Shown here piece by piece: positions 1 through 64,000 of a stretch of DNA of 64,000 bases (positions are counted from its first letter, which is position 1; each line of letters starts with the position of its first letter). This DNA is from Paramesorhizobium endophyticum. GTDB lineage: Bacteria; Pseudomonadota; Alphaproteobacteria; Rhizobiales; Rhizobiaceae. Location: assembly GCF_014640615.1 (NCBI RefSeq), contig NZ_BMHH01000001.1:1-64000 (forward strand), in the 5' to 3' direction. The notes beneath the pieces are model-generated. The model was not told the DNA's origin. It did no database searches and saw only the letters and a list, made by a program, of their open reading frames with translations. The translations under genes were made by a program, and so were the position numbers.

Positions 1-51
1 GAATCTATTTTCCGCTAACTTGCAACAACGCTTTTATACTCATGTGCGATT

Positions 52-180
52 CCCCTACCCTTGCGGGGAGGGTCGCGAACGAAGTGAGCGGGGTGGGGGT
101 GGCTCAGGATCGAGCGCACCCGTCTCCACCCCCATCCGCCCGCTCCGCGGGCACCTTCCCCGCAAGGGGGAAGGAGGAGC
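52..180. repeat. Family A interspersed repeat, diverged copy
   Basis: A left half (TTGCGGGGAGGG ... GGGGTGGGGGTGG) is followed by a right half (CCACCCCCATCCGCCCGCT ... CCCCGCAAGGGGGAAGGAGG). The same two-part architecture occurs at 1.8, 10.6, 13.1, 17.5 and 52.3 kb. It lies directly 3' of the histidine phosphatase gene. Nothing coding is credible in the first 189 bases. Confidence 0.75.
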
Positions 181-189
181 GTCGCGCTG

Positions 190-780
190 TTAAATCCACG
201 TCAGCTTCCCATTCTCCAGCCGCAGCAGACGATCCTGCGGGATGGAGAGGTTGGCGGCTTCGTGGCCGTCCATTTTCTCGATGAGATAAAACAGCGTGCG
301 GATGCAGCCGCCATGGGTGACGCAGACGGTGGGCTGCTTCACGCTTTCCAGCCAATGGCCGATGCGCCCGGCCAGCATCATATAGCTTTCCGCCCCGCCG
401 CCTGGGGGCACGAAGTTCCACTTGTCGCGGGCGCGGGCCTCGACCAGGTCGATCCGCTCGGCGGCAATGTCTTCGAGCATGTAGCCCTGCCAGTCGCCGA
501 AATTGACTTCCATCAATTGCGGATCGGTGCGGAAGGCGTAAGGGTCTATGCCCATACGGGCGCGGATACGCTCCATGGTCTCACGGGTGCGCCGGAGCGG
601 GCTGGCGACGAAATCGAAACCGGCGCCCGTGCCGATCAGCGATTTCAGCATGTCGCCATTGCGGTCGGCCTGCGCGCGGCCATGGGCGTTGATATCGATA
701 TCGATCTGCCCCTGGATGCGTTGCGACACGTTCCAGTCCGTCTCGCCGTGACGCGAGAAGTAGATGATGTCTCGTATCAC
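190..780 (-). CDS. Histidine phosphatase family protein (phosphoglycerate mutase-like)
   Basis: This is a phosphatase of the histidine phosphatase (PGM-like) superfamily; the substrate cannot be read from the sequence. The hallmark RHGETDWN motif lies at residues 10-17, and a second active-site histidine is in the VTHGG motif near residue 160. About 196 residues is a normal length for the small cytosolic members. An upstream GTG at 807 would add nine residues, but it lies inside a palindromic repeat (804-847), so the GTG at 780 is preferred. It sits downstream of fabI on the same strand. Confidence is high for the family and low for the exact start. Confidence 0.85.
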   Translation of the reverse strand: MIRDIIYFSRHGETDWNVSQRIQGQIDIDINAHGRAQADRNGDMLKSLIGTGAGFDFVASPLRRTRETMERIRARMGIDPYAFRTDPQLMEVNFGDWQGYMLEDIAAERIDLVEARARDKWNFVPPGGGAESYMMLAGRIGHWLESVKQPTVCVTHGGCIRTLFYLIEKMDGHEAANLSIPQDRLLRLENGKLTWI

Positions 781-803
781 AGCAGACCTGCCCTTTTTCT
801 GCC

Positions 804-847
804 GCACGATCTTATCCGAAAAGTCTGCAACTTTTCGGGATCCTGCC
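804..847. repeat. Family C palindromic repeat
   Basis: The unit is GATCTTATCCGAAAAG, a short loop, then CTTTTCGGGATC. It folds back on itself and recurs at 2991, 23276, 31097 and 62127 with minor changes. It fills the whole gap between fabI and the histidine phosphatase gene. Confidence 0.85.
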
Positions 848-1666
848 TTAATCCTTGACGACCGAGATGTCCGGCGCGTCGACGGCCTTCATGCCGACGA
901 CATGGTAGCCGGAATCGGCGTGGTGCACCTCGCCCGTCACCGAGCGCGACAGGTCGGAGAGGAAATAGAGGCCGACATCGCCTACTTCCTCAATGGTGAC
1001 GGTACGGCGCAGGGGCGCGTTATACTCGTTCCATTTGAGGATATAGCGGAAATCGCCGATCCCCGAAGCCGCGAGCGTCTTGATCGGCCCGGCCGAAATG
1101 GCGTTGACGCGGATGTTCTGCGGGCCCAGATCGACGGCGAGATATTTGACGCTCGCCTCCAGCGCGGCCTTGGCAACGCCCATGACGTTGTAGTTGGGCA
1201 TCACCTTCTCGGCGCCGTAATAGGTCAGCGTCAGGATCGAGCCGCCATCGGTCATCAGCTTCTCGGCGCGCTTGGCGATGGCCGTCAGCGAATAGACCGA
1301 GATCAGCATGGTCTTGGAGAAATTGGCTTCCGAGGTGTCGACATAGCGCCCCGTAAGCTCGTCCTTGTCGGAAAAGCCGATGGCGTGGACGACGAAATCG
1401 AGCTTGCCCCATTTCTTTTCGAGCGTCTCGAAAATGGCGTCGATGGTGGCGGCGTCCGAGACATCGCAATGGCCGCAGACGAAAGCGCCAAGCTCCTCGG
1501 CCAGCGGCTCCACGCGCTTCTTCAGCGCCTCGCCCTGATAGGTGAACGCAAGCTCCGCACCCGCCTCGTGGGCGGCCTTGGCGATCCCCCAGGCGATGGA
1601 GCGGTTGTTCGCGACGCCAAGGATAAGGCCGCGTTTTCCCTGCAACAAACCAGATTTGGCGGTCAT
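848..1666 (-). CDS. fabI: Enoyl-[acyl-carrier-protein] reductase (NADH), FabI
   Basis: FabI catalyses the last, NADH-dependent reduction of each fatty acid elongation cycle in the cytosol. The protein has the atypical SDR cofactor motif of FabI (GVANNRSIAWG, residues 17-27) and the Tyr159-x6-Lys166 catalytic pair, with Tyr149 upstream as in the family. The chosen ATG at 1666 gives 272 residues, the usual FabI length, and is preceded by a GAGGGTCGGG ribosome site. The frame stays open a further 25 codons upstream without a better start. The FabI fold includes the site targeted by triclosan and isoniazid-type inhibitors, but resistance cannot be judged here. Confidence 0.97.
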   Translation of the reverse strand: MTAKSGLLQGKRGLILGVANNRSIAWGIAKAAHEAGAELAFTYQGEALKKRVEPLAEELGAFVCGHCDVSDAATIDAIFETLEKKWGKLDFVVHAIGFSDKDELTGRYVDTSEANFSKTMLISVYSLTAIAKRAEKLMTDGGSILTLTYYGAEKVMPNYNVMGVAKAALEASVKYLAVDLGPQNIRVNAISAGPIKTLAASGIGDFRYILKWNEYNAPLRRTVTIEEVGDVGLYFLSDLSRSVTGEVHHADSGYHVVGMKAVDAPDISVVKD

Positions 1667-1805
1667 TACCCGACCCTCGTCAAAATTGTTCTGAAGCGAC
1701 ATAAGCGCCGTATTGCATAGCCGCGCTCGGGCTTCAAGCAAGAGCGGACGAAAAAGCCGGGATTTATCAGAAACTTGATATAACGGGGTGTAACCGGGAG
1801 TTTTC

Positions 1806-2006
1806 CCTCCCCCTTGCGGGGAGGGTGGCCCGTAGGGCCGGGTGGGGGTGGCGGCGTTTACACCATATTCTCCAGCAAAAGCGCAAACGTCACCACCCCC
1901 ATCCGCCCGCTAACGCGGGGTTCGTCGCTGGAAAAGCCAAATCGTTGGCTTTTCCTCGGCCTTCGGCCGAACGCTCCTCAATCCCCGCAAGGGGGAAGGA
2001 GGGCGC
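1806..2006. repeat. Family A interspersed repeat with hairpin-extended right end
   Basis: This is the full left and right halves of family A, occupying most of the 345-base gap between fabI and the J-domain gene. Its right half carries an extra segment with two perfect hairpins: GGAAAAGCCAA-atcg-TTGGCTTTTCC at 1930-1955, then CGGCCTTCGGCCG. The same extra segment is present only in the copy at 17456-17659. Confidence 0.8.
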
Positions 2007-2011
2007 GCGCC

Positions 2012-2941
2012 TCAAGCCGCGCGCCGCCTCTCCATCAACGCCTCCAGTTCCGGATCGCCGCCTTCAGGCAGCATGACGCGGACATGCACGAAAAGATCGG
2101 CGCGTTCGCCCACCTTCTGAGGCAGGCCCTTGCCCTTCAAACGCAGCACCCGGTCGGAACTCGACCATGCCGGAACCTTGACCGCCACGCGGCCGTCGAG
2201 CGTTTCCACCTCGATGCGCGCGCCCAGCACCGCGTCGGCCAGCGGCACCGGCAGGTCGAGATGGAGGTCGCGGCCTTTCAGTTCGAAGCGCGGATGCTGC
2301 TTCAGGTGGATCGTCACCAGCGCGTCTCCGGGCGAGCCGCCCAGCATAGGCTCGCCCTGCCCTTTCAGGCGGATGGTCTGGCCATCCTCGACATATTTCG
2401 GCAGCTTGATCGCCAGACGCTTGCCGTTGGGGAAAACCGCCTCGACCTTCTCCGCGCCGGCGGCCTGCTCCAGCGATATGTCGATGGAAGCCGCCAGATC
2501 CGCGCCTTTTGCCGGACGACCGCGCGCCCGCGCGCCTGCCGCGCCTCCGCCGAAGAGGTCGTTGAGGATGTCTTCCGCTCCGGCAAACCCGCCCTGGCCG
2601 AAGCCGCCCCCCGGCCCAGTGCGGAATTCGAAATGTGTGTTGCGGCCACCGGCGCCCTGACGCGCGAATCCGGCAAAGGGGTCGCTCCCCGCGCCCGGAT
2701 GAAAGCCTTGGAATGCCGGCTTGCCCTCGGCATCGATCTCACCGCGGTCGAACTGGCCGCGCTTCTCCTTGTCGGAGAGGATGTCATAGGCCTGGCTTGC
2801 CTCGGCAAAGCGCTCCTTCGCCTTGGGATCATCCGGATTCTGGTCGGGATGATATTTCTTGGCGAGCTTGCGGTATGCCGATTTTATGTCTTCGGGCTTC
2901 GCCGTTTTGGCGACGCCCAGCACGCTATAGGGATCGCGCAT
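2012..2941 (-). CDS. DnaJ C-terminal domain protein (CbpA-type J-domain co-chaperone)
   Basis: This is a co-chaperone that would stimulate the ATPase of a DnaK partner in the cytosol. The J domain occupies about residues 3-70 with the HPD motif at 31-33. A Gly/Phe-rich linker follows (about 80-135), then the two substrate-binding beta domains (about 150-300). The cysteine-rich zinc domain of true DnaJ is absent, so this is a CbpA/DjlB-like type B protein of 309 residues. It starts with ATG at 2941. Its coding end is almost in contact with repeat A, and repeat C lies just upstream. Confidence 0.93.
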
Positions 2942-2990
2942 ATTGTTCCTCGTTGCGGAAGAAATCCTGAAAATCGCACTTGTTTTAGCC

Positions 2991-3034
2991 GCATGATCTT
3001 ATTCGAAAAGTCTGCAACTTTTCGGGATCATGCT
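2991..3034. repeat. Family C palindromic repeat
   Basis: This is a complete 44-bp copy (GCATGATCTTATTCGAAAAG ... TTCGGGATCATGCT) in the gap between the J-domain gene and the downstream lipoprotein gene. Confidence 0.9.
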
Positions 3035-3117
3035 CAAATATGCGTATTGACCGGCGAAACTTCCAGATTGCCATGGAAAATCCGCCGCTTAGTTACCAAA
3101 CTATCCCTTGCGTCCGC

Positions 3118-3582
3118 TCAAATCGGCGCAAAGGATTTCAGCATCCACGCGCCGTCCTTTTCGAGGCAGGTCTCGCCCTTATAGATCGAAACGCCGTCGA
3201 ACGCCTCGCGCGAGGTCTGGAAGCGGCGGCAGAGGCCGGTCTCGTTCTTCGTTTCCGCCACAGTGGTGATGGTGCCCTGGCTGCCCGTCTCGGGATTGGC
3301 CCAGGGAATGGGCGTCTCGCCCCATTTGCGGAAATCGAGCGCCGAGACGATATTGCGCACCGCTGCCTGGTCGGAGAGCTTGCCCTTGTCGGGCTCGCCC
3401 TGTTGCGCTGCGGGGACGGAGCCGGTAATGGTCGCACTATCGGGAACGGCGCTCTCGATGCTGAACCCCTTCATAGCGCAGCCGGCAAGGACGCCAAGCG
3501 TCAACACCGCCGAGAGGCGGCATGTTCTGGCCGCATGAGACGCTGCGGAAACTCGAATGGGGCGCGCATTCCTGGATGCCAA
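3118..3582 (-). CDS. Predicted outer-membrane lipoprotein, surface antigen-like
   Basis: A signal peptide with a lipobox (LAGC, Cys35) marks an exported lipoprotein of about 120 mature residues. The second half carries the pattern W-G...I.W.NP.TGS.G and C-R-x-F-Q, resembling the 17 kDa / RT0821 surface antigen families of alphaproteobacteria. The only full-length start is a TTG at 3582; a shorter GTG start at 3507 would leave too little signal peptide. Its 5' end overlaps the upstream extension of the divergent pdxH frame, and the pdxH start itself is 39 bases away. Function is unknown. Confidence 0.7.
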
Positions 3583-3620
3583 TGCCTTTCCCTTTTGCTG
3601 ATACTGACGAGGCGGAAATT

Positions 3621-4241
3621 ATGGGCGATACGGAGTTAACAAGCGGTGACTTTACTGAGGCGCAAGAGCCGTTTCAACTCTTCGCCACATGGCTTTCCGA
3701 CGCGACGAAATCCGAACCCAACGATGCCAACGCGCTGGCGCTGGCAACCGTGGACGAAAACGGCATGCCGAACGTCAGAATGGTGCTTTTGAAGGGCTTT
3801 GACGAGCACGGCTTCGTCTTTTACACAAATTATGAAAGCCAGAAAGGCCGCGAGATTCTGGGCCAGCAGAAGGTCGCCATGTGCTTCCACTGGAAGTCGT
3901 TGCGCCGCCAGGTGCGCGTGCGCGGGCCGGTCGAACAGGTGAGCGATTCGGAGGCCGACGCCTATTACGCCTCGCGCCCGCGCGGCAGCCGCATCGGCGC
4001 ATGGGCCTCCAAGCAATCGCGCCCGCTCGAAAGCCGCTTCGCGCTGGAAAAGGCCGTCGCCGAATACACCGCGCGCCATGCCATCGGCGAAATCCCCCGC
4101 CCGCCGCACTGGTCCGGCTTCCGGCTCAAGCCCGTCTCCATCGAGTTCTGGCACGACCGCCCCTTCCGCCTGCACGACCGCGTGGTGTTCACGCGGGAGG
4201 CACCGGAGGGCGGATGGGAGAAGACGCGGCTCTATCCATAA
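3621..4241 (+). CDS. pdxH: Pyridoxamine 5'-phosphate oxidase
   Basis: PdxH is an FMN-dependent cytosolic enzyme that oxidises pyridoxine/pyridoxamine 5'-phosphate to pyridoxal 5'-phosphate, the last step of vitamin B6 synthesis and salvage. The family's R-M-V-L-L-K segment and the conserved C-terminal W-x-x-x-R-x-x-x-R-L-Y-P ending (here [10 protein letters not shown]) are present. The ATG at 3621, preceded by GAGGCGGA, gives 206 residues, matching the family. The open frame extends upstream to 3522 but lacks family similarity there. It is divergent from the lipoprotein gene. Confidence 0.96.
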
Positions 4242-4242
4242 G

Positions 4243-4286
4243 TGTATTGCGCTCTGCATTACATCGGCGTATTCTGGGTATATAAG
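4243..4286 (+). promoter_or_regulatory. Promoter and operator of the first TacAT-like module
   Basis: An imperfect inverted repeat, TGTATTGC-gctct-GCATTACA (4243-4263), directly follows the pdxH stop. ATTACA at 4258-4263 and TATAAG at 4281-4286 are separated by 17 bases and fit -35/-10 boxes, so the operator overlaps the -35 box. This is the layout expected for autoregulation by a ribbon-helix-helix antitoxin. The assignment is inferred. Confidence 0.5.
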
Positions 4287-4303
4287 CAGCACAGGAGCGC
4301 ACC

Positions 4304-4588
4304 ATGGGAAGCACAGCGCCGAGAAAGGAAACGCCCGTTTCGATGCGGTTTCGAGACGATGACCTGACCATCATCGACCGGGGCGCCGAGCTGCTTGGCC
4401 TGTCACGCACCGAGTTCATGCGCCGCGCGGCGCTCAGCGAGGCGCAAACGGCGATCCTCAACGAGAGCGTTATTCGGCTTTCCCCCGACGCCTATGACGC
4501 TTTCATGCAGGCGATTTCCGCTCCCGCCGAAGCGCCTTCGCCGAAGGTCGCCGAGCGATTGCGGCGGTCTGCGCCCTGGGAGCGCTAG
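4304..4588 (+). CDS. DUF1778 antitoxin (TacA-like, ribbon-helix-helix)
   Basis: This is the 94-residue antitoxin of a type II toxin-antitoxin pair. The N-terminal part (RFRDDDLTIIDRGAELLGLSRTEFM, about 15-42) is the ribbon-helix-helix DNA-binding fold of DUF1778/TacA. The acidic and proline-containing C-terminus (about 60-94) would wrap the toxin. It is translated from ATG 4304 and ends immediately before the toxin start, with no intergenic base. It should repress its own promoter at the inverted repeat 4243-4263. The family is well supported; activity is not shown. Confidence 0.9.
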   Translation: MGSTAPRKETPVSMRFRDDDLTIIDRGAELLGLSRTEFMRRAALSEAQTAILNESVIRLSPDAYDAFMQAISAPAEAPSPKVAERLRRSAPWER

Positions 4589-5089
4589 GTGCTTTCGGGT
4601 ATCGAACTGCTGAACGATACGCACAGGATCGACGCATTCGATTGCGGCAAGCCAGCGCTCAATGCGTGGCTGACAGGCTTTGCGCATATCAATCAAAGCC
4701 GCGGATTCACCCGTGTACTGGTGGTTCATGATGACGGAGCTGTCATCGGCTATTACGGGCTTGCCCCGACTGTGATCCAGCCGAACAGCGCGCCTCGTGC
4801 GATCCGCACCGACCGTCCGCCGGATCCCATCCCGTGTCTTCTCATAGGCCAGCTCGCGGTTGATCGGCGCTACGCGGGACAGGGAATTGGCGGCGGGCTG
4901 GTCAAGGATGCGTTGCGGCGATGCATTGCCGGAGCCGATATTGTCGGAGGCCGGGCCGTGGTTGTCAGGGCGATCGACGCTGAAGCCGAACGCTATTGGC
5001 AGAGCTGGGGCTTCATCGCAGCACGGGATAACCCGTCCGTGCTCATGCGCTCAATTCAGGATGTGCGTCTCTGGCTGGAAGGGAAATGA
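4589..5089 (+). CDS. GNAT-family toxin (TacT-like aminoacyl-tRNA acetyltransferase)
   Basis: TacT-type toxins acetylate the amino group of charged tRNAs and block translation; this role is inferred from family and partner. The 166-residue protein has the GNAT acetyl-CoA loop (RRYAGQGIGGG, about 92-102), the TacT-typical start (D-C-G-K-P-x-L-N-x-W-L) and the Y-Y-G-L-A strand. The GTG start abuts the antitoxin stop, implying translational coupling. The module stands between pdxH and ubiA with a local promoter, so it may be an inserted cassette. A second, different copy of the same system lies at 31980-32749. Confidence 0.9.
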   Translation: MLSGIELLNDTHRIDAFDCGKPALNAWLTGFAHINQSRGFTRVLVVHDDGAVIGYYGLAPTVIQPNSAPRAIRTDRPPDPIPCLLIGQLAVDRRYAGQGIGGGLVKDALRRCIAGADIVGGRAVVVRAIDAEAERYWQSWGFIAARDNPSVLMRSIQDVRLWLEGK

Positions 5090-5112
5090 GATAGAACAGC
5101 TTCCCTATCTCA

Positions 5113-6114
5113 CTAAACGACCGGCTTCACCGCCACCCAGAGCGTGCCCAGAACCAGCCCGAGAAAGATCAGCCAGCCGACGGTATTATTCGACAGGAAC
5201 AGCTTCTTGCATTGATCAGGATTGTCGATATCAAGCGTGGCGATCTGGCGATACATATGGGCGCCGGCGGCAAGGAGTCCGGCAAGCGCTGGAAAGGGGA
5301 CATCCGCCGCAGCGAATGCTCCGAGGAACAACGCCAGCGCGCCGCCATAGAGCAGGAGCAGCGCCTCCTTCGTCCTGGAGCCGAACAGGCGGGCGGTGGA
5401 ACGGACGCCGACCAGCGCATCGTCCTCCTTGTCCTGATGGGCGTAGATGGTGTCGTAGCCGATGGTCCAGAGGATCGCCCCGGCATAAAGCAGCAGCGGT
5501 GGGAGAGCGAGGCTGCCCTTGTCCGCCGCCCAGCCCATCAGCGCACCCCATGAAAACGCCAGCCCAAGCACCAATTGCGGCCAGTCGGTGATCCGCTTCA
5601 TGAAAGGGTATACCGCGACGACGATGAGCGAGGCCAACCCCAGCAGGATTGTGAAAATGTTGAACTGGAGAAGCACGAGGAGGCCGACAAACGCTTGCAG
5701 GATCATGAAAATCTTGGCCTGACGGCGTGTGACCTGCCCGGAAGGCAAAGGACGCGAGCGGGTGCGCGCCACCTTGTCATCGATGTCCTGATCGGCGAGG
5801 TCATTATAGGTACATCCCGCACCGCGCATGGCCATAGCGCCGACAAGAAACAGGAGAAGATGCCATGGCGAGGGAAGTAAATTCCATATATCTGCACCGG
5901 GCTTTGCTCCCGCTGCCGCCACGAGTGCCGTCGACCACCAGCAGGGCCAGCGCAGCAGCTGCCAGCCTATGGGCCGGTCCCAGCGGGCAAGCTGCGCATA
6001 GGGCCACACCCAGCGCGGCAGGGCGCGGTAGACCCAATGGCCCGATGGCGCGTCCATGACGCGGCCTTGTGCATTGCGCGACTGAATCGTTCCGTGTAGT
6101 TCGTCGGGCGCCAT
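5113..6114 (-). CDS. ubiA: 4-hydroxybenzoate octaprenyltransferase
   Basis: UbiA is a membrane prenyltransferase that attaches the polyprenyl tail to 4-hydroxybenzoate in ubiquinone biosynthesis. Both Asp-rich motifs are visible: NDLADQDID at 104-112, binding the Mg-diphosphate, and YDTIYAHQDKEDD at 220-232. Seven to nine hydrophobic segments lie between and after them. The 333-residue length is typical. ATG 6114 follows an AAGGGA ribosome site. It converges with the TacT gene, 23 bases apart, and diverges from purD. A polyprenyl diphosphate synthase that could supply its co-substrate is at 23319. Confidence 0.95.
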   Translation of the reverse strand: MAPDELHGTIQSRNAQGRVMDAPSGHWVYRALPRWVWPYAQLARWDRPIGWQLLRWPCWWSTALVAAAGAKPGADIWNLLPSPWHLLLFLVGAMAMRGAGCTYNDLADQDIDDKVARTRSRPLPSGQVTRRQAKIFMILQAFVGLLVLLQFNIFTILLGLASLIVVAVYPFMKRITDWPQLVLGLAFSWGALMGWAADKGSLALPPLLLYAGAILWTIGYDTIYAHQDKEDDALVGVRSTARLFGSRTKEALLLLYGGALALFLGAFAAADVPFPALAGLLAAGAHMYRQIATLDIDNPDQCKKLFLSNNTVGWLIFLGLVLGTLWVAVKPVV

Positions 6115-6173
6115 GACAATATCCCTTGATGTTGCCCATGTCCTAGTCTTCTAACCCGTAGGGAGCAAGGCCC

Positions 6174-7457
6174 ATGAAAGTCCTGTTGATCGGCTCAGGC
6201 GGACGCGAACACGCGCTGGCATGGAAAATTTCCGCCTCGCCGGTGCTGGATCAGCTCTATTGCGCCCCCGGCAATCCCGGCATCGCCGAGGCGGCGACCT
6301 GCGTGACGCTCGATGTGGCCGACCATGCCGCGGTCGCGGCATTCTGCAAGGAGAAGAATATCGACCTCGTGGTCGTCGGCCCGGAAGCGCCGCTTGTCGC
6401 CGGCCTTGCCGATGATTTGCGCGCCGCCGGGATCAAGGTGTTCGGTCCGTCCAAGGCTGCCGCGCAGCTCGAGGGCTCGAAGGGCTTCACCAAGGATCTC
6501 TGCGCCCGCTTCAATATACCGACCGGCGCTTATGGCCGTTTCAACAATGCGCCGAAGGCCAAGGCCTATATCCGCGAGCAAGGCGCGCCCATCGTCGTCA
6601 AGGCGGATGGGCTTGCGGCGGGCAAGGGCGTGGTGGTCGCCATGACGCTTCAGGATGCGCTCGACGCGGTGGACGCCTGTTTCGAGGGTGCGTTCGGGTC
6701 CGCAGGAGCGGAAGTGGTGGTGGAGGAATATCTCGACGGCGAGGAGGCGAGCTTCTTCTGCCTCTGCGACGGCAAGACGGCCCTGCCCTTGGGCACCGCA
6801 CAGGACCACAAGCGCGTCGGCGTCGGCGACACCGGCGTCAATACGGGCGGCATGGGGGCTTACTCCCCTGCCCCGGTCATGACACCTGATATGGTCGAGC
6901 GCACCATGCGCGAACTCATCGAGCCGACCATGCGGGGCATGGCCGAGATCGGCGCGCCCTTCTCCGGCATTCTTTTCGCCGGGCTGATGATTACCAGGGA
7001 TGGCCCGAAGCTCATCGAATACAACACCCGCTTCGGCGACCCCGAATGCCAGGTGCTGATGATGCGGCTTAAGGACGATCTGCTTCTGCTTTTGAATGCC
7101 GCCGCCGATGGGCTGCTCGACCAGGTCTCGATCCGCTGGAGCGAAGACCCGGCGCTGACCGTGGTGATGGCCGCGAAGGGCTACCCTGCCGCGCCGGACA
7201 AGGGCAGCGTGATCGAGGGCATCGAAGAAGCCGCGAAACTGCCCGATGTGCAGATCTTCCACGCCGGCACCGCGGTGAAGGACGGCCAGCTCGTCGCCAA
7301 TGGCGGGCGGGTGCTCAACGTCACCGCTACGGGCAAGAGCGTGCTCGACGCGCAGGAAAAAGCCTATGCGGCAGTGAAGGCCATCGACTGGCCCGGGGGC
7401 TTCTATCGGTCCGACATTGGCTGGCGCGCGGTGGAGCGGGAAAAGTCGGGTAGTTAA
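6174..7457 (+). CDS. purD: Phosphoribosylamine-glycine ligase
   Basis: PurD (GARS) joins glycine to 5-phosphoribosylamine with ATP, the second step of purine synthesis, in the cytosol. The N-terminal [13 protein letters not shown] motif (4-16), the ATP-grasp region ([11 protein letters not shown], near 148-158) and the metal-binding end of the active site ([11 protein letters not shown], near 282) are intact over 427 residues. ATG 6174 follows AGGGAGCAAGG. It is transcribed alone, divergently from ubiA. Confidence 0.97.
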
Positions 7458-7472
7458 CCTGTTCGACTTTTT

Positions 7473-8270
7473 CTAAGGAGCAGCGACCTGCCGCATCATT
7501 TCCGCCGTTTGTTCGTCAGCAGGAAAGAAGGATTCGATCACGAGCTCCGACAGCGTGATATCGACTGCCGTGCCGAAGACGGTTGTGGTGGAAATAAATG
7601 ACAGCGTGCCCTTGCCGGTGGAAAGGACAAAAGGCACGGCGATAGCGTCGAGGGCCGTATCCTCCCTGTAGGGCTTCGCGCCGGCCGGCACCGGATAGGA
7701 CTTGATCTCCTCGACAAGCTTCGCCAGCGCCGCGTCAGGCAGATGATCCATCTGCCGCTTGAGCCGTTCGATCACATGCGCGCGCCATTGGCGGTAATTG
7801 ACGATGCGCGGACCCAGCCCTTTCGGGTGGAGGCTGAGGCGCAGGACATTGGCCGGCGGCGAGAGCAGCGCCTCATCCACGCCTTGAATGAGAAACTCAA
7901 TGGCGCGGTTGGCGGAGATGAGATTCCAATGCCTGTCCACAGCGAGCGCCGGATGCGGCTCATGTCCCCTCAGAATGAGATCGACCGCCTCCCTCGCCGT
8001 TTTCAAGTCGGGATCATCGAGCGCGCGTTCTCGATAGACCGGCGCATAACCGGCGGCGAGCAGCAGCGCATTCCGCTCGCGCATGGGAATGGCGAGGTGC
8101 TCGGCCAGAAGCAGCACCATTTCCCGGCTCGGCTGCGAGCGCCCGGATTCCACGAAGCTCAAATGCCGCTGGGAGATGCCGGCTTCGGATGCAAGGTCCA
8201 ACTGGCTCAAGCGCCGGTTGCGGCGCCAGGACTGGATGAGATTTCCTGATGATGCTGATGTCTGGGTCAT
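7473..8270 (-). CDS. XRE-family transcriptional regulator with MmyB-like C-terminal domain
   Basis: This is a DNA-binding regulator of 265 residues. An N-terminal helix-turn-helix of the Cro/XRE type spans about 10-65 (S-Q-L-D-L-A-S-E-A-G-I-S-Q-R-H-L-S is the recognition region). A C-terminal MmyB-like PAS/ligand-binding domain spans about 105-260. Such proteins often control a divergent neighbouring gene, and here a DUF1330 gene starts 112 bases away on the other strand. An inverted repeat lies between them (8304-8320). The inducer is unknown. Confidence 0.85.
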   Translation of the reverse strand: MTQTSASSGNLIQSWRRNRRLSQLDLASEAGISQRHLSFVESGRSQPSREMVLLLAEHLAIPMRERNALLLAAGYAPVYRERALDDPDLKTAREAVDLILRGHEPHPALAVDRHWNLISANRAIEFLIQGVDEALLSPPANVLRLSLHPKGLGPRIVNYRQWRAHVIERLKRQMDHLPDAALAKLVEEIKSYPVPAGAKPYREDTALDAIAVPFVLSTGKGTLSFISTTTVFGTAVDITLSELVIESFFPADEQTAEMMRQVAAP

Positions 8271-8303
8271 AGGCGCAAACTATCATGATTGCGGATGAAT
8301 TCT

Positions 8304-8320
8304 ATTACCTCGGATGTAAT
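8304..8320. promoter_or_regulatory. Candidate operator between XRE regulator and DUF1330 gene
   Basis: ATTAC-ctcggat-GTAAT is a 5-bp-arm inverted repeat in the 112-base divergent promoter region. The adjacent GCGGATGAATTC is a partial direct repeat of CGGATGTAAT. It is assigned to the XRE protein only by position. Confidence 0.35.
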
Positions 8321-8382
8321 CGACTTGCCGCGCGCCGCCCGCAATATTCGGCTCGTTCAATCAAGCCGAAAGGAACCAAATC

Positions 8383-8706
8383 ATGACCGCCTATGCCGCC
8401 GCCCTCCTGCACAATGTCACCATGGGTCCCGGAATCGTCGAATATCTCGAAAGAATCGACGAAACCCTGAAGCCTTTCGGTGGACGCTATATCATCCACG
8501 GCGCCAGGAAGACCGTTCTGGAGGGCGAATGGCCCGCCGATCTCGTCATGATCGCCTTCCCGGACATGGACCATGCCCGCGACTGGTACGCCTCCCCCGC
8601 CTACCAGAAGATCGTGCATCTGCGCACCGACAATTCGGAGGGCAGCGTCGTCCTGCTCGATGGTGTGGACGAGGATCACAAGGCGACGGACATACTGGCC
8701 GGATAG
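8383..8706 (+). CDS. DUF1330 domain protein
   Basis: This is a 107-residue small cytosolic protein with the DUF1330 dimeric alpha-beta barrel pattern: G-P-G-I-x-x-Y near the start, F-G-G-R-Y-I-I-H-G at about 32-40, and W-Y-x-S-x-x-Y at about 67-73. Family members have no agreed biochemical role. The gene begins at ATG 8383 with AAAGGAACC upstream. It is divergent from the XRE regulator, which may control it. Confidence 0.85.
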   Translation: MTAYAAALLHNVTMGPGIVEYLERIDETLKPFGGRYIIHGARKTVLEGEWPADLVMIAFPDMDHARDWYASPAYQKIVHLRTDNSEGSVVLLDGVDEDHKATDILAG

Positions 8707-8813
8707 GCCGCCGGGATTATTGACGTTTACGTAATAAGCCGATAGCTCTTCTCCGAGGCAGAAAACTCGCCGGGCGTTCGCGCTGCGATCCGCCCGGCAC
8801 CGGAGGAGATGTC

Positions 8814-10577
8814 ATGTATCGCGCCCCCATCAAGGATATCGCCCATACGCTGAAGCAGGTTGCGGGGCTGGAGGAGGCGCTTGACAATCAGCGGTTCGGC
8901 GAGCTTTCCGGCGATCTGGTCGATGCCATTCTGGACGAAGCCGGGAAATTTGCGGAAGAGCGGATCGCGCCTTTGGCGGAAGCGGGGGACAAGCATGGAG
9001 CCAAGCTGGAGAACGGAAACGTTACCACCGCGCCGGGCTGGAAGGAGCTCTATACCGATTGGGCCGCGGGCGGCTGGAACGCTCTGACAGGCGATGAAGC
9101 CTATGGCGGACAGGGCCTGCCGACCATGCTCTCCGTCGCAGTGTCGGAGATGTGGAATTCCGGTTCCCTCGCCTTCGCGCTCGCGCCAACGCTGACCATG
9201 GGCGCGGTGGAAGCCCTGGAAAAGCACGCGTCCGACGAATTGAAGGCGCTTTATCTGCCCAAGCTCATCTCCGGCGAATGGACTGGCACGATGAATCTGA
9301 CCGAGCCGCAGGCGGGCTCTGACCTTGGCGCTCTGAAGGCACGCGCGAATCGTAACGGCGACGGCACCTATTCCATCTTCGGCCAGAAGATCTTCATCAC
9401 CTATGGCGAGCACGACATGACGGACAATATCGTCCATCTGGTGCTGGCCCGCCTCCCCGGCGCGCCCGCCGGGACCAAGGGCATATCGCTGTTCCTCGTG
9501 CCGAAATTCATTCCCGATGCGGATGGTACGCCGGGCAAGCGCAACGAAGTCTATTGCGCAGGGATTGAGCACAAGCTCGGCATTCACGCCTCCCCCACCT
9601 GCACCATGATCTATGGCGACGGCACCTCGGGCGAAGGCGCGAAGGGCTGGCTCATCGGCGAGGAAAATCGCGGCCTCGCCTGCATGTTCACGATGATGAA
9701 CAATGCCCGCCTGCTCGTCGGCATTCAGGGCGTGGCGGTGGCGGAAGCGGCATATCAAAAGGCTTTGGCCTTTGCGAAAGAGCGGCGGCAGGGCCGCGCG
9801 CCTGGTTTCAAAGGCGAAGGCATGAGCCCGATCATCGAGCATCCCGATATCCAGCGTACGCTGCTGACCACGAAAGGGCTGACGCAAGCCGCCCGCGCCA
9901 TCGCCTATGCCTGCGCCCATGCGCTCGATATGGCGCGCGTATCCACAGACGAAGCGCGGCATTGGGCCGACCGCGCGGGCCTGCTGACACCGGTTGCGAA
10001 AGCTTTTGGCACGGATATTGGCGTCGAGGCCGCTTCGCTCGGCATTCAGGTGCATGGCGGCATGGGCTTCATCGAGGAAACCGGCGCGGCGCGGCTGCTG
10101 CGCGACGTGCGCATCACGCCGATCTATGAAGGCACCAACGGCATTCAGGCCATCGATCTGGTGCAGCGGAAATTGCCGCTCGACAAGGGCGAGCATGTGA
10201 GGGGCTATATCGCGGAGTTGCGGGCGATTGCGGATGAAGCAGCGGCGAGCAACCGCGCCGATCTCGGCAACAGCGCCGCCTGCCTTTCCGCCGCGCTTGC
10301 CGATCTGGAAGAAACGACAACTTACCTGCAACAGGCGCTCGGTGACGGTCTCCTTACAGATGCGCTCAGCGGCGCGACGCCTTATCTGCGGCTGTTCGGG
10401 CTGGCTGCCGGCGGCGCTTACCTCGCCAAGGGCGCGCTGGTGGATGACGATGCGACCCGCGCGGCGCTTTGCCGGTTTTATGCGGAGAATTTGCTGAATG
10501 AAACGGCGGCGCTGAAGGATCGTGTCATCAACGGCGCTGCGAGCCTCATCGCCGCCGGCGCAGCCTTGCGGGACTAA
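8814..10577 (+). CDS. Acyl-CoA dehydrogenase of the DmdC type
   Basis: This is an FAD-dependent acyl-CoA dehydrogenase of 587 residues. The domain order is the N-terminal helical domain (about 40-155), middle beta domain (about 160-285, with MNLTEPQAGSDL), C-terminal helical domain (about 290-450) and an extra C-terminal domain (about 465-587). The extra domain places it with the long 3-methylmercaptopropionyl-CoA dehydrogenase-like group, many of which simply act on fatty acyl-CoAs. The catalytic-base region YEGTNGIQAIDL is intact. ATG 8814 follows GGAGGAG. An enoyl-CoA hydratase follows on the same strand, so a beta-oxidation role is plausible. The true substrate is unknown. Confidence 0.92.
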   Translation: MYRAPIKDIAHTLKQVAGLEEALDNQRFGELSGDLVDAILDEAGKFAEERIAPLAEAGDKHGAKLENGNVTTAPGWKELYTDWAAGGWNALTGDEAYGGQGLPTMLSVAVSEMWNSGSLAFALAPTLTMGAVEALEKHASDELKALYLPKLISGEWTGTMNLTEPQAGSDLGALKARANRNGDGTYSIFGQKIFITYGEHDMTDNIVHLVLARLPGAPAGTKGISLFLVPKFIPDADGTPGKRNEVYCAGIEHKLGIHASPTCTMIYGDGTSGEGAKGWLIGEENRGLACMFTMMNNARLLVGIQGVAVAEAAYQKALAFAKERRQGRAPGFKGEGMSPIIEHPDIQRTLLTTKGLTQAARAIAYACAHALDMARVSTDEARHWADRAGLLTPVAKAFGTDIGVEAASLGIQVHGGMGFIEETGAARLLRDVRITPIYEGTNGIQAIDLVQRKLPLDKGEHVRGYIAELRAIADEAAASNRADLGNSAACLSAALADLEETTTYLQQALGDGLLTDALSGATPYLRLFGLAAGGAYLAKGALVDDDATRAALCRFYAENLLNETAALKDRVINGAASLIAAGAALRD

Positions 10578-10580
10578 CTC

Positions 10581-10724
10581 CTCCCTCCCCCTTGCGGGGA
10601 GGGTGGCCCGAAGGGTCGGGTGGGGTGGTGACGTTTACGCCACTATCTCCAGCCAAAGCGCAAACGTCACCACCCCCATCCGCCCGCTAACGCGGGCACC
10701 TTCCCCGCAAGGGGGAAGGAGGGC
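10581..10724. repeat. Family A interspersed repeat
   Basis: This is a full 144-bp copy between the acyl-CoA dehydrogenase and enoyl-CoA hydratase genes. The left half is TTGCGGGGAGGGTGGCCCGA; the right half ends CCCCGCAAGGGGGAAGGAGG. It would be transcribed if the two genes share an mRNA. Confidence 0.85.
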
Positions 10725-10762
10725 GCATAGCCGGAACCGGCGCATCAAGGAGAGAAACTCTC

Positions 10763-11512
10763 ATGTCCGAACACATCCACATCGAACGGCAGGACGCGGT
10801 GCAGATCATCCGCATGGCGCGGCCCGAGAAGAAAAACGCCCTCACCCGCGCCATGTATGCGTCCATGGCCGAGGCGCTGCGCAAGGGCGATGCGGACGAT
10901 GCCGTCCGTGTCCATGTGCTTTTTGGCGCGCCCGGCGCGTTTTCCGCCGGAAACGACATGCAGGATTTCATGGCTGCGGCGAGCGGAGGGAGCCTCGGCG
11001 CGGAGGTGCTCGATTTTCTGAACGCGCTTTCCACCGCGAAAAAGCCTGTTGTCTCGGGCGTGGACGGCCTTGCCATCGGCATCGGCACCACGATCCATCT
11101 CCATTGCGACCTGACCTTCGCCACGCCTCAATCCCTGTTCCGCACACCCTTCGTCAATCTGGGCCTTGTGCCGGAGGCGGCGTCGAGCCTGCTGGCTCCC
11201 CGTTTGATGGGCTATCAGAAGGCGTTTGCGCTGCTGGCATTGGGCGAAGGGTTTTCGGCGGAAGCGGCGAAGGAAGCCGGGATCGTTCATCGCATCGTCC
11301 CGGCGGAAGAGCTTGAACAAGCCACGCTCGAAGCCGCCCGCGCCATTGCTGCCCGGCCTCCAGAGGCGATGCAGATCACCAAGGCGCTGCTGCGCGGGCC
11401 GGATGAGCCGGTTGGGGACCGCATTGCGCGGGAGGCCCGGCATTTCGCAGAGCGGTTGACTTCGCAGGAAGCGCGCGAGGCGGTGGCGGCGTTTTTGGCG
11501 AAGAAGCGGTGA
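10763..11512 (+). CDS. Enoyl-CoA hydratase/isomerase family protein
   Basis: This is a crotonase-fold enzyme of 249 residues. The oxyanion-hole segments are visible as FGAPGAFSAGNDMQDF (about 53-68) and VDGLAIGIGTTIHLHCDL (about 100-117). The position of the usual catalytic Glu near GLVPEAASS (about 134-142) is also conserved. It probably hydrates or isomerises an enoyl-CoA in fatty acid or related degradation. It follows the acyl-CoA dehydrogenase, separated by a family A repeat. ATG 10763 is preceded by AAGGAGAGAA. Substrate specificity cannot be assigned. Confidence 0.92.
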   Translation: MSEHIHIERQDAVQIIRMARPEKKNALTRAMYASMAEALRKGDADDAVRVHVLFGAPGAFSAGNDMQDFMAAASGGSLGAEVLDFLNALSTAKKPVVSGVDGLAIGIGTTIHLHCDLTFATPQSLFRTPFVNLGLVPEAASSLLAPRLMGYQKAFALLALGEGFSAEAAKEAGIVHRIVPAEELEQATLEAARAIAARPPEAMQITKALLRGPDEPVGDRIAREARHFAERLTSQEAREAVAAFLAKKR

Positions 11513-11537
11513 AAATGAAATGTTGGCGGGACAGTAA

Positions 11538-11694
11538 CCCCCCTCTGTCCTGCCGGACATCTCCCCCACAAGGGGGGAGATTGGCTGTGAGGTCTGCTTT
11601 CGCTAATCGCCAACGTTAAAGAATAGAGTGCCATCATCAATGAAGCCCAATCTCCCCCCTTGTGGGGGAGATGTCCGGCAGGACAGAGGGGGGT
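11538..11694. repeat. Family B inverted-repeat element (GTCC/GGAC variant)
   Basis: Two arms, CTCTGTCCTGCCGGACATCT and its complement, flank a spacer of about 60 bases, giving a 157-bp imperfect palindrome. Each arm also contains a small hairpin GTCC-tgcc-GGAC. It lies between the enoyl-CoA hydratase and ArsR genes. Confidence 0.9.
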
Positions 11695-11771
11695 GTTCCA
11701 CGCGCTACCCTCCAAACAATCTGCAAATCCCTCCCTTGCGAATCACATAAGTCTATGCTTATCTGTGATTC

Positions 11772-12086
11772 ATGACAGACACCGACATATTCCGAGCCCT
11801 TGCCGACCCCACCCGCCGCGCGATCTTCGAGAAGCTTGCCGCGGGCAGCATGAATGCGAGCGCTTTGCGGGAGGGGATGGAGATCAGCCAGCCGGCGATG
11901 TCACAGCATCTTTCGGTTCTGCGGAGCGCCCGGCTTGTGAAAGAACAGCGGCAGGGGCGTTTCGTGAATTACGAGGTCGATCCCGAGGGGCTGGCGCTCA
12001 TCGCCGACTGGCTGGCGAAATATCGCGCCTACTGGCCGCAGCGCATCGAAGCGCTCAAGGTCTTGCTGAAGGATATGGATCAATGA
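11772..12086 (+). CDS. ArsR-family transcriptional regulator
   Basis: This is a 104-residue winged-helix repressor of the ArsR type. It begins FRALADPTRRAIFEKLA (about 6-22), and the recognition region is M-E-I-S-Q-P-A-M-S-Q-H-L-S-V-L (about 36-50). No metal-binding cysteines are present, as in the metal-independent members that sit next to SRPBCC genes. Its stop overlaps the start of the next gene by four bases (ATGA), so the two are translationally coupled and probably act in one circuit. Confidence 0.9.
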   Translation: MTDTDIFRALADPTRRAIFEKLAAGSMNASALREGMEISQPAMSQHLSVLRSARLVKEQRQGRFVNYEVDPEGLALIADWLAKYRAYWPQRIEALKVLLKDMDQ

Positions 12087-12430
12087 GCGCCGAACAGGAC
12101 GATACCATAGAGATGGAATTCGAGCTCGCCGAGCCGCCGCACAAGGTCTGGCGCGCGATCAGCATTCCCGAATTCCGGCAGAACTGGCTGCCTGATGCCG
12201 CGCTGGCCGATATGGAGGCAGCCAGCGTGACGCAGGGCGAAGAAGTCAGCTACCGGATGCGGGAGACGGAAGCGCCCTTCACCGAAAGCCTCGTCACCTT
12301 CCGCATCGCCCCGAACGACAATGGCGGGACTTGCCTGCGGGTCATCCATGAGGTGACCGGCATAAGGGGCAAGCGGATGGAACCGACCGCGGCCAACAGC
12401 AACAGCCCGGTCCTCATGCTCGCCGCCTGA
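12083..12430 (+). CDS. SRPBCC (START-like/AHSA1) domain protein
   Basis: This 115-residue protein has the SRPBCC ligand-binding fold: an early [15 protein letters not shown] strand-helix (about 12-26) and the usual strand pattern afterwards. It starts at the ATG that overlaps the ArsR stop. ArsR/SRPBCC pairs are common in Proteobacteria, but the ligand is generally unknown. The C-terminus is short compared with AHSA1 proteins of about 150 residues, and the final long helix appears to be missing or reduced. Confidence 0.8.
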
Positions 12431-12473
12431 CGCGGCAGGACATACGCCAACATTTGAAGATTGGAGTTCGCCG

Positions 12474-13073
12474 ATGCGCGAAGCGATGCAACTCGTCCCC
12501 ATGGTCGTGGAACAATCCTCAAGAGGGGAACGGTCCTTCGACATCTATTCCCGTCTTCTTCGCGAAAGGATCATCTTCCTGAACGGAGAGGTGAACGACA
12601 CCGTTTCGGCGCTCGTCTGCGCGCAGTTGCTGTTTTTGGAGGCGGAGCACCCGAAGAAGCCGATCCACCTCTATATCAATTCGCCCGGCGGCGTGGTGAC
12701 CAGCGGCCTTGCCATGTACGACACCATGCGCCTCATCCGCGCGCCGGTGCATACGCTCTGCATGGGCACGGCGCGCTCGATGGGATCATTCCTGCTGATG
12801 GCGGGCGAACCCGGCCAGCGCGTCGCCCTGCCCAATTCGAGCATCCACATCCACCAGCCCTTGGGCGGGTATCAAGGGCAAGCCTCCGACATTCTCATCC
12901 ATGCCGAGGAAGCGCTGAAAACCAAGCAGCGGATGACCCGGTTATACGCCGAGCATTGCGGGCGATCCTACGAAGAATTCGAAAAAGCCATGGACCGCGA
13001 CTTCTTCATGACGGCGGAAGAAGCCGTGGAATGGGGGCTGGTGGACCGGGTGCTGAGGGTTCGGGAGGAGTAA
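12474..13073 (+). CDS. ClpP-family serine protease (ClpP paralogue)
   Basis: This is a proteolytic subunit of an ATP-dependent Clp protease, 199 residues. The catalytic triad is in place: Ser102 in TARSMGS, His127 in SSIHIHQP and an Asp near 174-176 (MDRDFF). The motif YINSPGG (67-73) is also intact. The sequence departs from housekeeping ClpP at the catalytic serine (ARSMG instead of AASMG) and has no obvious clpX or lon neighbour. It is therefore probably a second clpP copy. It follows the SRPBCC gene by 43 bases and may share its transcript. Confidence 0.9.
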
Positions 13074-13108
13074 AGCGCAGTCGGATAACTGCCTTGTGGA
13101 CGGGCTCG

Positions 13109-13257
13109 CGCCCTCCTTCCCCCTTGCGGGGAAGGTGCCCGCGTTAGCGGGCGGATGGGGGTGGTGACGCTTGCGCTTTTGCTGGAGACATAGAGTAAAC
13201 GTCACCACCCCCACCCGACCCTTCGGGCCACCCTCCCCGCAAGGGGGAGGGAGGAGC
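13109..13257. repeat. Family A interspersed repeat, inverted orientation
   Basis: This copy runs right half first (GGGGAAGGTGCCCGCGTTAG) and left half second (CCCGACCCTTCGGGCCACCC). It separates the convergent clpP and DUF6101-like genes and may help terminate both. Confidence 0.85.
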
Positions 13258-13260
13258 GTC

Positions 13261-13827
13261 CTACCTCCGCGCAATAATCTCCGTCCCCGACACCACCAGC
13301 CGCACCCCCAGATTGCCGGTCTTGCGGCGGGCGAGGAAGCGGGGGCGGCGGCGGCGGGGTTCCTGGCCCTGGCGGCGCGGCTGCGGCTGCGAGACGCCGA
13401 CCGGGCCCATGCTTTCCTCGAGCGGACGGGCGACGCCGTCTTCTTCCACCAGCATCATGGGCAGGTTGAAGGCGGCGGACCAGGCGCGCCAGTCGGCGGC
13501 CACGTCATCGAGGTCATGCGCCACCAGAAGCGGCACGGACAGCTGCGGATCCGCGTGCATCAGTTCCAGCGTGACGGTGATACCGCCAAACTCATCTTCC
13601 ACCGCGCGGGCCGTAACGCCCTGAAACGCGCGGGCGGGCAGAGCAATGGACATGGGCACCCCGCTTTCCGGCAGAATGCGGCGGATCACCGCGCCGCGCT
13701 CGGTAATGGTGAAGGTGACATCGCCCTCCTCATCCCGCGCGGCGTAGGTCACCACCTGCGGGAATTGAAAAGGATCGAGCCGCAATTCGCGGCCTGCCCA
13801 AACTGGCTTCAGCCCTTGGTTCATCAT
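13261..13827 (-). CDS. DUF6101-like protein, Hyphomicrobiales-specific
   Basis: This is a 188-residue protein of unknown function. The first 130 residues are mixed strands and helices with an acidic stretch (LLVAHDLDDVAADWRAW). The last 60 residues are strongly basic (RRQGQEPRRRRPRFLARRK), suggesting nucleic-acid or membrane contact. I recognise it as similar to conserved rhizobial proteins (DUF6101) from memory only. The gene is preceded by a long leader carrying three small hairpins (13857-13931), so post-transcriptional control is likely. Confidence 0.7.
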   Translation of the reverse strand: MMNQGLKPVWAGRELRLDPFQFPQVVTYAARDEEGDVTFTITERGAVIRRILPESGVPMSIALPARAFQGVTARAVEDEFGGITVTLELMHADPQLSVPLLVAHDLDDVAADWRAWSAAFNLPMMLVEEDGVARPLEESMGPVGVSQPQPRRQGQEPRRRRPRFLARRKTGNLGVRLVVSGTEIIARR

Positions 13828-13856
13828 GTTTCTGTACGCCTCTGTCTCTCCTGAGA

Positions 13857-13931
13857 GCCGGTGTTCCGGTCTCCCTGCCGTCTCGGTGCCGGTTTTCCGG
13901 TCTCCCGCTTATCTTCGGGCCGTTCCCGGCC
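13857..13931 (-). promoter_or_regulatory. Three-hairpin 5' leader of the DUF6101-like gene
   Basis: Reading on the minus strand there are three 4-5 bp hairpins with four-base loops: GGCCG-ggaa-CGGCC (13918-13931), CCGG-aaaa-CCGG and CCGG-aaca-CCGG. The last two sit in 19-bp units (GGGAGACCGGAAAACCGGC type, 13888-13906 and 13857-13875). These units differ at one base and are spaced 31 bases. The block ends 30 bases before the start codon. No known riboswitch fits. Confidence 0.5.
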
Positions 13932-14157
13932 TCGTTGACTGAGAGAATAAGCGCGCTTTATTACCGGAGCGCTTAATTAGTTCAGTTAAATTTTCCTGAT
14001 TTGGCAGATGGTTAGCAGAATGAAACCGGGTGTAAGGTTCTGGTAAGCATCAGGCGGGCCATTGCGCCTAACTTGTTTATAAACTGCTGAAGAAAAACTT
14101 CTTCACAATTTTATTACACTTGTTCTAATGTCGCGAAATCGAGAGCGGAAGCAGCAG
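13932..14157. other. AT-rich intergenic stretch, no gene seen
   Basis: This is part of the 620-base gap upstream of the DUF6101-like gene. It is AT-rich compared with the rest of the window and probably contains the promoter of that gene. One fold-back, GAAGAAAAACTTCTTC, occurs near 14090-14105. No convincing open frame or RNA family was recognised. Confidence 0.5.
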
Positions 14158-14223
14158 GCGTCGGGAGCCAGCCCCGACGCGCTGGCGAAGATGGGCTACG
14201 CCAGCGCAGGCGAGCGCCTCGCC
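14158..14223. other. Three consecutive perfect hairpins
   Basis: GCGTCGGG-agccagc-CCCGACGC (14158-14180), GCTGGCG-aagatgggcta-CGCCAGC (14181-14205) and GGCGAG-cgc-CTCGCC (14209-14223) follow one another without gaps of more than three bases. They could be structured RNA on either strand. They precede a 28-codon frame on the plus strand. Confidence 0.45.
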
Positions 14224-14242
14224 CTCGAACGGAGTGAAACTG

Positions 14243-14329
14243 ATGCGCATAACCATCAGGATCACGCTGACGATAAAGAAAACCCGCACGGGCTGGCAAG
14301 CTATCGTGCGGGTTCATATCTTCATCTAA
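14243..14329 (+). CDS. Possible 28-residue microprotein
   Basis: This short frame has a good ribosome site (GGAG at 14231, eight bases before ATG 14243). It encodes an alternating pattern, MRITIRITLTIKK, then a turn, then AIVRVHIFI. Seven Ile and five Thr in 28 residues would favour a two-strand beta hairpin. It is followed by no gene on the same strand, so it is not an obvious attenuator leader. Its second half overlaps the stem of a minus-strand terminator. The composition may therefore be partly forced by that structure. Coding status is uncertain. Confidence 0.25.
   Translation: MRITIRITLTIKKTRTGWQAIVRVHIFI
14272..14314 (-). terminator. Rho-independent terminator on the minus strand
   Basis: A perfect 10-bp stem, AACCCGCACG/CGTGCGGGTT, with a 14-base loop (14281-14314) is followed on the minus strand by TTTCTTTAT. 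It is placed about 130 bases after the stop codon of the FAD-linked oxidase gene, whose transcript it should end. Confidence 0.8.
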
Positions 14330-14447
14330 GCGTTGGGCTGGGGGAGAAATCTCCCAGCTCACTTCGGTAATTTACTACGCAACATGCGTAGTTTCAAGAT
14401 CAGCGTACGCATCCCGCGTAATTTTCCGAATCCCTTCGGAAGAAAAC
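14315..14447 (-). other. Structured 3' region or sRNA candidate after the FAD oxidase gene
   Basis: Between the stop codon and the terminator the minus strand carries successive hairpins: TTCCGAA-ggga-TTCGGAA, CTACGC-atgtt-GCGTAG and GGGAGA-tt-TCTCCC. This is unusually structured for a 3' untranslated region. Either a long 3' UTR or a separate small RNA ending at 14272 would fit. No family was recognised. Confidence 0.4.
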
Positions 14448-15878
14448 TCAGATCACCTTGCCCGGATTCATGATTCCCGCCGGGTCGAATGCCGCCTTGA
14501 TCTTTTTCATCAAGGCCAGCGCCACCGGGTTCTTGAAATGCACGAGTTCCTCGCGCTTCAGCTGGCCGATGCCATGCTCGGCGGAGATAGAGCCGCCATA
14601 GCGCGCGACGATGGTGTGGATGCGGTGGTTGACTTCGCCCCAGTGGGCGAGGAAGGCCTGCTTGTCGGCGCCTACCGGCTGCGAGATGTTATAATGCAGA
14701 TTGCCGTCGCCCATATGGCCGAAGCAGACGATGCGCGCGCCCGGGATCATCTCCTCTACCGCGCTGCCCGCTTCCTCGATGAAGGCGGGGATGGAGGCGA
14801 CGGGCACGGAGATGTCATGCTTGATCGAGCCGCCCTCGGGCTTCTGCGCCCAGGACATCTCCTCGCGCATTTTCCAGAACATCTTTTCTTGAGCGACGCT
14901 TTCGGCAATCGCCGCGTCCTGTACCAGGCCCGCCTCATAGGCTTCCGTCAGGATCGTTTCGAGGACGGCGCGGGCATCGTCGGACGAGCGTGAGGAGGAA
15001 ATATCGATGAGCGCATACCAATCATGCGGGTTTTCCAGCGGGTCGCGCACGCCCTCGACATGGCGCACGGTGAACTCCACGCCGATGCGCGGCATCAGTT
15101 CGAAGCCAGTGAGCGCGGGCCCGGCATGTTCCGCAGCAAGGCCCAGCAGCTTCAGCGCATCATCAGGGCTTTTCAAACCGGCATAGGCGACGCCCTTGCC
15201 CTTGGGCTGCGGGTAAAGCTTCATGACGGCAGCAGTGATGACGCCAAGCGTGCCTTCCGCGCCGATGAAAAGGTCCTTCAGATCGTAGCCGGTGTTGTCT
15301 TTCTTCACATAGCGCAAATCCTCGAGAATCTCGCCGGTCGGCAGCACCACCTCCAGCCCAAGGCAGAGCTCACGCGTGTTGCCATAGGCGAGCACCGCCG
15401 TGCCGCCCGCATTGGAGGAAAGATTGCCGCCGATCTGGCAGGAGCCTTCCGCGCCGAGCGAGAGCGGAAAGAGCAGGCCCGCTTCCGCCGCCGCATCCTG
15501 CAGGTTTTTCAGCACCACGCCCGCCTCCACAGTCGCCAGATGGCCGGCGGTGTCGATGTTGCGGATACGGTTCATGCGCGACAGCGACAGGATGATCGCG
15601 CGACCGCTGCCATCGGGCTGCTGCGCGCCGACAAGGCCGGTATTGCCGCCCTGCGGAACGATGGGGGTGCCGGTCTCTGTGGCGAGCTTGAGGATTTGCG
15701 CAACTTCCTCCGTCGAGCCTGGGCGCAGCACCATCGCAGCGCGGCCATGGTAGAGGTCGCGCTGCTCGACGAGGTAGGGCGCGATGTCGTTGGCGTCGCG
15801 GACCGCATTCTTCTCGCCGACAATGGCGGCGAAACGGTCGAGAACGGCGTTATCGGGAATTGCCGGCTGTAACGTCAT
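14448..15878 (-). CDS. FAD-binding oxidoreductase (D-2-hydroxyacid dehydrogenase type)
   Basis: This is a flavoprotein of 476 residues in the FAD_binding_4 / FAD-oxidase C family, which includes D-lactate and D-2-hydroxyglutarate dehydrogenases. The FAD-binding region has the P-Q-G-G-N-T-G-L-V-G loop (about 75-84) and GGNLSSNAGG (about 150-159). The C-terminal half has the HMGDGNLHYN motif with metal/substrate histidines (about 390-399) and SAEHGIG (about 432). It is probably a cytosolic or membrane-peripheral 2-hydroxyacid dehydrogenase passing electrons to a quinone or ETF. The substrate is not determinable. Confidence 0.92.
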   Translation of the reverse strand: MTLQPAIPDNAVLDRFAAIVGEKNAVRDANDIAPYLVEQRDLYHGRAAMVLRPGSTEEVAQILKLATETGTPIVPQGGNTGLVGAQQPDGSGRAIILSLSRMNRIRNIDTAGHLATVEAGVVLKNLQDAAAEAGLLFPLSLGAEGSCQIGGNLSSNAGGTAVLAYGNTRELCLGLEVVLPTGEILEDLRYVKKDNTGYDLKDLFIGAEGTLGVITAAVMKLYPQPKGKGVAYAGLKSPDDALKLLGLAAEHAGPALTGFELMPRIGVEFTVRHVEGVRDPLENPHDWYALIDISSSRSSDDARAVLETILTEAYEAGLVQDAAIAESVAQEKMFWKMREEMSWAQKPEGGSIKHDISVPVASIPAFIEEAGSAVEEMIPGARIVCFGHMGDGNLHYNISQPVGADKQAFLAHWGEVNHRIHTIVARYGGSISAEHGIGQLKREELVHFKNPVALALMKKIKAAFDPAGIMNPGKVI

Positions 15879-15893
15879 GATACCTACCTTATT

Positions 15894-16856
15894 CTATTCT
15901 CTCGGCGCGGCGGCGCGGGCGAGACGGTCGTTGATGGCTTCGCCCAGCCCGTCATGGGGGATCGGCTCGACAGCGATGACGCCAGCGCCCGCCGCGTCGA
16001 GACGCTTCATGTAATCAAAGAGATGCACGGCCGCTTCGCGCAAGTTCCCCGTTTCGCTGAGATTAAGAAGATGCGAGGCCTGTTCCGCACCCTTGGCTCG
16101 TGTCGACCCAAAGGCCAGCAGCGCCTCGCCGGGTTCGATTTCGCGCGCATTGAGGCGCATGGCGGCGCGGGGGGCATAATGGGACGCAAGCATGCCGGGG
16201 GCCTGGATCGCGGCGCGCTGGTCGAGCCGATGGAGTTTTCGGCCCGTCAGCGCCTCGATCTCTTCCGCAGCCAGACCGCCGGGGCGCAACAGCGATATCG
16301 TGTCGCCCTCCACCTTGATAATGGTCGATTCCAGCCCGACCGGGCATGGGCCGGCGTCGAGGATCATGTCCAGTTTCGCGCCCAGATCGTCGGCCACGGC
16401 TTCCGCGCTCGTCGCGCTGATGCGGCCGGAGGTGTTGGCGCTGGGAGCGGCGAGCGGGCGGTCCAGCATGGCGATGATTTCACCCACAGGCCCGCGCGGC
16501 ATGCGTACCGCGAGCGTGGAGAGTCCCGCCGTGACCAGCGGATGGACGGCGGCGGTTTCCTTCAAGGGCAGAACCAGCGTCAACGGGCCCGGCCAGAAGG
16601 CGTCGATCAGGCAGCGGGAGAGCGGATCGATTTCAACGAAGCGCTCGGCCATGGCGACGCTCGACACATGACAGATAAGCGGATTGAAGCGCGGGCGACC
16701 CTTGGCCTCGAAGATCTTAGCTACACCCATGCCATTGGTGGCGTCGGCGGCAAGGCCGTAAACTGTCTCGGTGGGAATGGCGACAAGCCCGCCATCGCCC
16801 AAGATCCGCGCCGCGCAGGCGAGCGCCTCGTCATCGATTTTCGCGATATCGGCCAC
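15894..16856 (-). CDS. L-threonylcarbamoyladenylate synthase (Sua5 type)
   Basis: This enzyme makes threonylcarbamoyl-AMP from threonine, bicarbonate and ATP for the t6A37 modification of tRNAs. The YrdC domain spans about 10-200, starting with a KIDD segment and containing the V-A-I-P-T-E-T-V-Y-G-L motif (about 25-35) and S-A-N-x-S-G (about 138-143). A C-terminal Sua5 domain (about 215-320) makes it the long Sua5/TsaC1 form rather than short TsaC. It lies 15 bases downstream of the FAD oxidase start in the same orientation, and an operon is possible. Confidence 0.93.
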   Translation of the reverse strand: MADIAKIDDEALACAARILGDGGLVAIPTETVYGLAADATNGMGVAKIFEAKGRPRFNPLICHVSSVAMAERFVEIDPLSRCLIDAFWPGPLTLVLPLKETAAVHPLVTAGLSTLAVRMPRGPVGEIIAMLDRPLAAPSANTSGRISATSAEAVADDLGAKLDMILDAGPCPVGLESTIIKVEGDTISLLRPGGLAAEEIEALTGRKLHRLDQRAAIQAPGMLASHYAPRAAMRLNAREIEPGEALLAFGSTRAKGAEQASHLLNLSETGNLREAAVHLFDYMKRLDAAGAGVIAVEPIPHDGLGEAINDRLARAAAPRE

Positions 16857-17006
16857 TGTTGTGCTCCTGTCGCCCTTTGCCTACACAAGGGCAGGACGCG
16901 GCGCAAGAAGGGCGCGTAATCGGTAAAATTTGAAATATCGCGGAGACGGGATGGAAATGTCCGGATGCTAGGACATCTGCATGTGGGTCCATGCGGGGGA
17001 CGAATA

Positions 17007-17363
17007 ATGTCATTTCGATTCATTGCCATGATGGCGTTGGTGATTGCCACGCCTGTTCATGCGGGCGGTTCCATCGAGACGCCGGGGCTGCCGGACCGTA
17101 TCCGCTCCATCGATTATGTCGGCTTTGACGGGGTCGATGAAGCGGGCAATCCAATCTGCAAGACGTGCGAGGCGGAGAAGGCAGCGGCTGAAGCAAAGCG
17201 CGCGGCGCTCGAGGCACGGCGCAAGCGGGCGCGGGAGTATATGGCGCGGATGCAGGGGCAGGATTTGCCGACGCAGCAGGCTGCCGGTGTGGATGCGATG
17301 GCGGTGGGGGCGTTGCCGGAGGCGGCGCTGGGGGATGTGCGGTTGAGGACGGGGCTGGACTAG
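17007..17363 (+). CDS. Exported hypothetical protein
   Basis: This 118-residue protein has a clear signal peptide (residues 1-19, ending PVHAGG). An Asp-rich segment then leads to a CKTC motif (about 48-51), and a highly charged Ala/Lys/Arg helix (about 52-80) could form a coiled coil. I do not recognise the family. ATG 17007 is preceded by GGGGGACG; the frame is open upstream but without a signal sequence. It is divergent from the Sua5 gene. The CxxC after a signal peptide suggests a periplasmic redox or metal site, which is speculative. Confidence 0.6.
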   Translation: MSFRFIAMMALVIATPVHAGGSIETPGLPDRIRSIDYVGFDGVDEAGNPICKTCEAEKAAAEAKRAALEARRKRAREYMARMQGQDLPTQQAAGVDAMAVGALPEAALGDVRLRTGLD

Positions 17364-17455
17364 AGCCCCATCCAGAATTTCTTATCGATACCGGCCTGCT
17401 TTATGGCTGGCTTTCCGCTCCGACGCGCAAGAAGTGGGTGAGATGCGGTGCGCGC

Positions 17456-17659
17456 TCCTCCCTCCCCCTTGCGGGGAGGGTGGCCCGAAGGGTCGGGTGG
17501 GGGTGGTGACGCGGCGCTACGGTCTTTGAAGAAAGCGCAAACGTCACCACCCCCATCCGCCCGCTAACGCGGGTTTCGTCGCTGGAAAAGCCAAATCGTT
17601 GGCTTTTCCTCGGCCTTCGGCCGAACGCTCCTCAATCCCCGCAAGGGGGAAGGAGGGCG
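17456..17659. repeat. Family A interspersed repeat with hairpin-extended right end
   Basis: This fills most of the 300-base gap between the exported protein gene and glyS. It carries the same extra hairpin segment as the copy at 1806-2006 (GGAAAAGCCAA-atcg-TTGGCTTTTCC at 17583-17608, then CGGCCTTCGGCCG). Confidence 0.85.
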
Positions 17660-17664
17660 CGAAC

Positions 17665-19833
17665 TCACCCCGCGATTTTCGAAAAATCCGCCACCCTGCC
17701 CGTCGCCTCGCGGATACGCGCAAGCAATGCCAGGCGGTTGGCGCGGATTTTTTCGTCTTCGTCGTTCACGAGCACTTTCTCGAAGAAGGCATCGACCGGG
17801 CCGCGCAGCTTGGCAAGGGCCAGCATTGCGCCGGAGAAATCTTCCGCTTCGATCGCCTGTCCTGCATCCTTTTCCGCCTCGCCGATGGCGGCGAAGAGCG
17901 CCGTCTCCTCTTCCTCGCGCAAAAGCGCGGGATCGACGGCTTCGGCGACCCGCGTACCCTTCTTTTCCTCGGCGGCAAGAATGTTGGCGGCGCGCTTGGT
18001 GCCGGCCAGCAGGTTCCTGCCATCCTCGGTGTTGATGAAATAGATCAAAGCTTCGACGCGGCGGGCGATGAGTAGAAGGTTATCCGCGTCGGGCGACAGT
18101 ACTGCGTCGATGGCATCATGGCGCGCGCCTTCGTCCTTGAGATAGACCTTCAGGCGGTCGTGGAAGAAGGACAGGAGGTCGGCCAAGACCGCTTCCGCCT
18201 TGTCGGCTTGCGAATAGCCATTCAATGAGAGACGGAACGTTTGGCCAAGCGCCATCCGAACACCATTCTCCAGCACCAGCCGGATTACGCCGAGCGCAGC
18301 GCGGCGCAGCGCGAAGGGGTCCTTCGAACCTGTCGGTTTTTCGTCGATGGCCCAGAAGCCGACGAGCGTATCCAGCTTATCCGCCAAAGCTACCGCAATC
18401 GATACCGGATCGCGCGGGACGCGGTCGCTGGGGCCGAGGGGCTTGTAATGCTCCTCGATGGCGGCGGCGATGGATTCATGCTCGCCTTGCAGGAGTGCAT
18501 ATTTGCGGCCCATGCCGCCCTGCAATTCGGGGAACTCTCCGACGACTTCGGTCTGCAAATCCGCCTTGGCGAGGACCGCGGCGCGTTCGGCCAGAGCAGG
18601 ATCGGCACCGACGATGGGAGCGATTTCACGGGCGAGACGGCGGATGCGTTCGACGCGCGCGCCTTGCGTGCCGAGCTTGGCGTGGAAGGTCACGTCCAGG
18701 CTATCCAGCCGCGCCATGCGCTGGTCGAGCGGCTTTTTCAGATCGAGCCCGAGCTTCTCCGCCGAGACTTTCAGCTTCTCCACATCGGGCAGATCGGCCT
18801 GGTCGGTTTTCCAGAAATAGAGCGCGTCGGACAGGCGGGCGCGCACGACCTTGCCGTTGCCATAGGCGATTTCCTGGCCGCCATCCTTCGCCTCGATGTT
18901 GGAGACGAGGATGAAACGGTTGGAGAGCGCTTCGCTCTCACCCTGCTTGCGGGTGACGAAGCATTTTTGGTTGGCGCGAATGGTGAGGCGGATGACTTCC
19001 GGCGGGATTGCCAGAAATTCCTCCTCGAAGGCGCCCATCAGCACGACGGGCCATTCAACGAGGCCGGAAACCTCCTCCAGCAGCCCCTCATCCTCGACCA
19101 GTTCAAGACCGGAGGCGAAGGCGAGGTTGCGGGCGTCGTCGAGGATCATCTCCTTGCGGCGATCCGCATCGAGCACGACCTTGGCCTTTTCCAGCTTGGT
19201 CACATAGTCATCGAAGCGGCGGACGGTGATCGGCTCGCCATCGCTCATGAAGCGGTGGCCATAGGTGACATTGCCGGAGCGGATGCCGTCAACGGCGAAA
19301 TCGACCACCACCGGCTCCTCGGTTTCCGGACCGAAGGTGCAGAGGATCGATTGCAGCGGGCGCACCCAGCGCAGTGAGCCGGGCTTGGCGGAGGCCGCGC
19401 CCCAGCGCATGGATTTCGGCCAGGGGAAATCGCGGATCACCTGCGGGATCAGTTCGGCGATGATCTCTTCCGCCGCGCGACCCGGCTTGGTGATGTGGGC
19501 GACGTAGAAATCGCCCTTCTTCGGGTCGGTGTGGACATGGGCCTGCGAAACATCGCTCAATCCAGCCTTGCGCAGGAAGCCATGAACGGCCTGTTCGGGG
19601 GCCGATACGGATGGGCCCTTGATGTCCTCATGCACATCCTTGGAGCGGATGGTGAGACCCCTGATATCGAGCGTCAGCCGGCGCGGCGTCCAATATTCGC
19701 GCGCCGCCTCATAGGTCAGCCCCGCCTCGACAAGGCCGTCGGTGACGAGCTTTTTTAGGTCGCCCGCAGCCTTGCGCTGCATGCGCGCCGGGATCTCTTC
19801 ACTGCGAAGTTCGAGCAACAAATCGGGCATCAC
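17665..19833 (-). CDS. glyS: Glycine-tRNA ligase beta subunit
   Basis: This is the beta chain of the heterotetrameric bacterial glycyl-tRNA synthetase, needed for tRNA recognition and activity. The N-terminal [14 protein letters not shown] signature (about 5-18) is typical. The HD-like middle region and C-terminal anticodon-binding/DALR region (about 600-722) are present over 722 residues, a normal length. Its start overlaps the glyQ stop by four bases, so the two chains are translationally coupled. Confidence 0.97.
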
Positions 19834-20825
19834 GCAGCCTCGTTCTTATGGTTAAAGCCACCCGCATCGGTCTTGAGGAAGGCCTCGCCGCATTGGCGCG
19901 CGAGGTTGCGCACGCGCAGGATATAGTTCTGACGCTCGGTCACAGAGATGACGCCACGCGCATCCATCAGGTTGAACACGTGGGACGCCTTGATGCACTG
20001 GTCATAGGCAGGAAAGACGCATTTATGTAATGTCCCTGTCGTGCCTTCGGCACTCCCCGCCTCTTGTTTATGCAGCGACATCTCGCCGGTGAAGCCGGCC
20101 TTCAGAATGGCCGCGCATTCCTTTTCGGCGTCGATGAAGTGCTGGTGCAGCACATCCGTATTCGCCATCTCGAAATTGTAGCGCGAATATTCCTGCTCGG
20201 CCTGCAGGAAGACGTCGCCATAGGTGACCTTCTCGTCGCCTTCGAGACCATTGAAGTTCAGATCATAGACATTGTCGACGCCCTGCACATACATGGCGAG
20301 GCGCTCTAAGCCATAGGTCAGCTCGCCCGAGACCGGCGCGCATTCGATGCCGCAGACCTGCTGGAAGTAAGTGAATTGCGACACTTCCATGCCGTCGCAC
20401 CAGCACTCCCAGCCAAGGCCCCAGGCGCCCAGCGTCGGGCTTTCCCAATCGTCCTCGACGAAGCGGATATCGTGCAGCAGCGGGTCGAGACCGATGGCCT
20501 TGAGCGAGCCGAGATAAAGCTCCTGCAGGTTGGGCGGCGATGGCTTGATGATCACCTGATACTGGTAATAATGCTGGAGCCGGTTGGGGTTTTCACCATA
20601 GCGGCCATCCTTGGGGCGGCGCGAAGGCTGCACATAGGCCGCCTTCCATGGCTTCGGCCCCAGCGAGCGCAGCGTCGTCGCCGGATGGAACGTGCCCGCG
20701 CCCACTTCCATGTCGTATGGCTGGAGAATGACGCAACCGTGCTGCGCCCAGTAATTATGGAGCGTCAGGATCAGCCCCTGAAAGGAGCGCGTCGGATGCA
20801 TATGGTCGGGCAGATTGGATGACAC
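19830..20825 (-). CDS. glyQ: Glycine-tRNA ligase alpha subunit
   Basis: This is the catalytic alpha chain of glycyl-tRNA synthetase (class II aminoacylation). The family's opening [18 protein letters not shown] and the [14 protein letters not shown] segment (about 44-57) are intact. At 331 residues it is longer than the roughly 300 expected. Nine residues come from a GTG start at 20825 (an internal ATG at 20801 is possible). About 15 more come from a segment in a surface loop near residue 265, where LHK occurs twice around [12 protein letters not shown]. The reading frame is preserved, so the enzyme should work. Confidence 0.96.
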
Positions 20826-20926
20826 GGGCGGGCCTCGTGAAAAATCAGGATGCCACGTCCTAGTTTGTCAGCCTTGCAGGGTCAAGCGGGAGTGACCGGC
20901 TGGCCATCCTCGCGCGCTTCCTCTCA

Positions 20927-21083
20927 CCCCCCTCTGCCCTGCCGGGCATCTCCCCCACAAGGGGGGAGATTGGATGTCAGTTCCGCTTTCGCTAATCGCC
21001 AATGTTGCAGAATAAAGTGCCGTCACCGATGAAGGCCAATCTCCCCCCTTGTGGGGGAGATGCCCGGCAGGGCAGAGGGGGGT
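20927..21083. repeat. Family B inverted-repeat element (GCCC/GGGC variant)
   Basis: The arms CTCTGCCCTGCCGGGCATCT and its complement flank about 60 bases. It lies in the 360-base gap between glyQ and the TPR gene, followed at once by half of a family A repeat. Confidence 0.9.
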
Positions 21084-21128
21084 GGGCGACAATTACGTGC
21101 CAACGCCGACCATAGCGCGCTGCCTTTA

Positions 21129-21182
21129 CGACCCCACCCGACCCTTCGGCCACCCTCCCCCGCAAGGGGGAGGGAAAGGCGC
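21129..21182. repeat. Family A half-repeat
   Basis: Only the left half is present, in inverted orientation (CCCGACCCTTCGGCCACCCT, then CCCGCAAGGGGGAGGG). It abuts the 3' end of the TPR gene. Confidence 0.8.
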
Positions 21183-21185
21183 GCC

Positions 21186-22943
21186 CTACTCCTTCACCTC
21201 CGCCGCCTTGCGCCCATCCTCCGCCGGCAGGCCGCTTTTCAGCTTGGCTTCGATCTTGACGATTTCCTCCGGCTCGGGCTTCGATGCCAGCGCGTGGCGC
21301 CATTGGAACGTCGCTTCCAGCTTGCGGCCCGCGCGCCAGTAGGCGTCGCCCAAATGATCGTTGATCGTCGCGTCCTCGGGGCGCAGCTTCACGGCCTTTT
21401 CCAGCTCCGTCACCGCCTCATTGTAGCGGCCGAGCTTGTAATAGGCCCAGCCCAGCGAATCGACGATGTAGCCGTCCTGCGGGCGCAGCTCGACCGCCTT
21501 GCGGATCATGCCGAGCGCCTCTTCGAGGTTCATGTTCATGTCCACCCAGGAATAGCCGAGATAGTTCAGCACTTGCGGCTGGTCCGGATAGAGCTTCAGC
21601 GCCTGGCGGAAATTCGGCTCCGCCTTGTCCCATTCCTTCAGGCGCTCATAGGCGATGCCGCGCTGGTAGAAAAGGCCCCAGTCTTCCTGCGTCGGTGTGC
21701 CGATTATCTTGACCGCCGCGTCATAGGTTTCGGCGGCCTTGCGGAAATCCTTCTTCTGCACATAGACCGCGCCCAGCGCCAGATAGGAGCGCATATCGGT
21801 CTTATCCTGATCGACAAGCACTTTCAGATGCTTGACCGCTTCGTCGGTCTTGTCGGTCTCGGCAAGGTTCAGCCCAAGCTGCATTTCCGCATCGCGCCGG
21901 TAGACCGAATCCTTCGGCACCTTGGCGTAATATTCGATAGCCTTCTGCGGCTGCTGCAATTTGGCGGCGATGTCGCCCAGCTGGAACAGCGTGGCGTCGT
22001 CGTTCGGGCGCAGCGGCAGCGACATCTGGAGATAGAGCTTGGCGAAGGCTTCGGCACCGCCGCGATTGATCGCGGTGCCGAGCGTGTAGAGCACTTCCGC
22101 CGCGCCTTGCTGCGGCGTGGCGACGAGCGGCTTCAAGCGCTCGCCCCGCTCCAGCTTGGCGCGCAATTCGCTGAGCGCCAGCCGGCCGGACAGCAGTTCC
22201 TGCGCCTGGTCGAGCAGTTCGACCGCGCCCTGCCGGTCGCCGCTGCGCGCCTTGAACGAGGCATAGGCTTCGACCACACGCTCATAGGTATCGGGCGCGG
22301 CCCCGCCGCCTGTGCGGTCGTCGAAGGCTTCCTGATAGAATTTGGCGGCGGCAGTCTTGTCGCCGGCAGCGTCGGCCATCAGGGCGGAATTATAGGTCTT
22401 GAAGAGATTGTACCATTCCGGCCCTTCGAGCTTGTCGATGGCGGCCAGCGCATCCTTCGTCTTGCCGGTGCCGAAAGTGGCCCAGGCCGACATCAGACCT
22501 GTGGAAAGGCGGTCCATGTCCGATTGCAACGAGAGCATCAGCAGCGGACCGGCCTTGCGGTATTGCTTGCGGGTGATGGCGTCGATGGCGAGCGCAACGC
22601 GGGAGAAGCGCTCCACTTCCGGCACGTTCTTCAACTCCTCGGCCAGCGGCAGCGCGTCGCTGAACCGGCCATCGGTGAGGAGCGTGATGAGCAGATCCTG
22701 CTTCATCGACTGGTTGGAGGGGTCGAAAGCCAGCGCTTGGCGATAATAGGCGACGGCGGCGGAGAGATCATTGTCGCTCTCGGCGACCCGGCCCGCGAGA
22801 TAGGCTCCGGCGAAGGAGCCGGTGCGGATGGGCGTCAGCGCGTTGCCCGTTTTGGCCAGCGCGTCCGGCGCGGGCCAGGCCATGCTGACGGTTGCGGCCA
22901 GAAGCAATCCGTAGAGAGAACCGTAGATCGGGCTTCGCCGCAT
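21186..22943 (-). CDS. Exported tetratricopeptide repeat protein
   Basis: This 585-residue protein has an N-terminal signal peptide (about 1-30, ending PAPDALA). Tetratricopeptide repeats run through most of the chain, clearest at about 345-550 (A-L-G-A-V-Y-V-Q-K-K-D-F-R-K-A-A-E-T-Y, L-G-D-A-Y-W-R-A-G-R). The final residues are charged. Such proteins are periplasmic or envelope scaffolds in rhizobia; the partner is unknown. It is flanked by family B elements on both sides and has no evident operon partner. Confidence 0.85.
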   Translation of the reverse strand: MRRSPIYGSLYGLLLAATVSMAWPAPDALAKTGNALTPIRTGSFAGAYLAGRVAESDNDLSAAVAYYRQALAFDPSNQSMKQDLLITLLTDGRFSDALPLAEELKNVPEVERFSRVALAIDAITRKQYRKAGPLLMLSLQSDMDRLSTGLMSAWATFGTGKTKDALAAIDKLEGPEWYNLFKTYNSALMADAAGDKTAAAKFYQEAFDDRTGGGAAPDTYERVVEAYASFKARSGDRQGAVELLDQAQELLSGRLALSELRAKLERGERLKPLVATPQQGAAEVLYTLGTAINRGGAEAFAKLYLQMSLPLRPNDDATLFQLGDIAAKLQQPQKAIEYYAKVPKDSVYRRDAEMQLGLNLAETDKTDEAVKHLKVLVDQDKTDMRSYLALGAVYVQKKDFRKAAETYDAAVKIIGTPTQEDWGLFYQRGIAYERLKEWDKAEPNFRQALKLYPDQPQVLNYLGYSWVDMNMNLEEALGMIRKAVELRPQDGYIVDSLGWAYYKLGRYNEAVTELEKAVKLRPEDATINDHLGDAYWRAGRKLEATFQWRHALASKPEPEEIVKIEAKLKSGLPAEDGRKAAEVKE

Positions 22944-23017
22944 TCCGTTATTCCTTTTCGTTTGAATATGGTTGCTTGGAGCATTCTAGGTCAGAATGGG
23001 AATGCAGGTGCCAGACA

Positions 23018-23173
23018 CCCCCCTCTGCCCTGCCGGGCATCTCCCCCACAAGGGGGGAGATTGACCAAGAGAGTTCCGCTTTCGTCAATCGCCAGCGTAG
23101 CAGACCAAGCCCCGCCATCGATGCAAGCCAATCTCCCCCCTTGTGGGGGAGATGCCCGGCAGGGCAGAGGGGG
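23018..23173. repeat. Family B inverted-repeat element (GCCC/GGGC variant)
   Basis: This is a complete copy in the 375-base gap between the TPR gene and the polyprenyl synthase gene. The arms are identical to those of the copy at 20927. Confidence 0.9.
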
Positions 23174-23275
23174 ATTGCCTGGCGCTTCAGCAAAGCAAGA
23201 ATTCTCAAGGCAGATAACGCAGATAACCATGGCCCTTTTGCGAGCAACGCGCAAGAAAGCCAGTTAGAGGTAGCA

Positions 23276-23319
23276 GCATGATCTTGTCCGAAAAGTCTGC
23301 AACTTTTCGGGATCATACT
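23276..23319. repeat. Family C palindromic repeat
   Basis: GCATGATCTTGTCCGAAAAG ... TTCGGGATCATACT reaches the stop codon of the polyprenyl synthase gene and could act as its 3' hairpin. Confidence 0.9.
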
Positions 23320-24377
23320 CAGTTCACCCGGCTGATACAAAAATCGATCACGTCAAGCAGCGCATCCTTTTCCGCCGTCGCCGGCAGGGGCGCCAGTGCG
23401 TCGCGGGCGATTTCGCCGAAATGGCGGGCGCGCTGGACGGTATCGGCAATCGCGCCGTAGCGCGTCATCAGGCCGATGGCCTTTTCCAGCGCGGCGTCGT
23501 CGCTCGCCCCCTCCTCGATGGCGTGTTTCCAGAAGGCGCGCTCCTCCGCCGTGCCGCGGCGATAGGAGAGGAGAAGCGGCATGGTGATCTTGCCCTCACG
23601 GAAATCGTCGCCGACATTTTTGCCCAGGTCCCGCGCGCTGCCGCCATAATCGAGCGCGTCATCGACGAGCTGGAAGGCGAGGCCGAGATTGAGGCCATAG
23701 GAGCGCAGGGCAACCCGGTCGGCGCGCGGCGCACCGGCGATGATCGGGCCGACTTCGGCGGCGGCAGAGAACAGCGCCGCCGTCTTGGCCTTGATGACGG
23801 CCAGATATTCGTCTTCCGTCGTTTCCATGTTCTTGGCGGCGGCAAGCTGCATCACCTCGCCCTCGGCGATGATGGAAGCGGACGTCGCCAGTACGTCGAG
23901 CGCGTCGAGCGAGCCGACATCGACCATCATCTTGAACGCCTGCCCGAGCAGGAAATCGCCGACCAGCACGCTTGCCTGGTTGCCCCAGATCATGCGGGCG
24001 GTGCTTTTGCCGCGGCGCAGGTCGCTTTCGTCCACCACATCGTCGTGGAGCAGCGTAGCAGTGTGCATAAACTCGACCGAAGTGGCGAGCTTGACATGCC
24101 CCTTGCCCTCATAGCCGCACATGCGGGCCGAGGCGAGCGTCAGCATCGGGCGCAGGCGCTTGCCGCCCGACGAGATCAGATGGTTCGCCACTTCCGGGAT
24201 CATCTCGACATCCGACCCCGCCTTCGACAGGATCAGTTCGTTGACACGGCGCATATCCGCCTTCGTCAGGTCGATCAGCGGCTGGACCGACCCTTCGTGC
24301 TTTTTCTTCTCGTCGAGGCTCAGAACCACACCCAATGCCATACTCCTGGGAACGGCGTCCCGCTCCATAGTTTTCAT
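23319..24377 (-). CDS. Polyprenyl diphosphate synthase (octaprenyl/decaprenyl type)
   Basis: This is a trans-prenyltransferase that elongates farnesyl diphosphate with IPP to the ubiquinone side-chain precursor. Both Asp-rich motifs are present: LLHDDVVDESD (about 112-122) and FQLVDDALDYGG (about 236-247), plus GGKRLRP (about 71-77). Length is 352 residues from 24377, or 340 if the ATG at 24341 is used. Chain length cannot be read reliably, but alphaproteobacterial homologues make C50 or C40 chains. Functionally it partners with ubiA at 5113 and uses precursors from ispE at 28239. Confidence 0.93.
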   Translation of the reverse strand: MKTMERDAVPRSMALGVVLSLDEKKKHEGSVQPLIDLTKADMRRVNELILSKAGSDVEMIPEVANHLISSGGKRLRPMLTLASARMCGYEGKGHVKLATSVEFMHTATLLHDDVVDESDLRRGKSTARMIWGNQASVLVGDFLLGQAFKMMVDVGSLDALDVLATSASIIAEGEVMQLAAAKNMETTEDEYLAVIKAKTAALFSAAAEVGPIIAGAPRADRVALRSYGLNLGLAFQLVDDALDYGGSARDLGKNVGDDFREGKITMPLLLSYRRGTAEERAFWKHAIEEGASDDAALEKAIGLMTRYGAIADTVQRARHFGEIARDALAPLPATAEKDALLDVIDFCISRVN

Positions 24378-24484
24378 TTCGGCGCCACATTATTGAAGCG
24401 GGGCACCATGCTCAAGCTACAAATAGGTTACAATCCGTCGCGCCCACAGTTGCCAACGCTCGTCCAACCCCTCATGTTATATCT

Positions 24485-24718
24485 ATGATCGAATTGATGC
24501 GAACCAATGACCTTGTCCTGATTTCCTTCGCCGAGGCGCTGCTGGCGGAGGCGGGTATCGTGCATTTCGTCGCCGATTCGAATATGAGCATCATCGAAGG
24601 ATCGCTCGGCGTGCTGCCGCGCCGTCTGATGGTGGACGAGGCGGAGGCCGAACGCGCGCGCCAGATCCTTGGCGATGCGGGCATCGGGCATGAATTGCGA
24701 CCCATGGGATTTGCATGA
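24485..24718 (+). CDS. DUF2007 domain protein
   Basis: This is a small 77-residue cytosolic protein of the DUF2007 (putative signal-transducing/GlnB-like) family. It starts MIELMRTNDLVLISFAEALL and has the VDEAEAERARQIL helix near residues 55-67. It overlaps the next gene by four bases (ATGA), so it is coupled to the methyltransferase. It diverges from the polyprenyl synthase gene. No function is established. Confidence 0.85.
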   Translation: MIELMRTNDLVLISFAEALLAEAGIVHFVADSNMSIIEGSLGVLPRRLMVDEAEAERARQILGDAGIGHELRPMGFA

Positions 24719-25515
24719 GCGCGCTGCCGCAAGAGAACAGCCCGTCCGCCGAGGACGCGGGTGAGACGCTCGACGCATTTCATCGCGGCGCGTTCCATCT
24801 CGTGCAGCCGTCGATGAAGGGCCACCGGGCAGGCGTGGACGCAATGATCCTCGCCAGCGCGGTGCCTGATGGCTTTTCCGGCAGGCTTGTCGATCTTGGT
24901 GCGGGCGCGGGCGCGGCGGGGCTTGCCGTGGCGGCGCAGTGCCCGTCGGCGCATGTGACGCTGGTGGAACGCTCCGCCTTCATGGCCGGTTTCGCCCGCA
25001 AGACGCTTGGGCACCCCCTGAATGCCGGGGTTTCGGCACGTGCAACGCTCATCGAGGCCGATGTGACGCTGACCGGACGGGCGCGCAATGCCGCGGGCCT
25101 GGCCGACAACGCCTTCGACTTTGCCATCATGAACCCGCCCTTCAACGCCGAAGCCGACCGGCGCACGCCCGATACGGTGAAGGCGGAGGCGCATGTGATG
25201 GGCAAGGACATGTTCGAGCAATGGATCAGGACAGCGGCGGCGATCGTCAGGCCCGCCGGCGGCATCGCCATCATCGCGCGGCCCGTGTCGATCGGCGAGA
25301 TGCTCGCGGCGCTTTCGGGCCGGTTCGGCGCCCTGACACTCGTGCCTATCCAACCCCGCCCGGATGAAGCCGCCATCCGTATCGTAGTGCGCGGCGTGCG
25401 CGGCAGCCGCGCCAAGCTGACGCTCGCGCCCGCGCTGGTGCTTCACGGGCCGAGCGGAAATGGGTTCACGGAACGCGCGGATGCGATCAATAACGGGCGA
25501 AAAGGGCTTTTATAA
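24715..25515 (+). CDS. Class I SAM methyltransferase (TrmN6/YfiC-like)
   Basis: This is a Rossmann-fold methyltransferase of 266 residues. The SAM-binding motif is [16 protein letters not shown] (about 58-73). The NPPF catalytic motif (IMNPPFNAE, about 137-145) is that of N6-adenine/N5-glutamine methyltransferases. Similarity in layout suggests the tRNA1(Val) adenine-37 N6-methyltransferase group, but other adenine targets cannot be excluded. It is translationally coupled to the DUF2007 gene. Confidence 0.85.
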
Positions 25516-25580
25516 CCGGTCCGATTTTGCGAAAAGCAGCATGCTCTCAAATTCAAGTCCGCTATTTTGTCAAGATTGGA

Positions 25581-26777
25581 ATGCCGATGATTGAAGCCAG
25601 CAAGCTGAAACGCCCCATCTCCGTCCTGCGCGAGTTCCTCGACAGCGAAGCCGCGGGCGGCATCGTGCTGATGGGCGCCGCCGCGCTGGCGCTGATCGTC
25701 GCGAACTCACCCTTCGCCGAAACCTATTTCCATACCCTTCATGTTTATGTTGGCGGCCTCAGCGTACTGCACTGGGTCAATGACGCGCTGATGGTCCTGT
25801 TCTTCCTGCTGGTGGGGCTTGAGATCAAGCGCGAGTTCCTGGACGGGCAGTTGGCGAGCTGGTCGAACCGCATCTTGCCGGGTATTGCTGCGGCAGGCGG
25901 CGTAATCGTGCCGGCTCTGATTTTCGTGGCATTCAACAGTTCAAACCCGGAGACCATCCGCGGATGGGCGATTCCATCGGCGACCGATATTGCCTTCGCG
26001 CTCGGCGTCATCTCGCTGCTCGGCTCGCGTGTGCCCTCGAGCCTCAAGGTGTTTCTGGCGACGCTCGCCATTCTCGACGATCTGGCGGCGGTGGTGATCA
26101 TTGCGATTTTCTACACATCCGACCTTTCGCTCACCTATCTTGGCGGCGCAGCGGTTGCGACGCTGGTTCTTATCGTCATGAATCGCATGGGCGTGATGCG
26201 GCTCCTGCCCTATCTCGTGGTCGGCCTTGTGCTTTGGTATCTGGTGCTGCGCTCTGGCGTCCATGCCACGATTGCCGGCGTCGTCCTGGCAATGACCATT
26301 CCGCTGAAGCCAGCGCCGGGCCGACCTGACGACATGACCTCGCCGCTGCACAAGCTGGAGCATGGGCTTTCCGGCTGGGTGTCGTTCCTCATCGTGCCGA
26401 TTTTCGGCTTCGCCAATGCGGGCGTTTCCTTCGCCGGGGTGGATGGATCGGTGTTCCGGGACACACTGACGCTCGGCATCGCCCTCGGCCTCTTCCTCGG
26501 CAAGCAGATCGGCGTTTTCGGCGCGGCGTGGGCGGCGGTCAAGCTGCGCCTTGCCAACAAACCGAGAGGCGCGACCTGGATGCAGCTTTATGGTGTGTCA
26601 CTCCTTTGCGGCATTGGCTTCACCATGAGCCTCTTCATCGGACTTCTTTCCTTCGCCGCCTCCGAGCATCTGCAAAACGAGACGAAGATCGGCGTGCTGA
26701 CCGGATCGGTCCTCTCCGCCATCTGCGGCTATGTGCTGCTGAGGTTCTGCGGAAAAAGGGAAACGGCGCAGCAGTAG
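25581..26777 (+). CDS. nhaA: Na+/H+ antiporter NhaA
   Basis: This is an inner-membrane antiporter that exports sodium in exchange for protons. The paired aspartates of the transport site are in [13 protein letters not shown] (about 166-178), and about twelve hydrophobic helices span the chain. The early [12 protein letters not shown] motif is also typical. ATG 25581 gives 398 residues, the family length; an open extension upstream is not homologous. No linked NhaR regulator is seen. Confidence 0.96.
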
Positions 26778-26859
26778 AAAGATCATTGAGCGTGGCCGGG
26801 AAAGCAATATAAACATATAGCCTTACTGTCCTGCTGCTCTCTTTTCGGAGATTTCGCTC

Positions 26860-27762
26860 GTGGAAGTGAATTTGGAACTGCGCATGCCCCGTATTTTTTC
26901 CCGCCTCGTCCCGCGGCGGTTCCGGGGCAGCCGCGTCGAAATCCCCGTGGTGCGCCTGCACGGAACGATCACAGCCGAGGGCGGAGGGCTGTTCCGCCCT
27001 GCCCCGCTTTCGCTTGCTTCCGTGGCGGCAGTGCTCGACAAGGCCTTCAGCGACAAATCCGCGCCGGCGGTGGCGCTGTCCGTCAATTCGCCGGGTGGCT
27101 CACCGGTGCAGGCGCGGCTGATCTTCCGCCGCATCCGCGACCTGGCGGAGGAAAAGAACAAGAAGGTCTATGTCTTCGTCGAAGATCTGGCGGCATCGGG
27201 CGGCTACATGATCGCACTGGCGGGCGACGAGATCGTCGCGGACCCCTCCTCCATCGTCGGGTCGATCGGCGTCGTATCGGCCGGCTTCGGCTTTGAAGAA
27301 CTGATCAAGAAGGTCGGCGTGGAGCGGCGCGTCTTCACCTCGGGCCGGAACAAAATGATGCTCGACCCGTTCCTTCCGGAGAAGAAGGAGGACGTGGAGC
27401 ACCTGAAAACCTTGCAGGAGGAGGTGCATCAGGTCTTCATCGACATGGTCAAGGCGCGGCGCGGCGCGAAGCTTTCCGATGATCCTGACCTCTTCACCGG
27501 CATGTTCTGGACGGGGATCAAGGGGCAGTCCCTCGGCCTCGTTGATGCACTCGGCGACATGCGCTCTTTCCTGCGCAAGGAATATGGCCCGAAGACCGAA
27601 TTGAACCTGATCGAGGGCTCGCGCGGCATGTTGGGCCTGCGCTCCACACCCGCCGCCGGGCTTCACAAACCGGACGCTTTGGCGCAAGCTGCCGCAGGCG
27701 CGGCGGAAGGGCTGCTCACGGCCGTGGAGCAGAAGGCCCTGTGGTCGCGCTACGGATTATAA
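26860..27762 (+). CDS. S49 family serine peptidase (SohB/SppA-like)
   Basis: This is a signal-peptide-peptidase-type protease of 300 residues. The nucleophile is Ser113 in LAASGGYMIA and the general-base lysine is Lys165 in SGRNKMML, the Ser/Lys dyad of S49 peptidases. The early V-N-S-P-G-G-S (75-81) is the conserved loop. The N-terminus is basic and lacks a clear transmembrane segment, so the protein may be cytosolic or peripheral. GTG 26860 follows GGAGA at proper spacing. A small membrane protein gene follows 22 bases downstream. Confidence 0.9.
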   Translation: MEVNLELRMPRIFSRLVPRRFRGSRVEIPVVRLHGTITAEGGGLFRPAPLSLASVAAVLDKAFSDKSAPAVALSVNSPGGSPVQARLIFRRIRDLAEEKNKKVYVFVEDLAASGGYMIALAGDEIVADPSSIVGSIGVVSAGFGFEELIKKVGVERRVFTSGRNKMMLDPFLPEKKEDVEHLKTLQEEVHQVFIDMVKARRGAKLSDDPDLFTGMFWTGIKGQSLGLVDALGDMRSFLRKEYGPKTELNLIEGSRGMLGLRSTPAAGLHKPDALAQAAAGAAEGLLTAVEQKALWSRYGL

Positions 27763-27784
27763 ACGTTTCGAGGACCCAGAGGCT

Positions 27785-27970
27785 ATGCCGTCAGTTATCT
27801 TTCTCATCGTCATGGCGCTGGCGGCCTGGTACGGCTACCGCGCCTTCAAACGCGAGGCGGCGCGGGTTTCGCGCGAAGTGCGCCAAGCCGAAAAGGAAGC
27901 GCAGAACCGCGCCCACGGCACGCTGGAACAAGACCCGAAGACCGGCGAATACCGCCTGCGCAAGGATTGA
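27785..27970 (+). CDS. Small membrane protein of unknown function
   Basis: This 61-residue protein has one N-terminal transmembrane helix (about 4-18). A strongly charged helix follows (FKREAARVSREVRQAEKEAQ, about 21-40), then a G-T-L-E-x-D-P-x-T-G-E-Y-R-L ending. The ending is typical of small conserved alphaproteobacterial proteins. It closely follows the S49 peptidase gene and is probably co-transcribed. Confidence 0.75.
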   Translation: MPSVIFLIVMALAAWYGYRAFKREAARVSREVRQAEKEAQNRAHGTLEQDPKTGEYRLRKD

Positions 27971-28012
27971 GCGGGGTGGGGATTAGATTGTTTGACGGGA
28001 GGCGGGGCAACA

Positions 28013-28169
28013 CTCCCCTCTGCCCTGCCGAGCATCTCCCCCCCAAGGGGGGAGATTGGCTGTCAGAACCACTTTCGCGAATCACCAACGTCGCAAGATT
28101 AGATGCCGCCATCGATGAAGTCCAATCTTCCCCCTTGTGGGGAAGATGCCCGGCAGGGCAGAGGGGGGT
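28013..28169. repeat. Family B inverted-repeat element, slightly diverged
   Basis: The left arm has GCCC-tgcc-GAGC, breaking the small hairpin. The right arm keeps GCCC-ggca-GGGC. It lies between the small membrane protein gene and ispE. Confidence 0.85.
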
Positions 28170-28238
28170 GAGCGCTGACAGTACTCTAGCAGCGGGCGAC
28201 AGTAACAGCGCGCGAGCAGACACACACGGGGCACCCGT

Positions 28239-29132
28239 ATGAACCACCACGCCCCTTCCCACACCACCATCTCCCTCCTTGCCCCCGCCAAGATCAACCT
28301 TGCCTTACACGTGACCGGGCGGCGTGACGATGGCTATCATCTCCTCGAAAGCCTCGTCGCCTTCGCAGCCTATGGCGACATGATCGAGGTTGCACCCTCG
28401 CCGGAAGACCGTTTCACCGTCAGCGGGCCATACGCACAAAGTGTGCCTCTCAATGCCGGCAACCTCGTCCTCAAGGCGCGGGATGCGCTCAAGGACCGTT
28501 TCCCCGCGCGCCAAACGCCAGTGGCGATCCATCTCACCAAGAACCTGCCGATTGCATCCGGCATCGGCGGCGGGTCGAGCGATGCGGCTGCGACACTGGC
28601 CGCGCTCAACAGGCTCTGGAATCTCGGCCTCGACCTTCCTGCCCTCTGCGGCATCGGTCTCACACTGGGGGCAGACCTGCCGATGTGCCTGCATGGGCAG
28701 CAGATCGGCGCGCCGCTCGTCGCGCGCGGCATCGGCGAGGCGCTGACGCCCCTGCCCCGCTTTCCGCGCCTGCCTATCGTGCTCGTCAATGACGGGACGG
28801 GGATTTCGACGCCCAACGTGTTCCAGGCGCTCACCCGCCGGAACAATCCGCCGCTCCCCACGCCACCCGATTTTTCGAACATCGAGGCGTTTTGCGACTA
28901 TGTCCGACAAACACGCAACGATCTCTACCCCGCAGCGCTGGCCGTTTCGCCCGCGCTTGGCGATGTCCTTGATCTTCTGCGGGAAACCGGAGCCAGCTTC
29001 GCACAAATGTCCGGCTCCGGCGCAACCTGCTTCGGGATTTTCCCGGATAAAGCAGCAGCAGAGCGGGCGGCGGTGCTGGTCAAGGAGCGCAATCCGGAAT
29101 GGTTTGTGATCGCGACGCAGACGCGGGCATAA
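28239..29132 (+). CDS. ispE: 4-diphosphocytidyl-2-C-methyl-D-erythritol kinase
   Basis: IspE is a GHMP kinase that phosphorylates CDP-methylerythritol in the non-mevalonate isoprenoid pathway. The opening [20 protein letters not shown] and the ATP loop [15 protein letters not shown] (about 103-117) are diagnostic. The late glycine-rich motif [11 protein letters not shown] (about 250-260) is present too. The length of 297 residues is standard. It ends nine bases from the convergent glycosyltransferase gene. Confidence 0.96.
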
Positions 29133-29140
29133 GGCCGCGC

Positions 29141-29641
29141 CTATCCGACCATCACCATTTCCGCCTTCAGCTTCCGCATCGCCAGCCCCCGCGCCAAATC
29201 CCGCCCACCGCAGCCGGGTTTCAACAGCGCCGTCGCCTGCCGTTTGGAGATCAGCAGGCCGTCTCTCAGCGGATCGTTGCGGCCGAAAACCCTCGCCAGA
29301 AAACGCGGCCGATTGATGCTCGCGCGGGTGAAGCGAGCAGGGCCGGGCAGCACCTCGATATGGTCGCGAACCGCCTCCGGCCAGCCTTCCAACAGCCGCG
29401 CGCCCGGCTCCAGCAGCAGGAGCCAGTCTCCCCTCGCCTGCCGGACCGCATCGGCGAAGGGCTTGTTCGCGAGGAAAACGCAGCCCGCTGCATCAGCAAC
29501 GTCCCGCGTGTGGTCGCTCGACCCGTGATCAACCACGAGCACGTCGCGCACCAGGCCTTCCACCGCGCCGCTCACCAGCCCGGCCAGCGTGCGAGCCAGC
29601 GCTTCCTCGTCATTTTTCGTTTCGATGATCACCGATACCAT
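29141..29641 (-). CDS. Glycosyltransferase family 2-like protein (short)
   Basis: This 166-residue protein has the start of a GT-A fold: VSVIIETKNDEEALARTL (2-19) and VLVVDHGSSDHTRDVA (about 34-49, with the D-x-S-x-D-x-T motif). A DWLLLLEPGARLLEGW segment stands where the DxD region normally sits, and no clear DxD is visible. It is short compared with typical family 2 enzymes (over 220). It may be a reduced or non-canonical member. It converges with ispE. Confidence 0.75.
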   Translation of the reverse strand: MVSVIIETKNDEEALARTLAGLVSGAVEGLVRDVLVVDHGSSDHTRDVADAAGCVFLANKPFADAVRQARGDWLLLLEPGARLLEGWPEAVRDHIEVLPGPARFTRASINRPRFLARVFGRNDPLRDGLLISKRQATALLKPGCGGRDLARGLAMRKLKAEMVMVG

Positions 29642-29692
29642 GCTTCCCGCTTAGCGCATGGCTATCGAAAACGCCACAATTCCTTAGTTAGC

Positions 29693-29729
29693 CGCATGAT
29701 CTTCTCTGAAAGCTTTTCGGAATCATGCT
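29693..29729. repeat. Family C palindromic repeat, shortened
   Basis: GCATGATCTTCTCTGAAAG-CTTTTCGGAATCATGC has lost the loop seen in full copies. It lies upstream of both the glycosyltransferase and radical SAM genes. Confidence 0.8.
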
Positions 29730-29834
29730 CGGGCCGCGTGTCGGCACCATACCTAAAAAAGTTCTTGCTTTGTTCGATAAGTTCTGGCTTTGTTCTATTT
29801 CTTGAGGCAACACGATTGCCAGCGGGAGACGAGG

Positions 29835-30989
29835 ATGGAAGTCATTCACCATGCCGACAGGGCGGCGTTCGGCGAAGGCCGGGCGGATCATGCCAATGCG
29901 CTGATCGAGGAAACGGGCCTGCGCATCGACCACGGACGCCGGCGCGGACGCGGTGCGGGCATCAACCCCTCTGGACGCTTCGAGCCGCAGACGCGCCATG
30001 TCTTCGACGATGGCTGGAGCACGCTGGAAGAACTGCCGCCGTTCACGACCGACGTTCAGGTGGAGAAGCCGCGCACCATCATCACCCGCAACGATTCCCC
30101 CGATATCAGCTTCGACCGCTCGATCAATCCCTATCGCGGCTGCGAGCATGGCTGCATCTATTGCTTCGCGCGGCCGACACACAGCTATATGGGGCTTTCA
30201 GCGGGGCTTGATTTTGAATCGAAGCTGTTCGCCAAGCCTGATGCGCCGCGCCTTCTGGAAAAGGAGCTGGCGAAGCCCGGCTACCAGCCGAAGACCATCG
30301 CCATCGGCACCAATACCGATCCTTACCAGCCGGTCGAGAAGAATTGGCGCATCATGCGCGAAATCCTCGAGGTGCTTGAAGGAGCCAATCACCCCGTCGC
30401 CATCGTCACCAAATCCGCGCTGGTGACTCGCGATCAGGACATTCTCGCCCGCATGGCCGAGAAGGGGCTCGCCCGGGTGGCGCTTTCGGTGACAACGCTC
30501 GACGCCAAGCTCGCCCGCACCATGGAGCCGCGCGCGTCGACGCCCTCGCGGCGGCTGCAGGCGATCCGCTCGCTTTCCGAGGCGGGCATTCCGACTTCCG
30601 TCATGATGGGGCCGGTCATTCCCGGCATCAACGACCATGAGATCGAGCGCATCCTCGATTCGGCCTATGCGATGGGCGCGCGCGGCGCGGGCTATGTGCT
30701 GCTGCGCCTGCCGCTGGAAGTCGCGCCGCTGTTCAAGGACTGGCTGCTGCGCAACTACCCCGACCGCTACCGGCATGTCATGTCGCTGGTGCGCTCCATG
30801 CGCGGCGGCAAGGATTACGACGCCGAATGGGGCAAGCGGATGCGCGGCGACGGTCCCTATGCCTGGGCAATCGGCCGGCGCTTCGAGATCGCGGCCAAAC
30901 GGCTCGGGATGAACGGGCAACGCGCCCGGCTCAGGACCGATCTTTTCGCGCCGCCGACGAAATACGGCACCCAGCTCTCGCTTTTTTGA
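29835..30989 (+). CDS. PA0069-family radical SAM protein
   Basis: This 384-residue protein is related to spore photoproduct lyase-like radical SAM enzymes. The [4Fe-4S] cluster motif is CEHGCIYC (Cx3Cx2C, about 100-107), preceded by NPYRGC. It is followed by D-P-Y-Q-P-V-E and the usual barrel. ATG 29835 follows GGGAGACGAGG, and the frame extends 15 codons upstream without a better start. The biochemical reaction of this family is not settled. It precedes rnhB on the same strand. Confidence 0.92.
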   Translation: MEVIHHADRAAFGEGRADHANALIEETGLRIDHGRRRGRGAGINPSGRFEPQTRHVFDDGWSTLEELPPFTTDVQVEKPRTIITRNDSPDISFDRSINPYRGCEHGCIYCFARPTHSYMGLSAGLDFESKLFAKPDAPRLLEKELAKPGYQPKTIAIGTNTDPYQPVEKNWRIMREILEVLEGANHPVAIVTKSALVTRDQDILARMAEKGLARVALSVTTLDAKLARTMEPRASTPSRRLQAIRSLSEAGIPTSVMMGPVIPGINDHEIERILDSAYAMGARGAGYVLLRLPLEVAPLFKDWLLRNYPDRYRHVMSLVRSMRGGKDYDAEWGKRMRGDGPYAWAIGRRFEIAAKRLGMNGQRARLRTDLFAPPTKYGTQLSLF

Positions 30990-31043
30990 GGCGAGCGTGA
31001 AGGAACCTTCATCCCCTCTAATGATTAAGCCTCTGGTTTAGCA

Positions 31044-31140
31044 GCATGATTTTCAAAAGCCTCCAGCTTTTTTGGATCATGAAAGGCTATTTACCCGCAT
31101 GATCTCGTCCAAGAAGTCTCCAACTTTTTGGGATCATGCT
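31044..31140. repeat. Two tandem family C palindromic repeats
   Basis: A diverged copy (31044-31081, GCATGATTTTCAAAAGCC ... TTTTTTGGATCATG) and a fuller copy (31097-31140, GCATGATCTCGTCCAAGAAG ... TTTTTGGGATCATGCT) follow each other. Both lie in the 259-base gap before rnhB. Confidence 0.85.
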
Positions 31141-31248
31141 TGGATTTTCCTTTCAGGCGCCCGAGCCCCGCGCCTGAATGCCCTCCTGCCAGTCCCCCGG
31201 CGGGAGGGTCTTGCGGAGAATCGGAAGCAATGCGACTGTCGCCGCACA

Positions 31249-31914
31249 ATGACCCGCGCGCTTACCGATTCTCCGCTCCTCTTCGACATGCCGCTCGTGC
31301 CGGATTTTTCCACCGAGCTCAGGCTGATGAAACGAGGCGTGCGTCCCGTCGCCGGTATAGACGAGGCGGGACGCGGCCCCCTTGCCGGGCCGGTGGTGGC
31401 TGCGGCGGTGGTTCTCGATGCCGGGTCTCTACCGGAAGGGCTCGACGATTCCAAACGGCTGACCGCCGCCATGCGGGACAAGCTATACGACATCATCCTT
31501 GCGCGCGCGCTGGCCGTTTCGGTGGCAAGCCTCTCAGCGCCCAGCATCGATCGCTCAGACATTCGCAAAGCCTCGCTCGAAGCCATGCGCCGCGCTGCGG
31601 CAGGGCTGACGCTCGCGCCCGGCCATGCGCTGATCGACGGCGTCGACGTGCCCTGGGGCCTATGCTGCGAGGGCAGCGCGCTCGTCAAGGGCGACCAGCG
31701 CTCCATCTCCATCGCCGCCGCCTCCATCGTCGCCAAGGTCACCCGCGACCGCATGATGCGGCGGGCGGGCAACCACCACCCCCATTACGGCCTCGAAGCC
31801 CATGTCGGCTACGCCACCGAACAGCACCGCGTGGCGCTCGAGATCCACGGTCCCGTGCGCGGGCTGCACCGATTTACATTTTCGCCGATTAGGGATCGGT
31901 TTCGAGTGGGGTAA
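31249..31914 (+). CDS. rnhB: Ribonuclease HII
   Basis: RNase HII cleaves RNA in RNA-DNA hybrids and removes single ribonucleotides from DNA. The opening [15 protein letters not shown] motif carries the first two catalytic acids (Asp, Glu). A further acid is in [10 protein letters not shown], and the [14 protein letters not shown] motif is present. The ATG at 31249 gives 221 residues; longer upstream frames run through family C repeats. It faces the second TacAT module, beyond which lies the F0 ATP synthase operon. Confidence 0.95.
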
Positions 31915-31979
31915 TGGGGCAGCAACGACGCGGCGAATGGTAAATTTATCCCGGAGAGCTTGAAGCGGTCGTTTTCTGC

Positions 31980-32495
31980 CTATTCTTGATCGAACCCGTT
32001 TTGTCTGAGGTCCTTGATTCTGACGATCATGCTGCGCCGGGGATCGTATGGAAGATCCTCAAAGCCGAAACGCCGGTAGAATGATCGCACCTCGTCATCG
32101 AGCGGGTGAGTCAGCACTCCGACACATCCAATCGACTTCGCGATATGCACGGACGCCGTCAAGGCATAGTACAACAGCGACCGAGCGATACCCAATCCCT
32201 GGTACCGGCGATCCACCGCCAGTTGACCGAGCAGGAAAATCGGTATGTGCTCCGGTCTGTTGCGCTGCGAGGCTTTCGGCAGATACTCCCGCTCGATGTG
32301 GCCGCCGGCCAAAGTAACATATCCTGCGACGGCGTTCTTTTCCCCGTCGCACATGACCGTGGTTCTGGAAATGTCGAGTTGCTGATTGCGCCAGGCATGC
32401 CGCCGGAACCATTCGTTCATCGACGCGCGGCCACAATCAAAACTCTCGCGATCATCGTCCTCGCGAAGCTGTCGGGGCAAGGTCAGTCGCGCCAT
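31980..32495 (-). CDS. GNAT-family toxin (TacT-like), second copy
   Basis: This is a 171-residue GNAT acetyltransferase of the TacT toxin group. The acetyl-CoA loop is RRYQGLGIARSL (about 95-106), after the family's F-D-C-G-R-A-S-M-N-E-W start and I-F-L-L-G-Q-L-A-V-D strand. It overlaps its antitoxin gene by 13 bases and would acetylate charged tRNAs if typical. It differs clearly from the toxin at 4589, so the two modules are not a recent duplication. It sits between rnhB and the atp operon. Confidence 0.9.
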   Translation of the reverse strand: MARLTLPRQLREDDDRESFDCGRASMNEWFRRHAWRNQQLDISRTTVMCDGEKNAVAGYVTLAGGHIEREYLPKASQRNRPEHIPIFLLGQLAVDRRYQGLGIARSLLYYALTASVHIAKSIGCVGVLTHPLDDEVRSFYRRFGFEDLPYDPRRSMIVRIKDLRQNGFDQE

Positions 32496-32749
32496 ACCGG
32501 ACGCGTCTTTGCGAGGTCACGCAGAGCGGGGACATCCTTTGGCGGGCTATCCACCCATGCCTCGAACTTCTCCCATTCAGCCGCTGGAATAACCACGTGA
32601 TTCTGATGGACGAGTTCCAGTTCGGCAGCTTCCACCGCCTTGCGACGGATGAAGTCACTCAAATTGGTGCGTGATTGCTCGGCTGCGGCTTCAAGCAACT
32701 CACGTTCCCTCGGCGATACCCGCACGCTCACTGGAGCGAGATTTGCCAT
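32483..32749 (-). CDS. DUF1778 antitoxin (TacA-like), second copy
   Basis: This is an 88-residue ribbon-helix-helix antitoxin. VSVRVSPRERELLEAAAEQS (about 7-26) and TNLSDFIRRKAVEAAE (about 28-43) form the DNA-binding part. The C-terminus (PAAEWEKFEAWVDSPPKDVP) matches the toxin-neutralising tail of TacA-type proteins. ATG 32749 is preceded by AAAGGATATC. The frame is open a further 57 codons upstream, but those residues are not family-like. It overlaps the toxin gene. Confidence 0.9.
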   Translation of the reverse strand: MANLAPVSVRVSPRERELLEAAAEQSRTNLSDFIRRKAVEAAELELVHQNHVVIPAAEWEKFEAWVDSPPKDVPALRDLAKTRPVWRD

Positions 32750-32925
32750 GGCGATATCCTTTCGATCTTCGTAGGACAATAGCATACCCATCGACGAATG
32801 CGAGTTGTTTCTTGACCGGGCGTTACCCTGCATAGACGTGCCGGCCGTGGCCAAACCTGTCGCGAAACAATCTTGAATGCCTGGAATGCGGTGTATTACG
32901 CTTGGAAAGTCGGACACCATGTAAT

Positions 32926-32954
32926 AAAAAACGCCGCCTTGCGGCGGCGTTTTT
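32926..32954 (-). terminator. Terminator of the F0 ATP synthase operon (probably bidirectional)
   Basis: ACGCCGCC-ttgc-GGCGGCGT is flanked by five A and four T. On the minus strand the stem is followed by TTTTTAT, 31 bases after the atpF stop codon. The opposite strand also has a T run. Confidence 0.9.
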
Positions 32955-32984
32955 CCAACTAAATATCCTCGGAGGCATTCCGGC

Positions 32985-33464
32985 TCAGTTCAGCCTTGCC
33001 TTCACCTCATCAACGGATTTCTTAAACAGCTCTCCCGCCGCCTTCACGTCGAGCTTGTCTGCGATGAGTTTTTCAGCGGCGGCGACAGCGATTTCCACCG
33101 CCGACGAGCGCACCGCGTTGACGGCTTCCGTCTCAGCCTGCGCAATCTTCTGCTCGGCAAGCTTGTTGCGGCGCGTGACGTAGTCCTCCATCTTCTCCTT
33201 GGCGTCCTGGAGAAGCGCGGCGGCCTCGCGCTCGGCGGCGGCAACGATGTCACTCGCTTCCTTTTCCGCTTCCTTGCGCTTCTGCTGATATTCGTTGAGG
33301 AGCTGCTGCGCTTCCTCGCGCAGGCGGCGCGCCTCGTCGAGTTCGTTCTTGATACGCTCGGCGCGCTCGTCGAGCGAGCTGGCGAGCATCTTCGGCACTT
33401 TCATGTAAACGACAATGCCGAGGAAGATGATCAGGGCGACGAGCGCCCAAAATGTAGCGTCCAT
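32985..33464 (-). CDS. atpF: F0F1 ATP synthase subunit b
   Basis: This is the peripheral stalk subunit of the membrane F0 sector. A single N-terminal transmembrane helix (about 4-24, FWALVALIIFLGIVVYMKVP) is followed by a long charged coiled coil (about 30-120) and a C-terminal delta-binding part. Length is 159 residues. It is the last gene of atpI-atpB-atpE-atpF'-atpF, 11 bases after the b' gene, and is followed by a strong terminator. Confidence 0.95.
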   Translation of the reverse strand: MDATFWALVALIIFLGIVVYMKVPKMLASSLDERAERIKNELDEARRLREEAQQLLNEYQQKRKEAEKEASDIVAAAEREAAALLQDAKEKMEDYVTRRNKLAEQKIAQAETEAVNAVRSSAVEIAVAAAEKLIADKLDVKAAGELFKKSVDEVKARLN

Positions 33465-33475
33465 TTCGCCCTCCT

Positions 33476-34102
33476 TTAGCCGCGTACGGCCTTGACGGCA
33501 GCGGATACGGCGTTCCTGTCCGCCGCGCTGCCCACGAGATGCTCTACGATTCCGGCCGCCGTATCCTCGGCGATGGTGCCCACATCGCTCATGGCCTTGT
33601 CCTTGATCGCGCGAATGCGCGTCTCGGCTTCAGCCAGTTTGCTATCGAGCGTAGCCTCGATTGCGGCGCGGTCGCTCTCCGCCTTGGCCTTGGCGGCATC
33701 GCGGGCTTCCCCGGCGATCTTTCCGGCCTTGAGGCGCGCTTCGGCCAGTTCCTGCTCATAGGCGGCGATGGCGTTGTCGGCATCCGTCTTCAGGCGGCCG
33801 GCATGGTCGAGATCCTGCGATATCTGGTTGTGCCGGGCCTCGATGGTTCCTCCCAGGCGCGGCAGGACCACGCGCGAAAGGAAGACATAGAAGAAGCCGA
33901 AGCTGATGGCCAGCCAGAGGAGCTGGGATGTGTAATGGCTGGGATCGAACGGAGGAAAGACGCCGGCATGACCGGCATCGTGCGGCACTCCGGTTTCGGT
34001 GTGCACGGCTTCAGCCCCAGCCGGGGCGCCATGATCAGCCGCCGGTGCTTCAGCGGGCTGAGAGTGGGTTTCGCTTTGGGCAAACGCCGCGGACACGAAC
34101 AT
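33476..34102 (-). CDS. atpF': F0F1 ATP synthase subunit b'
   Basis: This is the second, diverged stalk subunit found in photosynthetic and many alphaproteobacteria, pairing with b. A Pro/Ala/His-rich N-terminal extension (about 1-58) precedes the transmembrane helix (about 62-82, [21 protein letters not shown]) and the coiled coil (about 90-190). It has 208 residues. It lies between atpE and atpF. Confidence 0.93.
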
Positions 34103-34184
34103 CCATCATCCCCTTATAAATTCGGACGCCGGTCGCCAGTGCTTGAGGGCACAAGACGCGACCGGCGAATTTGACGCTCGTCGA

Positions 34185-34412
34185 TTAGACGGCGAACAGG
34201 AGCAGAAGCGCGATGAGCAGCGAGAAGATGCCCAGAGCTTCCGTCACGGCGAAACCGAACACCAGACGGCCGAACTGGCTGTCAGCGGCGGACGGATTGC
34301 GCAGCGCACCCGAGAGGTAGCTGCCGAAGATGTTGCCAAGGCCAAGGGCCGTGCCAGCCATACCGAAGCATGCGAGACCGGCGCCGATGTACTTTGCTGC
34401 GATGGGATCCAT
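34185..34412 (-). CDS. atpE: F0F1 ATP synthase subunit c
   Basis: This is the ring-forming proteolipid of 75 residues with two transmembrane hairpin helices. The proton-binding carboxylate is Glu58 ([10 protein letters not shown]), and the polar loop has RNP at 38-40. The glycine-rich first helix ([21 protein letters not shown]) is typical. A ribosome site AAAGGAGC precedes the start, suiting its need for high expression. Confidence 0.97.
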
Positions 34413-34476
34413 TGTTTAAGCTCCTTTTGAATGGAAATAGCGCAGATTGTTCTGGCGGTCTCCCGCCGGCTAGAAC

Positions 34477-35229
34477 TCAGTGTCCCGGATGTACGGCATC
34501 GTTGATGTACATGCAGGTGAGAACGGTAAAGACGTAGGCCTGAAGGAAGGCCACGAGGAATTCGAGCGCAGTGATGGCGACCGTCATCAGCAGCGGCAGG
34601 ATCGCGCCGCCGATGCCCCAGACGCTGCCGAGCGCGGCGAGCGACACGACGAAGCCCGCGAAGACTTTCAGCGTGATGTGACCGGCGAGCATGTTGGCGA
34701 ACAGACGAACCGAGAGGCTGACCGGGCGCGACAGGAAGGAGATGATCTCGATCAGCACCACCAGCGGCACGATGATTGCAGGTACGCCTGATGGCACGAA
34801 GAGCTTCAGGAAGCCGAAACCGTGCTTCCAGAAACCGTAGACGATGACCACGCCGATGACCAGAAGGGAAAGCGCGAAGGTGACGATGATCTGGCTCGTC
34901 ACCGTATAGAAATACGGGAAGAGGCCGAGGAAATTGGCCACCAGCACGAACATGAACAGCGAGAAGACGAAGGGGAAGAACTTCATCCCCTGCGACCCCG
35001 CCGACCCTCGCAACGCATCCGCCACGAACTCATAGGCCATCTCGGAGACGGATTGGAGCCGTCCCGGAACGACGCTGCGGCTGGACGTGGTGAAATAGAG
35101 AAAAGCGGAAGCGGCCACGACGGTCAGAACCATGAAGGCCGAAACATTGGTGAAGGAGAGATCGACGCCACCGGCGTGGATGGGAATCCATCTGGAGACC
35201 TGGAACTGATGGATCGGATCGTTAGCCAC
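34477..35229 (-). CDS. atpB: F0F1 ATP synthase subunit a
   Basis: This is the membrane half-channel subunit of 250 residues with five or six transmembrane helices. The essential arginine lies in [12 protein letters not shown], and the preceding E-I-I-S-F-L-S-R-P segment is conserved. The last helix region with Q-A-Y-V-F is intact. It is the second gene of the F0 operon, 39 bases after atpI. Confidence 0.97.
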
Positions 35230-35268
35230 CTTAACCTCGTCTGTCGTCCCTGCCCGAAGGCGTTTTCA

Positions 35269-35691
35269 TTACCCGCCCCCAGGAGGAGCCTTTTTATCAT
35301 CGCCCTGCGCCCGTCCGGGCTGAATGCCGCTTGAAGCGACACGCCCCGTCGTGCGCAGAATATTGAGCACACCGGCAGCGAAGCCGAGGAAGAGGAATAT
35401 GATCAACCCCCACGGCGACGTCCCGGCGAAACGGTCGATGAGCCAGCCCAACGCCGCCCCGACCAGAATGCCGGCGATGAACTCGCTCGACAGCTTCATG
35501 GCCTCAGCAACCCCGGCTGACGTCTCCGACCGGCCTCCCGAAGAGCCCGGCCCCGTCCGCGTACCCTTTTTGGCCAGTTCGGCTTCAAGGCGGCGGCGGC
35601 GTTCATCCAGCCCCTCCGAGAGGGGGCTTGGCTTGCCACCACGCGCAAGAGGTCCACGATCCGGCCTTTCGGGTTTCTTGCCCGTCGCCAT
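35269..35691 (-). CDS. atpI: AtpZ/AtpI-like ATP synthase assembly protein
   Basis: This 140-residue small membrane protein starts F0 operons. A basic, Pro/Gly-rich N-terminal region (about 1-60) is followed by two transmembrane helices (about 68-88 and 93-115, with the G-x-x-x-G pattern AGILVGAALGWLIDRF). The C-terminal tail is hydrophilic. Family members assist assembly of the c-ring or act in Mg2+ handling. The operon promoter lies 50-85 bases upstream. Confidence 0.88.
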   Translation of the reverse strand: MATGKKPERPDRGPLARGGKPSPLSEGLDERRRRLEAELAKKGTRTGPGSSGGRSETSAGVAEAMKLSSEFIAGILVGAALGWLIDRFAGTSPWGLIIFLFLGFAAGVLNILRTTGRVASSGIQPGRAQGDDKKAPPGGG

Positions 35692-35746
35692 GACGCCTCC
35701 TCGAGCGCGTTGTGCAAGGCTTCAGCCCCGCTTCAAAGTCGCGCGC

Positions 35747-35775
35747 AACATATTGACAGGCCGCGCCCTAGTCAA
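35747..35775 (-). promoter_or_regulatory. Predicted promoter of the F0 operon
   Basis: On the minus strand, TTGACT (35770-35775) and TATGTT (35747-35752) are separated by 17 bases. This is close to the rhizobial housekeeping consensus and points toward atpI. Confidence 0.5.
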
Positions 35776-35887
35776 GGCGCTGCAACTATCCCTTTAAAAG
35801 GATTTTTCGCTTTTCAAATCAGTTATTTAATAAGAATCCTGCCGCAAACTCTCCACAACCGCCCCGGAACTGCGCCAATCAGGCGCA

Positions 35888-36520
35888 TCACCAGCTCATT
35901 TCAGGCTCTCTCACGGCGTGGGCGGAAATGAGGCCGTCCCACCCGGCAAGGGCGGATTCGGCCACGCGCAGCAGCGTCTCACGCGGGACGCCGTCGCGCG
36001 ATTGAAACGCGATGCCCTGCTGCACAGCCAGATAGAACGAGGCGACGGCTGCGCAATCGAGCCCCTGGGGAAGCTCGCCCTCCGCCACCGCGCGCTCCAG
36101 CCTCTCGCAAAGCGTGCGATGATTTCCGGCACGGTGCTTCCGCAACATGCGCAGGGGGCCATTATCGTCGTCATCGCCATGCAGGACGCCCATGAGGATC
36201 AGGCAGCCGGGCGCCTTGTCGGGGCGGGTATAGGCGACGGCGCTCTGGCGCAGGAGATGCGCGATGGCCGCCTTCGCCGTCGGCGCGCGGAAAATCCCCT
36301 CCCACAAGAACGCGCCCTTTTGCGCGTAAAGCTCCACCGCTTCGCAGAACAGCGCCTCCTTGCAGCCGAAGGCGGCGTAGAGGCTCGGCGAGTTGATGCC
36401 CATGGCCCTGGTCAGATCGGTCATGGAGGCGCCGTCATAACCCTTGATCTCGAACACCTCCATGGCGCGCTCCAGCGCCTTGTCGCGGTCGAAGCTGCGG
36501 GGGCGACCCCTTTCGGACAT
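35888..36520 (-). CDS. TetR/AcrR-family transcriptional regulator
   Basis: This is a repressor of 210 residues. The N-terminal helix-turn-helix spans about 10-55 (GYDGASMTDLTRAMGINSPSLYAAFG), and an all-helical ligand domain of the TetR_C type follows. It diverges from an SDR oxidoreductase gene with a clear palindrome between them. Local control of that gene and self-control are likely. The ligand is unknown. Confidence 0.9.
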   Translation of the reverse strand: MSERGRPRSFDRDKALERAMEVFEIKGYDGASMTDLTRAMGINSPSLYAAFGCKEALFCEAVELYAQKGAFLWEGIFRAPTAKAAIAHLLRQSAVAYTRPDKAPGCLILMGVLHGDDDDNGPLRMLRKHRAGNHRTLCERLERAVAEGELPQGLDCAAVASFYLAVQQGIAFQSRDGVPRETLLRVAESALAGWDGLISAHAVREPEMSW

Positions 36521-36558
36521 GTGAATTTCCTTTCTGTGATGATTGATACGTAAATGGC

Positions 36559-36610
36559 TTGACGCCCTCGGGCAAGACTGAAAAGATTTCTGTATCGATC
36601 AACACAGAAA
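36559..36610 (+). promoter_or_regulatory. Promoter and TetR operator of the SDR gene
   Basis: TTGACG (36559-36564) and AAAGAT (36582-36587) are separated by 17 bases. Directly after lies the inverted repeat TTTCTGT-atcgatcaac-ACAGAAA (36587-36610), placed to block transcription from this promoter. Another TTTCTGTGATGATTGATAC lies near the TetR start codon and may be a second half-site. Confidence 0.55.
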
Positions 36611-36619
36611 GGATTCGAT

Positions 36620-37360
36620 ATGAGTGGCTTGCAGGGCAAAGTGGCTCTCGTTACGGGCGGCAGCCGGGGCATGGGCGCAGCCATCGCGCGGCGGCTGGCA
36701 GCAGATGTGGCCGATGTGGCGCTAACCTATGCGCGTTCGCCGGAAAAGGCGGAGGCCGTCGCGGCTGATATCCGGAAGACAGGGCGCCGCGCCATCGCCA
36801 TCCAGGCGGACAACAAGGACGCCGCCGCCATAGAGGCAGCCGTGGAGAAGACGGTGAAGGAACTTGGGAGGCTAGACATCCTCGTCAACAATGCGGGCAT
36901 CTTCACGCGCGCCCCGATCGAGGAGGCGACGCTGGAGGCCTTTGAAGAGATCATGGCCATCAACACCCGCGCCGTGTTCGCAGCCATCCGCGCCGCCGTG
37001 CCGCACCTGCCGGAGGGCGGGCGGATCATCACCATAGGCAGCCAGCTTGCCGACCGCGTGCCGATCACCGGCGCAAGCCTCTATTCGGCAAGCAAATCGG
37101 CGCTTTCGGGCCTTACCAAAGGTATCGCGCGGGATCTTGGGCCGAAGCGGATCACCGTCAACCTCGTCCAGGCCGGCTCGACCGAGACGGACATGAACCC
37201 CTCCGGCACGCCCCACGCCGACGAACAGCGCGGCCGCATGGCGATCCCGGAATACGCCAAGCCGGAAGACATTGCCGGCCTCGTCGCCTGGCTCGCCAGC
37301 GAGGAAGGCCGCTATGTGACGGGAACGGCGATTACGCTGGATAGCGGGACGAATGCGTAG
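36620..37360 (+). CDS. SDR-family NAD(P)-dependent oxidoreductase
   Basis: This is a classical short-chain dehydrogenase of 246 residues. The cofactor motif is TGGSRGMGAAIA (about 12-23), followed by NNAG (about 91-94) and the catalytic Ser/Tyr/Lys set (IGSQLAD, then YSASKSAL, Tyr about 154 and Lys about 158). Proteins of this group paired with TetR regulators often reduce small carbonyls. The substrate is not inferable. The gene is expected to be derepressed when TetR releases the adjoining palindrome. Confidence 0.93.
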   Translation: MSGLQGKVALVTGGSRGMGAAIARRLAADVADVALTYARSPEKAEAVAADIRKTGRRAIAIQADNKDAAAIEAAVEKTVKELGRLDILVNNAGIFTRAPIEEATLEAFEEIMAINTRAVFAAIRAAVPHLPEGGRIITIGSQLADRVPITGASLYSASKSALSGLTKGIARDLGPKRITVNLVQAGSTETDMNPSGTPHADEQRGRMAIPEYAKPEDIAGLVAWLASEEGRYVTGTAITLDSGTNA

Positions 37361-37370
37361 GACCTGACGA

Positions 37371-37403
37371 CCCTCCCTCCCTCTTGCGGGGAGGGAGAAG
37401 GTC
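37371..37403. repeat. Family A fragment
   Basis: CCTCCCTCTTGCGGGGAGGG is a remnant of the outer end of a family A repeat, between convergent genes. Confidence 0.55.
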
Positions 37404-37408
37404 GGCGC

Positions 37409-38620
37409 TTAGCTCCACCCGCCTCCATACGTCCGATAAAAAATATGCAGGCCGATTTTCTTGACGCGCTCCATGGCGGAGGCCCAGCGCGGCTTGACGT
37501 AGGTGGCGTGGTAATGGGTGGCGGAGCCGACTTCCGGCAGCCAGATCTGGCCCGCCGATACCGCCTTCGCCACTTGCTGCGCGATCTTCCAATGCTCCGG
37601 TTCGGTCACGCGCTGGCGGCGGCCGTCGCAGGCGAAGGAGAACTGGCAGCGGTTGCGCCAGTCGTCGTTCTGATAGACGACGCCGCAGATGGACTTCGGA
37701 AAAGCCGGGTTGCGGACGCGGTTGAGCACCACCTGCGCCACCGCCGCCTGCCCTTTGACCGGCTCGCCGCGCGCCTCGAAATAGACGGCTTCGGCCAGGC
37801 ATTTCTGCTCCTTGGCGGTGAAGACCTCCGGCGGCAGCGGCGCCTTGGCCCAATCATGATCCTCGGAACTGACCGGCGGGGTGAAGCGGCCCGCGCTCTT
37901 TTCCGTCAAGATGCTTTCGAAGGGAGAGGCTTTGGCGTAGTCAAGCCCGGTGGACGCATAGCCGGTCGCAAGAATATCCGGGTTGCTGTTTGTGATGAGC
38001 TTGGCAAGCTGCACCGGCATTTCCGGCTTGGCCTTTGGCGGCTCGGCTTTATGGAAGGCGAGCGCGATTTCCACTTCCCCGCGGATCTTCGACGGGGCGA
38101 AGGCCATGCGCACCTCAGGCTCCTCGGCCGGCGTCAGCAGCAGGCTCGAATGTTCGAGGAGCGAGCCGGCATTGAAGGATCTGGGCGGCGCCTTGCGCAG
38201 CACGGAAACGAGGCGGCTCCCCTTCTCGGCGCGGTTCACACGGTTTTCGTCCGGGTTCGGATCGGCGATCCCCAGCTTCTCCCGCCGCTCGCTGCCTCCG
38301 GTAAAGGCGATGCGCCCTACCCCCGGCACGTCCACACCGGCGGATCTGATCGAGCCGGTCACCAGCGAGGGATCGACAAAGGGCGTCTCGGCCTTGTGAA
38401 CAGAGCCTGCCGGGGTCTGCACCATATATTCCGCCCAGCGCGGCGCTCCCGCCTCGCTGCCGCGAATGAGGCTCGACATATCCTGAAAGGCGACGACGGT
38501 GGGGGTGAAGAAATAAACCGCCAGTCCCAGCGTGGCTGGAGCAGCCATATGGCGGAGGCGCCCTTTTGGGGATGACGGAATCCGGCGGCGGAACAGGCTC
38601 CGCGACGTATCGAGACGCAC
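37409..38620 (-). CDS. Cell wall hydrolase (SleB domain)
   Basis: This is an exported or membrane-anchored peptidoglycan hydrolase. An N-terminal signal/anchor segment (about 25-45) is followed by a long linker and a C-terminal SleB/Hydrolase_2 domain (about 270-400). The latter has AEAVYFEARGEP (the catalytic-glutamate region) and the pattern V-A-Q-V-V-L-N-R-V. The chosen GTG at 38620 has GGAG six bases upstream and gives 403 residues; a TTG at 38632 would add four. Related rhizobial proteins act in cell wall remodelling. Confidence 0.88.
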   Translation of the reverse strand: MRLDTSRSLFRRRIPSSPKGRLRHMAAPATLGLAVYFFTPTVVAFQDMSSLIRGSEAGAPRWAEYMVQTPAGSVHKAETPFVDPSLVTGSIRSAGVDVPGVGRIAFTGGSERREKLGIADPNPDENRVNRAEKGSRLVSVLRKAPPRSFNAGSLLEHSSLLLTPAEEPEVRMAFAPSKIRGEVEIALAFHKAEPPKAKPEMPVQLAKLITNSNPDILATGYASTGLDYAKASPFESILTEKSAGRFTPPVSSEDHDWAKAPLPPEVFTAKEQKCLAEAVYFEARGEPVKGQAAVAQVVLNRVRNPAFPKSICGVVYQNDDWRNRCQFSFACDGRRQRVTEPEHWKIAQQVAKAVSAGQIWLPEVGSATHYHATYVKPRWASAMERVKKIGLHIFYRTYGGGWS

Positions 38621-38710
38621 GTGACACTCCAACTCAAAGCACGCTGGTTAACGGCCTTGAGAATGAAGCATTAACCTTGATGGACGGTTAACGGAGCGCG
38701 GGGGACGTTT

Positions 38711-38739
38711 TTTGAAAATCCAGTAAATCTGGATATTAT
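38711..38739 (+). promoter_or_regulatory. Promoter/operator of the orphan antitoxin gene
   Basis: The inverted repeat ATCCAG-taaat-CTGGAT (38718-38734) lies between a TTTGAA box (38711-38716) and a TATTAT box (38734-38739), 17 bases apart. This is the usual layout for Phd/YefM autorepression. Confidence 0.5.
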
Positions 38740-38763
38740 GGAAATTCATCAGGGAGCATTATT

Positions 38764-39015
38764 ATGCGGCAGTTCACGACAGGCGATCTCAACAAGCAGG
38801 TGGGCGACGTGACCGATGCCGCGAGCCGCGAGCCGGTCATTCTCACCAAGCACCGCAAACCCCGCTTCGTGCTTATGAGCTACGAGCACTACGAGCGGCT
38901 GCGCACGGGCGGCAACCCGCGTAGCGCCCACCTCGCTTCCGAAAATGCCGGACGAGCACAGGGAGATCTTCGCAGTGGAAATCGACCGGCTGGCACGGGG
39001 AAAATGATCTACTGA
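38764..39015 (+). pseudogene. Phd/YefM-type antitoxin, C-terminus apparently frameshifted
   Basis: The first 45 residues match Phd/YefM antitoxins (FTTGDLNKQVGDVTDAASRE, then P-V-I-L-T-K-H-R-K-P-R-F-V-L-M-S). After about residue 58 the frame becomes S-E-N-A-G-R-A-Q-G. One base over, immediately past a run of four A at 38941-38944, the DNA reads MPDEHREIFAVEIDRLARGK and stops at 39007. That is the expected toxin-binding tail. A single extra A would explain this. No toxin gene follows; a family B element does. The DNA-binding half should still work as a repressor. Confidence 0.6.
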
Positions 39016-39033
39016 GGCGACTGGCTGGAGGAA

Positions 39034-39190
39034 CCCCCCTCTGCCCTGCCGGGCATCTCCCCCACAAGGGGAGAGATTGGCCTTCATCAACGACGGCACT
39101 TTATTCTGCAACGCTGACAATTGGCGAAAGCGGCCCCCGCAGCTAATCTCCCCCCTTGTGGGGGAGATGGCCGGCAGGCCAGAGGGGGGT
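39034..39190. repeat. Family B inverted-repeat element (arms carry different hairpin variants)
   Basis: The left arm has GCCC-tgcc-GGGC; the right arm has GGCC-ggca-GGCC. Each small hairpin is still perfectly paired. It lies between the antitoxin remnant and the VOC gene. Confidence 0.85.
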
Positions 39191-39244
39191 GCGTGGAGCC
39201 AACCACCTTCTTCCCAGAATGATTTACAGCCAGTGGAGACAAGA

Positions 39245-39640
39245 ATGATCGCATACACAATGGTTGGCACGAACGATCTCACGCGCGCGCTCGCCTTCTA
39301 TGATCCCATCATGGAAGCGATGGGGATGGAGCAGTGCTGGCGGGATGAACTCTCGGCCTCGTGGGGCAAGAAGGATGACGAGACGATCCCCCGCTTTTTC
39401 ACGGGCTACCCCTTCGACGGGAAGCCCGCGAACGTAGGCAATGGGGTGATGACGGCGTTTCAGGTGGGCAATGCGGCGCTGATCGACCGTCTTTATGAAC
39501 TGGCCATGCAGAATGGCGGCAGCGATGAGGGCAAGCCCGGCTTTCGCCCCCAATATGGTGAAGGATTCTACGCCGCCTATGCGCGCGACCCTGATGGCAA
39601 CAAGATCGCGTTCGTCTGTTTCAATGCCCGGACGGAATGA
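39245..39640 (+). CDS. VOC-family (glyoxalase/bleomycin resistance-like) protein
   Basis: This is a 131-residue vicinal oxygen chelate fold protein. It starts MIAYTMVGTNDLTRALAFYD and ends with Y-A-A-Y-A-R-D-P-D-G-N-K-I-A-F-V, the final strand carrying a typical metal-ligand region. ATG 39245 follows GGAGACAAG; upstream codons come from the family B repeat. Members include lyases, dioxygenases and binding proteins, so function is open. Confidence 0.88.
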   Translation: MIAYTMVGTNDLTRALAFYDPIMEAMGMEQCWRDELSASWGKKDDETIPRFFTGYPFDGKPANVGNGVMTAFQVGNAALIDRLYELAMQNGGSDEGKPGFRPQYGEGFYAAYARDPDGNKIAFVCFNARTE

Positions 39641-39791
39641 ATGAAGCGCCGGTGACGGCCCCTCACCGGCGTCGCATGTCCCGCTAAATTTTTTCTCGCT
39701 TAACTAATTGTCAAAACATATGCTCATGTGAAAATGATTCGATCATCATAGTCGCAAGCATGCTTCGTATCTTTGGGTGGGTGGGGATACT

Positions 39792-40373
39792 ATGCTTATC
39801 AGACATTTTTTGTGCGCGTTCATTCCCGTTTCATTGCTGCTGCCGTCTCCAGCCCTTGCTGGGGATTTATTCGACACAAGCCGTTTCGGCCAGGTCGGCA
39901 AATATGCCGACAGGCAGGAAATTCGCCTGGGCGTCATGGCCTATGATCGCGGGCTGTTCTCGACCGATGATTATGACGGGGTCGTGATAAACGGCGAATA
40001 CCTGTTCAAGTCACCCGAACTACTCGACGGTATCGGCTCACCCCGCCCCTATGTCGGTTTCGACGCGGCGATAGCCGACGATCCCATCCATTTCTTCTAT
40101 ACGGGCCTCAGCTGGGATTTCCAGCTGACCGAGAAGTTCTATCTGACGACCAGCCTCGGCGGCGCGGTGACAACGGCGAACAATCTGCACGACCCCACCA
40201 CCTACAAGGCGCTGGGATGCCGTGTGCTCTTTCACCTGGGAGCCGGCCTCGGCTATGACCTGACCGACAACTGGACGGCACAGCTCTATACCGACCATTT
40301 TTCCAACGCCAATCTATGCGACGAGAACAACGGCGCCGAGGCGACGGGTATTCGCCTGGGTTACCGGTTCTAA
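39792..40373 (+). CDS. PagL-like acyloxyacyl hydrolase (lipid A 3-O-deacylase)
   Basis: This is a predicted outer-membrane beta-barrel enzyme that would remove the 3-O-linked acyl chain of lipid A. A signal peptide (about 1-22, ending SPALAG) is followed by eight amphipathic strands. The PagL active-site segment [14 protein letters not shown] near the C-terminus has the His-Ser pair, and the protein ends with a barrel-type aromatic (GYRF). ATG 39792 follows GGGTGGGGA and gives 193 residues. It converges with der and overlaps its end by four bases. Confidence 0.8.
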
Positions 40374-41815
40374 TGCTTCTTCTTCGCCCGTCCGGCAAAC
40401 GGATTGTCCGACGTCTTCAGCGATAGCCGGATGGGCACGCCCGGCATGTCGAAGGTCTCGCGCAGGCCGTTGATGAGGTAGCGCAGATAGGATTGCGGCA
40501 TGGCGTCGGGGCGTGAGCAGTCGATGACGAAGCCGGGGGGGCGCGTCTTCACCTGCGTCATGTATTTGATCTTCAGGCGACGGCCCGAAACCGCCGGGGG
40601 CGGATGGTGCGTGGTGACACCTTCGAGCCAGCGGTTGAGGCGGCCTGTCGAAATGCGGCGATTCCATATCTCATGGGTGAGAAGGACATTCTCCATGAGC
40701 TTGTCGACGCCTTGCCCCGTTTCGCCTGACACCGTCACCGCCCGAATGCCGCGGATCTGAGGCAGCAGGCGAGCCGTCTTCTCGCGCAAATCGGCCAGCA
40801 CTTCCTGGCGGTTCTCGATGAGGTCCCATTTGTTGAAGGCGAGCACCGGGGCGCGGCCTTCGCGCACCACGAGATCGACGATCTGCAGATCCTGCTTCTC
40901 GAACGGGATCGTCGCGTCGAACACGATGATGACCACTTCGGCGAAGCGGATGGCGCGCAGCCCGTCGGCAACGGAGAGCTTTTCCAGCTTCTCCTGCACA
41001 CGCGACTTGCGGCGCAGGCCCGCCGTGTCGAACAGCTTGATGCGGCGGCCTTTCCACTCCCAATCGACCGAGATCGAATCCCGGGTGATGCCCGCTTCCG
41101 GGCCGGTAAGCAGGCGCTCTTCGCCAAGCATGGTGTTGATGAGGGTCGATTTTCCGGCATTGGGCCGTCCGACAATGGCGATGCGCAGCGGCTTCGACGT
41201 GTCGTAGGCGGGGATTTCCTCCGCGTCCGGATCGTCGATATCCTCGCCGATCAGCGTGGTTTCGGAAGGAGACAAAGCCGCGGCTTCCTCCTCTTCCTCT
41301 TCCTTGCCGAAGGCGCGTTCCTCGCCGATCGCCTCGACGATCGCGTCGCGCAGGTCGGGAATGCCCTGGCCATGCTCGGCGGAAAGCGGGCAAGGCTCGC
41401 CAAGCCCCAGCCGGTAGGCATCATAAAAGCCCGCGTCGGAGCCGCGCGATTCCGACTTGTTGGCGACCAGCACCACGGGCTTGCCGGCCTTGCGCACGAG
41501 GTCGGCGAAGGTGACGTCGGCGGGCGTGATGCCGGCCTTGGCGTCGATCATGAACAGGATCACGTCGGCTTCAGCGATGGCGATCTCAGTCTGGGCGCGC
41601 ATCCGGCCTTCCAGCGTCTCGCTGCCCGTCTCCTCGAGGCCGGCGGTGTCGACGACCTGGAACCGGAGGTCATAAAGCTTGCCGTCATGCACACGGCGGT
41701 CGCGCGTCACGCCGGGCGTATCGTCGACAAGCGCCAGCTTCTGCCCGGCAAGCCGGTTGAACAGCGTGGACTTGCCGACATTCGGACGCCCGACTATGGC
41801 GAGGGTAAAGCTCAT
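40370..41815 (-). CDS. der: Ribosome biogenesis GTPase Der
   Basis: Der (EngA) is an essential tandem GTPase for 50S assembly. The first G domain has GRPNVGKST at 8-16 and the second GRPNAGKST near 213. Each has its own DTAG motif (VVDTAGLEE and LFDTAGLRR), and the N-K-x-D type motifs appear as ANKSE and FNKWD. A KH-like C-terminal domain ends the 481-residue chain. An acidic insert ([11 protein letters not shown]) between the domains is usual in this order. Confidence 0.97.
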
Positions 41816-41864
41816 AATTTTATGACTCTTAGAGTATCAGACATTGAGATGGAAGCGCGCGCAT

Positions 41865-41893
41865 ACCCCCTACGCCCTGCCGGGCAGAGGGGG
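41865..41893. repeat. Family B fragment
   Basis: CCCCCTACGCCCTGCCGGGCAGAGGGGGC is a single collapsed palindrome related to the family B arms, in the 107-base gap between der and the YfgM-like gene. Confidence 0.6.
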
Positions 41894-41922
41894 CTGTGAA
41901 CCGCACAAGCTCTCAAACGGCA

Positions 41923-42594
41923 CTAGCTCTTCTTGGCTTCACCGGAACCGTGGATCAAGTCAAGCATCATGTTGGCGCGCTGGCCGATATCGGGCGGCGT
42001 ACCGGAATCGTCGGCGATCTGCTGGAAGATACGCAACGCATCGGCCGGGCGGTTCGCCTTCCAGGCGGCAAGGCCGAGGGCTTCGCGCGCCGAGAACCGC
42101 ATCGGATTGCCGTCAGCCGTGATCGGCTCGACACGCTTGGCGACATCATCATAGGAGCCGGTGTCAATCAGCAGGAAACCGGCGCGCAGACGGGCGATAT
42201 CCTTAAGGGCGGCGGGCACCGCACTATCGGCGGCGATCTTGTCATAGGCCGCCACAGCCCCTGCCGTATCGCCTTTATCGGCCAGCAGCGTCGCCGCGCG
42301 CATCCGTGCCAGCGAAGGATAATCGCCGTAGCCGTCCTTTTCCAGCGCGTTCAGCGCCGCCAGCGCCTCGTCCTTCTTGCCCTGATCGGCCAGATCGAGC
42401 GCGGCGAGATATTTATCGCCGGACTGGGCGGCCAGCGACGCGCTCCAATGCCTGTAGGCAACCATGCCGGCGGTGCCGAGCACGATGGCGACGGCGGCGC
42501 CGATCAGCAAGGGGCCAAACCGCTGCCAGAAGGCTTTCGCCTTGTCGGAGCGGATTTCCTCATTTACCTCGCGGAAGAAGCTGTCGTCTGTCAT
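41923..42594 (-). CDS. YfgM-like tetratricopeptide membrane protein
   Basis: This 223-residue protein has a short cytosolic N-terminus (MTDDSFFREVNEEIRSDKAK) and one transmembrane helix (about 32-51). A periplasmic helical-repeat domain (about 60-215) follows, matching the YfgM/ancillary SecYEG translocon subunit family. It is placed directly upstream of der, as in many Proteobacteria. ATG 42594 is preceded by AGGGCG; a GTG at 42609 would add five residues. It probably assists envelope protein folding at the translocon. Confidence 0.85.
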   Translation of the reverse strand: MTDDSFFREVNEEIRSDKAKAFWQRFGPLLIGAAVAIVLGTAGMVAYRHWSASLAAQSGDKYLAALDLADQGKKDEALAALNALEKDGYGDYPSLARMRAATLLADKGDTAGAVAAYDKIAADSAVPAALKDIARLRAGFLLIDTGSYDDVAKRVEPITADGNPMRFSAREALGLAAWKANRPADALRIFQQIADDSGTPPDIGQRANMMLDLIHGSGEAKKS

Positions 42595-42687
42595 CGCCCT
42601 AGCCGTCACTCGTTATCGTTGCCCGTTGCACGCCATTACCCAGCGTACAACCCAGTTAACGCGCTTTTAGTCGCATTTCGCCGTATA

Positions 42688-42706
42688 TGTAAGAGCCGAT
42701 CTTACA
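42688..42706. promoter_or_regulatory. Perfect inverted repeat in a divergent promoter region
   Basis: TGTAAGA-gccga-TCTTACA has 7-bp perfect arms and lies between the YfgM-like gene and the polysaccharide deacetylase gene. The regulator is unknown. Confidence 0.45.
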
Positions 42707-42772
42707 AATAAGAGCGAGATCATGAGCTTATCCAGTCCGAGCTTCGCCACAATCAGGCTCTAACGCGGAATC

Positions 42773-43768
42773 ATGCAGATTTTTACCCGTCCGTTCATCT
42801 TGGCCCTTATCACTTGCCTTCCGCTGCAATCCGCCCTTGCCACCCCGGCGGATGGCGAGAAACGGCCGCCGCAATATGTGCTCATCTCGTTCGACGGGGC
42901 GCATGACAACAAGCTGTGGCGGCGCAGCATGGATCTGGGGCAGAAGGCGGGCGCGCGCTTCACCTATTTCCTCTCCTGCGTCTTCCTGATCCAGCGTTCC
43001 GACCGCGCCCGCTATCACCCGCCGGGCATGGCTCCGGGCCGGTCCAATGTCGGCTTCGCCTTCACCAAAGAGGAGATCGCCGAGCGGCTCGGCAATATCT
43101 GGACCGCCCATATTGAGGGCCATGAGATCGCCAGCCATGGCTGCGGCCATTTCGACGGAACGAAATGGAGCACGGCGGACTGGGACAAGGAAGTGAAGGC
43201 GTTTCGCACCTTCGTCGCGGACGCCTATTCCGCAAACGGCATTCCCGGCGAGCCGCAGGGCTGGCGGGAACTTGCGGAGCGCGGCATCACCGGCTTCCGC
43301 GCGCCCTATCTTGCCACGGGTACGCCGGTGCGGCAGGCGCTTATCGCCAACGGCTTCCGCTATCAGGCGAGCGGCGTGACGCGCGGGCCGGAACTGCCGG
43401 AGCGCAAGACGGAACTCGCGAGCTTCGGCCTGCCGATGATCCCCGAAGGCCCTTTGCTGCGGCCTGTCATCGCCATGGACTATAATCTTTATGTCCGTCA
43501 TTCCGGCGGGTTCGAGAAACCTTCGCAAAGCCAAGCCTTCGAGGAGCGGACCTATCAGGCCTTCAAGGCGGCGTTCGAGAAGCAATACAAAGGCAGCCGC
43601 ATTCCGCTGCAACTGGGCTTCCATTTCGTGGAGATGAATGCAGGGGCATATTGGCGCGCGCTGGAGCGCTTCGCCACCGAGACCTGCACGAAGCCCGGCG
43701 TGCAGTGCCTCACCTACAGCGATTACCTGCAAAAGACCGCCACGGCGGAGCGGCACGCGGAGCAGTGA
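42773..43768 (+). CDS. Exported polysaccharide deacetylase family protein
   Basis: A signal peptide (about 1-23, ending QSALA) precedes a NodB-like carbohydrate esterase fold of about 300 residues. The opening strand is Y-V-L-I-S-F-D-G-A-H-D (the catalytic-Asp region, about 35-45). The metal-binding histidine motif appears as HEIASHGCGH (about 116-125), close to the usual HTxSH. It would deacetylate an N-acetylated envelope or extracellular glycan. The F-D-G-A-H start differs from the common F-D-D-G, so specificity may be unusual. Confidence 0.85.
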   Translation: MQIFTRPFILALITCLPLQSALATPADGEKRPPQYVLISFDGAHDNKLWRRSMDLGQKAGARFTYFLSCVFLIQRSDRARYHPPGMAPGRSNVGFAFTKEEIAERLGNIWTAHIEGHEIASHGCGHFDGTKWSTADWDKEVKAFRTFVADAYSANGIPGEPQGWRELAERGITGFRAPYLATGTPVRQALIANGFRYQASGVTRGPELPERKTELASFGLPMIPEGPLLRPVIAMDYNLYVRHSGGFEKPSQSQAFEERTYQAFKAAFEKQYKGSRIPLQLGFHFVEMNAGAYWRALERFATETCTKPGVQCLTYSDYLQKTATAERHAEQ

Positions 43769-43771
43769 ACG

Positions 43772-45028
43772 TCATGTCGCCTCCGCGGTCTGCGGGGCGA
43801 GATATTCCGGTTCCATCTCCAGCGGCGGCTCCCCGTCAATGGCTGCCTCGAAGGCGCGCAGGCGCTTGAAGATCGACTGGAGTTCCACGACCGTCGACCA
43901 GGACGAGACAAGATACTGGAACGAGCTGCTGACTTGACCGAACACGTTCAAAATCTGCTGCATCAGGCCGAGGGTCAGCCGTCCCATCACGATTGCGGGG
44001 ATGAGGATGAACGTCCCGAAGATATTGTCCGCCTGCACGTAGAGAATGCGGGCGACGTTGAAATACATGTAGTGAAAATAGAGACGGAAATAATTGCGCC
44101 GCACATTGCGGAACAGTTCGGTCACGGTCACGGGTTGGGCGCGATCCGGATCGTCCTCGCCATAGACCAGTTCCTTGCGGTAGGCCGCTTCGACGCGCTG
44201 GTTCTTAAACTCGAGGCCCGGGAGCTTGATACCCACCGCCGCCAGAAGAACCGTGCCGAAAAGCGCCCAGAGAATTGCGGCCAGCACCAAGGCATGCGGC
44301 ACATGGCCAATAAGGGGCAGCGTCGTTACCTTGTCGGAAAAGGTTAAAAGGATCGGCACGAAGGCGATCAAGGTCATGATTGCCGTGACGAGGCTCACAC
44401 CGAGGGTTTCCACCGTTGTTGAAAACCGCATCGTGTCCTCCTGCACGCGCTGCGCGGCGCCTTCAATGCTCCTGAGGCGCTCCCAATTGGTCATGAAATA
44501 TTCGTTCATGGCGGTGCGCCAGCGGAAAATGTAATGGCTGGTGAAAAACAGGTTCAGGACGCCGATCGTCACGGCCACGAAGGCGATACCGGCAAAAGTG
44601 AGTAGCGACATATAGAGTTCGGTCGCAGGAACCGATCCGCTCTTGGACAGCGCCTTCTGCACAAGATCGTAGAACGGCCCGTACCAGGCATTGACCTGCA
44701 CGCTGACCTCTACCTGGAAATAGGTGGCGAACAGGATCAGCGATGAGCCAAGGATCGACCAGCCCTGCCATTTATGCGGCGCGACCATGGACCAGAAGGC
44801 ATAGAACGCCAGCACCGCAATTGCGAAATAAATGTAAAACCAAAGAAAAGGCGCGGACCAGAAGATCGAAACGCCGATGATCGGCTCACTGCCCGGCACG
44901 GCGGGCGGCAGGCCGAAAACAGCGCCCAGTTTCCTGCCGTCGATGAACCATGTAACGACCGCAAAGAGCGCCCACAGGACGGCGGAACTGAAAAACAGTT
45001 TCGGCCTGGGAAAAAAGGATACGAACAA
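43772..45028 (-). CDS. bacA: Peptide antibiotic transporter SbmA/BacA
   Basis: This is an inner-membrane, proton-driven importer of the SbmA/BacA family: 418 residues, with about eight transmembrane segments and no ATP-binding domain. It takes up proline-rich and cysteine-rich peptides. In rhizobia and Brucella it is needed for long-term survival inside host cells and affects very-long-chain fatty acid content of lipid A. The chain starts [20 protein letters not shown] and has the [10 protein letters not shown] region near the end. It converges with the deacetylase gene (3-base gap). Confidence 0.93.
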
Positions 45029-45121
45029 TTTGCATATACCCCGTTCGGCTTGCCTCTCCCCTTGGGCTTACCAGCAACACGCAGCGAACAGGGATTAAAT
45101 TCCCGTAAGTTTCGATCACAG

Positions 45122-46294
45122 TTAAGCGAGGGCGCGTGAGCGTCCGCGATATCCGGCGAAGAGGGCGATCGCGCCGGAAAGCACGAGCGAAGCAGCGGCA
45201 AGCAGGCTTGCGGATTTGTATGACCCCGAGAGGCCGGCCAGATATCCCGCCACCAGCGGGCCGATGATCTGGCCGATGCCGAACCAGGCCGTCATTTGCG
45301 CAAGCGCGCGCCTCGGCGCTTCCGGCGCGAGGGTTCGGCCAGCCTGAAGCCCGAAGGCGGTGACGGTCATGAAGGTGATGCCGAGCAGCAGACCGCCCAG
45401 GAGAGGGCCAGCTGGCAGCGGCAGGAGCACGCTTGCGGCGACGCCCACCGCCTCGACAAGGCAGGCCGCGGCGAAGCTGCCGAACAGCCCGATGCGGCGC
45501 ACGATGAAGCCCCAGAGCCAGATCGACGGCGCGGCGGTCAGCCCGGCGACCATCCACACGGCTGCTTCCATCGCCACGCCGCCATTGCCTGAGCGCACGA
45601 TGGCGATGAGGAAGGTGGCGGTGATGATATAGCCGAAGCCGAAAATGCCATAGGCGAGCGCCAGCGCCACAAAGGCCGGGGTGCGCGGCAGCGGCGGCTC
45701 GCGCAGCTGCGCCCCGTTGCGCAGCGGTCCCTCGCGGATGAGCAGCATGACCGCCAGCAGTCCCGCGAGCGAAAGAAGCCCCGCGCCGATCCAGTCCGCC
45801 CGCCAGCCAAGCTGGAACTGCCCGATCATTGCGACGAAAAGCGCTGAAACCGCAATGCCCATGCCCACCCCGCCGAAATGCCAGGCCTGCAGATCGTTGC
45901 GCCCCGCCGCCGCCAGATGGCTGAACACGATGGTGGTGCACAGAATCATGGTGAAGGCGCTGGCAAGCCCGGAGAGGAAGCGGATCGCGGCGAAAAGCCA
46001 GACGCCATCGCTGAAGCCCATGGCGAGGCACAGCGCGGCGCTCGCGGCAAGCCCGGCGTAGACAATCGCCCGCTCGATCCCCGCCGCCCAGCCATAGCCG
46101 GCAACAACCGCGCCGAGGAGATAGCCGATATAATTGGCCGAGGCGATGAACCCCGCGTCGGCGGGCGAAAGCCCGAGACCGCTCATCATGCCGGGAAGGA
46201 TCGGCGTATAGATGAAACGCCCGATTCCCATGGCAACCGCCATGGTGATGAAGCCGCCGAATGCGAAGGGGAATGTATTCCGGGAGGTTTGCAT
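45122..46294 (-). CDS. YbfB/YjiJ-family MFS transporter
   Basis: This is a major facilitator protein of about 390 residues with twelve hydrophobic segments. The [17 protein letters not shown] start and the [18 protein letters not shown] segment (about 44-61) match the YbfB/YjiJ group. The transported substrate is unknown. ATG 46294 is preferred; an ATG at 46321 or a TTG at 46324 would add nine or ten residues. It lies upstream of bacA on the same strand, 93 bases away. Confidence 0.88.
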
Positions 46295-46373
46295 GCACCG
46301 CACAATAGGATGGCGCAGCATCAACGCAATTGAATTTATCTGATGGATCTATCGGTTTTGCTGAACCATGACG

Positions 46374-47105
46374 TCACCGCGCGTCGTGGAAAATGATGCC
46401 GACCGTATGGCGCATGCCGGAGCGGACACGACTGACGCCATGGCGCAGATTGACGCGGTAATGCCCCCGCGTTCCCTCGACCGGCCGGTTATGCACCGCG
46501 AAGATCACCGCATCGCCTTGCCTCAGCGGCACCACCTCGGCCCGACTCTGCATGCGCGGGCGCTGCTCGGTCAGCACGAATTCGCCGCCGGTGAAATCCC
46601 TGCCCGGCTCGGAGAGCAGGATCGCCACCTGCAGGGGAAAGGCGAGATCGCCATAAAGGTCCTGATGCAGGCAGTTGAAATCATCAGGCACATATTGCAG
46701 GAGCAGCGGCGTCGGGCGCGTCTGTCCCGCATCGTGACAGGCTTTCAGGAAGTCGGCATGGCTGGCCGGATAGCGCGTCGCATCGCCCATCCGCTCGTTC
46801 CAGCGATTAGCGACCGGCGCAAGACGAGGATAAAGCGCGGTGCGCAGACCCGAGATAAGCTCCGGCAGCGGATATTTGAAATAGCGGTACTCGCCCTTGC
46901 CGAAACCATGCCGCGCCATGTGGATATGGCTGCGGAAGTGCTCCTCATCGGGATAAAGCGCCGCGATTTCCCCGCACTCCTCCGGCGTCAGCAGCCTTTC
47001 CATCGCCGCCGCGCCATAACGATCCAGCTCTGCGCCCAGTGCCGGCCAGTCATAGGCATCGACGCGGTTTCGGGCGGGTTGGGGCTCGCGAATGGAAGTT
47101 GTCAT
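46374..47105 (-). CDS. 2-oxoglutarate/Fe(II)-dependent oxygenase
   Basis: This 243-residue protein has a jelly-roll dioxygenase fold. The iron ligands are visible as H-x-D in NCLHQDLYGD (about 151-160) and a distal His near HNRPVEG (about 207-213), followed by R-x-N-x-R. It also has GGEFVLTEQRP (about 180-190). It resembles prolyl 4-hydroxylase-type proteins, but its target is not known. It is transcribed toward the MFS gene. Confidence 0.85.
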   Translation of the reverse strand: MTTSIREPQPARNRVDAYDWPALGAELDRYGAAAMERLLTPEECGEIAALYPDEEHFRSHIHMARHGFGKGEYRYFKYPLPELISGLRTALYPRLAPVANRWNERMGDATRYPASHADFLKACHDAGQTRPTPLLLQYVPDDFNCLHQDLYGDLAFPLQVAILLSEPGRDFTGGEFVLTEQRPRMQSRAEVVPLRQGDAVIFAVHNRPVEGTRGHYRVNLRHGVSRVRSGMRHTVGIIFHDAR

Positions 47106-47187
47106 CTCACACCTCGTTCTGCGAAATTGCGAGCCCTTCCGGTAATAGATCGATTTCCTGCGAACACTCCGGCGCTTGCTTTTGAAT

Positions 47188-47601
47188 TCAGAACGTTCCG
47201 TCCAGCCAATTTTCCACTTTTATGGCGGGGATGCGCAGGAACTCGCGCGTATTGGCTGTTACGAGAACAGCCTTGATGGCACTGGCGTGGGCAGCGATTA
47301 GCAGATCGTTGGGACCGATGGGCTTGCCGGAAGCCTCGAGTTCTGCGCGAATTCTCCCGTATTCGGCATCGGCAGGCACGTCGAGCGGCAGAACCGGCAT
47401 ACTTCCAAGTATCGCATCGATCTGAGCCGACAGCCTCGCCGACCCCTTCCTATGACAGCCATAGCGCAACTCAGCCGCCGTGATAATGCTGACGCAGACA
47501 GCACCTTGGCCAACTTCCGCAATGCGCCTGGCAATTTTTCCCTGCGGATTGCGGGCCAGATCGGACACGATATTGGTATCGAGCATGTAACGCCCGCTCA
47601 C
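47188..47601 (-). CDS. vapC: VapC-type PIN-domain toxin
   Basis: This is a 137-residue PIN-domain ribonuclease, the toxin of a VapBC pair. The acidic residues are in place: Asp8 in YMLDTNIVSD, Glu in TAAELRYG (about 44), and Asp in G-P-N-D-L-L-I-A-A-H (about 99). VapC toxins typically cut initiator tRNA or other structured RNAs. It overlaps the antitoxin gene by four bases. Confidence 0.92.
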   Translation of the reverse strand: MSGRYMLDTNIVSDLARNPQGKIARRIAEVGQGAVCVSIITAAELRYGCHRKGSARLSAQIDAILGSMPVLPLDVPADAEYGRIRAELEASGKPIGPNDLLIAAHASAIKAVLVTANTREFLRIPAIKVENWLDGTF

Positions 47602-47867
47602 AGGTCGATTTCCTTCGCAGGCAGCAGCGTATCGTCGATATCAGGAAACTGGTCTTCCGGGCCGAGCGGCTGCAACTCAGCAAGCACTTCCAGCAGGCTC
47701 TTGCGATGCACGGGCTCAATAATCAGCCGGTCCCCGTCCCGGTGAATGAGCACACGGTCACCGGGAAGTTCAAAATCAGCCGGGATCCGTACCGCCTGGC
47801 TTTTATTATTACGGAAAAGCTTGGCTTCCCGGGGAGAGCTTGTCTCTCTGGGCTGGGTTTGGGTCAT
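47598..47867 (-). CDS. vapB: VapB-type antitoxin
   Basis: This 89-residue antitoxin has an AbrB/SpoVT-like N-terminal DNA-binding region containing K-L-F-R-N-N-K-S-Q-A-V-R-I-P-A-D-F (about 17-33), the hallmark of VapB/MazE folds. An acidic C-terminal tail binds the toxin. The ATG at 47867 is preceded by GGAGGTC; an ATG at 47879 lies before that ribosome site. It should bind the palindrome just upstream. Confidence 0.92.
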   Translation of the reverse strand: MTQTQPRETSSPREAKLFRNNKSQAVRIPADFELPGDRVLIHRDGDRLIIEPVHRKSLLEVLAELQPLGPEDQFPDIDDTLLPAKEIDL

Positions 47868-47882
47868 GGCGACCTCCATTGC

Positions 47883-47898
47883 ATATACTGAAGTATAT
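47883..47898 (-). promoter_or_regulatory. VapB operator palindrome
   Basis: ATATACT-ga-AGTATAT is a perfect 7-bp inverted repeat 15 bases upstream of vapB. The minus strand reads TATACT within it, a good -10 box, so bound antitoxin would cover the promoter. Confidence 0.6.
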
Positions 47899-47945
47899 AC
47901 ATCTCGCCTGCACTGATTTCAAGCTGCAGCACGCGAGCCCAGTGC

Positions 47946-48314
47946 TCACCCCTCCGGACGGATCATCCCCTCGCCTGTCACACGCACAGTCGGCGCGTCA
48001 TCGACTTCGGGTTCGGCCTGGGCGGAGGAAAAGGGCGGGCCTTTGGGCTGTTCCGGTTCGGATGCCGTGTCTTCAGCGAAGCAGGCCGTGCCTTCATCCA
48101 TCGCCAGCAAGACCTCGCGCATCAGCGCCCTCGCCTTATCCGCAAGGCCCTGGGGCTGGTCGGTCGGACCGCCGGGACGGTAATCGGCTCCGAACCGTTC
48201 GTGCAAGGTCACGGAGACGCATGTTTTGCCCTGCCTGCAGAACTCGACCAAATGGCCGTCGATGCGGGCATCCGGGCCGGTCAAGGTTTTAATCTTAATC
48301 TGAAAATCCTGCAT
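47946..48314 (-). CDS. Hypothetical protein
   Basis: This is a 122-residue soluble protein of unknown function. The first half (MQDFQIKIKTLTGPDARIDG) looks like beta strands. The middle has H-E-R-F-G-A-D-Y-R-P-G-G, and the C-terminal part is acidic and low in structure (SEPEQPKGPPFSSAQAEPEV). ATG 48314 follows GAGGCGGAC. The longer frame to 48392 has no ribosome site. No family is recognised. Confidence 0.55.
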   Translation of the reverse strand: MQDFQIKIKTLTGPDARIDGHLVEFCRQGKTCVSVTLHERFGADYRPGGPTDQPQGLADKARALMREVLLAMDEGTACFAEDTASEPEQPKGPPFSSAQAEPEVDDAPTVRVTGEGMIRPEG

Positions 48315-48394
48315 GTCCGCCTCCTCGGGTTGCCCCGTGTCAACTCCTCGGGCGGCAAATTGGTTCCCCACCCGCAGCAGCGGGGCGACCATGC

Positions 48395-48430
48395 ATAAAA
48401 AACCGGCTCCCGATGAAACGAGAGCCGGTT
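48395..48430 (-). terminator. Terminator of the DUF892 gene
   Basis: On the minus strand AACCGGCTC ... GAGCCGGTT (9-bp stem, 48401-48430) is followed by TTTTTATG. It lies 75 bases after the DUF892 stop codon. Confidence 0.85.
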
Positions 48431-48445
48431 CCGCTCCTTAAAACA

Positions 48446-48485
48446 TGACCCTCGAAAAGACGCTGGCTTTCCGAATAAGATCACG
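48446..48485. repeat. Diverged family C palindromic repeat
   Basis: CATGACCCTCGAAAAG ... CTTTCCGAATAAGATCA is the reverse complement of the family unit with several changes. It lies between the DUF892 stop and its terminator, so it is probably transcribed. Confidence 0.6.
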
Positions 48486-48504
48486 CGGAGAAACAGAGGC
48501 CGGA

Positions 48505-49002
48505 TCAGGCGGCCTTTGCGGCGTGCTTGTTGGCGTCGCGGTTGGCGAGCTTGGTCAGCAGTTCGTCGGTGGCGATTTCCTCGCTCAGCGTCTGGTCGAG
48601 GAGCTTGGCGGCGTCCTTCATGCCGAGCAGTTCGGCCCAGCGCTTCAGCGTGCCGTAGCGGCTGATTTCATAATGCTCGACCGCTTGGGCGGAGGCAATC
48701 AGGCCGGCGTCGAGCGCGGGCTGGCCCTTGAACTCGTCCATGACTTCCTCGCCCTCAGCGATGATGCCCTCGATGGCGTCGCAGGTCTTGCCGGCGGCGC
48801 GCTTGTCGAGGATTTCGAACACCTGCTGCAGACGCGCGACATGCTCTTCCGACTGTTCGCGGTGCCGCTCGAAAGCTTCCTTCAGCTCTTTCGACGCCGC
48901 ACTGCGCGCCAGCTTCGGCAGCGTCTTTACGATCTTCTTTTCCGCGTAATAGATATCCTTCAGCGTTTCATAGAACAGCTTATCGAGTGCCTTCTCAGCC
49001 AT
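48505..49002 (-). CDS. Ferritin-like DUF892 protein (YciE/YciF type)
   Basis: This is a 165-residue four-helix protein of the DUF892 family, often induced by stress. It begins with K-A-L-D-K-L-F-Y-E-T-L-K-D-I-Y-Y-A-E-K. E-x-x-H type pairs appear in FERHREQSEEHV (about 44-55) and AVEHYEISRYG (about 107-117), consistent with a di-iron ferritin-like site. ATG 49002 has an excellent AAGGAGG ribosome site. It is a single-gene unit with its own terminator. Confidence 0.88.
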   Translation of the reverse strand: MAEKALDKLFYETLKDIYYAEKKIVKTLPKLARSAASKELKEAFERHREQSEEHVARLQQVFEILDKRAAGKTCDAIEGIIAEGEEVMDEFKGQPALDAGLIASAQAVEHYEISRYGTLKRWAELLGMKDAAKLLDQTLSEEIATDELLTKLANRDANKHAAKAA

Positions 49003-49126
49003 AGTATCCTCCTTGGGAATGGAAACCGCATGCGCGGGTTCAACGCCTCGCCCGGCAAAGCGTTCCTTGAGGGAGCCAAGAAACCGCAAACCGGGCGAAC
49101 AAAGCGGGAGGAAAGCGGCCGAAAGA

Positions 49127-50167
49127 TCAGAGCGGACGCGGATAGGTGCGGTGGATGGCCTCGATTTCAGCCAGCACCTCGGCGGAAAGCGTCAGATCCG
49201 CCGCTGCGATATCCGTCTTCAGCTGATCGAGCGAAGTCGCGCCGACGATGACAGACGTCATAAACGGTCGCGACAGGCTGAAGGCGATGGCAAGCTGAGC
49301 CGGGTCGAGCCCGTGCTTGCGGGCCAGATCGACATAGGCCCTCACCGCCGGCTCGGAATAATTGTTCCTGCGCCAGAAGCCTTCGCGGAAGAACTGGCTG
49401 CGAGCCCCGGCGGGTTCCTTGCCGTCAAGATATTTGCCGGTGAGGATGCCCGCGCCGAGGGTGGAATAGGCGAGCAGCCCGACGCCCTCATGATGGCAGG
49501 TTTCGGCCATGTCGAGATCGAAATGGCGCTGGAGCAGGCCATATTCATTTTGCACAGAGGCGACGCGCGGTAGGCCTTTTTCCTCCGAGAGACGCAGCCA
49601 TTGCATCGTCCCCCAGGCGGTCTCGTTGGAAAGGCCGATATGGCGGATCTTGCCCTCCTTCACCAGCGCGTCCAGGCTTTCCAAGACCTCCTCGATATGC
49701 GCGAGCACCTGCGCCCGGTCGGTCCTGGTCGGGTCATAGCCCCAGGATTCGCCGAAATGGTAATGCGGGCGGCTGGGCCAATGGATCTGGTAGAGGTCGA
49801 TATAATCGGTCTGGAGCCGTTTCAGGCTGCCTTCGAGGGCCTCTCGCACCGTCTTTGCGCTCGGCGCGCTGCCCTCGCGGATGAATGGCCGGCCCGGGCC
49901 GGAAACCTTGGTGGCGATCACCAGCCGGTCGCGCTTGCCGGATTTCTTCAGCCAGTTGCCGATATGGGTCTCGGTCGTGCCATAGCTCTCGGTGGTCATC
50001 GGCACGGCATAGCCTTCCGCCGTGTCGATGAAGTTGATGCCTGCGTCGGTGGCGTAATCGAGCTGGGTGTGCGCCTCGGCCTCGGTGTTCTGCACGCCCC
50101 AGGTCATGGTGCCCAGGCAGATTTCCGTGACGTCGATGCCGGTACGGCCAAGCGGTTTCGTTTTCAT
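49127..50167 (-). CDS. Aldo/keto reductase (Tas-like)
   Basis: This is an NADP(H)-dependent oxidoreductase with the aldo-keto reductase TIM barrel, 346 residues. The opening LGRTGIDVTEICLGTMTWG, the catalytic-Asp/Tyr region FIDTAEGYAVP (about 46-56) and D-L-Y-Q-I-H-W-P near 125 are diagnostic. The insert around YGTTE-T-x-I-G is typical of the Tas/YajO-like subgroup. The in vivo carbonyl substrate is unknown. Confidence 0.92.
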   Translation of the reverse strand: MKTKPLGRTGIDVTEICLGTMTWGVQNTEAEAHTQLDYATDAGINFIDTAEGYAVPMTTESYGTTETHIGNWLKKSGKRDRLVIATKVSGPGRPFIREGSAPSAKTVREALEGSLKRLQTDYIDLYQIHWPSRPHYHFGESWGYDPTRTDRAQVLAHIEEVLESLDALVKEGKIRHIGLSNETAWGTMQWLRLSEEKGLPRVASVQNEYGLLQRHFDLDMAETCHHEGVGLLAYSTLGAGILTGKYLDGKEPAGARSQFFREGFWRRNNYSEPAVRAYVDLARKHGLDPAQLAIAFSLSRPFMTSVIVGATSLDQLKTDIAAADLTLSAEVLAEIEAIHRTYPRPL

Positions 50168-50291
50168 GCAATATGTCCGTTCGGATGGAATATGGGGGAA
50201 CAGGATGCTCCCCGGGGAAGGGAAATTCGGTGCGTAATGTAAATGCGCATCGCTAAAGATGCGAGTCAGTTTGTTTTGATGAAATTAGTGC

Positions 50292-50320
50292 CAAGCGCCC
50301 TCGTGGTTCGAGGGTGGAGG
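50292..50320. repeat. Family D repeat fragment
   Basis: GCCAAGCGCCCTCGTGGTTC, followed by GAGG, is the complement of the end of the repeat at 53395-53470 (GAACCACGAGGGCGCTTGGC). It is one of the few features in the 443-base gap after the aldo/keto reductase start. Confidence 0.65.
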
Positions 50321-50386
50321 GACTAGAATTCTTCGCTTAAGATAGAAGCTGGTGGCCCGTTCTTTTCTCGTTGCGGCTAGGCCACC

Positions 50387-50545
50387 GTAGAGGAATGGAT
50401 CCCAGTGACGAGCACTGGGATGACGGGGCGGAGATGTTTTCCACTACCGGATATGCTTCTGCCAGGCGGAGAGGATGGAGGTTGGCTGGCAACAGCCAAG
50501 CAAACCCGTCATCCCAGTGCTCGTCACTGGGATCCATTCCTCTAC
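50387..50545. repeat. Perfect 41-bp inverted-repeat element
   Basis: The left arm 50387-50427 and right arm 50505-50545 are exact reverse complements over 41 bases, separated by 77 bases. Each arm contains a shorter palindrome, CCCAGTGacgaGCACTGGG. The interior has no credible gene. It has the size of a miniature inverted-repeat element, but no flanking target duplication was found. No other copy occurs in the window. Confidence 0.85.
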
Positions 50546-50610
50546 GCTTCCATGACCACAACGGCCCAAAATGGAATTCAGGCAATTCCACTAAAACATG
50601 AAGCGCTCGG

Positions 50611-51714
50611 CTAAGCCACCAGCCTCCCCGCAGTGTCCACCTGCGCATAAGCCATGCCGAAGCGGTTGGCGAGGAAGGCGTCGAGGGCGATGTCTTCCTG
50701 TTTGACGAAGCCCTGCTGCGGCAGGTCGCCATGGGCCAGCATGTCGAGCACGGCGCAGATGGCCGAGGCGGTGGTGATCTGGATGGCGCTGCGGTGTGCG
50801 GCTCCAACGCGGCGGCTATAGACCTTGTTGGCGTAGGTTTCCTGCACCAGCCGGCCATTCTTGCGGCCGCTGACAGTGACGAAGATCACCACCACGTCCT
50901 GCAGCGTCGCGGGCAGCGCGTTTTCCAGAATGTCTTTCAGCACCTCGCGCCGGTGGCGCAGGCCAAGATCGTTGAGCAGCGCCTTCATGATCGCGGCATG
51001 GCCGGGGTAACGGATGGTGCGGTAGTTGAGCGTGCGCACCTTGCCCTTCAGCGTCTCGCATAGCGTGCCAAGGCCGCCCGACGTGTTGAACGCCTCATAG
51101 GTGACGCCGTCGAGCGAGAACTCTTCGCGCTCTTCCAGCGGCGGCACTTCGGTCAACTCGCCCTCGACGATCGCCTCGCAGGGCTCGCAATATTCATTGA
51201 TGACGCCGTCCGTGCTCCAGGTCAGGTTATAGTTCAGGGCATTGGAGGGATATTGCGGCAGCGCGCCGACGCGCATTCTCACGCTGTCTAGCGTGTCGAA
51301 GCGCTTGGCCAGATCGTTGGCGACGATGGAGATGAAGCCCGGCGCGAGGCCGCATTGCGGGATGAAGGCGGTGGTGGCAGTGGCGGCCAGTTCCTTGACG
51401 CGGCGGGTGCTCGCCACATCCTCGGTGAGATCAAGATAATGCACGCCGGTGGCGGCGGCAGCCTCGGCAATTCGCGTCGTCAGGTGATAGGGCGCGGCGC
51501 TCAGCACCGCGAACTTGCCCTTGAGCACCGCCTTCAGCGCGTCTGCATCCTCGATATCGACGCATTCGGTCCTGACCGCGCCCTCCGCGCCCAGCGCATC
51601 CAGTTGCGCCTGCGAGCGGTCGATGATTGTGACGGCGTACTCTCCGGTACTGCCCAGCAAATCGGCAATGGCGGCGCCGATCTTGCCTGCTCCGACGACG
51701 GTGATTTCTTTCAT
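50611..51714 (-). CDS. Saccharopine dehydrogenase family protein (lysine dehydrogenase-like)
   Basis: This is an NAD(P)-linked dehydrogenase of 367 residues. The Rossmann motif is VVGAGKIGAAIADLL (6-20), and H-Y-L-D-L-T-E-D (about 92-99) is typical of this family, which includes L-lysine 6-dehydrogenase and saccharopine reductases. It diverges from an Lrp/AsnC regulator gene, a pairing common for amino acid catabolism genes. A role in lysine or another amino acid breakdown is plausible but unproven. Confidence 0.87.
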   Translation of the reverse strand: MKEITVVGAGKIGAAIADLLGSTGEYAVTIIDRSQAQLDALGAEGAVRTECVDIEDADALKAVLKGKFAVLSAAPYHLTTRIAEAAAATGVHYLDLTEDVASTRRVKELAATATTAFIPQCGLAPGFISIVANDLAKRFDTLDSVRMRVGALPQYPSNALNYNLTWSTDGVINEYCEPCEAIVEGELTEVPPLEEREEFSLDGVTYEAFNTSGGLGTLCETLKGKVRTLNYRTIRYPGHAAIMKALLNDLGLRHRREVLKDILENALPATLQDVVVIFVTVSGRKNGRLVQETYANKVYSRRVGAAHRSAIQITTASAICAVLDMLAHGDLPQQGFVKQEDIALDAFLANRFGMAYAQVDTAGRLVA

Positions 51715-51787
51715 GGGGTGCCCCTCTCTGGATTGGTGATTTGCCCAGATTCGCCGGTTTTCTCGTCGGATAGTAGCCGATGAAATG

Positions 51788-51805
51788 ACGATATGCCCCT
51801 ATCGT
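51788..51805. promoter_or_regulatory. Candidate Lrp-type operator
   Basis: ACGATA-tgcccc-TATCGT is a perfect 6-bp-arm inverted repeat in the 121-base region between the saccharopine dehydrogenase-like gene and the Lrp gene. A further AACGACGT element follows. Confidence 0.5.
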
Positions 51806-51835
51806 ATCAACGAAACGACGTATATATCAGGCATT

Positions 51836-52264
51836 ATGACGACAGACGCCGACCACCAGCTTTTGGCCCTCCTGCGCGAGAACGCGCGCGCCTCAACCGC
51901 GGAGCTTGCGCGGCGGCTCGGCGTATCTCGCACGACGGTGCAAAGCCGCATCGAGCGGCTGGAACGGCGCGGTGTGATCGAGGGCTATACGGTGCGGCTG
52001 GCGCCCGAGCACGAGCGCAATCTCGTCAAAGCCCATGTGCTGGTGACGGCGCTGCCCAAGCTTGCGCCGAAGGTGGAGACCGCCCTGCGCGGCATGATCG
52101 CGGTCCGCACGCTCCACTCCGTCAGCGGGCATTTCGACATGATCGTCATCGTCGAAGCCCCGTCGATCCGGGAACTGGACGTGGTGCTTGATAATATCGG
52201 CGCGCTTGAAGGCGTCGAGCGCACCATGTCGTCGATTATTCTGTCGACGCGGATTGAGAGGTAG
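51836..52264 (+). CDS. Lrp/AsnC-family transcriptional regulator
   Basis: This 142-residue regulator has an N-terminal winged helix-turn-helix (about 5-60, with the recognition region TAELARRLGVSRTTVQSRIERL). The C-terminal RAM effector-binding domain spans about 65-140 (strand V-K-A-H-V-L-V-T-A, then S-G-H-F-D-M-I-V-I-V). ATG 51836 is chosen; the extension upstream is not family-like. It probably senses an amino acid and controls the divergent dehydrogenase gene through the repeat at 51788. Confidence 0.92.
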   Translation: MTTDADHQLLALLRENARASTAELARRLGVSRTTVQSRIERLERRGVIEGYTVRLAPEHERNLVKAHVLVTALPKLAPKVETALRGMIAVRTLHSVSGHFDMIVIVEAPSIRELDVVLDNIGALEGVERTMSSIILSTRIER

Positions 52265-52274
52265 GTGGGGCGCC

Positions 52275-52421
52275 TTCCCTCCCACTTGCGGGGAGGGTGG
52301 CCCGAAGGGTCGGGTGGGGGTGGTGACGTTTACGCCACGGTATTCGAAGCACGCGCATTCGTCACCACCCCCATCCGCCCGCTAACGCGGGCACCTTCCC
52401 CGCAAGGGGGAAGGAGGGTGC
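52275..52421. repeat. Family A interspersed repeat
   Basis: This is a full copy between the convergent Lrp and EfeM-like genes. Its internal segment is less conserved than in other copies. Confidence 0.85.
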
Positions 52422-52441
52422 GAGCCTCGCTGCCTGACCAA

Positions 52442-53263
52442 CTAATTCAACCCCAGCGTCCCGCGCAGCGTCGAGAGGTCTTCGGCCAGGGTCGTGACCG
52501 GGCCGGCCAGTGCCTTGCGGTCGTCGTCGGTGAGCTTGTCATAGGTCTCGAAGCCGTCGGCGGTCTTGTATTTCGCCAGAATGCCGTCGACGGTGGCGAA
52601 GTTGGCTTCGACTTTCTTGACGAGATCAGGGTTTTCCTTCTCGACCAGCGGCTTCACCAGCTTGACGATCTCCTGCGCGCCATCGACATTGGCCTGGAAA
52701 TCCCAGAGGTCGGTGTGGCTGTAGCGGTCTTCCTCGCCGGAGATCTTGCTGGCCGCCACTTCTTCCATCAGCGCCGCCGCGCCGCCCACGACCTTTTCCG
52801 GCGGAACGGTCAGGTCTTTCACCCGCTTCTGCAATTCAAGCACGTCGGCATAAAGCTGGTCGGCGATGGGGGCGAGACCTTCGGTGGAGTTCTGGGCGAA
52901 GAGGCCGTATTCCAGGCGATGGAAGCCGGTGAATTCGTCGGACTGCTCCCCTGCCTCGTGATCGTCGGCGCGGGAATCGATGGCGGCGTCGAGGTCAGAG
53001 AAGAGCTCGGCAATCGGCTCGATCTTCTCATAGGGCATGCGCGAGGGGGCATAGAGCGCCTTGGCCTTTTCCAGATCGCCCGCCTTGACGGCGTCGGTGA
53101 AGGCTTTCGTGTCCTTTACCAGTTGGTCGAGGTTCTGCTGGACGTAGAGCTTATAATCCGCGATCGGCTGGACCAGGTCGAGCGGCGAGACTTCCGCCCG
53201 GGCGGGGGTGAGAGCGGTGGTTAGCGCCAGAGCGCAAACCGAGGTGAGCAGGCGTATGTTCAT
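52442..53263 (-). CDS. EfeM-like imelysin (M75) family protein
   Basis: This is a periplasmic protein of 273 residues with a signal peptide (about 1-23, ending PARA). It is an imelysin/EfeO C-terminal-type helical domain with the HxxE motif in [12 protein letters not shown] (about 115-126). It lacks the cupredoxin domain of full EfeO. It is clearly paralogous to the EfeO at 54763 (compare GLHRIEYGLFAQ there). It is probably an accessory ferrous/ferric iron-binding partner of the efe importer, being the last gene in that direction. ATG 53263 follows GGAGAGGA. Confidence 0.9.
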
Positions 53264-53304
53264 GGGTGTATCCTCTCCGATAGTTTTCAATTCAGAAACA
53301 ATGA

Positions 53305-53470
53305 AGTGCCCTTTACCCTCGCCCTTCGAGGCTCGCTTCGCGAGCACCTCAGGATGAGGGTAAAGGGCGCCGCGCCTGGCGAAGGGCGGCAGCGCTCCTG
53401 TAGCCCTCATGGTGAGGTGCGACCCGTAGCTTGCGAAGGGGAGCCTCGAACCACGAGGGCGCTTGGCACC
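53305..53470. repeat. Family D repeats between efeB and the EfeM-like gene
   Basis: CCCTTTACCCTCGCCCTTCG ... CCTCAGGATGAGGGTAAAGGG (53309-53370) is a hairpin. It is followed by a diverged relative, CCCTCATGGTGAGGTGCGAC ... CCTCGAACCACGAGGGCGC (53403-53463). These fill the gap between efeB and the EfeM-like gene. Confidence 0.7.
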
Positions 53471-53473
53471 AGA

Positions 53474-54763
53474 TCATGCCGTCGCCTCCAGCAGCGTCCG
53501 GCCAAGATAATCCTTCTCATCGCGCACGCCGGGCAGAGCGAAGAAAAACCCGCCGCCGATGGGCTTGATATATTCCTCCAGCGGCTCGCCATCGAGGCGC
53601 TTCTGCACGGTGATGAAGCCCTTCTCCAGATCGGCCTGGAAGGCGATGAAAAGGAGGCCCATCTCGAGCTGGCCGGATTTGCTGATGCCGTTGGAATAAT
53701 TGAACGGGCGGCGCAGGATGAGATGCTGCGCCGCATTGGCGTCGCGCGGGTTGGCGAGGCGGATATGCGCATCGAGCGGCGTCACCTTGCCCTCGGGGTC
53801 GGCGGCGTAATTGGGCACGTCCGCTTCCGTCTTGCCGTCGAAGGGCGCGCCGCTGTTCTTGCGGCGTCCGAAGATCGCCTCCTGCTCCCGCAGGGGGGTG
53901 CGGTCCCAGCGCTCGACAAAATTCCTGATAATGCGCACCACCTGATAGGTGCCGTCCGCCGCCCATTCCGGCTCGCCGCTATCCTTCTGCACCCAGACGA
54001 TCTTGTTCATCAGTTCGGCATTACCGGAGTCCGGATTGGCGGAGCCGTCGCGGAAGCCAAGGAAATTGCGCGCGCTTTCGTTTGCCCGCGCGGGCGGCTG
54101 CACCGGCACACTTCCCTCCTGCTTCCAGCGCAGCACCAGAAGGCTCGGCGTGTTCTTCACGATGTCGCGCAGCGCGTGGATGTTGGTGTCGGGCGTGTTG
54201 GAGCAGAACTGGATCAGCAGATCGCCATGGCAAAGGTTCTTGTCCAGCGCATCGTTGCGAAACTTCGTCATGCGCGTCAAATGCTTCGGCTTTGCCGGTT
54301 TCAGGCCGAAACGGTCGTCGAACAGCGACGAGCCCAGCGCCACCGTCACCGTCAGATTGTCGGGCATGATATCCGGCCCCAGAATGCCGGAATCGGGCGG
54401 CGGGAATTTCGGATCGAGCTCATCCGCCTCGCCGCCCTGCATGAGGAAGGCGATGCGCTCGGTCAGTGTACGCATGAGCTTTTCGAGTTCGCCCCGGTCG
54501 CGCGCCAGAACGTCGAAGGCGGCGACCATGCCCGCTGCCGGGCGCGGCGTGACGATGCCGGGCTGGTGCGGCCCATAAAAAGGCTGGCGCTCCCCGGTCT
54601 TGTCGCTTTCCGGCGCGTTGGTGACGCTGTCATTGGGCAGTTCCGTGGCCCCCGCCCCTTGCGGCATCAGGCCGGCGATAGCGCCTACGCCTGCACCAAG
54701 GAGAAGCTTGCGCCGCGCCGGAGAGGCGGGCGCGTTCTTGTCGTCTGAATCTGTATCGTCCAT
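53474..54763 (-). CDS. efeB: Deferrochelatase/peroxidase EfeB (Dyp-type)
   Basis: EfeB is a periplasmic Dyp-type haem peroxidase of the Efe iron importer. A twin-arginine signal (ARRKLLLGAG, Arg17-Arg18) exports it folded. The Dyp motif appears as LGFRDGSANPD, matching the G-x-x-D-G pattern. The length of 429 residues is normal. The start overlaps the efeO stop by one base, so the operon is tightly coupled. It is expected to oxidise Fe2+ for passage by EfeU. Confidence 0.95.
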   Translation of the reverse strand: MDDTDSDDKNAPASPARRKLLLGAGVGAIAGLMPQGAGATELPNDSVTNAPESDKTGERQPFYGPHQPGIVTPRPAAGMVAAFDVLARDRGELEKLMRTLTERIAFLMQGGEADELDPKFPPPDSGILGPDIMPDNLTVTVALGSSLFDDRFGLKPAKPKHLTRMTKFRNDALDKNLCHGDLLIQFCSNTPDTNIHALRDIVKNTPSLLVLRWKQEGSVPVQPPARANESARNFLGFRDGSANPDSGNAELMNKIVWVQKDSGEPEWAADGTYQVVRIIRNFVERWDRTPLREQEAIFGRRKNSGAPFDGKTEADVPNYAADPEGKVTPLDAHIRLANPRDANAAQHLILRRPFNYSNGISKSGQLEMGLLFIAFQADLEKGFITVQKRLDGEPLEEYIKPIGGGFFFALPGVRDEKDYLGRTLLEATA

Positions 54764-55953
54764 CAGTTCAATCCCAAAGCGTCGCGCAGCTTGCCCAGAT
54801 CGGCGGCCAGTTGCGCGGCCTGCTTTTTCACTTGCGCCTTGCCGGCGTCGTCAAGCTTGTCGAAGGCGATGAAGCCGTCCCCTCGTCTGAGGGCGCCCAT
54901 CGTCGCACCGAGTTGCGTGAAATCTTTATCGACCGCATTGATTTGCGTCGCATCGGCCTTGACAGCCACCGGGCGGAAGAGATCGACGATCTTGCGCACG
55001 CCTTCGAGATTGGCGGCGAAGGAGGCAAGGTCGGTATGGGCGTAGCGGTCCTGCTCCTGTCCCGGCGTCTCGCTGGCAAAGCGGTCCAGAACCGAGGCCG
55101 AGCCGCCCAGCATCTTCTGCGGCAGGATGCGCATGTCGTGGACGCGGCCTTGCAGCGTGGCGACATCGGCGACGAGCTTGTCGGCGACCGGGGCGAGCCC
55201 TTCCGTGCTTCCCTGCGCGAACAGACCATATTCTATGCGGTGGAGCCCTCCGAACGCCGGGTCGGCCTCGCGCTTTTCGAAATAATCGGCGCGGGCGTCG
55301 ATGGCCGTATCGAGGTCGGCGAAGGTCTCCGAGACCGGCGCGATGCGGGCATAAGCCTCGCGGGCTGGCTCGTAGAACTGCTTCGCCGCGTCGAGATTGC
55401 CCGCCTTGACGGCATTGGCCAGATCGTCCACCGCCTTGGCCAGCACATCCGTCTGCGCGGCCAGATAGAGCTTGTATTCGGCCAGAGCGCCGATGAAGGC
55501 GGTCAGTTGCGGGCGGGCGCTATCCGCCGAAGCGCTGGCGGAGGGCGTGACGGTGAGCTTGCCGCGCGGATTGCTGAGAAGGCCGCAGGTCATCTGATAT
55601 TCGCCGGGCTCCAGACGGGCGGCGAGACGCTGGCTGAAGCCGGGCGCGATATTCTCCCGCTCCTCCACCACCATGACGCCGTCGAGGATTTCCCATTCCA
55701 CCGCCCGCTGCGAGCGGTTGACGATCTCGAATGTGGCGCGGCCCGCCGGTATGGTCAGCTCATTCGGATCGCAGGCCTTGTCGGTGATGGTGACAGTTGC
55801 CGCCGCGCCTCCGGCAGTCCGGCGCGCCTCGTTCGCCTTTTTCGAGGCATAATAGAAGGCAACGCCCGCACCGACGAACAGCACGATGGCAAGCCCCAGC
55901 CCAGCGCGGATGATTAGGCGCGGCATGGGGTCGATGGTCTTGTTATCAGGCAT
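54763..55953 (-). CDS. efeO: Iron uptake system component EfeO
   Basis: EfeO is the periplasmic component with an N-terminal cupredoxin-like domain and a C-terminal imelysin/M75 domain. Here a transmembrane or signal anchor (about 11-33) precedes the cupredoxin part (about 48-137, with Cys in DKACDPNELT and QMTCGLL). The imelysin domain (about 150-396) has GLHRIEYGLFAQ as metal-binding HxxE. It has 396 residues. It is encoded 13 bases after efeU and overlaps efeB. Confidence 0.95.
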   Translation of the reverse strand: MPDNKTIDPMPRLIIRAGLGLAIVLFVGAGVAFYYASKKANEARRTAGGAAATVTITDKACDPNELTIPAGRATFEIVNRSQRAVEWEILDGVMVVEERENIAPGFSQRLAARLEPGEYQMTCGLLSNPRGKLTVTPSASASADSARPQLTAFIGALAEYKLYLAAQTDVLAKAVDDLANAVKAGNLDAAKQFYEPAREAYARIAPVSETFADLDTAIDARADYFEKREADPAFGGLHRIEYGLFAQGSTEGLAPVADKLVADVATLQGRVHDMRILPQKMLGGSASVLDRFASETPGQEQDRYAHTDLASFAANLEGVRKIVDLFRPVAVKADATQINAVDKDFTQLGATMGALRRGDGFIAFDKLDDAGKAQVKKQAAQLAADLGKLRDALGLN

Positions 55954-55966
55954 TTCCTAACCCGCT

Positions 55967-56818
55967 TTATGAATGATGCCCGGCGCTCGCCGCCTTCGGC
56001 GCGCCGGAAGCGGGCGGGGCCAGGAAAAGCAAAAGCGCGGGGACGAGGAAGACCACATAGGCCGCGAGCTCGCTGACGGTCGGCGTGTCGATATAGCCGA
56101 ACATGCCTGACAGCAGCGAGCCCAGGGGGCTGTCGAGCGGTAGTGCGGCGCTCAGATCGAAAACGACTGTCTGGAGATGGTTCCAAAGCCCCGCTTCATG
56201 CAGCGCCTTGACCGAATTGGCGAGAATGCCGGCGGCGACGAAGAGGATGAACACGCCGGTCCAGCGGAAGAAACGGCGCAAATTGAGCTTGAGCCCGCCG
56301 ATATAGATGCCATAGCCGATGGCGATGGCGACAAGGACGCCCATGAGCGCACCCAAGGGACCGGCCATGCCATCGCTCTGCTGGAAAGCGGCGAGCAGGA
56401 AGAACACCGATTCCAGCCCTTCCCGCGCCACGGCGAAGAACACCATAGCGATAAGCCCCAGCCCCTTGTTGGTGGAGGTCTCCAGCGCGGCGTCGATGGA
56501 ATGATGCAGTTCGGCCTTGATGGAGCGCGCGGCCTTGCGCATCCAGAACACCATCGAAGTGAGCACGAAGACGGCGATGAAGCCGATCACCGACTCGAAA
56601 AGCTCCTGCGCCTTCTGCGGAAATTCTGCGCTGGCAAATTGCAGCCCCGCGCCGACGGCGAGCGAGAGGGCCAGCGCCAGCAGAATACCGATCCAGACGA
56701 CGGGCATCCATGCGCCCCGCCCTGTCTGCCTGATATAGCTGGCGATGATGCCGACGATCAGCGCCGCTTCCACGCCCTCACGCAGCATGATGAGAAAAGG
56801 TACGAGCATATCCGCCAC
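55967..56818 (-). CDS. efeU: Ferrous iron permease EfeU (FTR1 family)
   Basis: EfeU is the inner-membrane iron permease related to yeast Ftr1p. The two R-E-G-x-E motifs are LREGVEAAL (12-20) and AREGLESVF (131-139), the iron pathway of the family. Seven hydrophobic helices span 283 residues. It is the first gene of efeU-efeO-efeB. The upstream region (56819-56890) should hold its promoter, but no unambiguous Fur, RirA or Irr box could be named. Confidence 0.95.
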   Translation of the reverse strand: MADMLVPFLIMLREGVEAALIVGIIASYIRQTGRGAWMPVVWIGILLALALSLAVGAGLQFASAEFPQKAQELFESVIGFIAVFVLTSMVFWMRKAARSIKAELHHSIDAALETSTNKGLGLIAMVFFAVAREGLESVFFLLAAFQQSDGMAGPLGALMGVLVAIAIGYGIYIGGLKLNLRRFFRWTGVFILFVAAGILANSVKALHEAGLWNHLQTVVFDLSAALPLDSPLGSLLSGMFGYIDTPTVSELAAYVVFLVPALLLFLAPPASGAPKAASAGHHS

Positions 56819-56989
56819 CCGGAAAAAGCCTTCGTATTTTTGTCACCTTTTAACGGGGATGGAGAAGGAAAGAAATAGGGAAGTACGTCCCGTCACGAGC
56901 CTGTGAGTTGCTGGGGCGGCGTCAGCGCCTCAAGCTGGTTCTGACAACTTCGCTTCCCATCGCGCTGCACAAAATTTTTCACCCAAGGG

Positions 56990-57018
56990 CTTGAAGATGA
57001 CAAAACCCTTCTCCATAT
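56990..57018 (+). promoter_or_regulatory. Rhizobial-type promoter of a small RNA
   Basis: CTTGAA (56990-56995) and CCATAT (57013-57018) with a 17-base spacer match the alphaproteobacterial sRNA promoter consensus CTTGAC-n17-CTATAT at ten of twelve positions. It faces the sRNA candidate at 57023. Confidence 0.65.
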
Positions 57019-57022
57019 CAGC

Positions 57023-57141
57023 GTGGCTTGCAGGCGCGTCTCCTCCCATTGCGCGCGGCAAGTGTTCCCCTCTGGAGGTTTTGCCCGTATGGGCACCTTC
57101 AAAACTTGAAGCCGGGCTTTCGCAAGTCCGGCTCTTTTTTT
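57023..57141 (+). ncRNA. Putative trans-acting sRNA with anti-Shine-Dalgarno loop
   Basis: This is a predicted transcript of about 119 bases. Its first hairpin (57027-57062) is closed by CTTGC/GCAAG and GCGCG/CGCGC and exposes TCTCCTCCCATTG, which can pair with ribosome binding sites. A central region has TCTGGAGG and GCCC-gtat-GGGC. It ends in a terminator (AGCCGGGCTT-tcgc-AAGTCCGGCT then seven T, 57110-57141). The layout resembles rhizobial sRNAs with conserved CUCCUCCC loops (alpha-r8/MmgR/suhB or alpha-r14). The exact family needs a covariance search. Confidence 0.65.
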
Positions 57142-57352
57142 GGCTAAATTTTCCGGGAGATGGCGGGGCGTGCCCATATTGCGCCGCAATATGCGATGCG
57201 AGGGGATGATGATGACGAAAAAATGTCAGAAATCAAAGGCCTCAGAGCATTTCTTGCAAGGCAGCCATGCAAAATCGCCTCTGCACATTTTTGCGATGCG
57301 AGGGTATATCTAGCTCACACAAAAAAGAACAAACGAAGTCTAGGTGAGAAAA

Positions 57353-57499
57353 ATGAACCTGATCCGCTCCTACAACAACTGGCGCCGTTACCGCGCTACC
57401 GTAAACGAACTGAGCCGCCTGTCGACCCGCGAACTGAACGATCTCGGCATCCTTCCCGCCGAAATCCCCTACGTCGCCCGCAAGGCCGTCGCTCGCTAA
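57353..57499 (+). CDS. DUF1127 small Arg-rich protein
   Basis: This 48-residue protein starts MNLIRSYNNWRRYRATVNEL and continues with L-S-T-R-E-L-N-D-L-G-I, the DUF1127 signature. It is basic overall. The best studied relatives are small RNA-binding proteins (CcaF1 of Rhodobacter) and phosphate/carbon metabolism effectors in Agrobacterium. The ribosome site is AGGTGAGAA. The gene is followed directly by three hairpins with CCUCCUCC loops, as in the ccaF1-ccsR locus, so mRNA and RNAs are probably co-transcribed under stress. Confidence 0.9.
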   Translation: MNLIRSYNNWRRYRATVNELSRLSTRELNDLGILPAEIPYVARKAVAR

Positions 57500-57664
57500 G
57501 TTTGGACGCATGGCTCGTCCCATGCGCAAAGAATCATAGAGATATCGCCGGGGTCACCTCCTCCTCCCAGACCCCCGCGATAAAAGGCCGGCACCTCCTC
57601 CTCCCAAGCCGGCCTTTACAAATAGCACCCGCCGCACCTCCTCCCGCGGCGGGTGTTGTTTTTT
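57500..57664 (+). ncRNA. Three CcsR/cuckoo-type RNAs with CCUCCUCC loops
   Basis: After a small hairpin (CGCATGG-ctcgtc-CCATGCG, 57507-57526) come three stem-loops. Their stems are GGGGTC/GACCCC (57546-57579), AAAGGCCGGC/GCCGGCCTTT (57583-57617) and CACCCGCCGC/GCGGCGGGTG (57626-57655). The loops read ACCTCCTCCTCCCA, ACCTCCTCCTCCCAA and ACCTCCTCCC. Stem sequences differ while the loop is kept, so selection is on the anti-Shine-Dalgarno loop. This matches the CcsR / cuckoo / alpha-r14 group downstream of DUF1127 genes. Confidence 0.85.
57626..57664 (+). terminator. Terminator formed by the third CcsR-like hairpin
   Basis: A 10-bp GC-rich stem is followed by TTGTTTTTT. The third anti-Shine-Dalgarno hairpin thus doubles as the transcription terminator of the DUF1127-RNA unit. 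Confidence 0.9.
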
Positions 57665-57681
57665 GGGAAGTTGCTTCAGCC

Positions 57682-57719
57682 TCGATCTCATCCGAAAAGT
57701 CCGCAGCTTCGGGATCGCG
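57682..57719. repeat. Diverged family C palindromic repeat
   Basis: CGATCTCATCCGAAAAGTCC then GCAGCTTCGGGATCGCG is a copy with a shortened second stem arm. It lies between the RNA terminator and the DUF1428 gene. Confidence 0.7.
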
Positions 57720-57721
57720 CG

Positions 57722-58093
57722 CTATCCCCTACCTGCCGTCGGGTCGCCCACGATCGGCGTGAAGCCGCCATAGATCATGCGCCTGGCGTCAAAGGGCGCG
57801 CTGCCGTCAGGCATCTTCATGCGCGGGTCTTCCATCACCTTCCGGTTCCCCTCGTCGCGCGCCTCGCGCGAAGGCCAGACGATCCAGGAGAAGCACACCG
57901 CTTCATCCGGCTCGCATTTCACCGCCATGGGAAACGAGGTGACTTCGCCATCCGGCACGTCGTCGCCCCAGCACTCGACAACGCTCAACGCGCCGTGATC
58001 CGTAAAAACCACCGCCGCATCCTCCGCCAGCTTCCTGAACGCCTCGCGGTTGGCCTTCGGCACGGCCAGCACAAAGCCATCGACATAGGACAT
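57722..58093 (-). CDS. DUF1428 family protein
   Basis: This is a 123-residue protein with a ferredoxin-like dimeric barrel. It starts MSYVDGFVLAVPKANREAFR and has the conserved V-V-E-C-W-G-D-D-V-P-D-G (about 38-49) and F-S-W-I-V-W-P-S-R-E-A-R-D (about 68-80) of DUF1428. The biological role is not established. ATG 58093 is preceded by GAGGAAA. The gene is single and convergent with the small RNA unit. Confidence 0.88.
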   Translation of the reverse strand: MSYVDGFVLAVPKANREAFRKLAEDAAVVFTDHGALSVVECWGDDVPDGEVTSFPMAVKCEPDEAVCFSWIVWPSREARDEGNRKVMEDPRMKMPDGSAPFDARRMIYGGFTPIVGDPTAGRG

Positions 58094-58275
58094 GAGATTT
58101 CCTCATCCAGAATGGAAATGTTGCAATTGTCATCCTGTCCGGCTTGACGGCCTTGCTCAACCCTCCAGTGGCGCAAAATTGACTCCGGACAGCCAAATAC
58201 CCACCTTCCATTTGCCTGAACCATTCGACGCCTGACGCGTTTGAACAGCGGTGAGGCCAGATTCGGAGGTATGTC

Positions 58276-58464
58276 ATGCCCGCGAAATCGAAAAGCCAGC
58301 AGGAAGCGGCCGGGACCGCGCTTGCCGCAAAGCGTGATGAAAAGAAGGTAAGCGAGCTCAAGGGCGCTTCGAAATCGATGTATGAATCGATGTCCGAAAA
58401 GGAACTCGAGGAGTTTGCATCGACCAAGCGCAAGGGCCTGCCGGAGCATGTGGGCAAGGATTAA
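58276..58464 (+). CDS. DUF3008 family small protein
   Basis: This 62-residue hydrophilic protein starts M-P-A-K-S-K-S-Q-Q-x-A-A-G and ends with L-P-E-H-V. This is the pattern of DUF3008 proteins found in alpha- and betaproteobacteria. It is lysine- and glutamate-rich and probably a small helical protein. It lies 6 bases from the end of dctD, convergent with it. Function is unknown. Confidence 0.82.
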   Translation: MPAKSKSQQEAAGTALAAKRDEKKVSELKGASKSMYESMSEKELEEFASTKRKGLPEHVGKD

Positions 58465-58470
58465 ACCTGC

Positions 58471-59829
58471 TTACTTCTGCCCCGCATACCCCGCCCGGAT
58501 AATCCCGTGCCGCTGGAGCTTGTCGTAATAGGTCTTGCGCGGGATGCCCAACGCTTCGATCGTCGCCTTGACGTCCCCGCCATTGGCCGCGAGCGCCTCT
58601 CGGATCAGTTCGGCCTCATAGCGCTCGACGCGCTCGGGGAGCGACAGTTTTTCCTCATCGTGGGAAGGCGTCCCGGTGATTGCCGGTTCGGTCAGCCCTA
58701 ATGCGAAGCGCTCGGTGAAATGGGCGAGTTCTCGCACATTGCCGGGCCAGTCATGGGCGAGGAGGTGGCGGCGGACGTTTTCGGGTACGGGCGGCGGGTC
58801 CATATGGAAGCGCTGGGCGGCGCGGCCGAGGAAATGCGCGAAGAGCAGCGGAATGTCCTCTTTCCGCTCGCGCAGAGGCGGGATCGAGACCGTCACGACA
58901 TTCAGCCTGTAAAATAGATCTTCACGAAAATCGCCGCGCGCGGCGGGATCGCCGAGGTCAATCTTCGAGGCGGCGACGACGCGCAGGTCGAGGGGGCGCA
59001 CCTGATTGCTGCCGAGCGGGGTGATTTCGCGCTTTTCGAGGACGCGCAGGAGCTTCACCTGCGCGGCGGGCGGCATGCTTTCGATCTCATCGAGGAACAG
59101 GGTGCCGCCGCTCGAATGCTCGATGCTGCCGACGCGCTTCTTCTGCGCGCCCGTGAATGCGCCCGGCTCATGCCCGAAAAGCTCGCTCTCGATCATCGTT
59201 TCGGGCAGCGCGCCGCAATTCAATGCCACGAATTGGCCCTGGCGGCGGCGGCTCCAGCGATGGAGAAGCTCGGCCACCACCTCCTTGCCGCTGCCCGTTT
59301 CGCCGGCGACGAGCACATCCACATCCGCATCGGCGATCTGCCGGAGCGTGCGGCGCAGGCGCTCCATGGATGGCGTCTGGCCGATCAGCGGCAATTCGTC
59401 CTGCGCTGCTTCCGCCGCGCGGCGCAGTTCGCGGTTTTCAAGCACCAGCCGGCGCTTTTCGATGGCGCGGCGCACGCTCTGCACCAGCCGCTCCGCCGGA
59501 TAGGGCTTGGCGATGAAATCATAAGCTCCCTCCTGCATCGCCTCGACAGCCATGGCGATATCGCCATGTCCGGTGATGAGGATGACGGGAAGATCAACGT
59601 CGCGCGCCTTCAATTCCCGGAAAAGCTGGAACCCATCGATGCGCGGCATACGGATGTCGGTGACGACGATGCCTTCAAACTCCGCATCGATTTCGGCGAT
59701 GGCCGCCTTTGCGCCGTCGAAGGACAGCACTTCGAAGCCCGCCAGGTCCAGCGTCTGGGCATTGGCGCGGCGCACGGTCTCGTCATCGTCGACGAAGGCA
59801 ATTTTCGGACGCATTTCGTGATTGCTCAT
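58471..59829 (-). CDS. dctD: C4-dicarboxylate response regulator DctD (sigma-54 activator)
   Basis: This is an NtrC-type activator of 452 residues. The receiver domain (about 8-125) has phospho-acceptor Asp58 and Lys108. The AAA+ domain (about 148-375) has Walker A GETGSGKE (176-183) and the sigma-54 contact loop GAFTGA (223-228). The Fis-type helix-turn-helix is at the C-terminus ([21 protein letters not shown]). When phosphorylated by DctB it should activate dctA from the two sites at 61874-61922. Its start overlaps the dctB stop by four bases. Confidence 0.95.
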
Positions 59830-61652
59830 AGCACGCTCTTCAAATGAATGATGAAACGGGTGCCCTGCCCCGGCTCGCTTTCGACTTCGAGGCGCCCGCC
59901 GAATTCGGTGACGATGTCGTTGCAGATGACATGGCCGAGGCCCAGCCCGCCCTTCTTGGTGGTGGTGAAGGGCGTGAACAGGCGCTCCATGATATCATGC
60001 GGGATGCCGGGGCCATTGTCGGCGACGATGAGGTGCGTCTCGTCGCCCTGCCGCTCCCATGAAAGCTCGACGCGCCCGTCCGCCTGCCCTTCCATGGCTT
60101 CCATGGCGTTCTGCATCAGGTTGACCAGCACCTGCTCCAGCCGCACGCGGTTGCCCATGACGCGGATGTCGGGCGGCGGGATATCGCAGACGAATTCCAC
60201 GCCCTGCTGGCGCAGGCGATTGTTGAGGAGCAGGAACGCGCCGTCCATCGCCGCGGCGACGCTGGTCGGTTCCACCCCGCCCGTGCCCTTGCGCGAGAAA
60301 GTCCGGAGGCCATCTGCGATAGTGCCGATGCGCTCCGTCAGGGCAGCGATGGTGGAGAGGTTCTCGCCAACGGCCTTCCGGTCGTTCCGGGCGAGGAAGG
60401 TACGGGCATTGTCGGCATAGCTGCGGATCGCGGCGACGGGCTGGTTGATCTCATGGGTGATGCCCGCCGCCACCTGCCCCAGAATGGCGAGGCGGTTGGC
60501 CTGCGCCAGTTCCTCGCGCACTTCCTGCAGACGCAGCACCGTCTTCTGACGCTCCTCCACCTCGCGCTCCAGCCGCTTGTTGGCGGCACTGAGCTCGAAT
60601 GTGCGTTCGCTGACGCGGGTTTCCAGTTCCTCGCGGGCAAGCCGGGCCTGCGCGGCGCGGCGCTGGATGCGCTGGCGCCGGCGCAGGAGCCAGCCCGCCA
60701 GCGCGAGAACGGGTATGAGGCCGAGCACGGCGAGCGAGCGGGCCTCGCGCATGCTCAAGGCAACCTCCTCGCTGGCGGGTGCGAGCATATGCAGCGTCCA
60801 GTTTGTGGTCGGCACCGGCACGCGGACGCGGACGAAGCGCGCCGGGCGCGTATCCGGCAGCGCGGCGCGCACGATATCGGGGCGCTCATCGGCAGCGAAA
60901 TGTGGCGATATAGGCAGCACCGTCAGCGGTGCATCGCCGAATTGCAGCGTATCGCGCAGCGCCGTCTGGTCCTTGGGCGGAATGTCCGTGAGCGTGCGGA
61001 AGCGCCAGCGCGGAATGCTCGTCACCAGCACCACGCCGTGCTCGTCGGTGACATAGGAGGCGTCGGCGCTGCTCCTCCAATCCGCCTCGACCTGGTCGAA
61101 CACCAGCTTGACGACGATGACGCCCAGCAGGCCATGCGGCCCCTCGACCCGTCGCGAGATATAAAGGCCGGGGCGCAGGCTGGCGGTGCCGAGCGCATAA
61201 TATTCCGCCCTACCCGATTTCACCGCCTCCCGATAATAGGGACGGAAGGCATAATCATTGCCGACGAAGCTGGTGGGCGAGCGCCAGTTGCTGGCGGCGA
61301 CGGCGAGGCCGTGCCTATTGAGGATATAGATGACCGATGCGCCGGTGCCGTCCACGAGACCTTCCAGCTTGTGGTCGAGTTCCTGGAACCGCGCCTTGTC
61401 GCCGCTGGCCAGCGCGGCGCGGATATCCCTGTCCTGCGCCAGCACGAAGGGAACGGAGCGCTGCTTTTCCAAGACGGTGCGCAGCACGACCGCGTTGAGC
61501 GAGGCAGCATTGCGGCTGCGGCTGTCGAGCGCCCGATAAGCCTGCGCACGCCCATAATCGCCCGCCAGCCACAGCGCGGCGAGCAGCAGGCCGGCGGCAA
61601 GCAGCGCGAAGATGCTCCATTCGATGGCCGGGTGGTGGCGGGACGTTTTCAT
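59826..61652 (-). CDS. dctB: C4-dicarboxylate sensor histidine kinase DctB
   Basis: This is a membrane sensor kinase of 608 residues. Transmembrane helices lie at about 13-31 and 307-323, enclosing a periplasmic Cache/PAS-like sensor (about 35-300). A coiled coil follows (about 330-385), then the phospho-acceptor His400 ([11 protein letters not shown]) and a HATPase domain with ADNGPGIP and G-L-G-L-G-H. ATG 61652 fits the family. An open frame continues 90 codons upstream but runs through a family B repeat and is rejected. No strong ribosome site is visible. Confidence 0.94.
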
Positions 61653-61673
61653 GTGGGAGCGAAACCGCGGTCC

Positions 61674-61832
61674 ACCCCCCTCTGTCCTGCCGGACATCTC
61701 CCCCACAAGGGGGGGAGATTGGCCTTCATCGATGACGGCACCCAATCCTGCAACGTTGGCGATTGGCCAAGGCGGAACCGACATCCGATCTCCCCCCTTG
61801 TGGGGGAGATGTCCGGCAGGACGGAGGGGGGT
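61674..61832. repeat. Family B inverted-repeat element (GTCC/GGAC variant)
   Basis: Both arms carry GTCC/GGAC hairpins, as in the copy at 11538. It separates the dctB start from the dctA control region, within the 530-base divergent gap. Confidence 0.9.
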
Positions 61833-61873
61833 GATGACTGGGCGCAAACGATCATAAGCCATGAACCGCACAG

Positions 61874-61922
61874 GTGCAGAATCCCGGACAAAACACAAGA
61901 AGGCGAGTGCGGATTGTCGCAC
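61874..61922 (+). promoter_or_regulatory. Two candidate DctD binding sites upstream of dctA
   Basis: GTGCAGAATCCCGGAC (61874-61889) and GTGCGGATTGTCGCAC (61907-61922) are imperfect and near-perfect dyads with the same outer bases. They are spaced exactly 33 bases start to start, about three helical turns. They lie 80-125 bases before the sigma-54 promoter, as in the tandem DctD sites of rhizobial dctA. Confidence 0.65.
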
Positions 61923-61998
61923 AAACTTCCGAGACCCTGACTCGCACCCTCAACATTTCCCTTAATTAAATCAATCATTTACACTTAAGGCGAAACTT

Positions 61999-62013
61999 TG
62001 GCACGGCAATTGC
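61999..62013 (+). promoter_or_regulatory. Sigma-54 promoter of dctA
   Basis: TGGCAC-ggcaa-TTGC matches the -24/-12 consensus TGGCAC-N5-TTGC at every conserved base. Transcription should begin near 62025 and leave a 158-base leader that contains a family C palindrome. Confidence 0.9.
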
Positions 62014-62126
62014 TTTCATGGAAGCTATCCAAGCGGGCGCTTTAATCGGGCGCCCGCCTGTTAAATGGACCCTGAGAACAATCGGCGGAGGAGCTGTCGA
62101 GGAGACCGGGGTTTGCACATTTCGAC

Positions 62127-62170
62127 CGCATGATCTTACCGAAAAATCTGCAATTTTTCGGGATCATGCT
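62127..62170 (+). repeat. Family C palindromic repeat in the dctA leader
   Basis: GCATGATCTTACCGAAAAAT ... TTTTTCGGGATCATGCT lies inside the predicted dctA 5' untranslated region. It ends only four bases before the AGGAGGAA ribosome site, so its hairpin could influence translation. Confidence 0.85.
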
Positions 62171-62182
62171 CTAGGAGGAACC

Positions 62183-63505
62183 ATGAGCCCCACGCATATC
62201 GGCGCGGACACGCCCCGCGCGAAAACCCCTCTTTACCGTCATCTGTATGTGCAGGTGCTGGTGGCTATCGCCGCCGGCATCGCGCTCGGCCATTATTACC
62301 CCGAGCTCGGCGAAAGCCTGAAGCCGCTGGGCGATGCGTTCATCAAGCTGGTCAAGATGATCATAGCGCCCGTCATCTTCCTCACCGTCGCCACCGGCAT
62401 CGCCGGCATGTCGGACCTTGCCAAGGTCGGCCGCGTCGCGGGCAAGGCGATGATCTACTTCCTCACCTTCTCGACGCTGGCGCTGATCCTCGGTCTCATT
62501 GTCGCCAACGTCGTCCATCCCGGCAGCGGCATGCATATCGACCCTGCCTCGCTCGACACCAAGGCGGTGGCGAATTACGCCGAAAAGGCGCATGAGCAGA
62601 CGATCACCGGCTTCCTCACCAATATCATCCCGACCACCATTGTCAGCGCCTTCGCCTCGGGCGACATCCTGCAGGTGCTGTTCTTCTCGGTCCTGTTCGG
62701 CATCGCGCTCGGGATGGTCGGCGAAAAGGGCGCGCCGGTGCTGAACTTCCTGCAGGCGCTTTCGCTGCCTATTTTCCGGTTGGTGGCGATCCTGATGAAG
62801 GCGGCCCCCATCGGCGCGTTCGGCGCCATGGCCTTCACCATCGGCAAATATGGCATCGAATCCGTCGCAAACCTGGCGTTTCTGGTCGCGACCTTCTACC
62901 TGACCTCGATCTTGTTCGTGCTCGTCGTGCTCGGCGCGGTGGCGCGGTATAACGGCTTCTCCATCCTGGCGCTGATCCGTTACATCAAGGAAGAACTGCT
63001 GCTGGTCCTTGGCACCAGCTCGTCCGAGGCGGCGCTGCCCTCGCTCATGGAGAAGATGGAAAAGGCGGGCTGCAAGAAATCCGTCGTCGGCCTCGTCGTC
63101 CCGACCGGCTATTCCTTCAACCTCGACGGCACCAATATCTATATGACGCTGGCGGCGCTGTTCATCGCGCAGGCGATGGATATCCACCTCTCCCTCGGCG
63201 ATCAGGTCCTGCTCCTGCTGGTGGCGATGCTGAGCTCGAAGGGCGCTGCCGGCATCACGGGCGCGGGCTTCATCACGCTCGCCGCCACGCTCTCGGTCGT
63301 CCCCGCCGTTCCGGTCGCGGGCATGGCGCTGATCCTCGGCATCGATCGCTTCATGTCGGAGTGCCGCGCGCTGACCAACCTCGTCGGCAATGCGGTTGCC
63401 ACCATCGTCGTGGCGCGCTGGGAAAAGGAACTCGACACCGAGAAGCTCGCCGCCGCCATGAGCGGACGCCCCATGCAGACGCAGGTGCTCCAGCCGGCGG
63501 AATAA
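62183..63505 (+). CDS. dctA: C4-dicarboxylate transporter DctA
   Basis: DctA is an inner-membrane symporter of the DAACS family that imports succinate, fumarate and malate with protons or sodium. Diagnostic stretches include [15 protein letters not shown], the serine-rich re-entrant loop [11 protein letters not shown] (about 277-287), the [12 protein letters not shown] segment and S-K-G-A-A-G-I-T-G. Eight transmembrane helices fit 440 residues. ATG 62183 follows TAGGAGGAACC; the longer frame upstream is leader sequence. It is controlled by divergent dctBD. Confidence 0.96.
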
Positions 63506-63524
63506 GCGCTATACATCATCATAT

Positions 63525-63557
63525 GCCGGGCGTGCCGTAAGATGCGCCCGGCTTTTT
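63525..63557 (+). terminator. Terminator of dctA
   Basis: GCCGGGCG-tgccgtaagatg-CGCCCGGC is followed by TTTTTATTT, 20 bases after the dctA stop codon. Confidence 0.9.
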
Positions 63558-63666
63558 ATTTCAAAGATGCAAATATACAACAGAAAACATCTTGCCTGTG
63601 AATAATTCATATACCAATATGGTATAGGTTTAATTAAATAAGAATCAACCTTGATCGAGAAAAGAC

Positions 63667-64000
63667 ATGGCAATACTCGCCCGCTCTCCACGTGAAAAAA
63701 TCATGACTTTCGGACTGACCGTGCTGGCGCTCATGGCTGCGGCGGGGACCGCGCTGGTGCTGACCGGCACCAGGCCCGCGCCCGCGCAAGCCGAAGGGCC
63801 CGCTCCGACCGCGCTTTCCGAAACCTTCGGCGACTGGATGGTCAATTGTCAGGCCGCGCCCGATGGCAAGAAGCGCAATTGCCAGATGACACAGCAGCAG
63901 GTCGACAGCAAGACCGGGCAGATGGTGCTGATGATCGCGCTGGGTGCGCCCGATGCCAAGACCGGCATCGCCAACTCCACGCTGGTTCTGCCCTTCGGAC
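63667..64000 (+). CDS. Invasion-associated locus B (IalB) family protein, cut by the window edge
   Basis: This is the first 111 residues of a protein open to the window edge. A signal peptide or anchor (about 12-42) has a hydrophobic core and an A-P-A-Q-A ending. The IalB-family core follows: FGDWMVNCQ (about 58-66), then C-Q-M-T-Q-Q-Q and V-L-M-I-A-L-G-A-P. The two cysteines are a conserved pair in this family. IalB of Bartonella promotes red-cell invasion, while homologues in free-living relatives have unknown roles. ATG 63667 follows GAGAAAAG. Confidence 0.85.
   Translation, partial: MAILARSPREKIMTFGLTVLALMAAAGTALVLTGTRPAPAQAEGPAPTALSETFGDWMVNCQAAPDGKKRNCQMTQQQVDSKTGQMVLMIALGAPDAKTGIANSTLVLPFG

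What the first reader, a model, noticed from the sequence alone, without database searches (positions are those of the whole stretch)
57353..57664. DUF1127 gene followed by three anti-Shine-Dalgarno hairpin RNAs
Three adjacent stem-loops have different stem sequences but nearly identical loops (ACCTCCTCCTCCCA), and the last doubles as the terminator. Unrelated stems with a constant loop indicate selection on the loop. The loop complements ribosome binding sites. The arrangement matches the ccaF1-ccsR locus of Rhodobacter and the cuckoo/alpha-r14 RNAs of rhizobia, where the RNAs are processed from the DUF1127 mRNA under stress. The copy number and coupling here are specific to this locus.
Basis: partly seen in the sequence, partly recalled or inferred. 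Interest (0 to 1): 0.75.

Follow-up and report, generated by a model that had tools for sequence, protein, structure and literature searches.

The report
DUF1127 gene with three-hairpin αr14 RNA
A small-protein gene runs straight into a small RNA of a known family, whose three hairpins each hold up nearly the same ribosome-site-blocking loop; it is a good new example of a documented arrangement, not a new kind of thing.

Summary
DUF1127 (57353-57499) is followed by three stem-loops with a near-constant CCTCCTCCC loop (57543-57582, 57583-57617, 57620-57661); the last looks like the terminator. The RNA is Rfam ar14/RF02344, full length, 109.5 bits against a cut-off of 58.8. Three hairpins, variable stems and the same anti-Shine-Dalgarno (aSD) loop are that family's published description. 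The claim that copy number and coupling are specific to this locus is wrong: ar14 is over cut-off behind DUF1127 in 76 of 80 named relatives. CcsR1 does not match (24.2 bits against 65.3). In 96 copies loops stay alike (0.90-0.94) while the first two stems are near shuffled level. Most likely a VtlR/LsrB-activated mRNA makes a conserved small protein and an aSD small RNA that represses mRNAs. Transcription, processing and targets were not shown. An AbcR (ar15) gene 214 nt upstream of DUF1127 is found in 5 of the 80 relatives, the closest five.

The parts
57257..57271 (.). VtlR/LsrB-type box CAAGGCAGCCATGCA, presumed activator site
   Evidence: 1 mismatch to the Brucella VtlR motif CAATGCAGCCATGCA (motif from PMC12595884); exact minus-strand match to GCAT-N3-TG-N3-T (from PMC7486931; checked); degenerate form with <=3 mismatches in 80 of 80 relatives, 10 of 400 shuffles
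57305..57309 (+). putative -10 core TATAT of the DUF1127-ar14 promoter
   Evidence: TATAT present at this place in the window and all five aligned relatives; promoter itself inferred
57340..57348 (+). Shine-Dalgarno region CTAGGTGAG of DUF1127
   Evidence: identical in the window and five aligned relatives
57353..57499 (+). DUF1127 small protein, 48 aa
   Evidence: PF06568 55.4 bits; mean pS 0.46 against pN 0.09, window against 80 relatives, first 41 codons, uncorrected
57540..57661 (+). αr14 small RNA, whole
   Evidence: RF02344 positions 1-123, 109.5 bits, gathering 58.8
57543..57582 (+). hairpin 1, 14-nt loop ACCTCCTCCTCCCA
   Evidence: MFE fold
57583..57617 (+). hairpin 2, 15-nt loop ACCTCCTCCTCCCAA
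   Evidence: MFE fold
57620..57661 (+). hairpin 3, 10-nt loop ACCTCCTCCC, followed by a T run: probable intrinsic terminator
   Evidence: MFE fold and sequence

Best explanation
One transcription unit, probably switched on by a VtlR/LsrB-type LysR activator bound at 57257-57271, is read from a promoter near 57305 through DUF1127 to the terminator in hairpin 3. It is a two-product transcript. The mRNA part makes a 48-aa arginine-rich DUF1127 protein. The 3' part is, or is cut into, an αr14 small RNA. Each of its three hairpins presents a CCUCCUCCC-containing loop that pairs with purine-rich Shine-Dalgarno sites and blocks translation of target mRNAs; the three loops are probably redundant, as shown for NfeR1. 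Shown here: the sequence, the fold, family membership, loop conservation with stem turnover, selection on the protein, linkage across genera, and the conserved box. Inferred: transcription, activation by VtlR/LsrB, 3'-end processing, pairing with targets.
For: ar14 full length at 109.5 bits. ar14 over cut-off directly behind DUF1127, same strand, in 76 of 80 named loci (20/20, 20/20, 18/20, 18/20). All 96 ar14 copies examined fold into three CTCC-loop hairpins. With one rule for both parts, loops are 0.90/0.92/0.94 alike between genomes (0.69/0.68/0.74 with letters shuffled) and 5' stems 0.53/0.57/0.65 (0.48/0.49/0.50 shuffled). VtlR/LsrB-type box before DUF1127 in 80 of 80 named loci; with the undegenerate motif in 24 of the 35 ar14 copies that have DUF1127 within 100 nt. 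The published box pattern occurs 7 times in the 64 kb window, only once at this locus, at 57258. The gap from DUF1127 stop to ar14 is 40 nt here and 11-12 nt in six of eight relatives measured (52 and 67 nt in the other two), leaving little room for a separate box and promoter. A DUF1127-free ar14 copy in the same genome has a box of its own 51 nt before the RNA. The genome has trxB, a LysR gene and an AbcR gene in that order, the arrangement described around vtlR (PMC7486931 passages). Literature: NfeR1 silences mRNAs through three redundant aSD loops and needs LsrB (PMC10746234 passages); VtlR activates DUF1127 genes (PMC12595884 passages).
Against: No RNA data. A promoter inside the DUF1127 frame cannot be excluded by sequence. 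42 of 96 ar14 copies have no DUF1127 within 700 nt upstream, so the RNA does not need the protein gene, and only 7 of those 42 have the undegenerate box with at most 3 mismatches, so the box goes with DUF1127 more than with the RNA. The degenerate motif was written, and the 80 loci are related to each other. Of ten DUF1127 loci read on named plasmids (of 290 records with a match) only the Pseudochrobactrum one has the box within 3 mismatches; the nine from Rhizobium, Agrobacterium, Sinorhizobium, Shinella and Pararhizobium do not. In those ten ar14 lies downstream in seven (six of them 217-235 nt after the stop), upstream in two, and is absent in one. VtlR/LsrB targets differ between species: LsrB is reported not to control AbcR in S. 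meliloti (PMC7486931 passage). The LysR gene was identified by position only; no NCBIfam cut-off was reached for it or for the cut-off trxB frame.
Confidence: 0.72

Rival explanations
1. ar14 is an independent trans-acting RNA with its own promoter inside or just after DUF1127; adjacency is historical and the protein is unrelated to its maturation.
For: NfeR1 has its own sigma70 promoter; 42 of 96 ar14 copies lack DUF1127 within 700 nt; on six of ten plasmid loci ar14 starts 217-235 nt after the DUF1127 stop.
Against: Only 40 nt (window) or 11-12 nt (six of eight relatives measured) separate stop codon and RNA; the published box pattern is found upstream of DUF1127 and nowhere else at the locus.
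Confidence: 0.18
2. The hairpins are mainly a 3'-UTR stabiliser and terminator for DUF1127 mRNA; the loops matter little.
For: Hairpin 3 is terminator-like and its stem is the best conserved of the three (0.65 against 0.50 shuffled).
Against: Loops are far better conserved than stems of hairpins 1 and 2, across genomes and within one molecule, where stems are at or near shuffled level; 42 of 96 copies of the same RNA have no DUF1127 within 700 nt.
Confidence: 0.04
3. The RNA is a CcsR-type RNA matured with the help of its DUF1127 partner (CcaF1-like), under heat and oxidative stress through an RpoH promoter.
For: Same gene order and loop type as ccaF1-CcsR1-4 (PMC10253847 passages).
Against: CcsR1 model 24.2 bits against a cut-off of 65.3; the conserved upstream element is a VtlR/LsrB-type box. 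Whether this DUF1127 protein binds RNA is untested; for the Agrobacterium and Salmonella proteins protein partners are reported, though CcaF1 can stand in for the Agrobacterium ones (PMC12501420 passages).
Confidence: 0.06

Closest known systems
αr14 / NfeR1 / SmelA075 RNAs of rhizobia (Rfam RF02344)
   Same: Three hairpins, variable stems, CCUCCUCCC in every loop, terminator-like hairpin 3, several copies per genome; LsrB acts on NfeR1 in S. meliloti
   Different: NfeR1 has its own promoter; here the box lies before DUF1127 and the RNA follows the gene
ccaF1-CcsR1-4 locus of Rhodobacter sphaeroides (RF02791)
   Same: DUF1127 gene followed by several aSD hairpins in one unit
   Different: Four RNAs, RpoHI/RpoHII promoter and a 71-aa protein there; CcsR1 model not met here (24.2 against 65.3 bits)
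'Cuckoo' RNAs and the CIN1 locus (Reinkensmeier and Giegerich 2015; paper not held, seen only as cited in PMC10253847 and PMC7143759)
   Same: Association of short DUF1127 genes with CcsR-like RNAs is described as frequent in alphaproteobacteria
   Different: No difference tested; this locus is an instance
VtlR-activated DUF1127 genes (BAB1_0914, BAB2_0512, BAB2_0574; atu1667)
   Same: Small DUF1127-type protein, VtlR box in the promoter
   Different: In the passages read these are treated as protein genes or as a possible small RNA; the words r14, cuckoo, NfeR1 and hairpin do not occur in PMC7486931 or PMC12595884. Their own DNA was not examined here

Membership tests
Rfam ar14 (RF02344) | Score over the curated gathering threshold, full length | tested here: met
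   109.5 bits, cut-off 58.8, positions 1-123
Rfam ar14 (RF02344) | Three hairpins with aSD motif unpaired in each loop | tested here: met
   Folding
Rfam ar14 (RF02344) | Stems vary, loops constant between copies | tested here: met
   96 copies, (also: loop columns 1.60 bits, stem columns 0.98 bits on an alignment that recovered hairpins 2 and 3 only)
Rfam ar14 (RF02344) | Expressed trans-acting RNA that represses mRNAs at the ribosome binding site | not testable with these tools
   Needs RNA and reporter experiments; known for NfeR1 (PMC10746234 passages)
CcsR1 (RF02791) | Score over gathering threshold | tested here: not met
   24.2 bits against 65.3
CIN1/cuckoo locus | Short DUF1127 gene followed by 2-4 adjacent CCUCCUCCC-loop hairpins (2-4 recalled and in part from PMC3927594; association from PMC10253847) | tested here: met
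CIN1/cuckoo locus | Co-transcription and cleavage into small RNAs | not testable with these tools
   No RNA data
VtlR/LsrB regulon | Box GCAT-N3-TG-N3-T upstream | tested here: met
   Minus-strand match at 57258; either strand within 250 nt in 73 of 80 relatives
VtlR/LsrB regulon | Loss of expression without the regulator | not testable with these tools
   Experiment needed

The most novel reading that the evidence does not exclude
In the Phyllobacterium-Brucellaceae group the VtlR/LsrB-activated DUF1127 genes are two-product transcripts: each makes a small protein and, from its own 3' end, an αr14 aSD RNA with no promoter of its own. Effects so far credited to these small proteins could then come partly from the RNA. 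This would bear on the question left open for atu1667 (protein or regulatory RNA, PMC7486931): both. In the window's clade an AbcR RNA sits immediately upstream, giving two aSD RNAs and a DUF1127 protein side by side.
Probability: 0.5. Interest if true: 0.5.

Novelty: new member of a known kind. Interest (0 to 1): 0.27.

Why it matters
The locus itself is one more member of a curated family. The useful part is the linkage: a VtlR/LsrB-type box, DUF1127 and an αr14 RNA are held together across the nearest genera, while the stems of the RNA turn over. Studies that remove or overexpress such DUF1127 genes may have changed the RNA too, and could separate the two with a stop codon in the protein or changes in the loops.

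Tried and rejected
CcsR and 6C RNA as the family: below their cut-offs. A MAFFT/RNAalifold consensus of 96 copies recovered only hairpins 2 and 3, probably because the stems of hairpin 1 do not align; replaced by folding each copy alone. The first loop-stem comparison (loops 0.85/0.86/0.90, stems 0.34/0.34/0.62) anchored loops on the CTCC letters by which they had been chosen and gave stems no freedom, so it overstated the contrast: without the anchor letters loops are 0.71/0.75/0.79, and with free offset stems are 0.53/0.57/0.65. applies one rule to both, with shuffled letters as control, and is the one I rely on. The idea that one box-promoter module serves ar14 with and without DUF1127 is not well borne out: 7 of 42 copies without DUF1127 have the undegenerate box, four of them 40-52 nt before ar14 and the others at 121, 131 and 550 nt. 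16S rRNA 3'-end patterns GGATCACCTCCTTTCT and GGATCACCTCCTTT had no match in the draft genome, so identity of the loop with this genome's own anti-SD was not verified. Candidate targets: GGAGGAGG-N3-10-ATG occurs 47 times, 6 times in the reversed control; 30 of the 47 sites were examined, 10 frames sent to Pfam, and the upstream frame of 15 checked. Among starts that look real there are a TRAP and an ABC solute-binding protein, two ABC ATPases and a TauE exporter, but also a sugar kinase, a CoA-transferase and others; too few and too loosely chosen to claim enrichment. No covariance model of my own was built; Rfam's served.

Full report
WHAT IS THERE. The window carries a 48-aa DUF1127 frame at 57353-57499. 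The ar14 match begins 40 nt after its stop, and its three stem-loops lie at 57543-57582, 57583-57617 and 57620-57661. Their loops are ACCTCCTCCTCCCA, ACCTCCTCCTCCCAA and ACCTCCTCCC. The fold is far more stable than shuffles (-65.5 kcal/mol, z = -9.8, 0 of 200). The last hairpin is followed by a T run.

WHAT IT IS. cmscan gives Rfam ar14 (RF02344), full length, 109.5 bits against a curated 58.8; CcsR1 scores 24.2 against 65.3 and 6C 32.5 against 47. The family was described years ago: SmelA075 with three and SmelA099 with four CCUCCUCCC hairpins and more variable stems (PMC3927594, passages); αr14 with three hairpins, hypervariable stems and aSD loops (PMC7143759, passages; PMC10746234, passages). 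The association of DUF1127 with such RNAs is also in print as the CIN1 locus (PMC10253847, passages; the 2015 cuckoo paper and the 2021 CcaF1 paper are not held).

HOW COMMON. The genome holds four ar14 copies and four DUF1127 matches; two are paired. In a sample of the GTDB family 60 of 61 genomes have ar14 at E <= 0.001 and 56 of 61 over the cut-off; in the order sample 32 of 101 and 11 of 101. Of 96 copies read (45 genomes, all at least 64.1 bits, taken mainly from the top of the capped list; many lower-scoring copies were left out), 54 have DUF1127 within 700 nt upstream and 44 within 200 nt; tandem copies share upstream regions, so these are not independent. A scan of named genomes with a DUF1127 alignment kept the best 80 of 352 relatives; the closest are Phyllobacterium leguminum (98%), Paramesorhizobium deserti and Mesorhizobium sp. 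RMAD-H1 (96% each). ar14 is over cut-off directly downstream in 76 of 80. The four misses were folded: L145 and L161 show three hairpins in the right place with shortened motifs, L161 with only TCCC in the third loop; L147 shows four, three with the motif; L146 keeps one clear motif loop and a terminator without it. Ten of the 290 plasmid records with a DUF1127 match were read: ar14 lies downstream in seven, upstream in two and is absent in one.

LOOPS AGAINST STEMS. All 96 copies fold into three hairpins with a CTCC loop and stems of at least 6 bp, bulges allowed. By a stricter rule 70 of 96 show all three, 24 show two and 2 show one, against 0, 3 and 62 of 480 shuffles. Comparing copies of different genomes (4479 pairs per hairpin), with one alignment rule for both parts, loops are 0.90, 0.92 and 0.94 alike (letters shuffled 0.69, 0.68, 0.74) and 5' stems 0.53, 0.57 and 0.65 (shuffled 0.48, 0.49, 0.50). 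Within a copy loops are 0.90-0.94 alike, and stems 0.46-0.51, at or near their shuffled 0.46-0.50. An earlier, less fair comparison is told under what was tried. Selection is thus on loop letters and on pairing as such; the stem of hairpin 3 is also conserved to some degree.

CONTROL REGION. Position 57257-57271 reads CAAGGCAGCCATGCA, one mismatch from the Brucella VtlR motif quoted in PMC12595884, and its other strand fits GCAT-N3-TG-N3-T from PMC7486931. A degenerate form is found with at most 3 mismatches in 80 of 80 named loci (41 with at most 1), at 78-102 nt before the DUF1127 start in at least 71, against 10 of 400 shuffles. The degenerate form was written, and the loci are related. With the undegenerate motif 44 of 96 upstream regions match with at most 3 mismatches against 24 of 960 shuffles: 24 of the 35 copies with DUF1127 within 100 nt (19 of these with the box 233-300 nt before ar14), 13 of the 19 with DUF1127 further off, and 7 of the 42 without DUF1127. 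So the box goes mainly with DUF1127. The regulator is probably present: trxB, a LysR gene and AbcR stand in that order on contig 10, as around vtlR, and a box pattern precedes that AbcR. No curated cut-off was reached for that LysR gene or for the cut trxB frame. Counter-evidence: nine of the ten plasmid DUF1127 loci lack the box, and VtlR/LsrB targets differ between species.

THE PROTEIN. Synonymous change far exceeds non-synonymous (mean pS 0.46, pN 0.09, window against 80 relatives, first 41 codons), so the frame is a real gene under selection. Whether DUF1127 binds RNA or proteins is unsettled in print (PMC12501420, passages).

MECHANISM. See best explanation. Shown: sequence, fold, membership, linkage, selection, box. 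Inferred: transcription, regulator, processing, targets.

NOVELTY. New member of a known kind. The two-product reading for VtlR/LsrB-activated DUF1127 genes was not met in the passages read of PMC7486931, PMC12595884, PMC12501420 or PMC9751625 nor in the titles and abstract openings listed by searches; most subscription papers are not held, so this is weak evidence of absence. DUF1127 with RNA in one unit is itself in print for Rhodobacter.

Noticed in passing
window 57026-57138 (+): An AbcR small RNA (Rfam ar15, 54.5 bits, cut-off 40) ending 214 nt before the DUF1127 start, with CTCCTCCCA of its own. At the gathering threshold only L087-L091 of 80 named relatives (Phyllobacterium leguminum, Paramesorhizobium deserti, Mesorhizobium sp. 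RMAD-H1, P. phragmitis, P. salinisoli) have one there.
   Followed up: partly
window 56990-57018: CTTGAAGATG...CTCCATAT before AbcR, largely conserved in five relatives (one has GTTGAAG), resembles a heat-shock (RpoH) promoter; that consensus is recalled, not tested.
   Followed up: no
window 57177-57191: Palindrome TATTGCGCCGCAATA between AbcR and DUF1127; its core TTGC[AG]C[CT]GCA (+ strand) sits at -173/-174 in L087-L091 and within 500 nt upstream of DUF1127 in no other of the 80 named loci.
   Followed up: partly
L011 1322-1438 (+) and 1494-1613 (-): Two ar14 RNAs facing each other 55 nt apart, no DUF1127 match within 700 nt upstream of either; a similar convergent pair, 58 nt apart, is in a genome of the same genus (G050, L053).
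   Followed up: partly
L083, L076, L035, L016: Tandem arrays of four (L083) or three ar14 copies in other genomes of the family.
   Followed up: no
L093, L138: Records titled Bacillus subtilis SK6B4 and Xylophilus sp. carry DUF1127-ar14 loci like those of Pseudochrobactrum and Brucella; probably mislabelled or contaminated assemblies.
   Followed up: no
L169, L170, L176, L177: Four Rhizobiaceae plasmids typed as conjugative carry the same order: a 3'-5' exonuclease gene, DUF1127, then ar14 217-219 nt after the DUF1127 stop.
   Followed up: no
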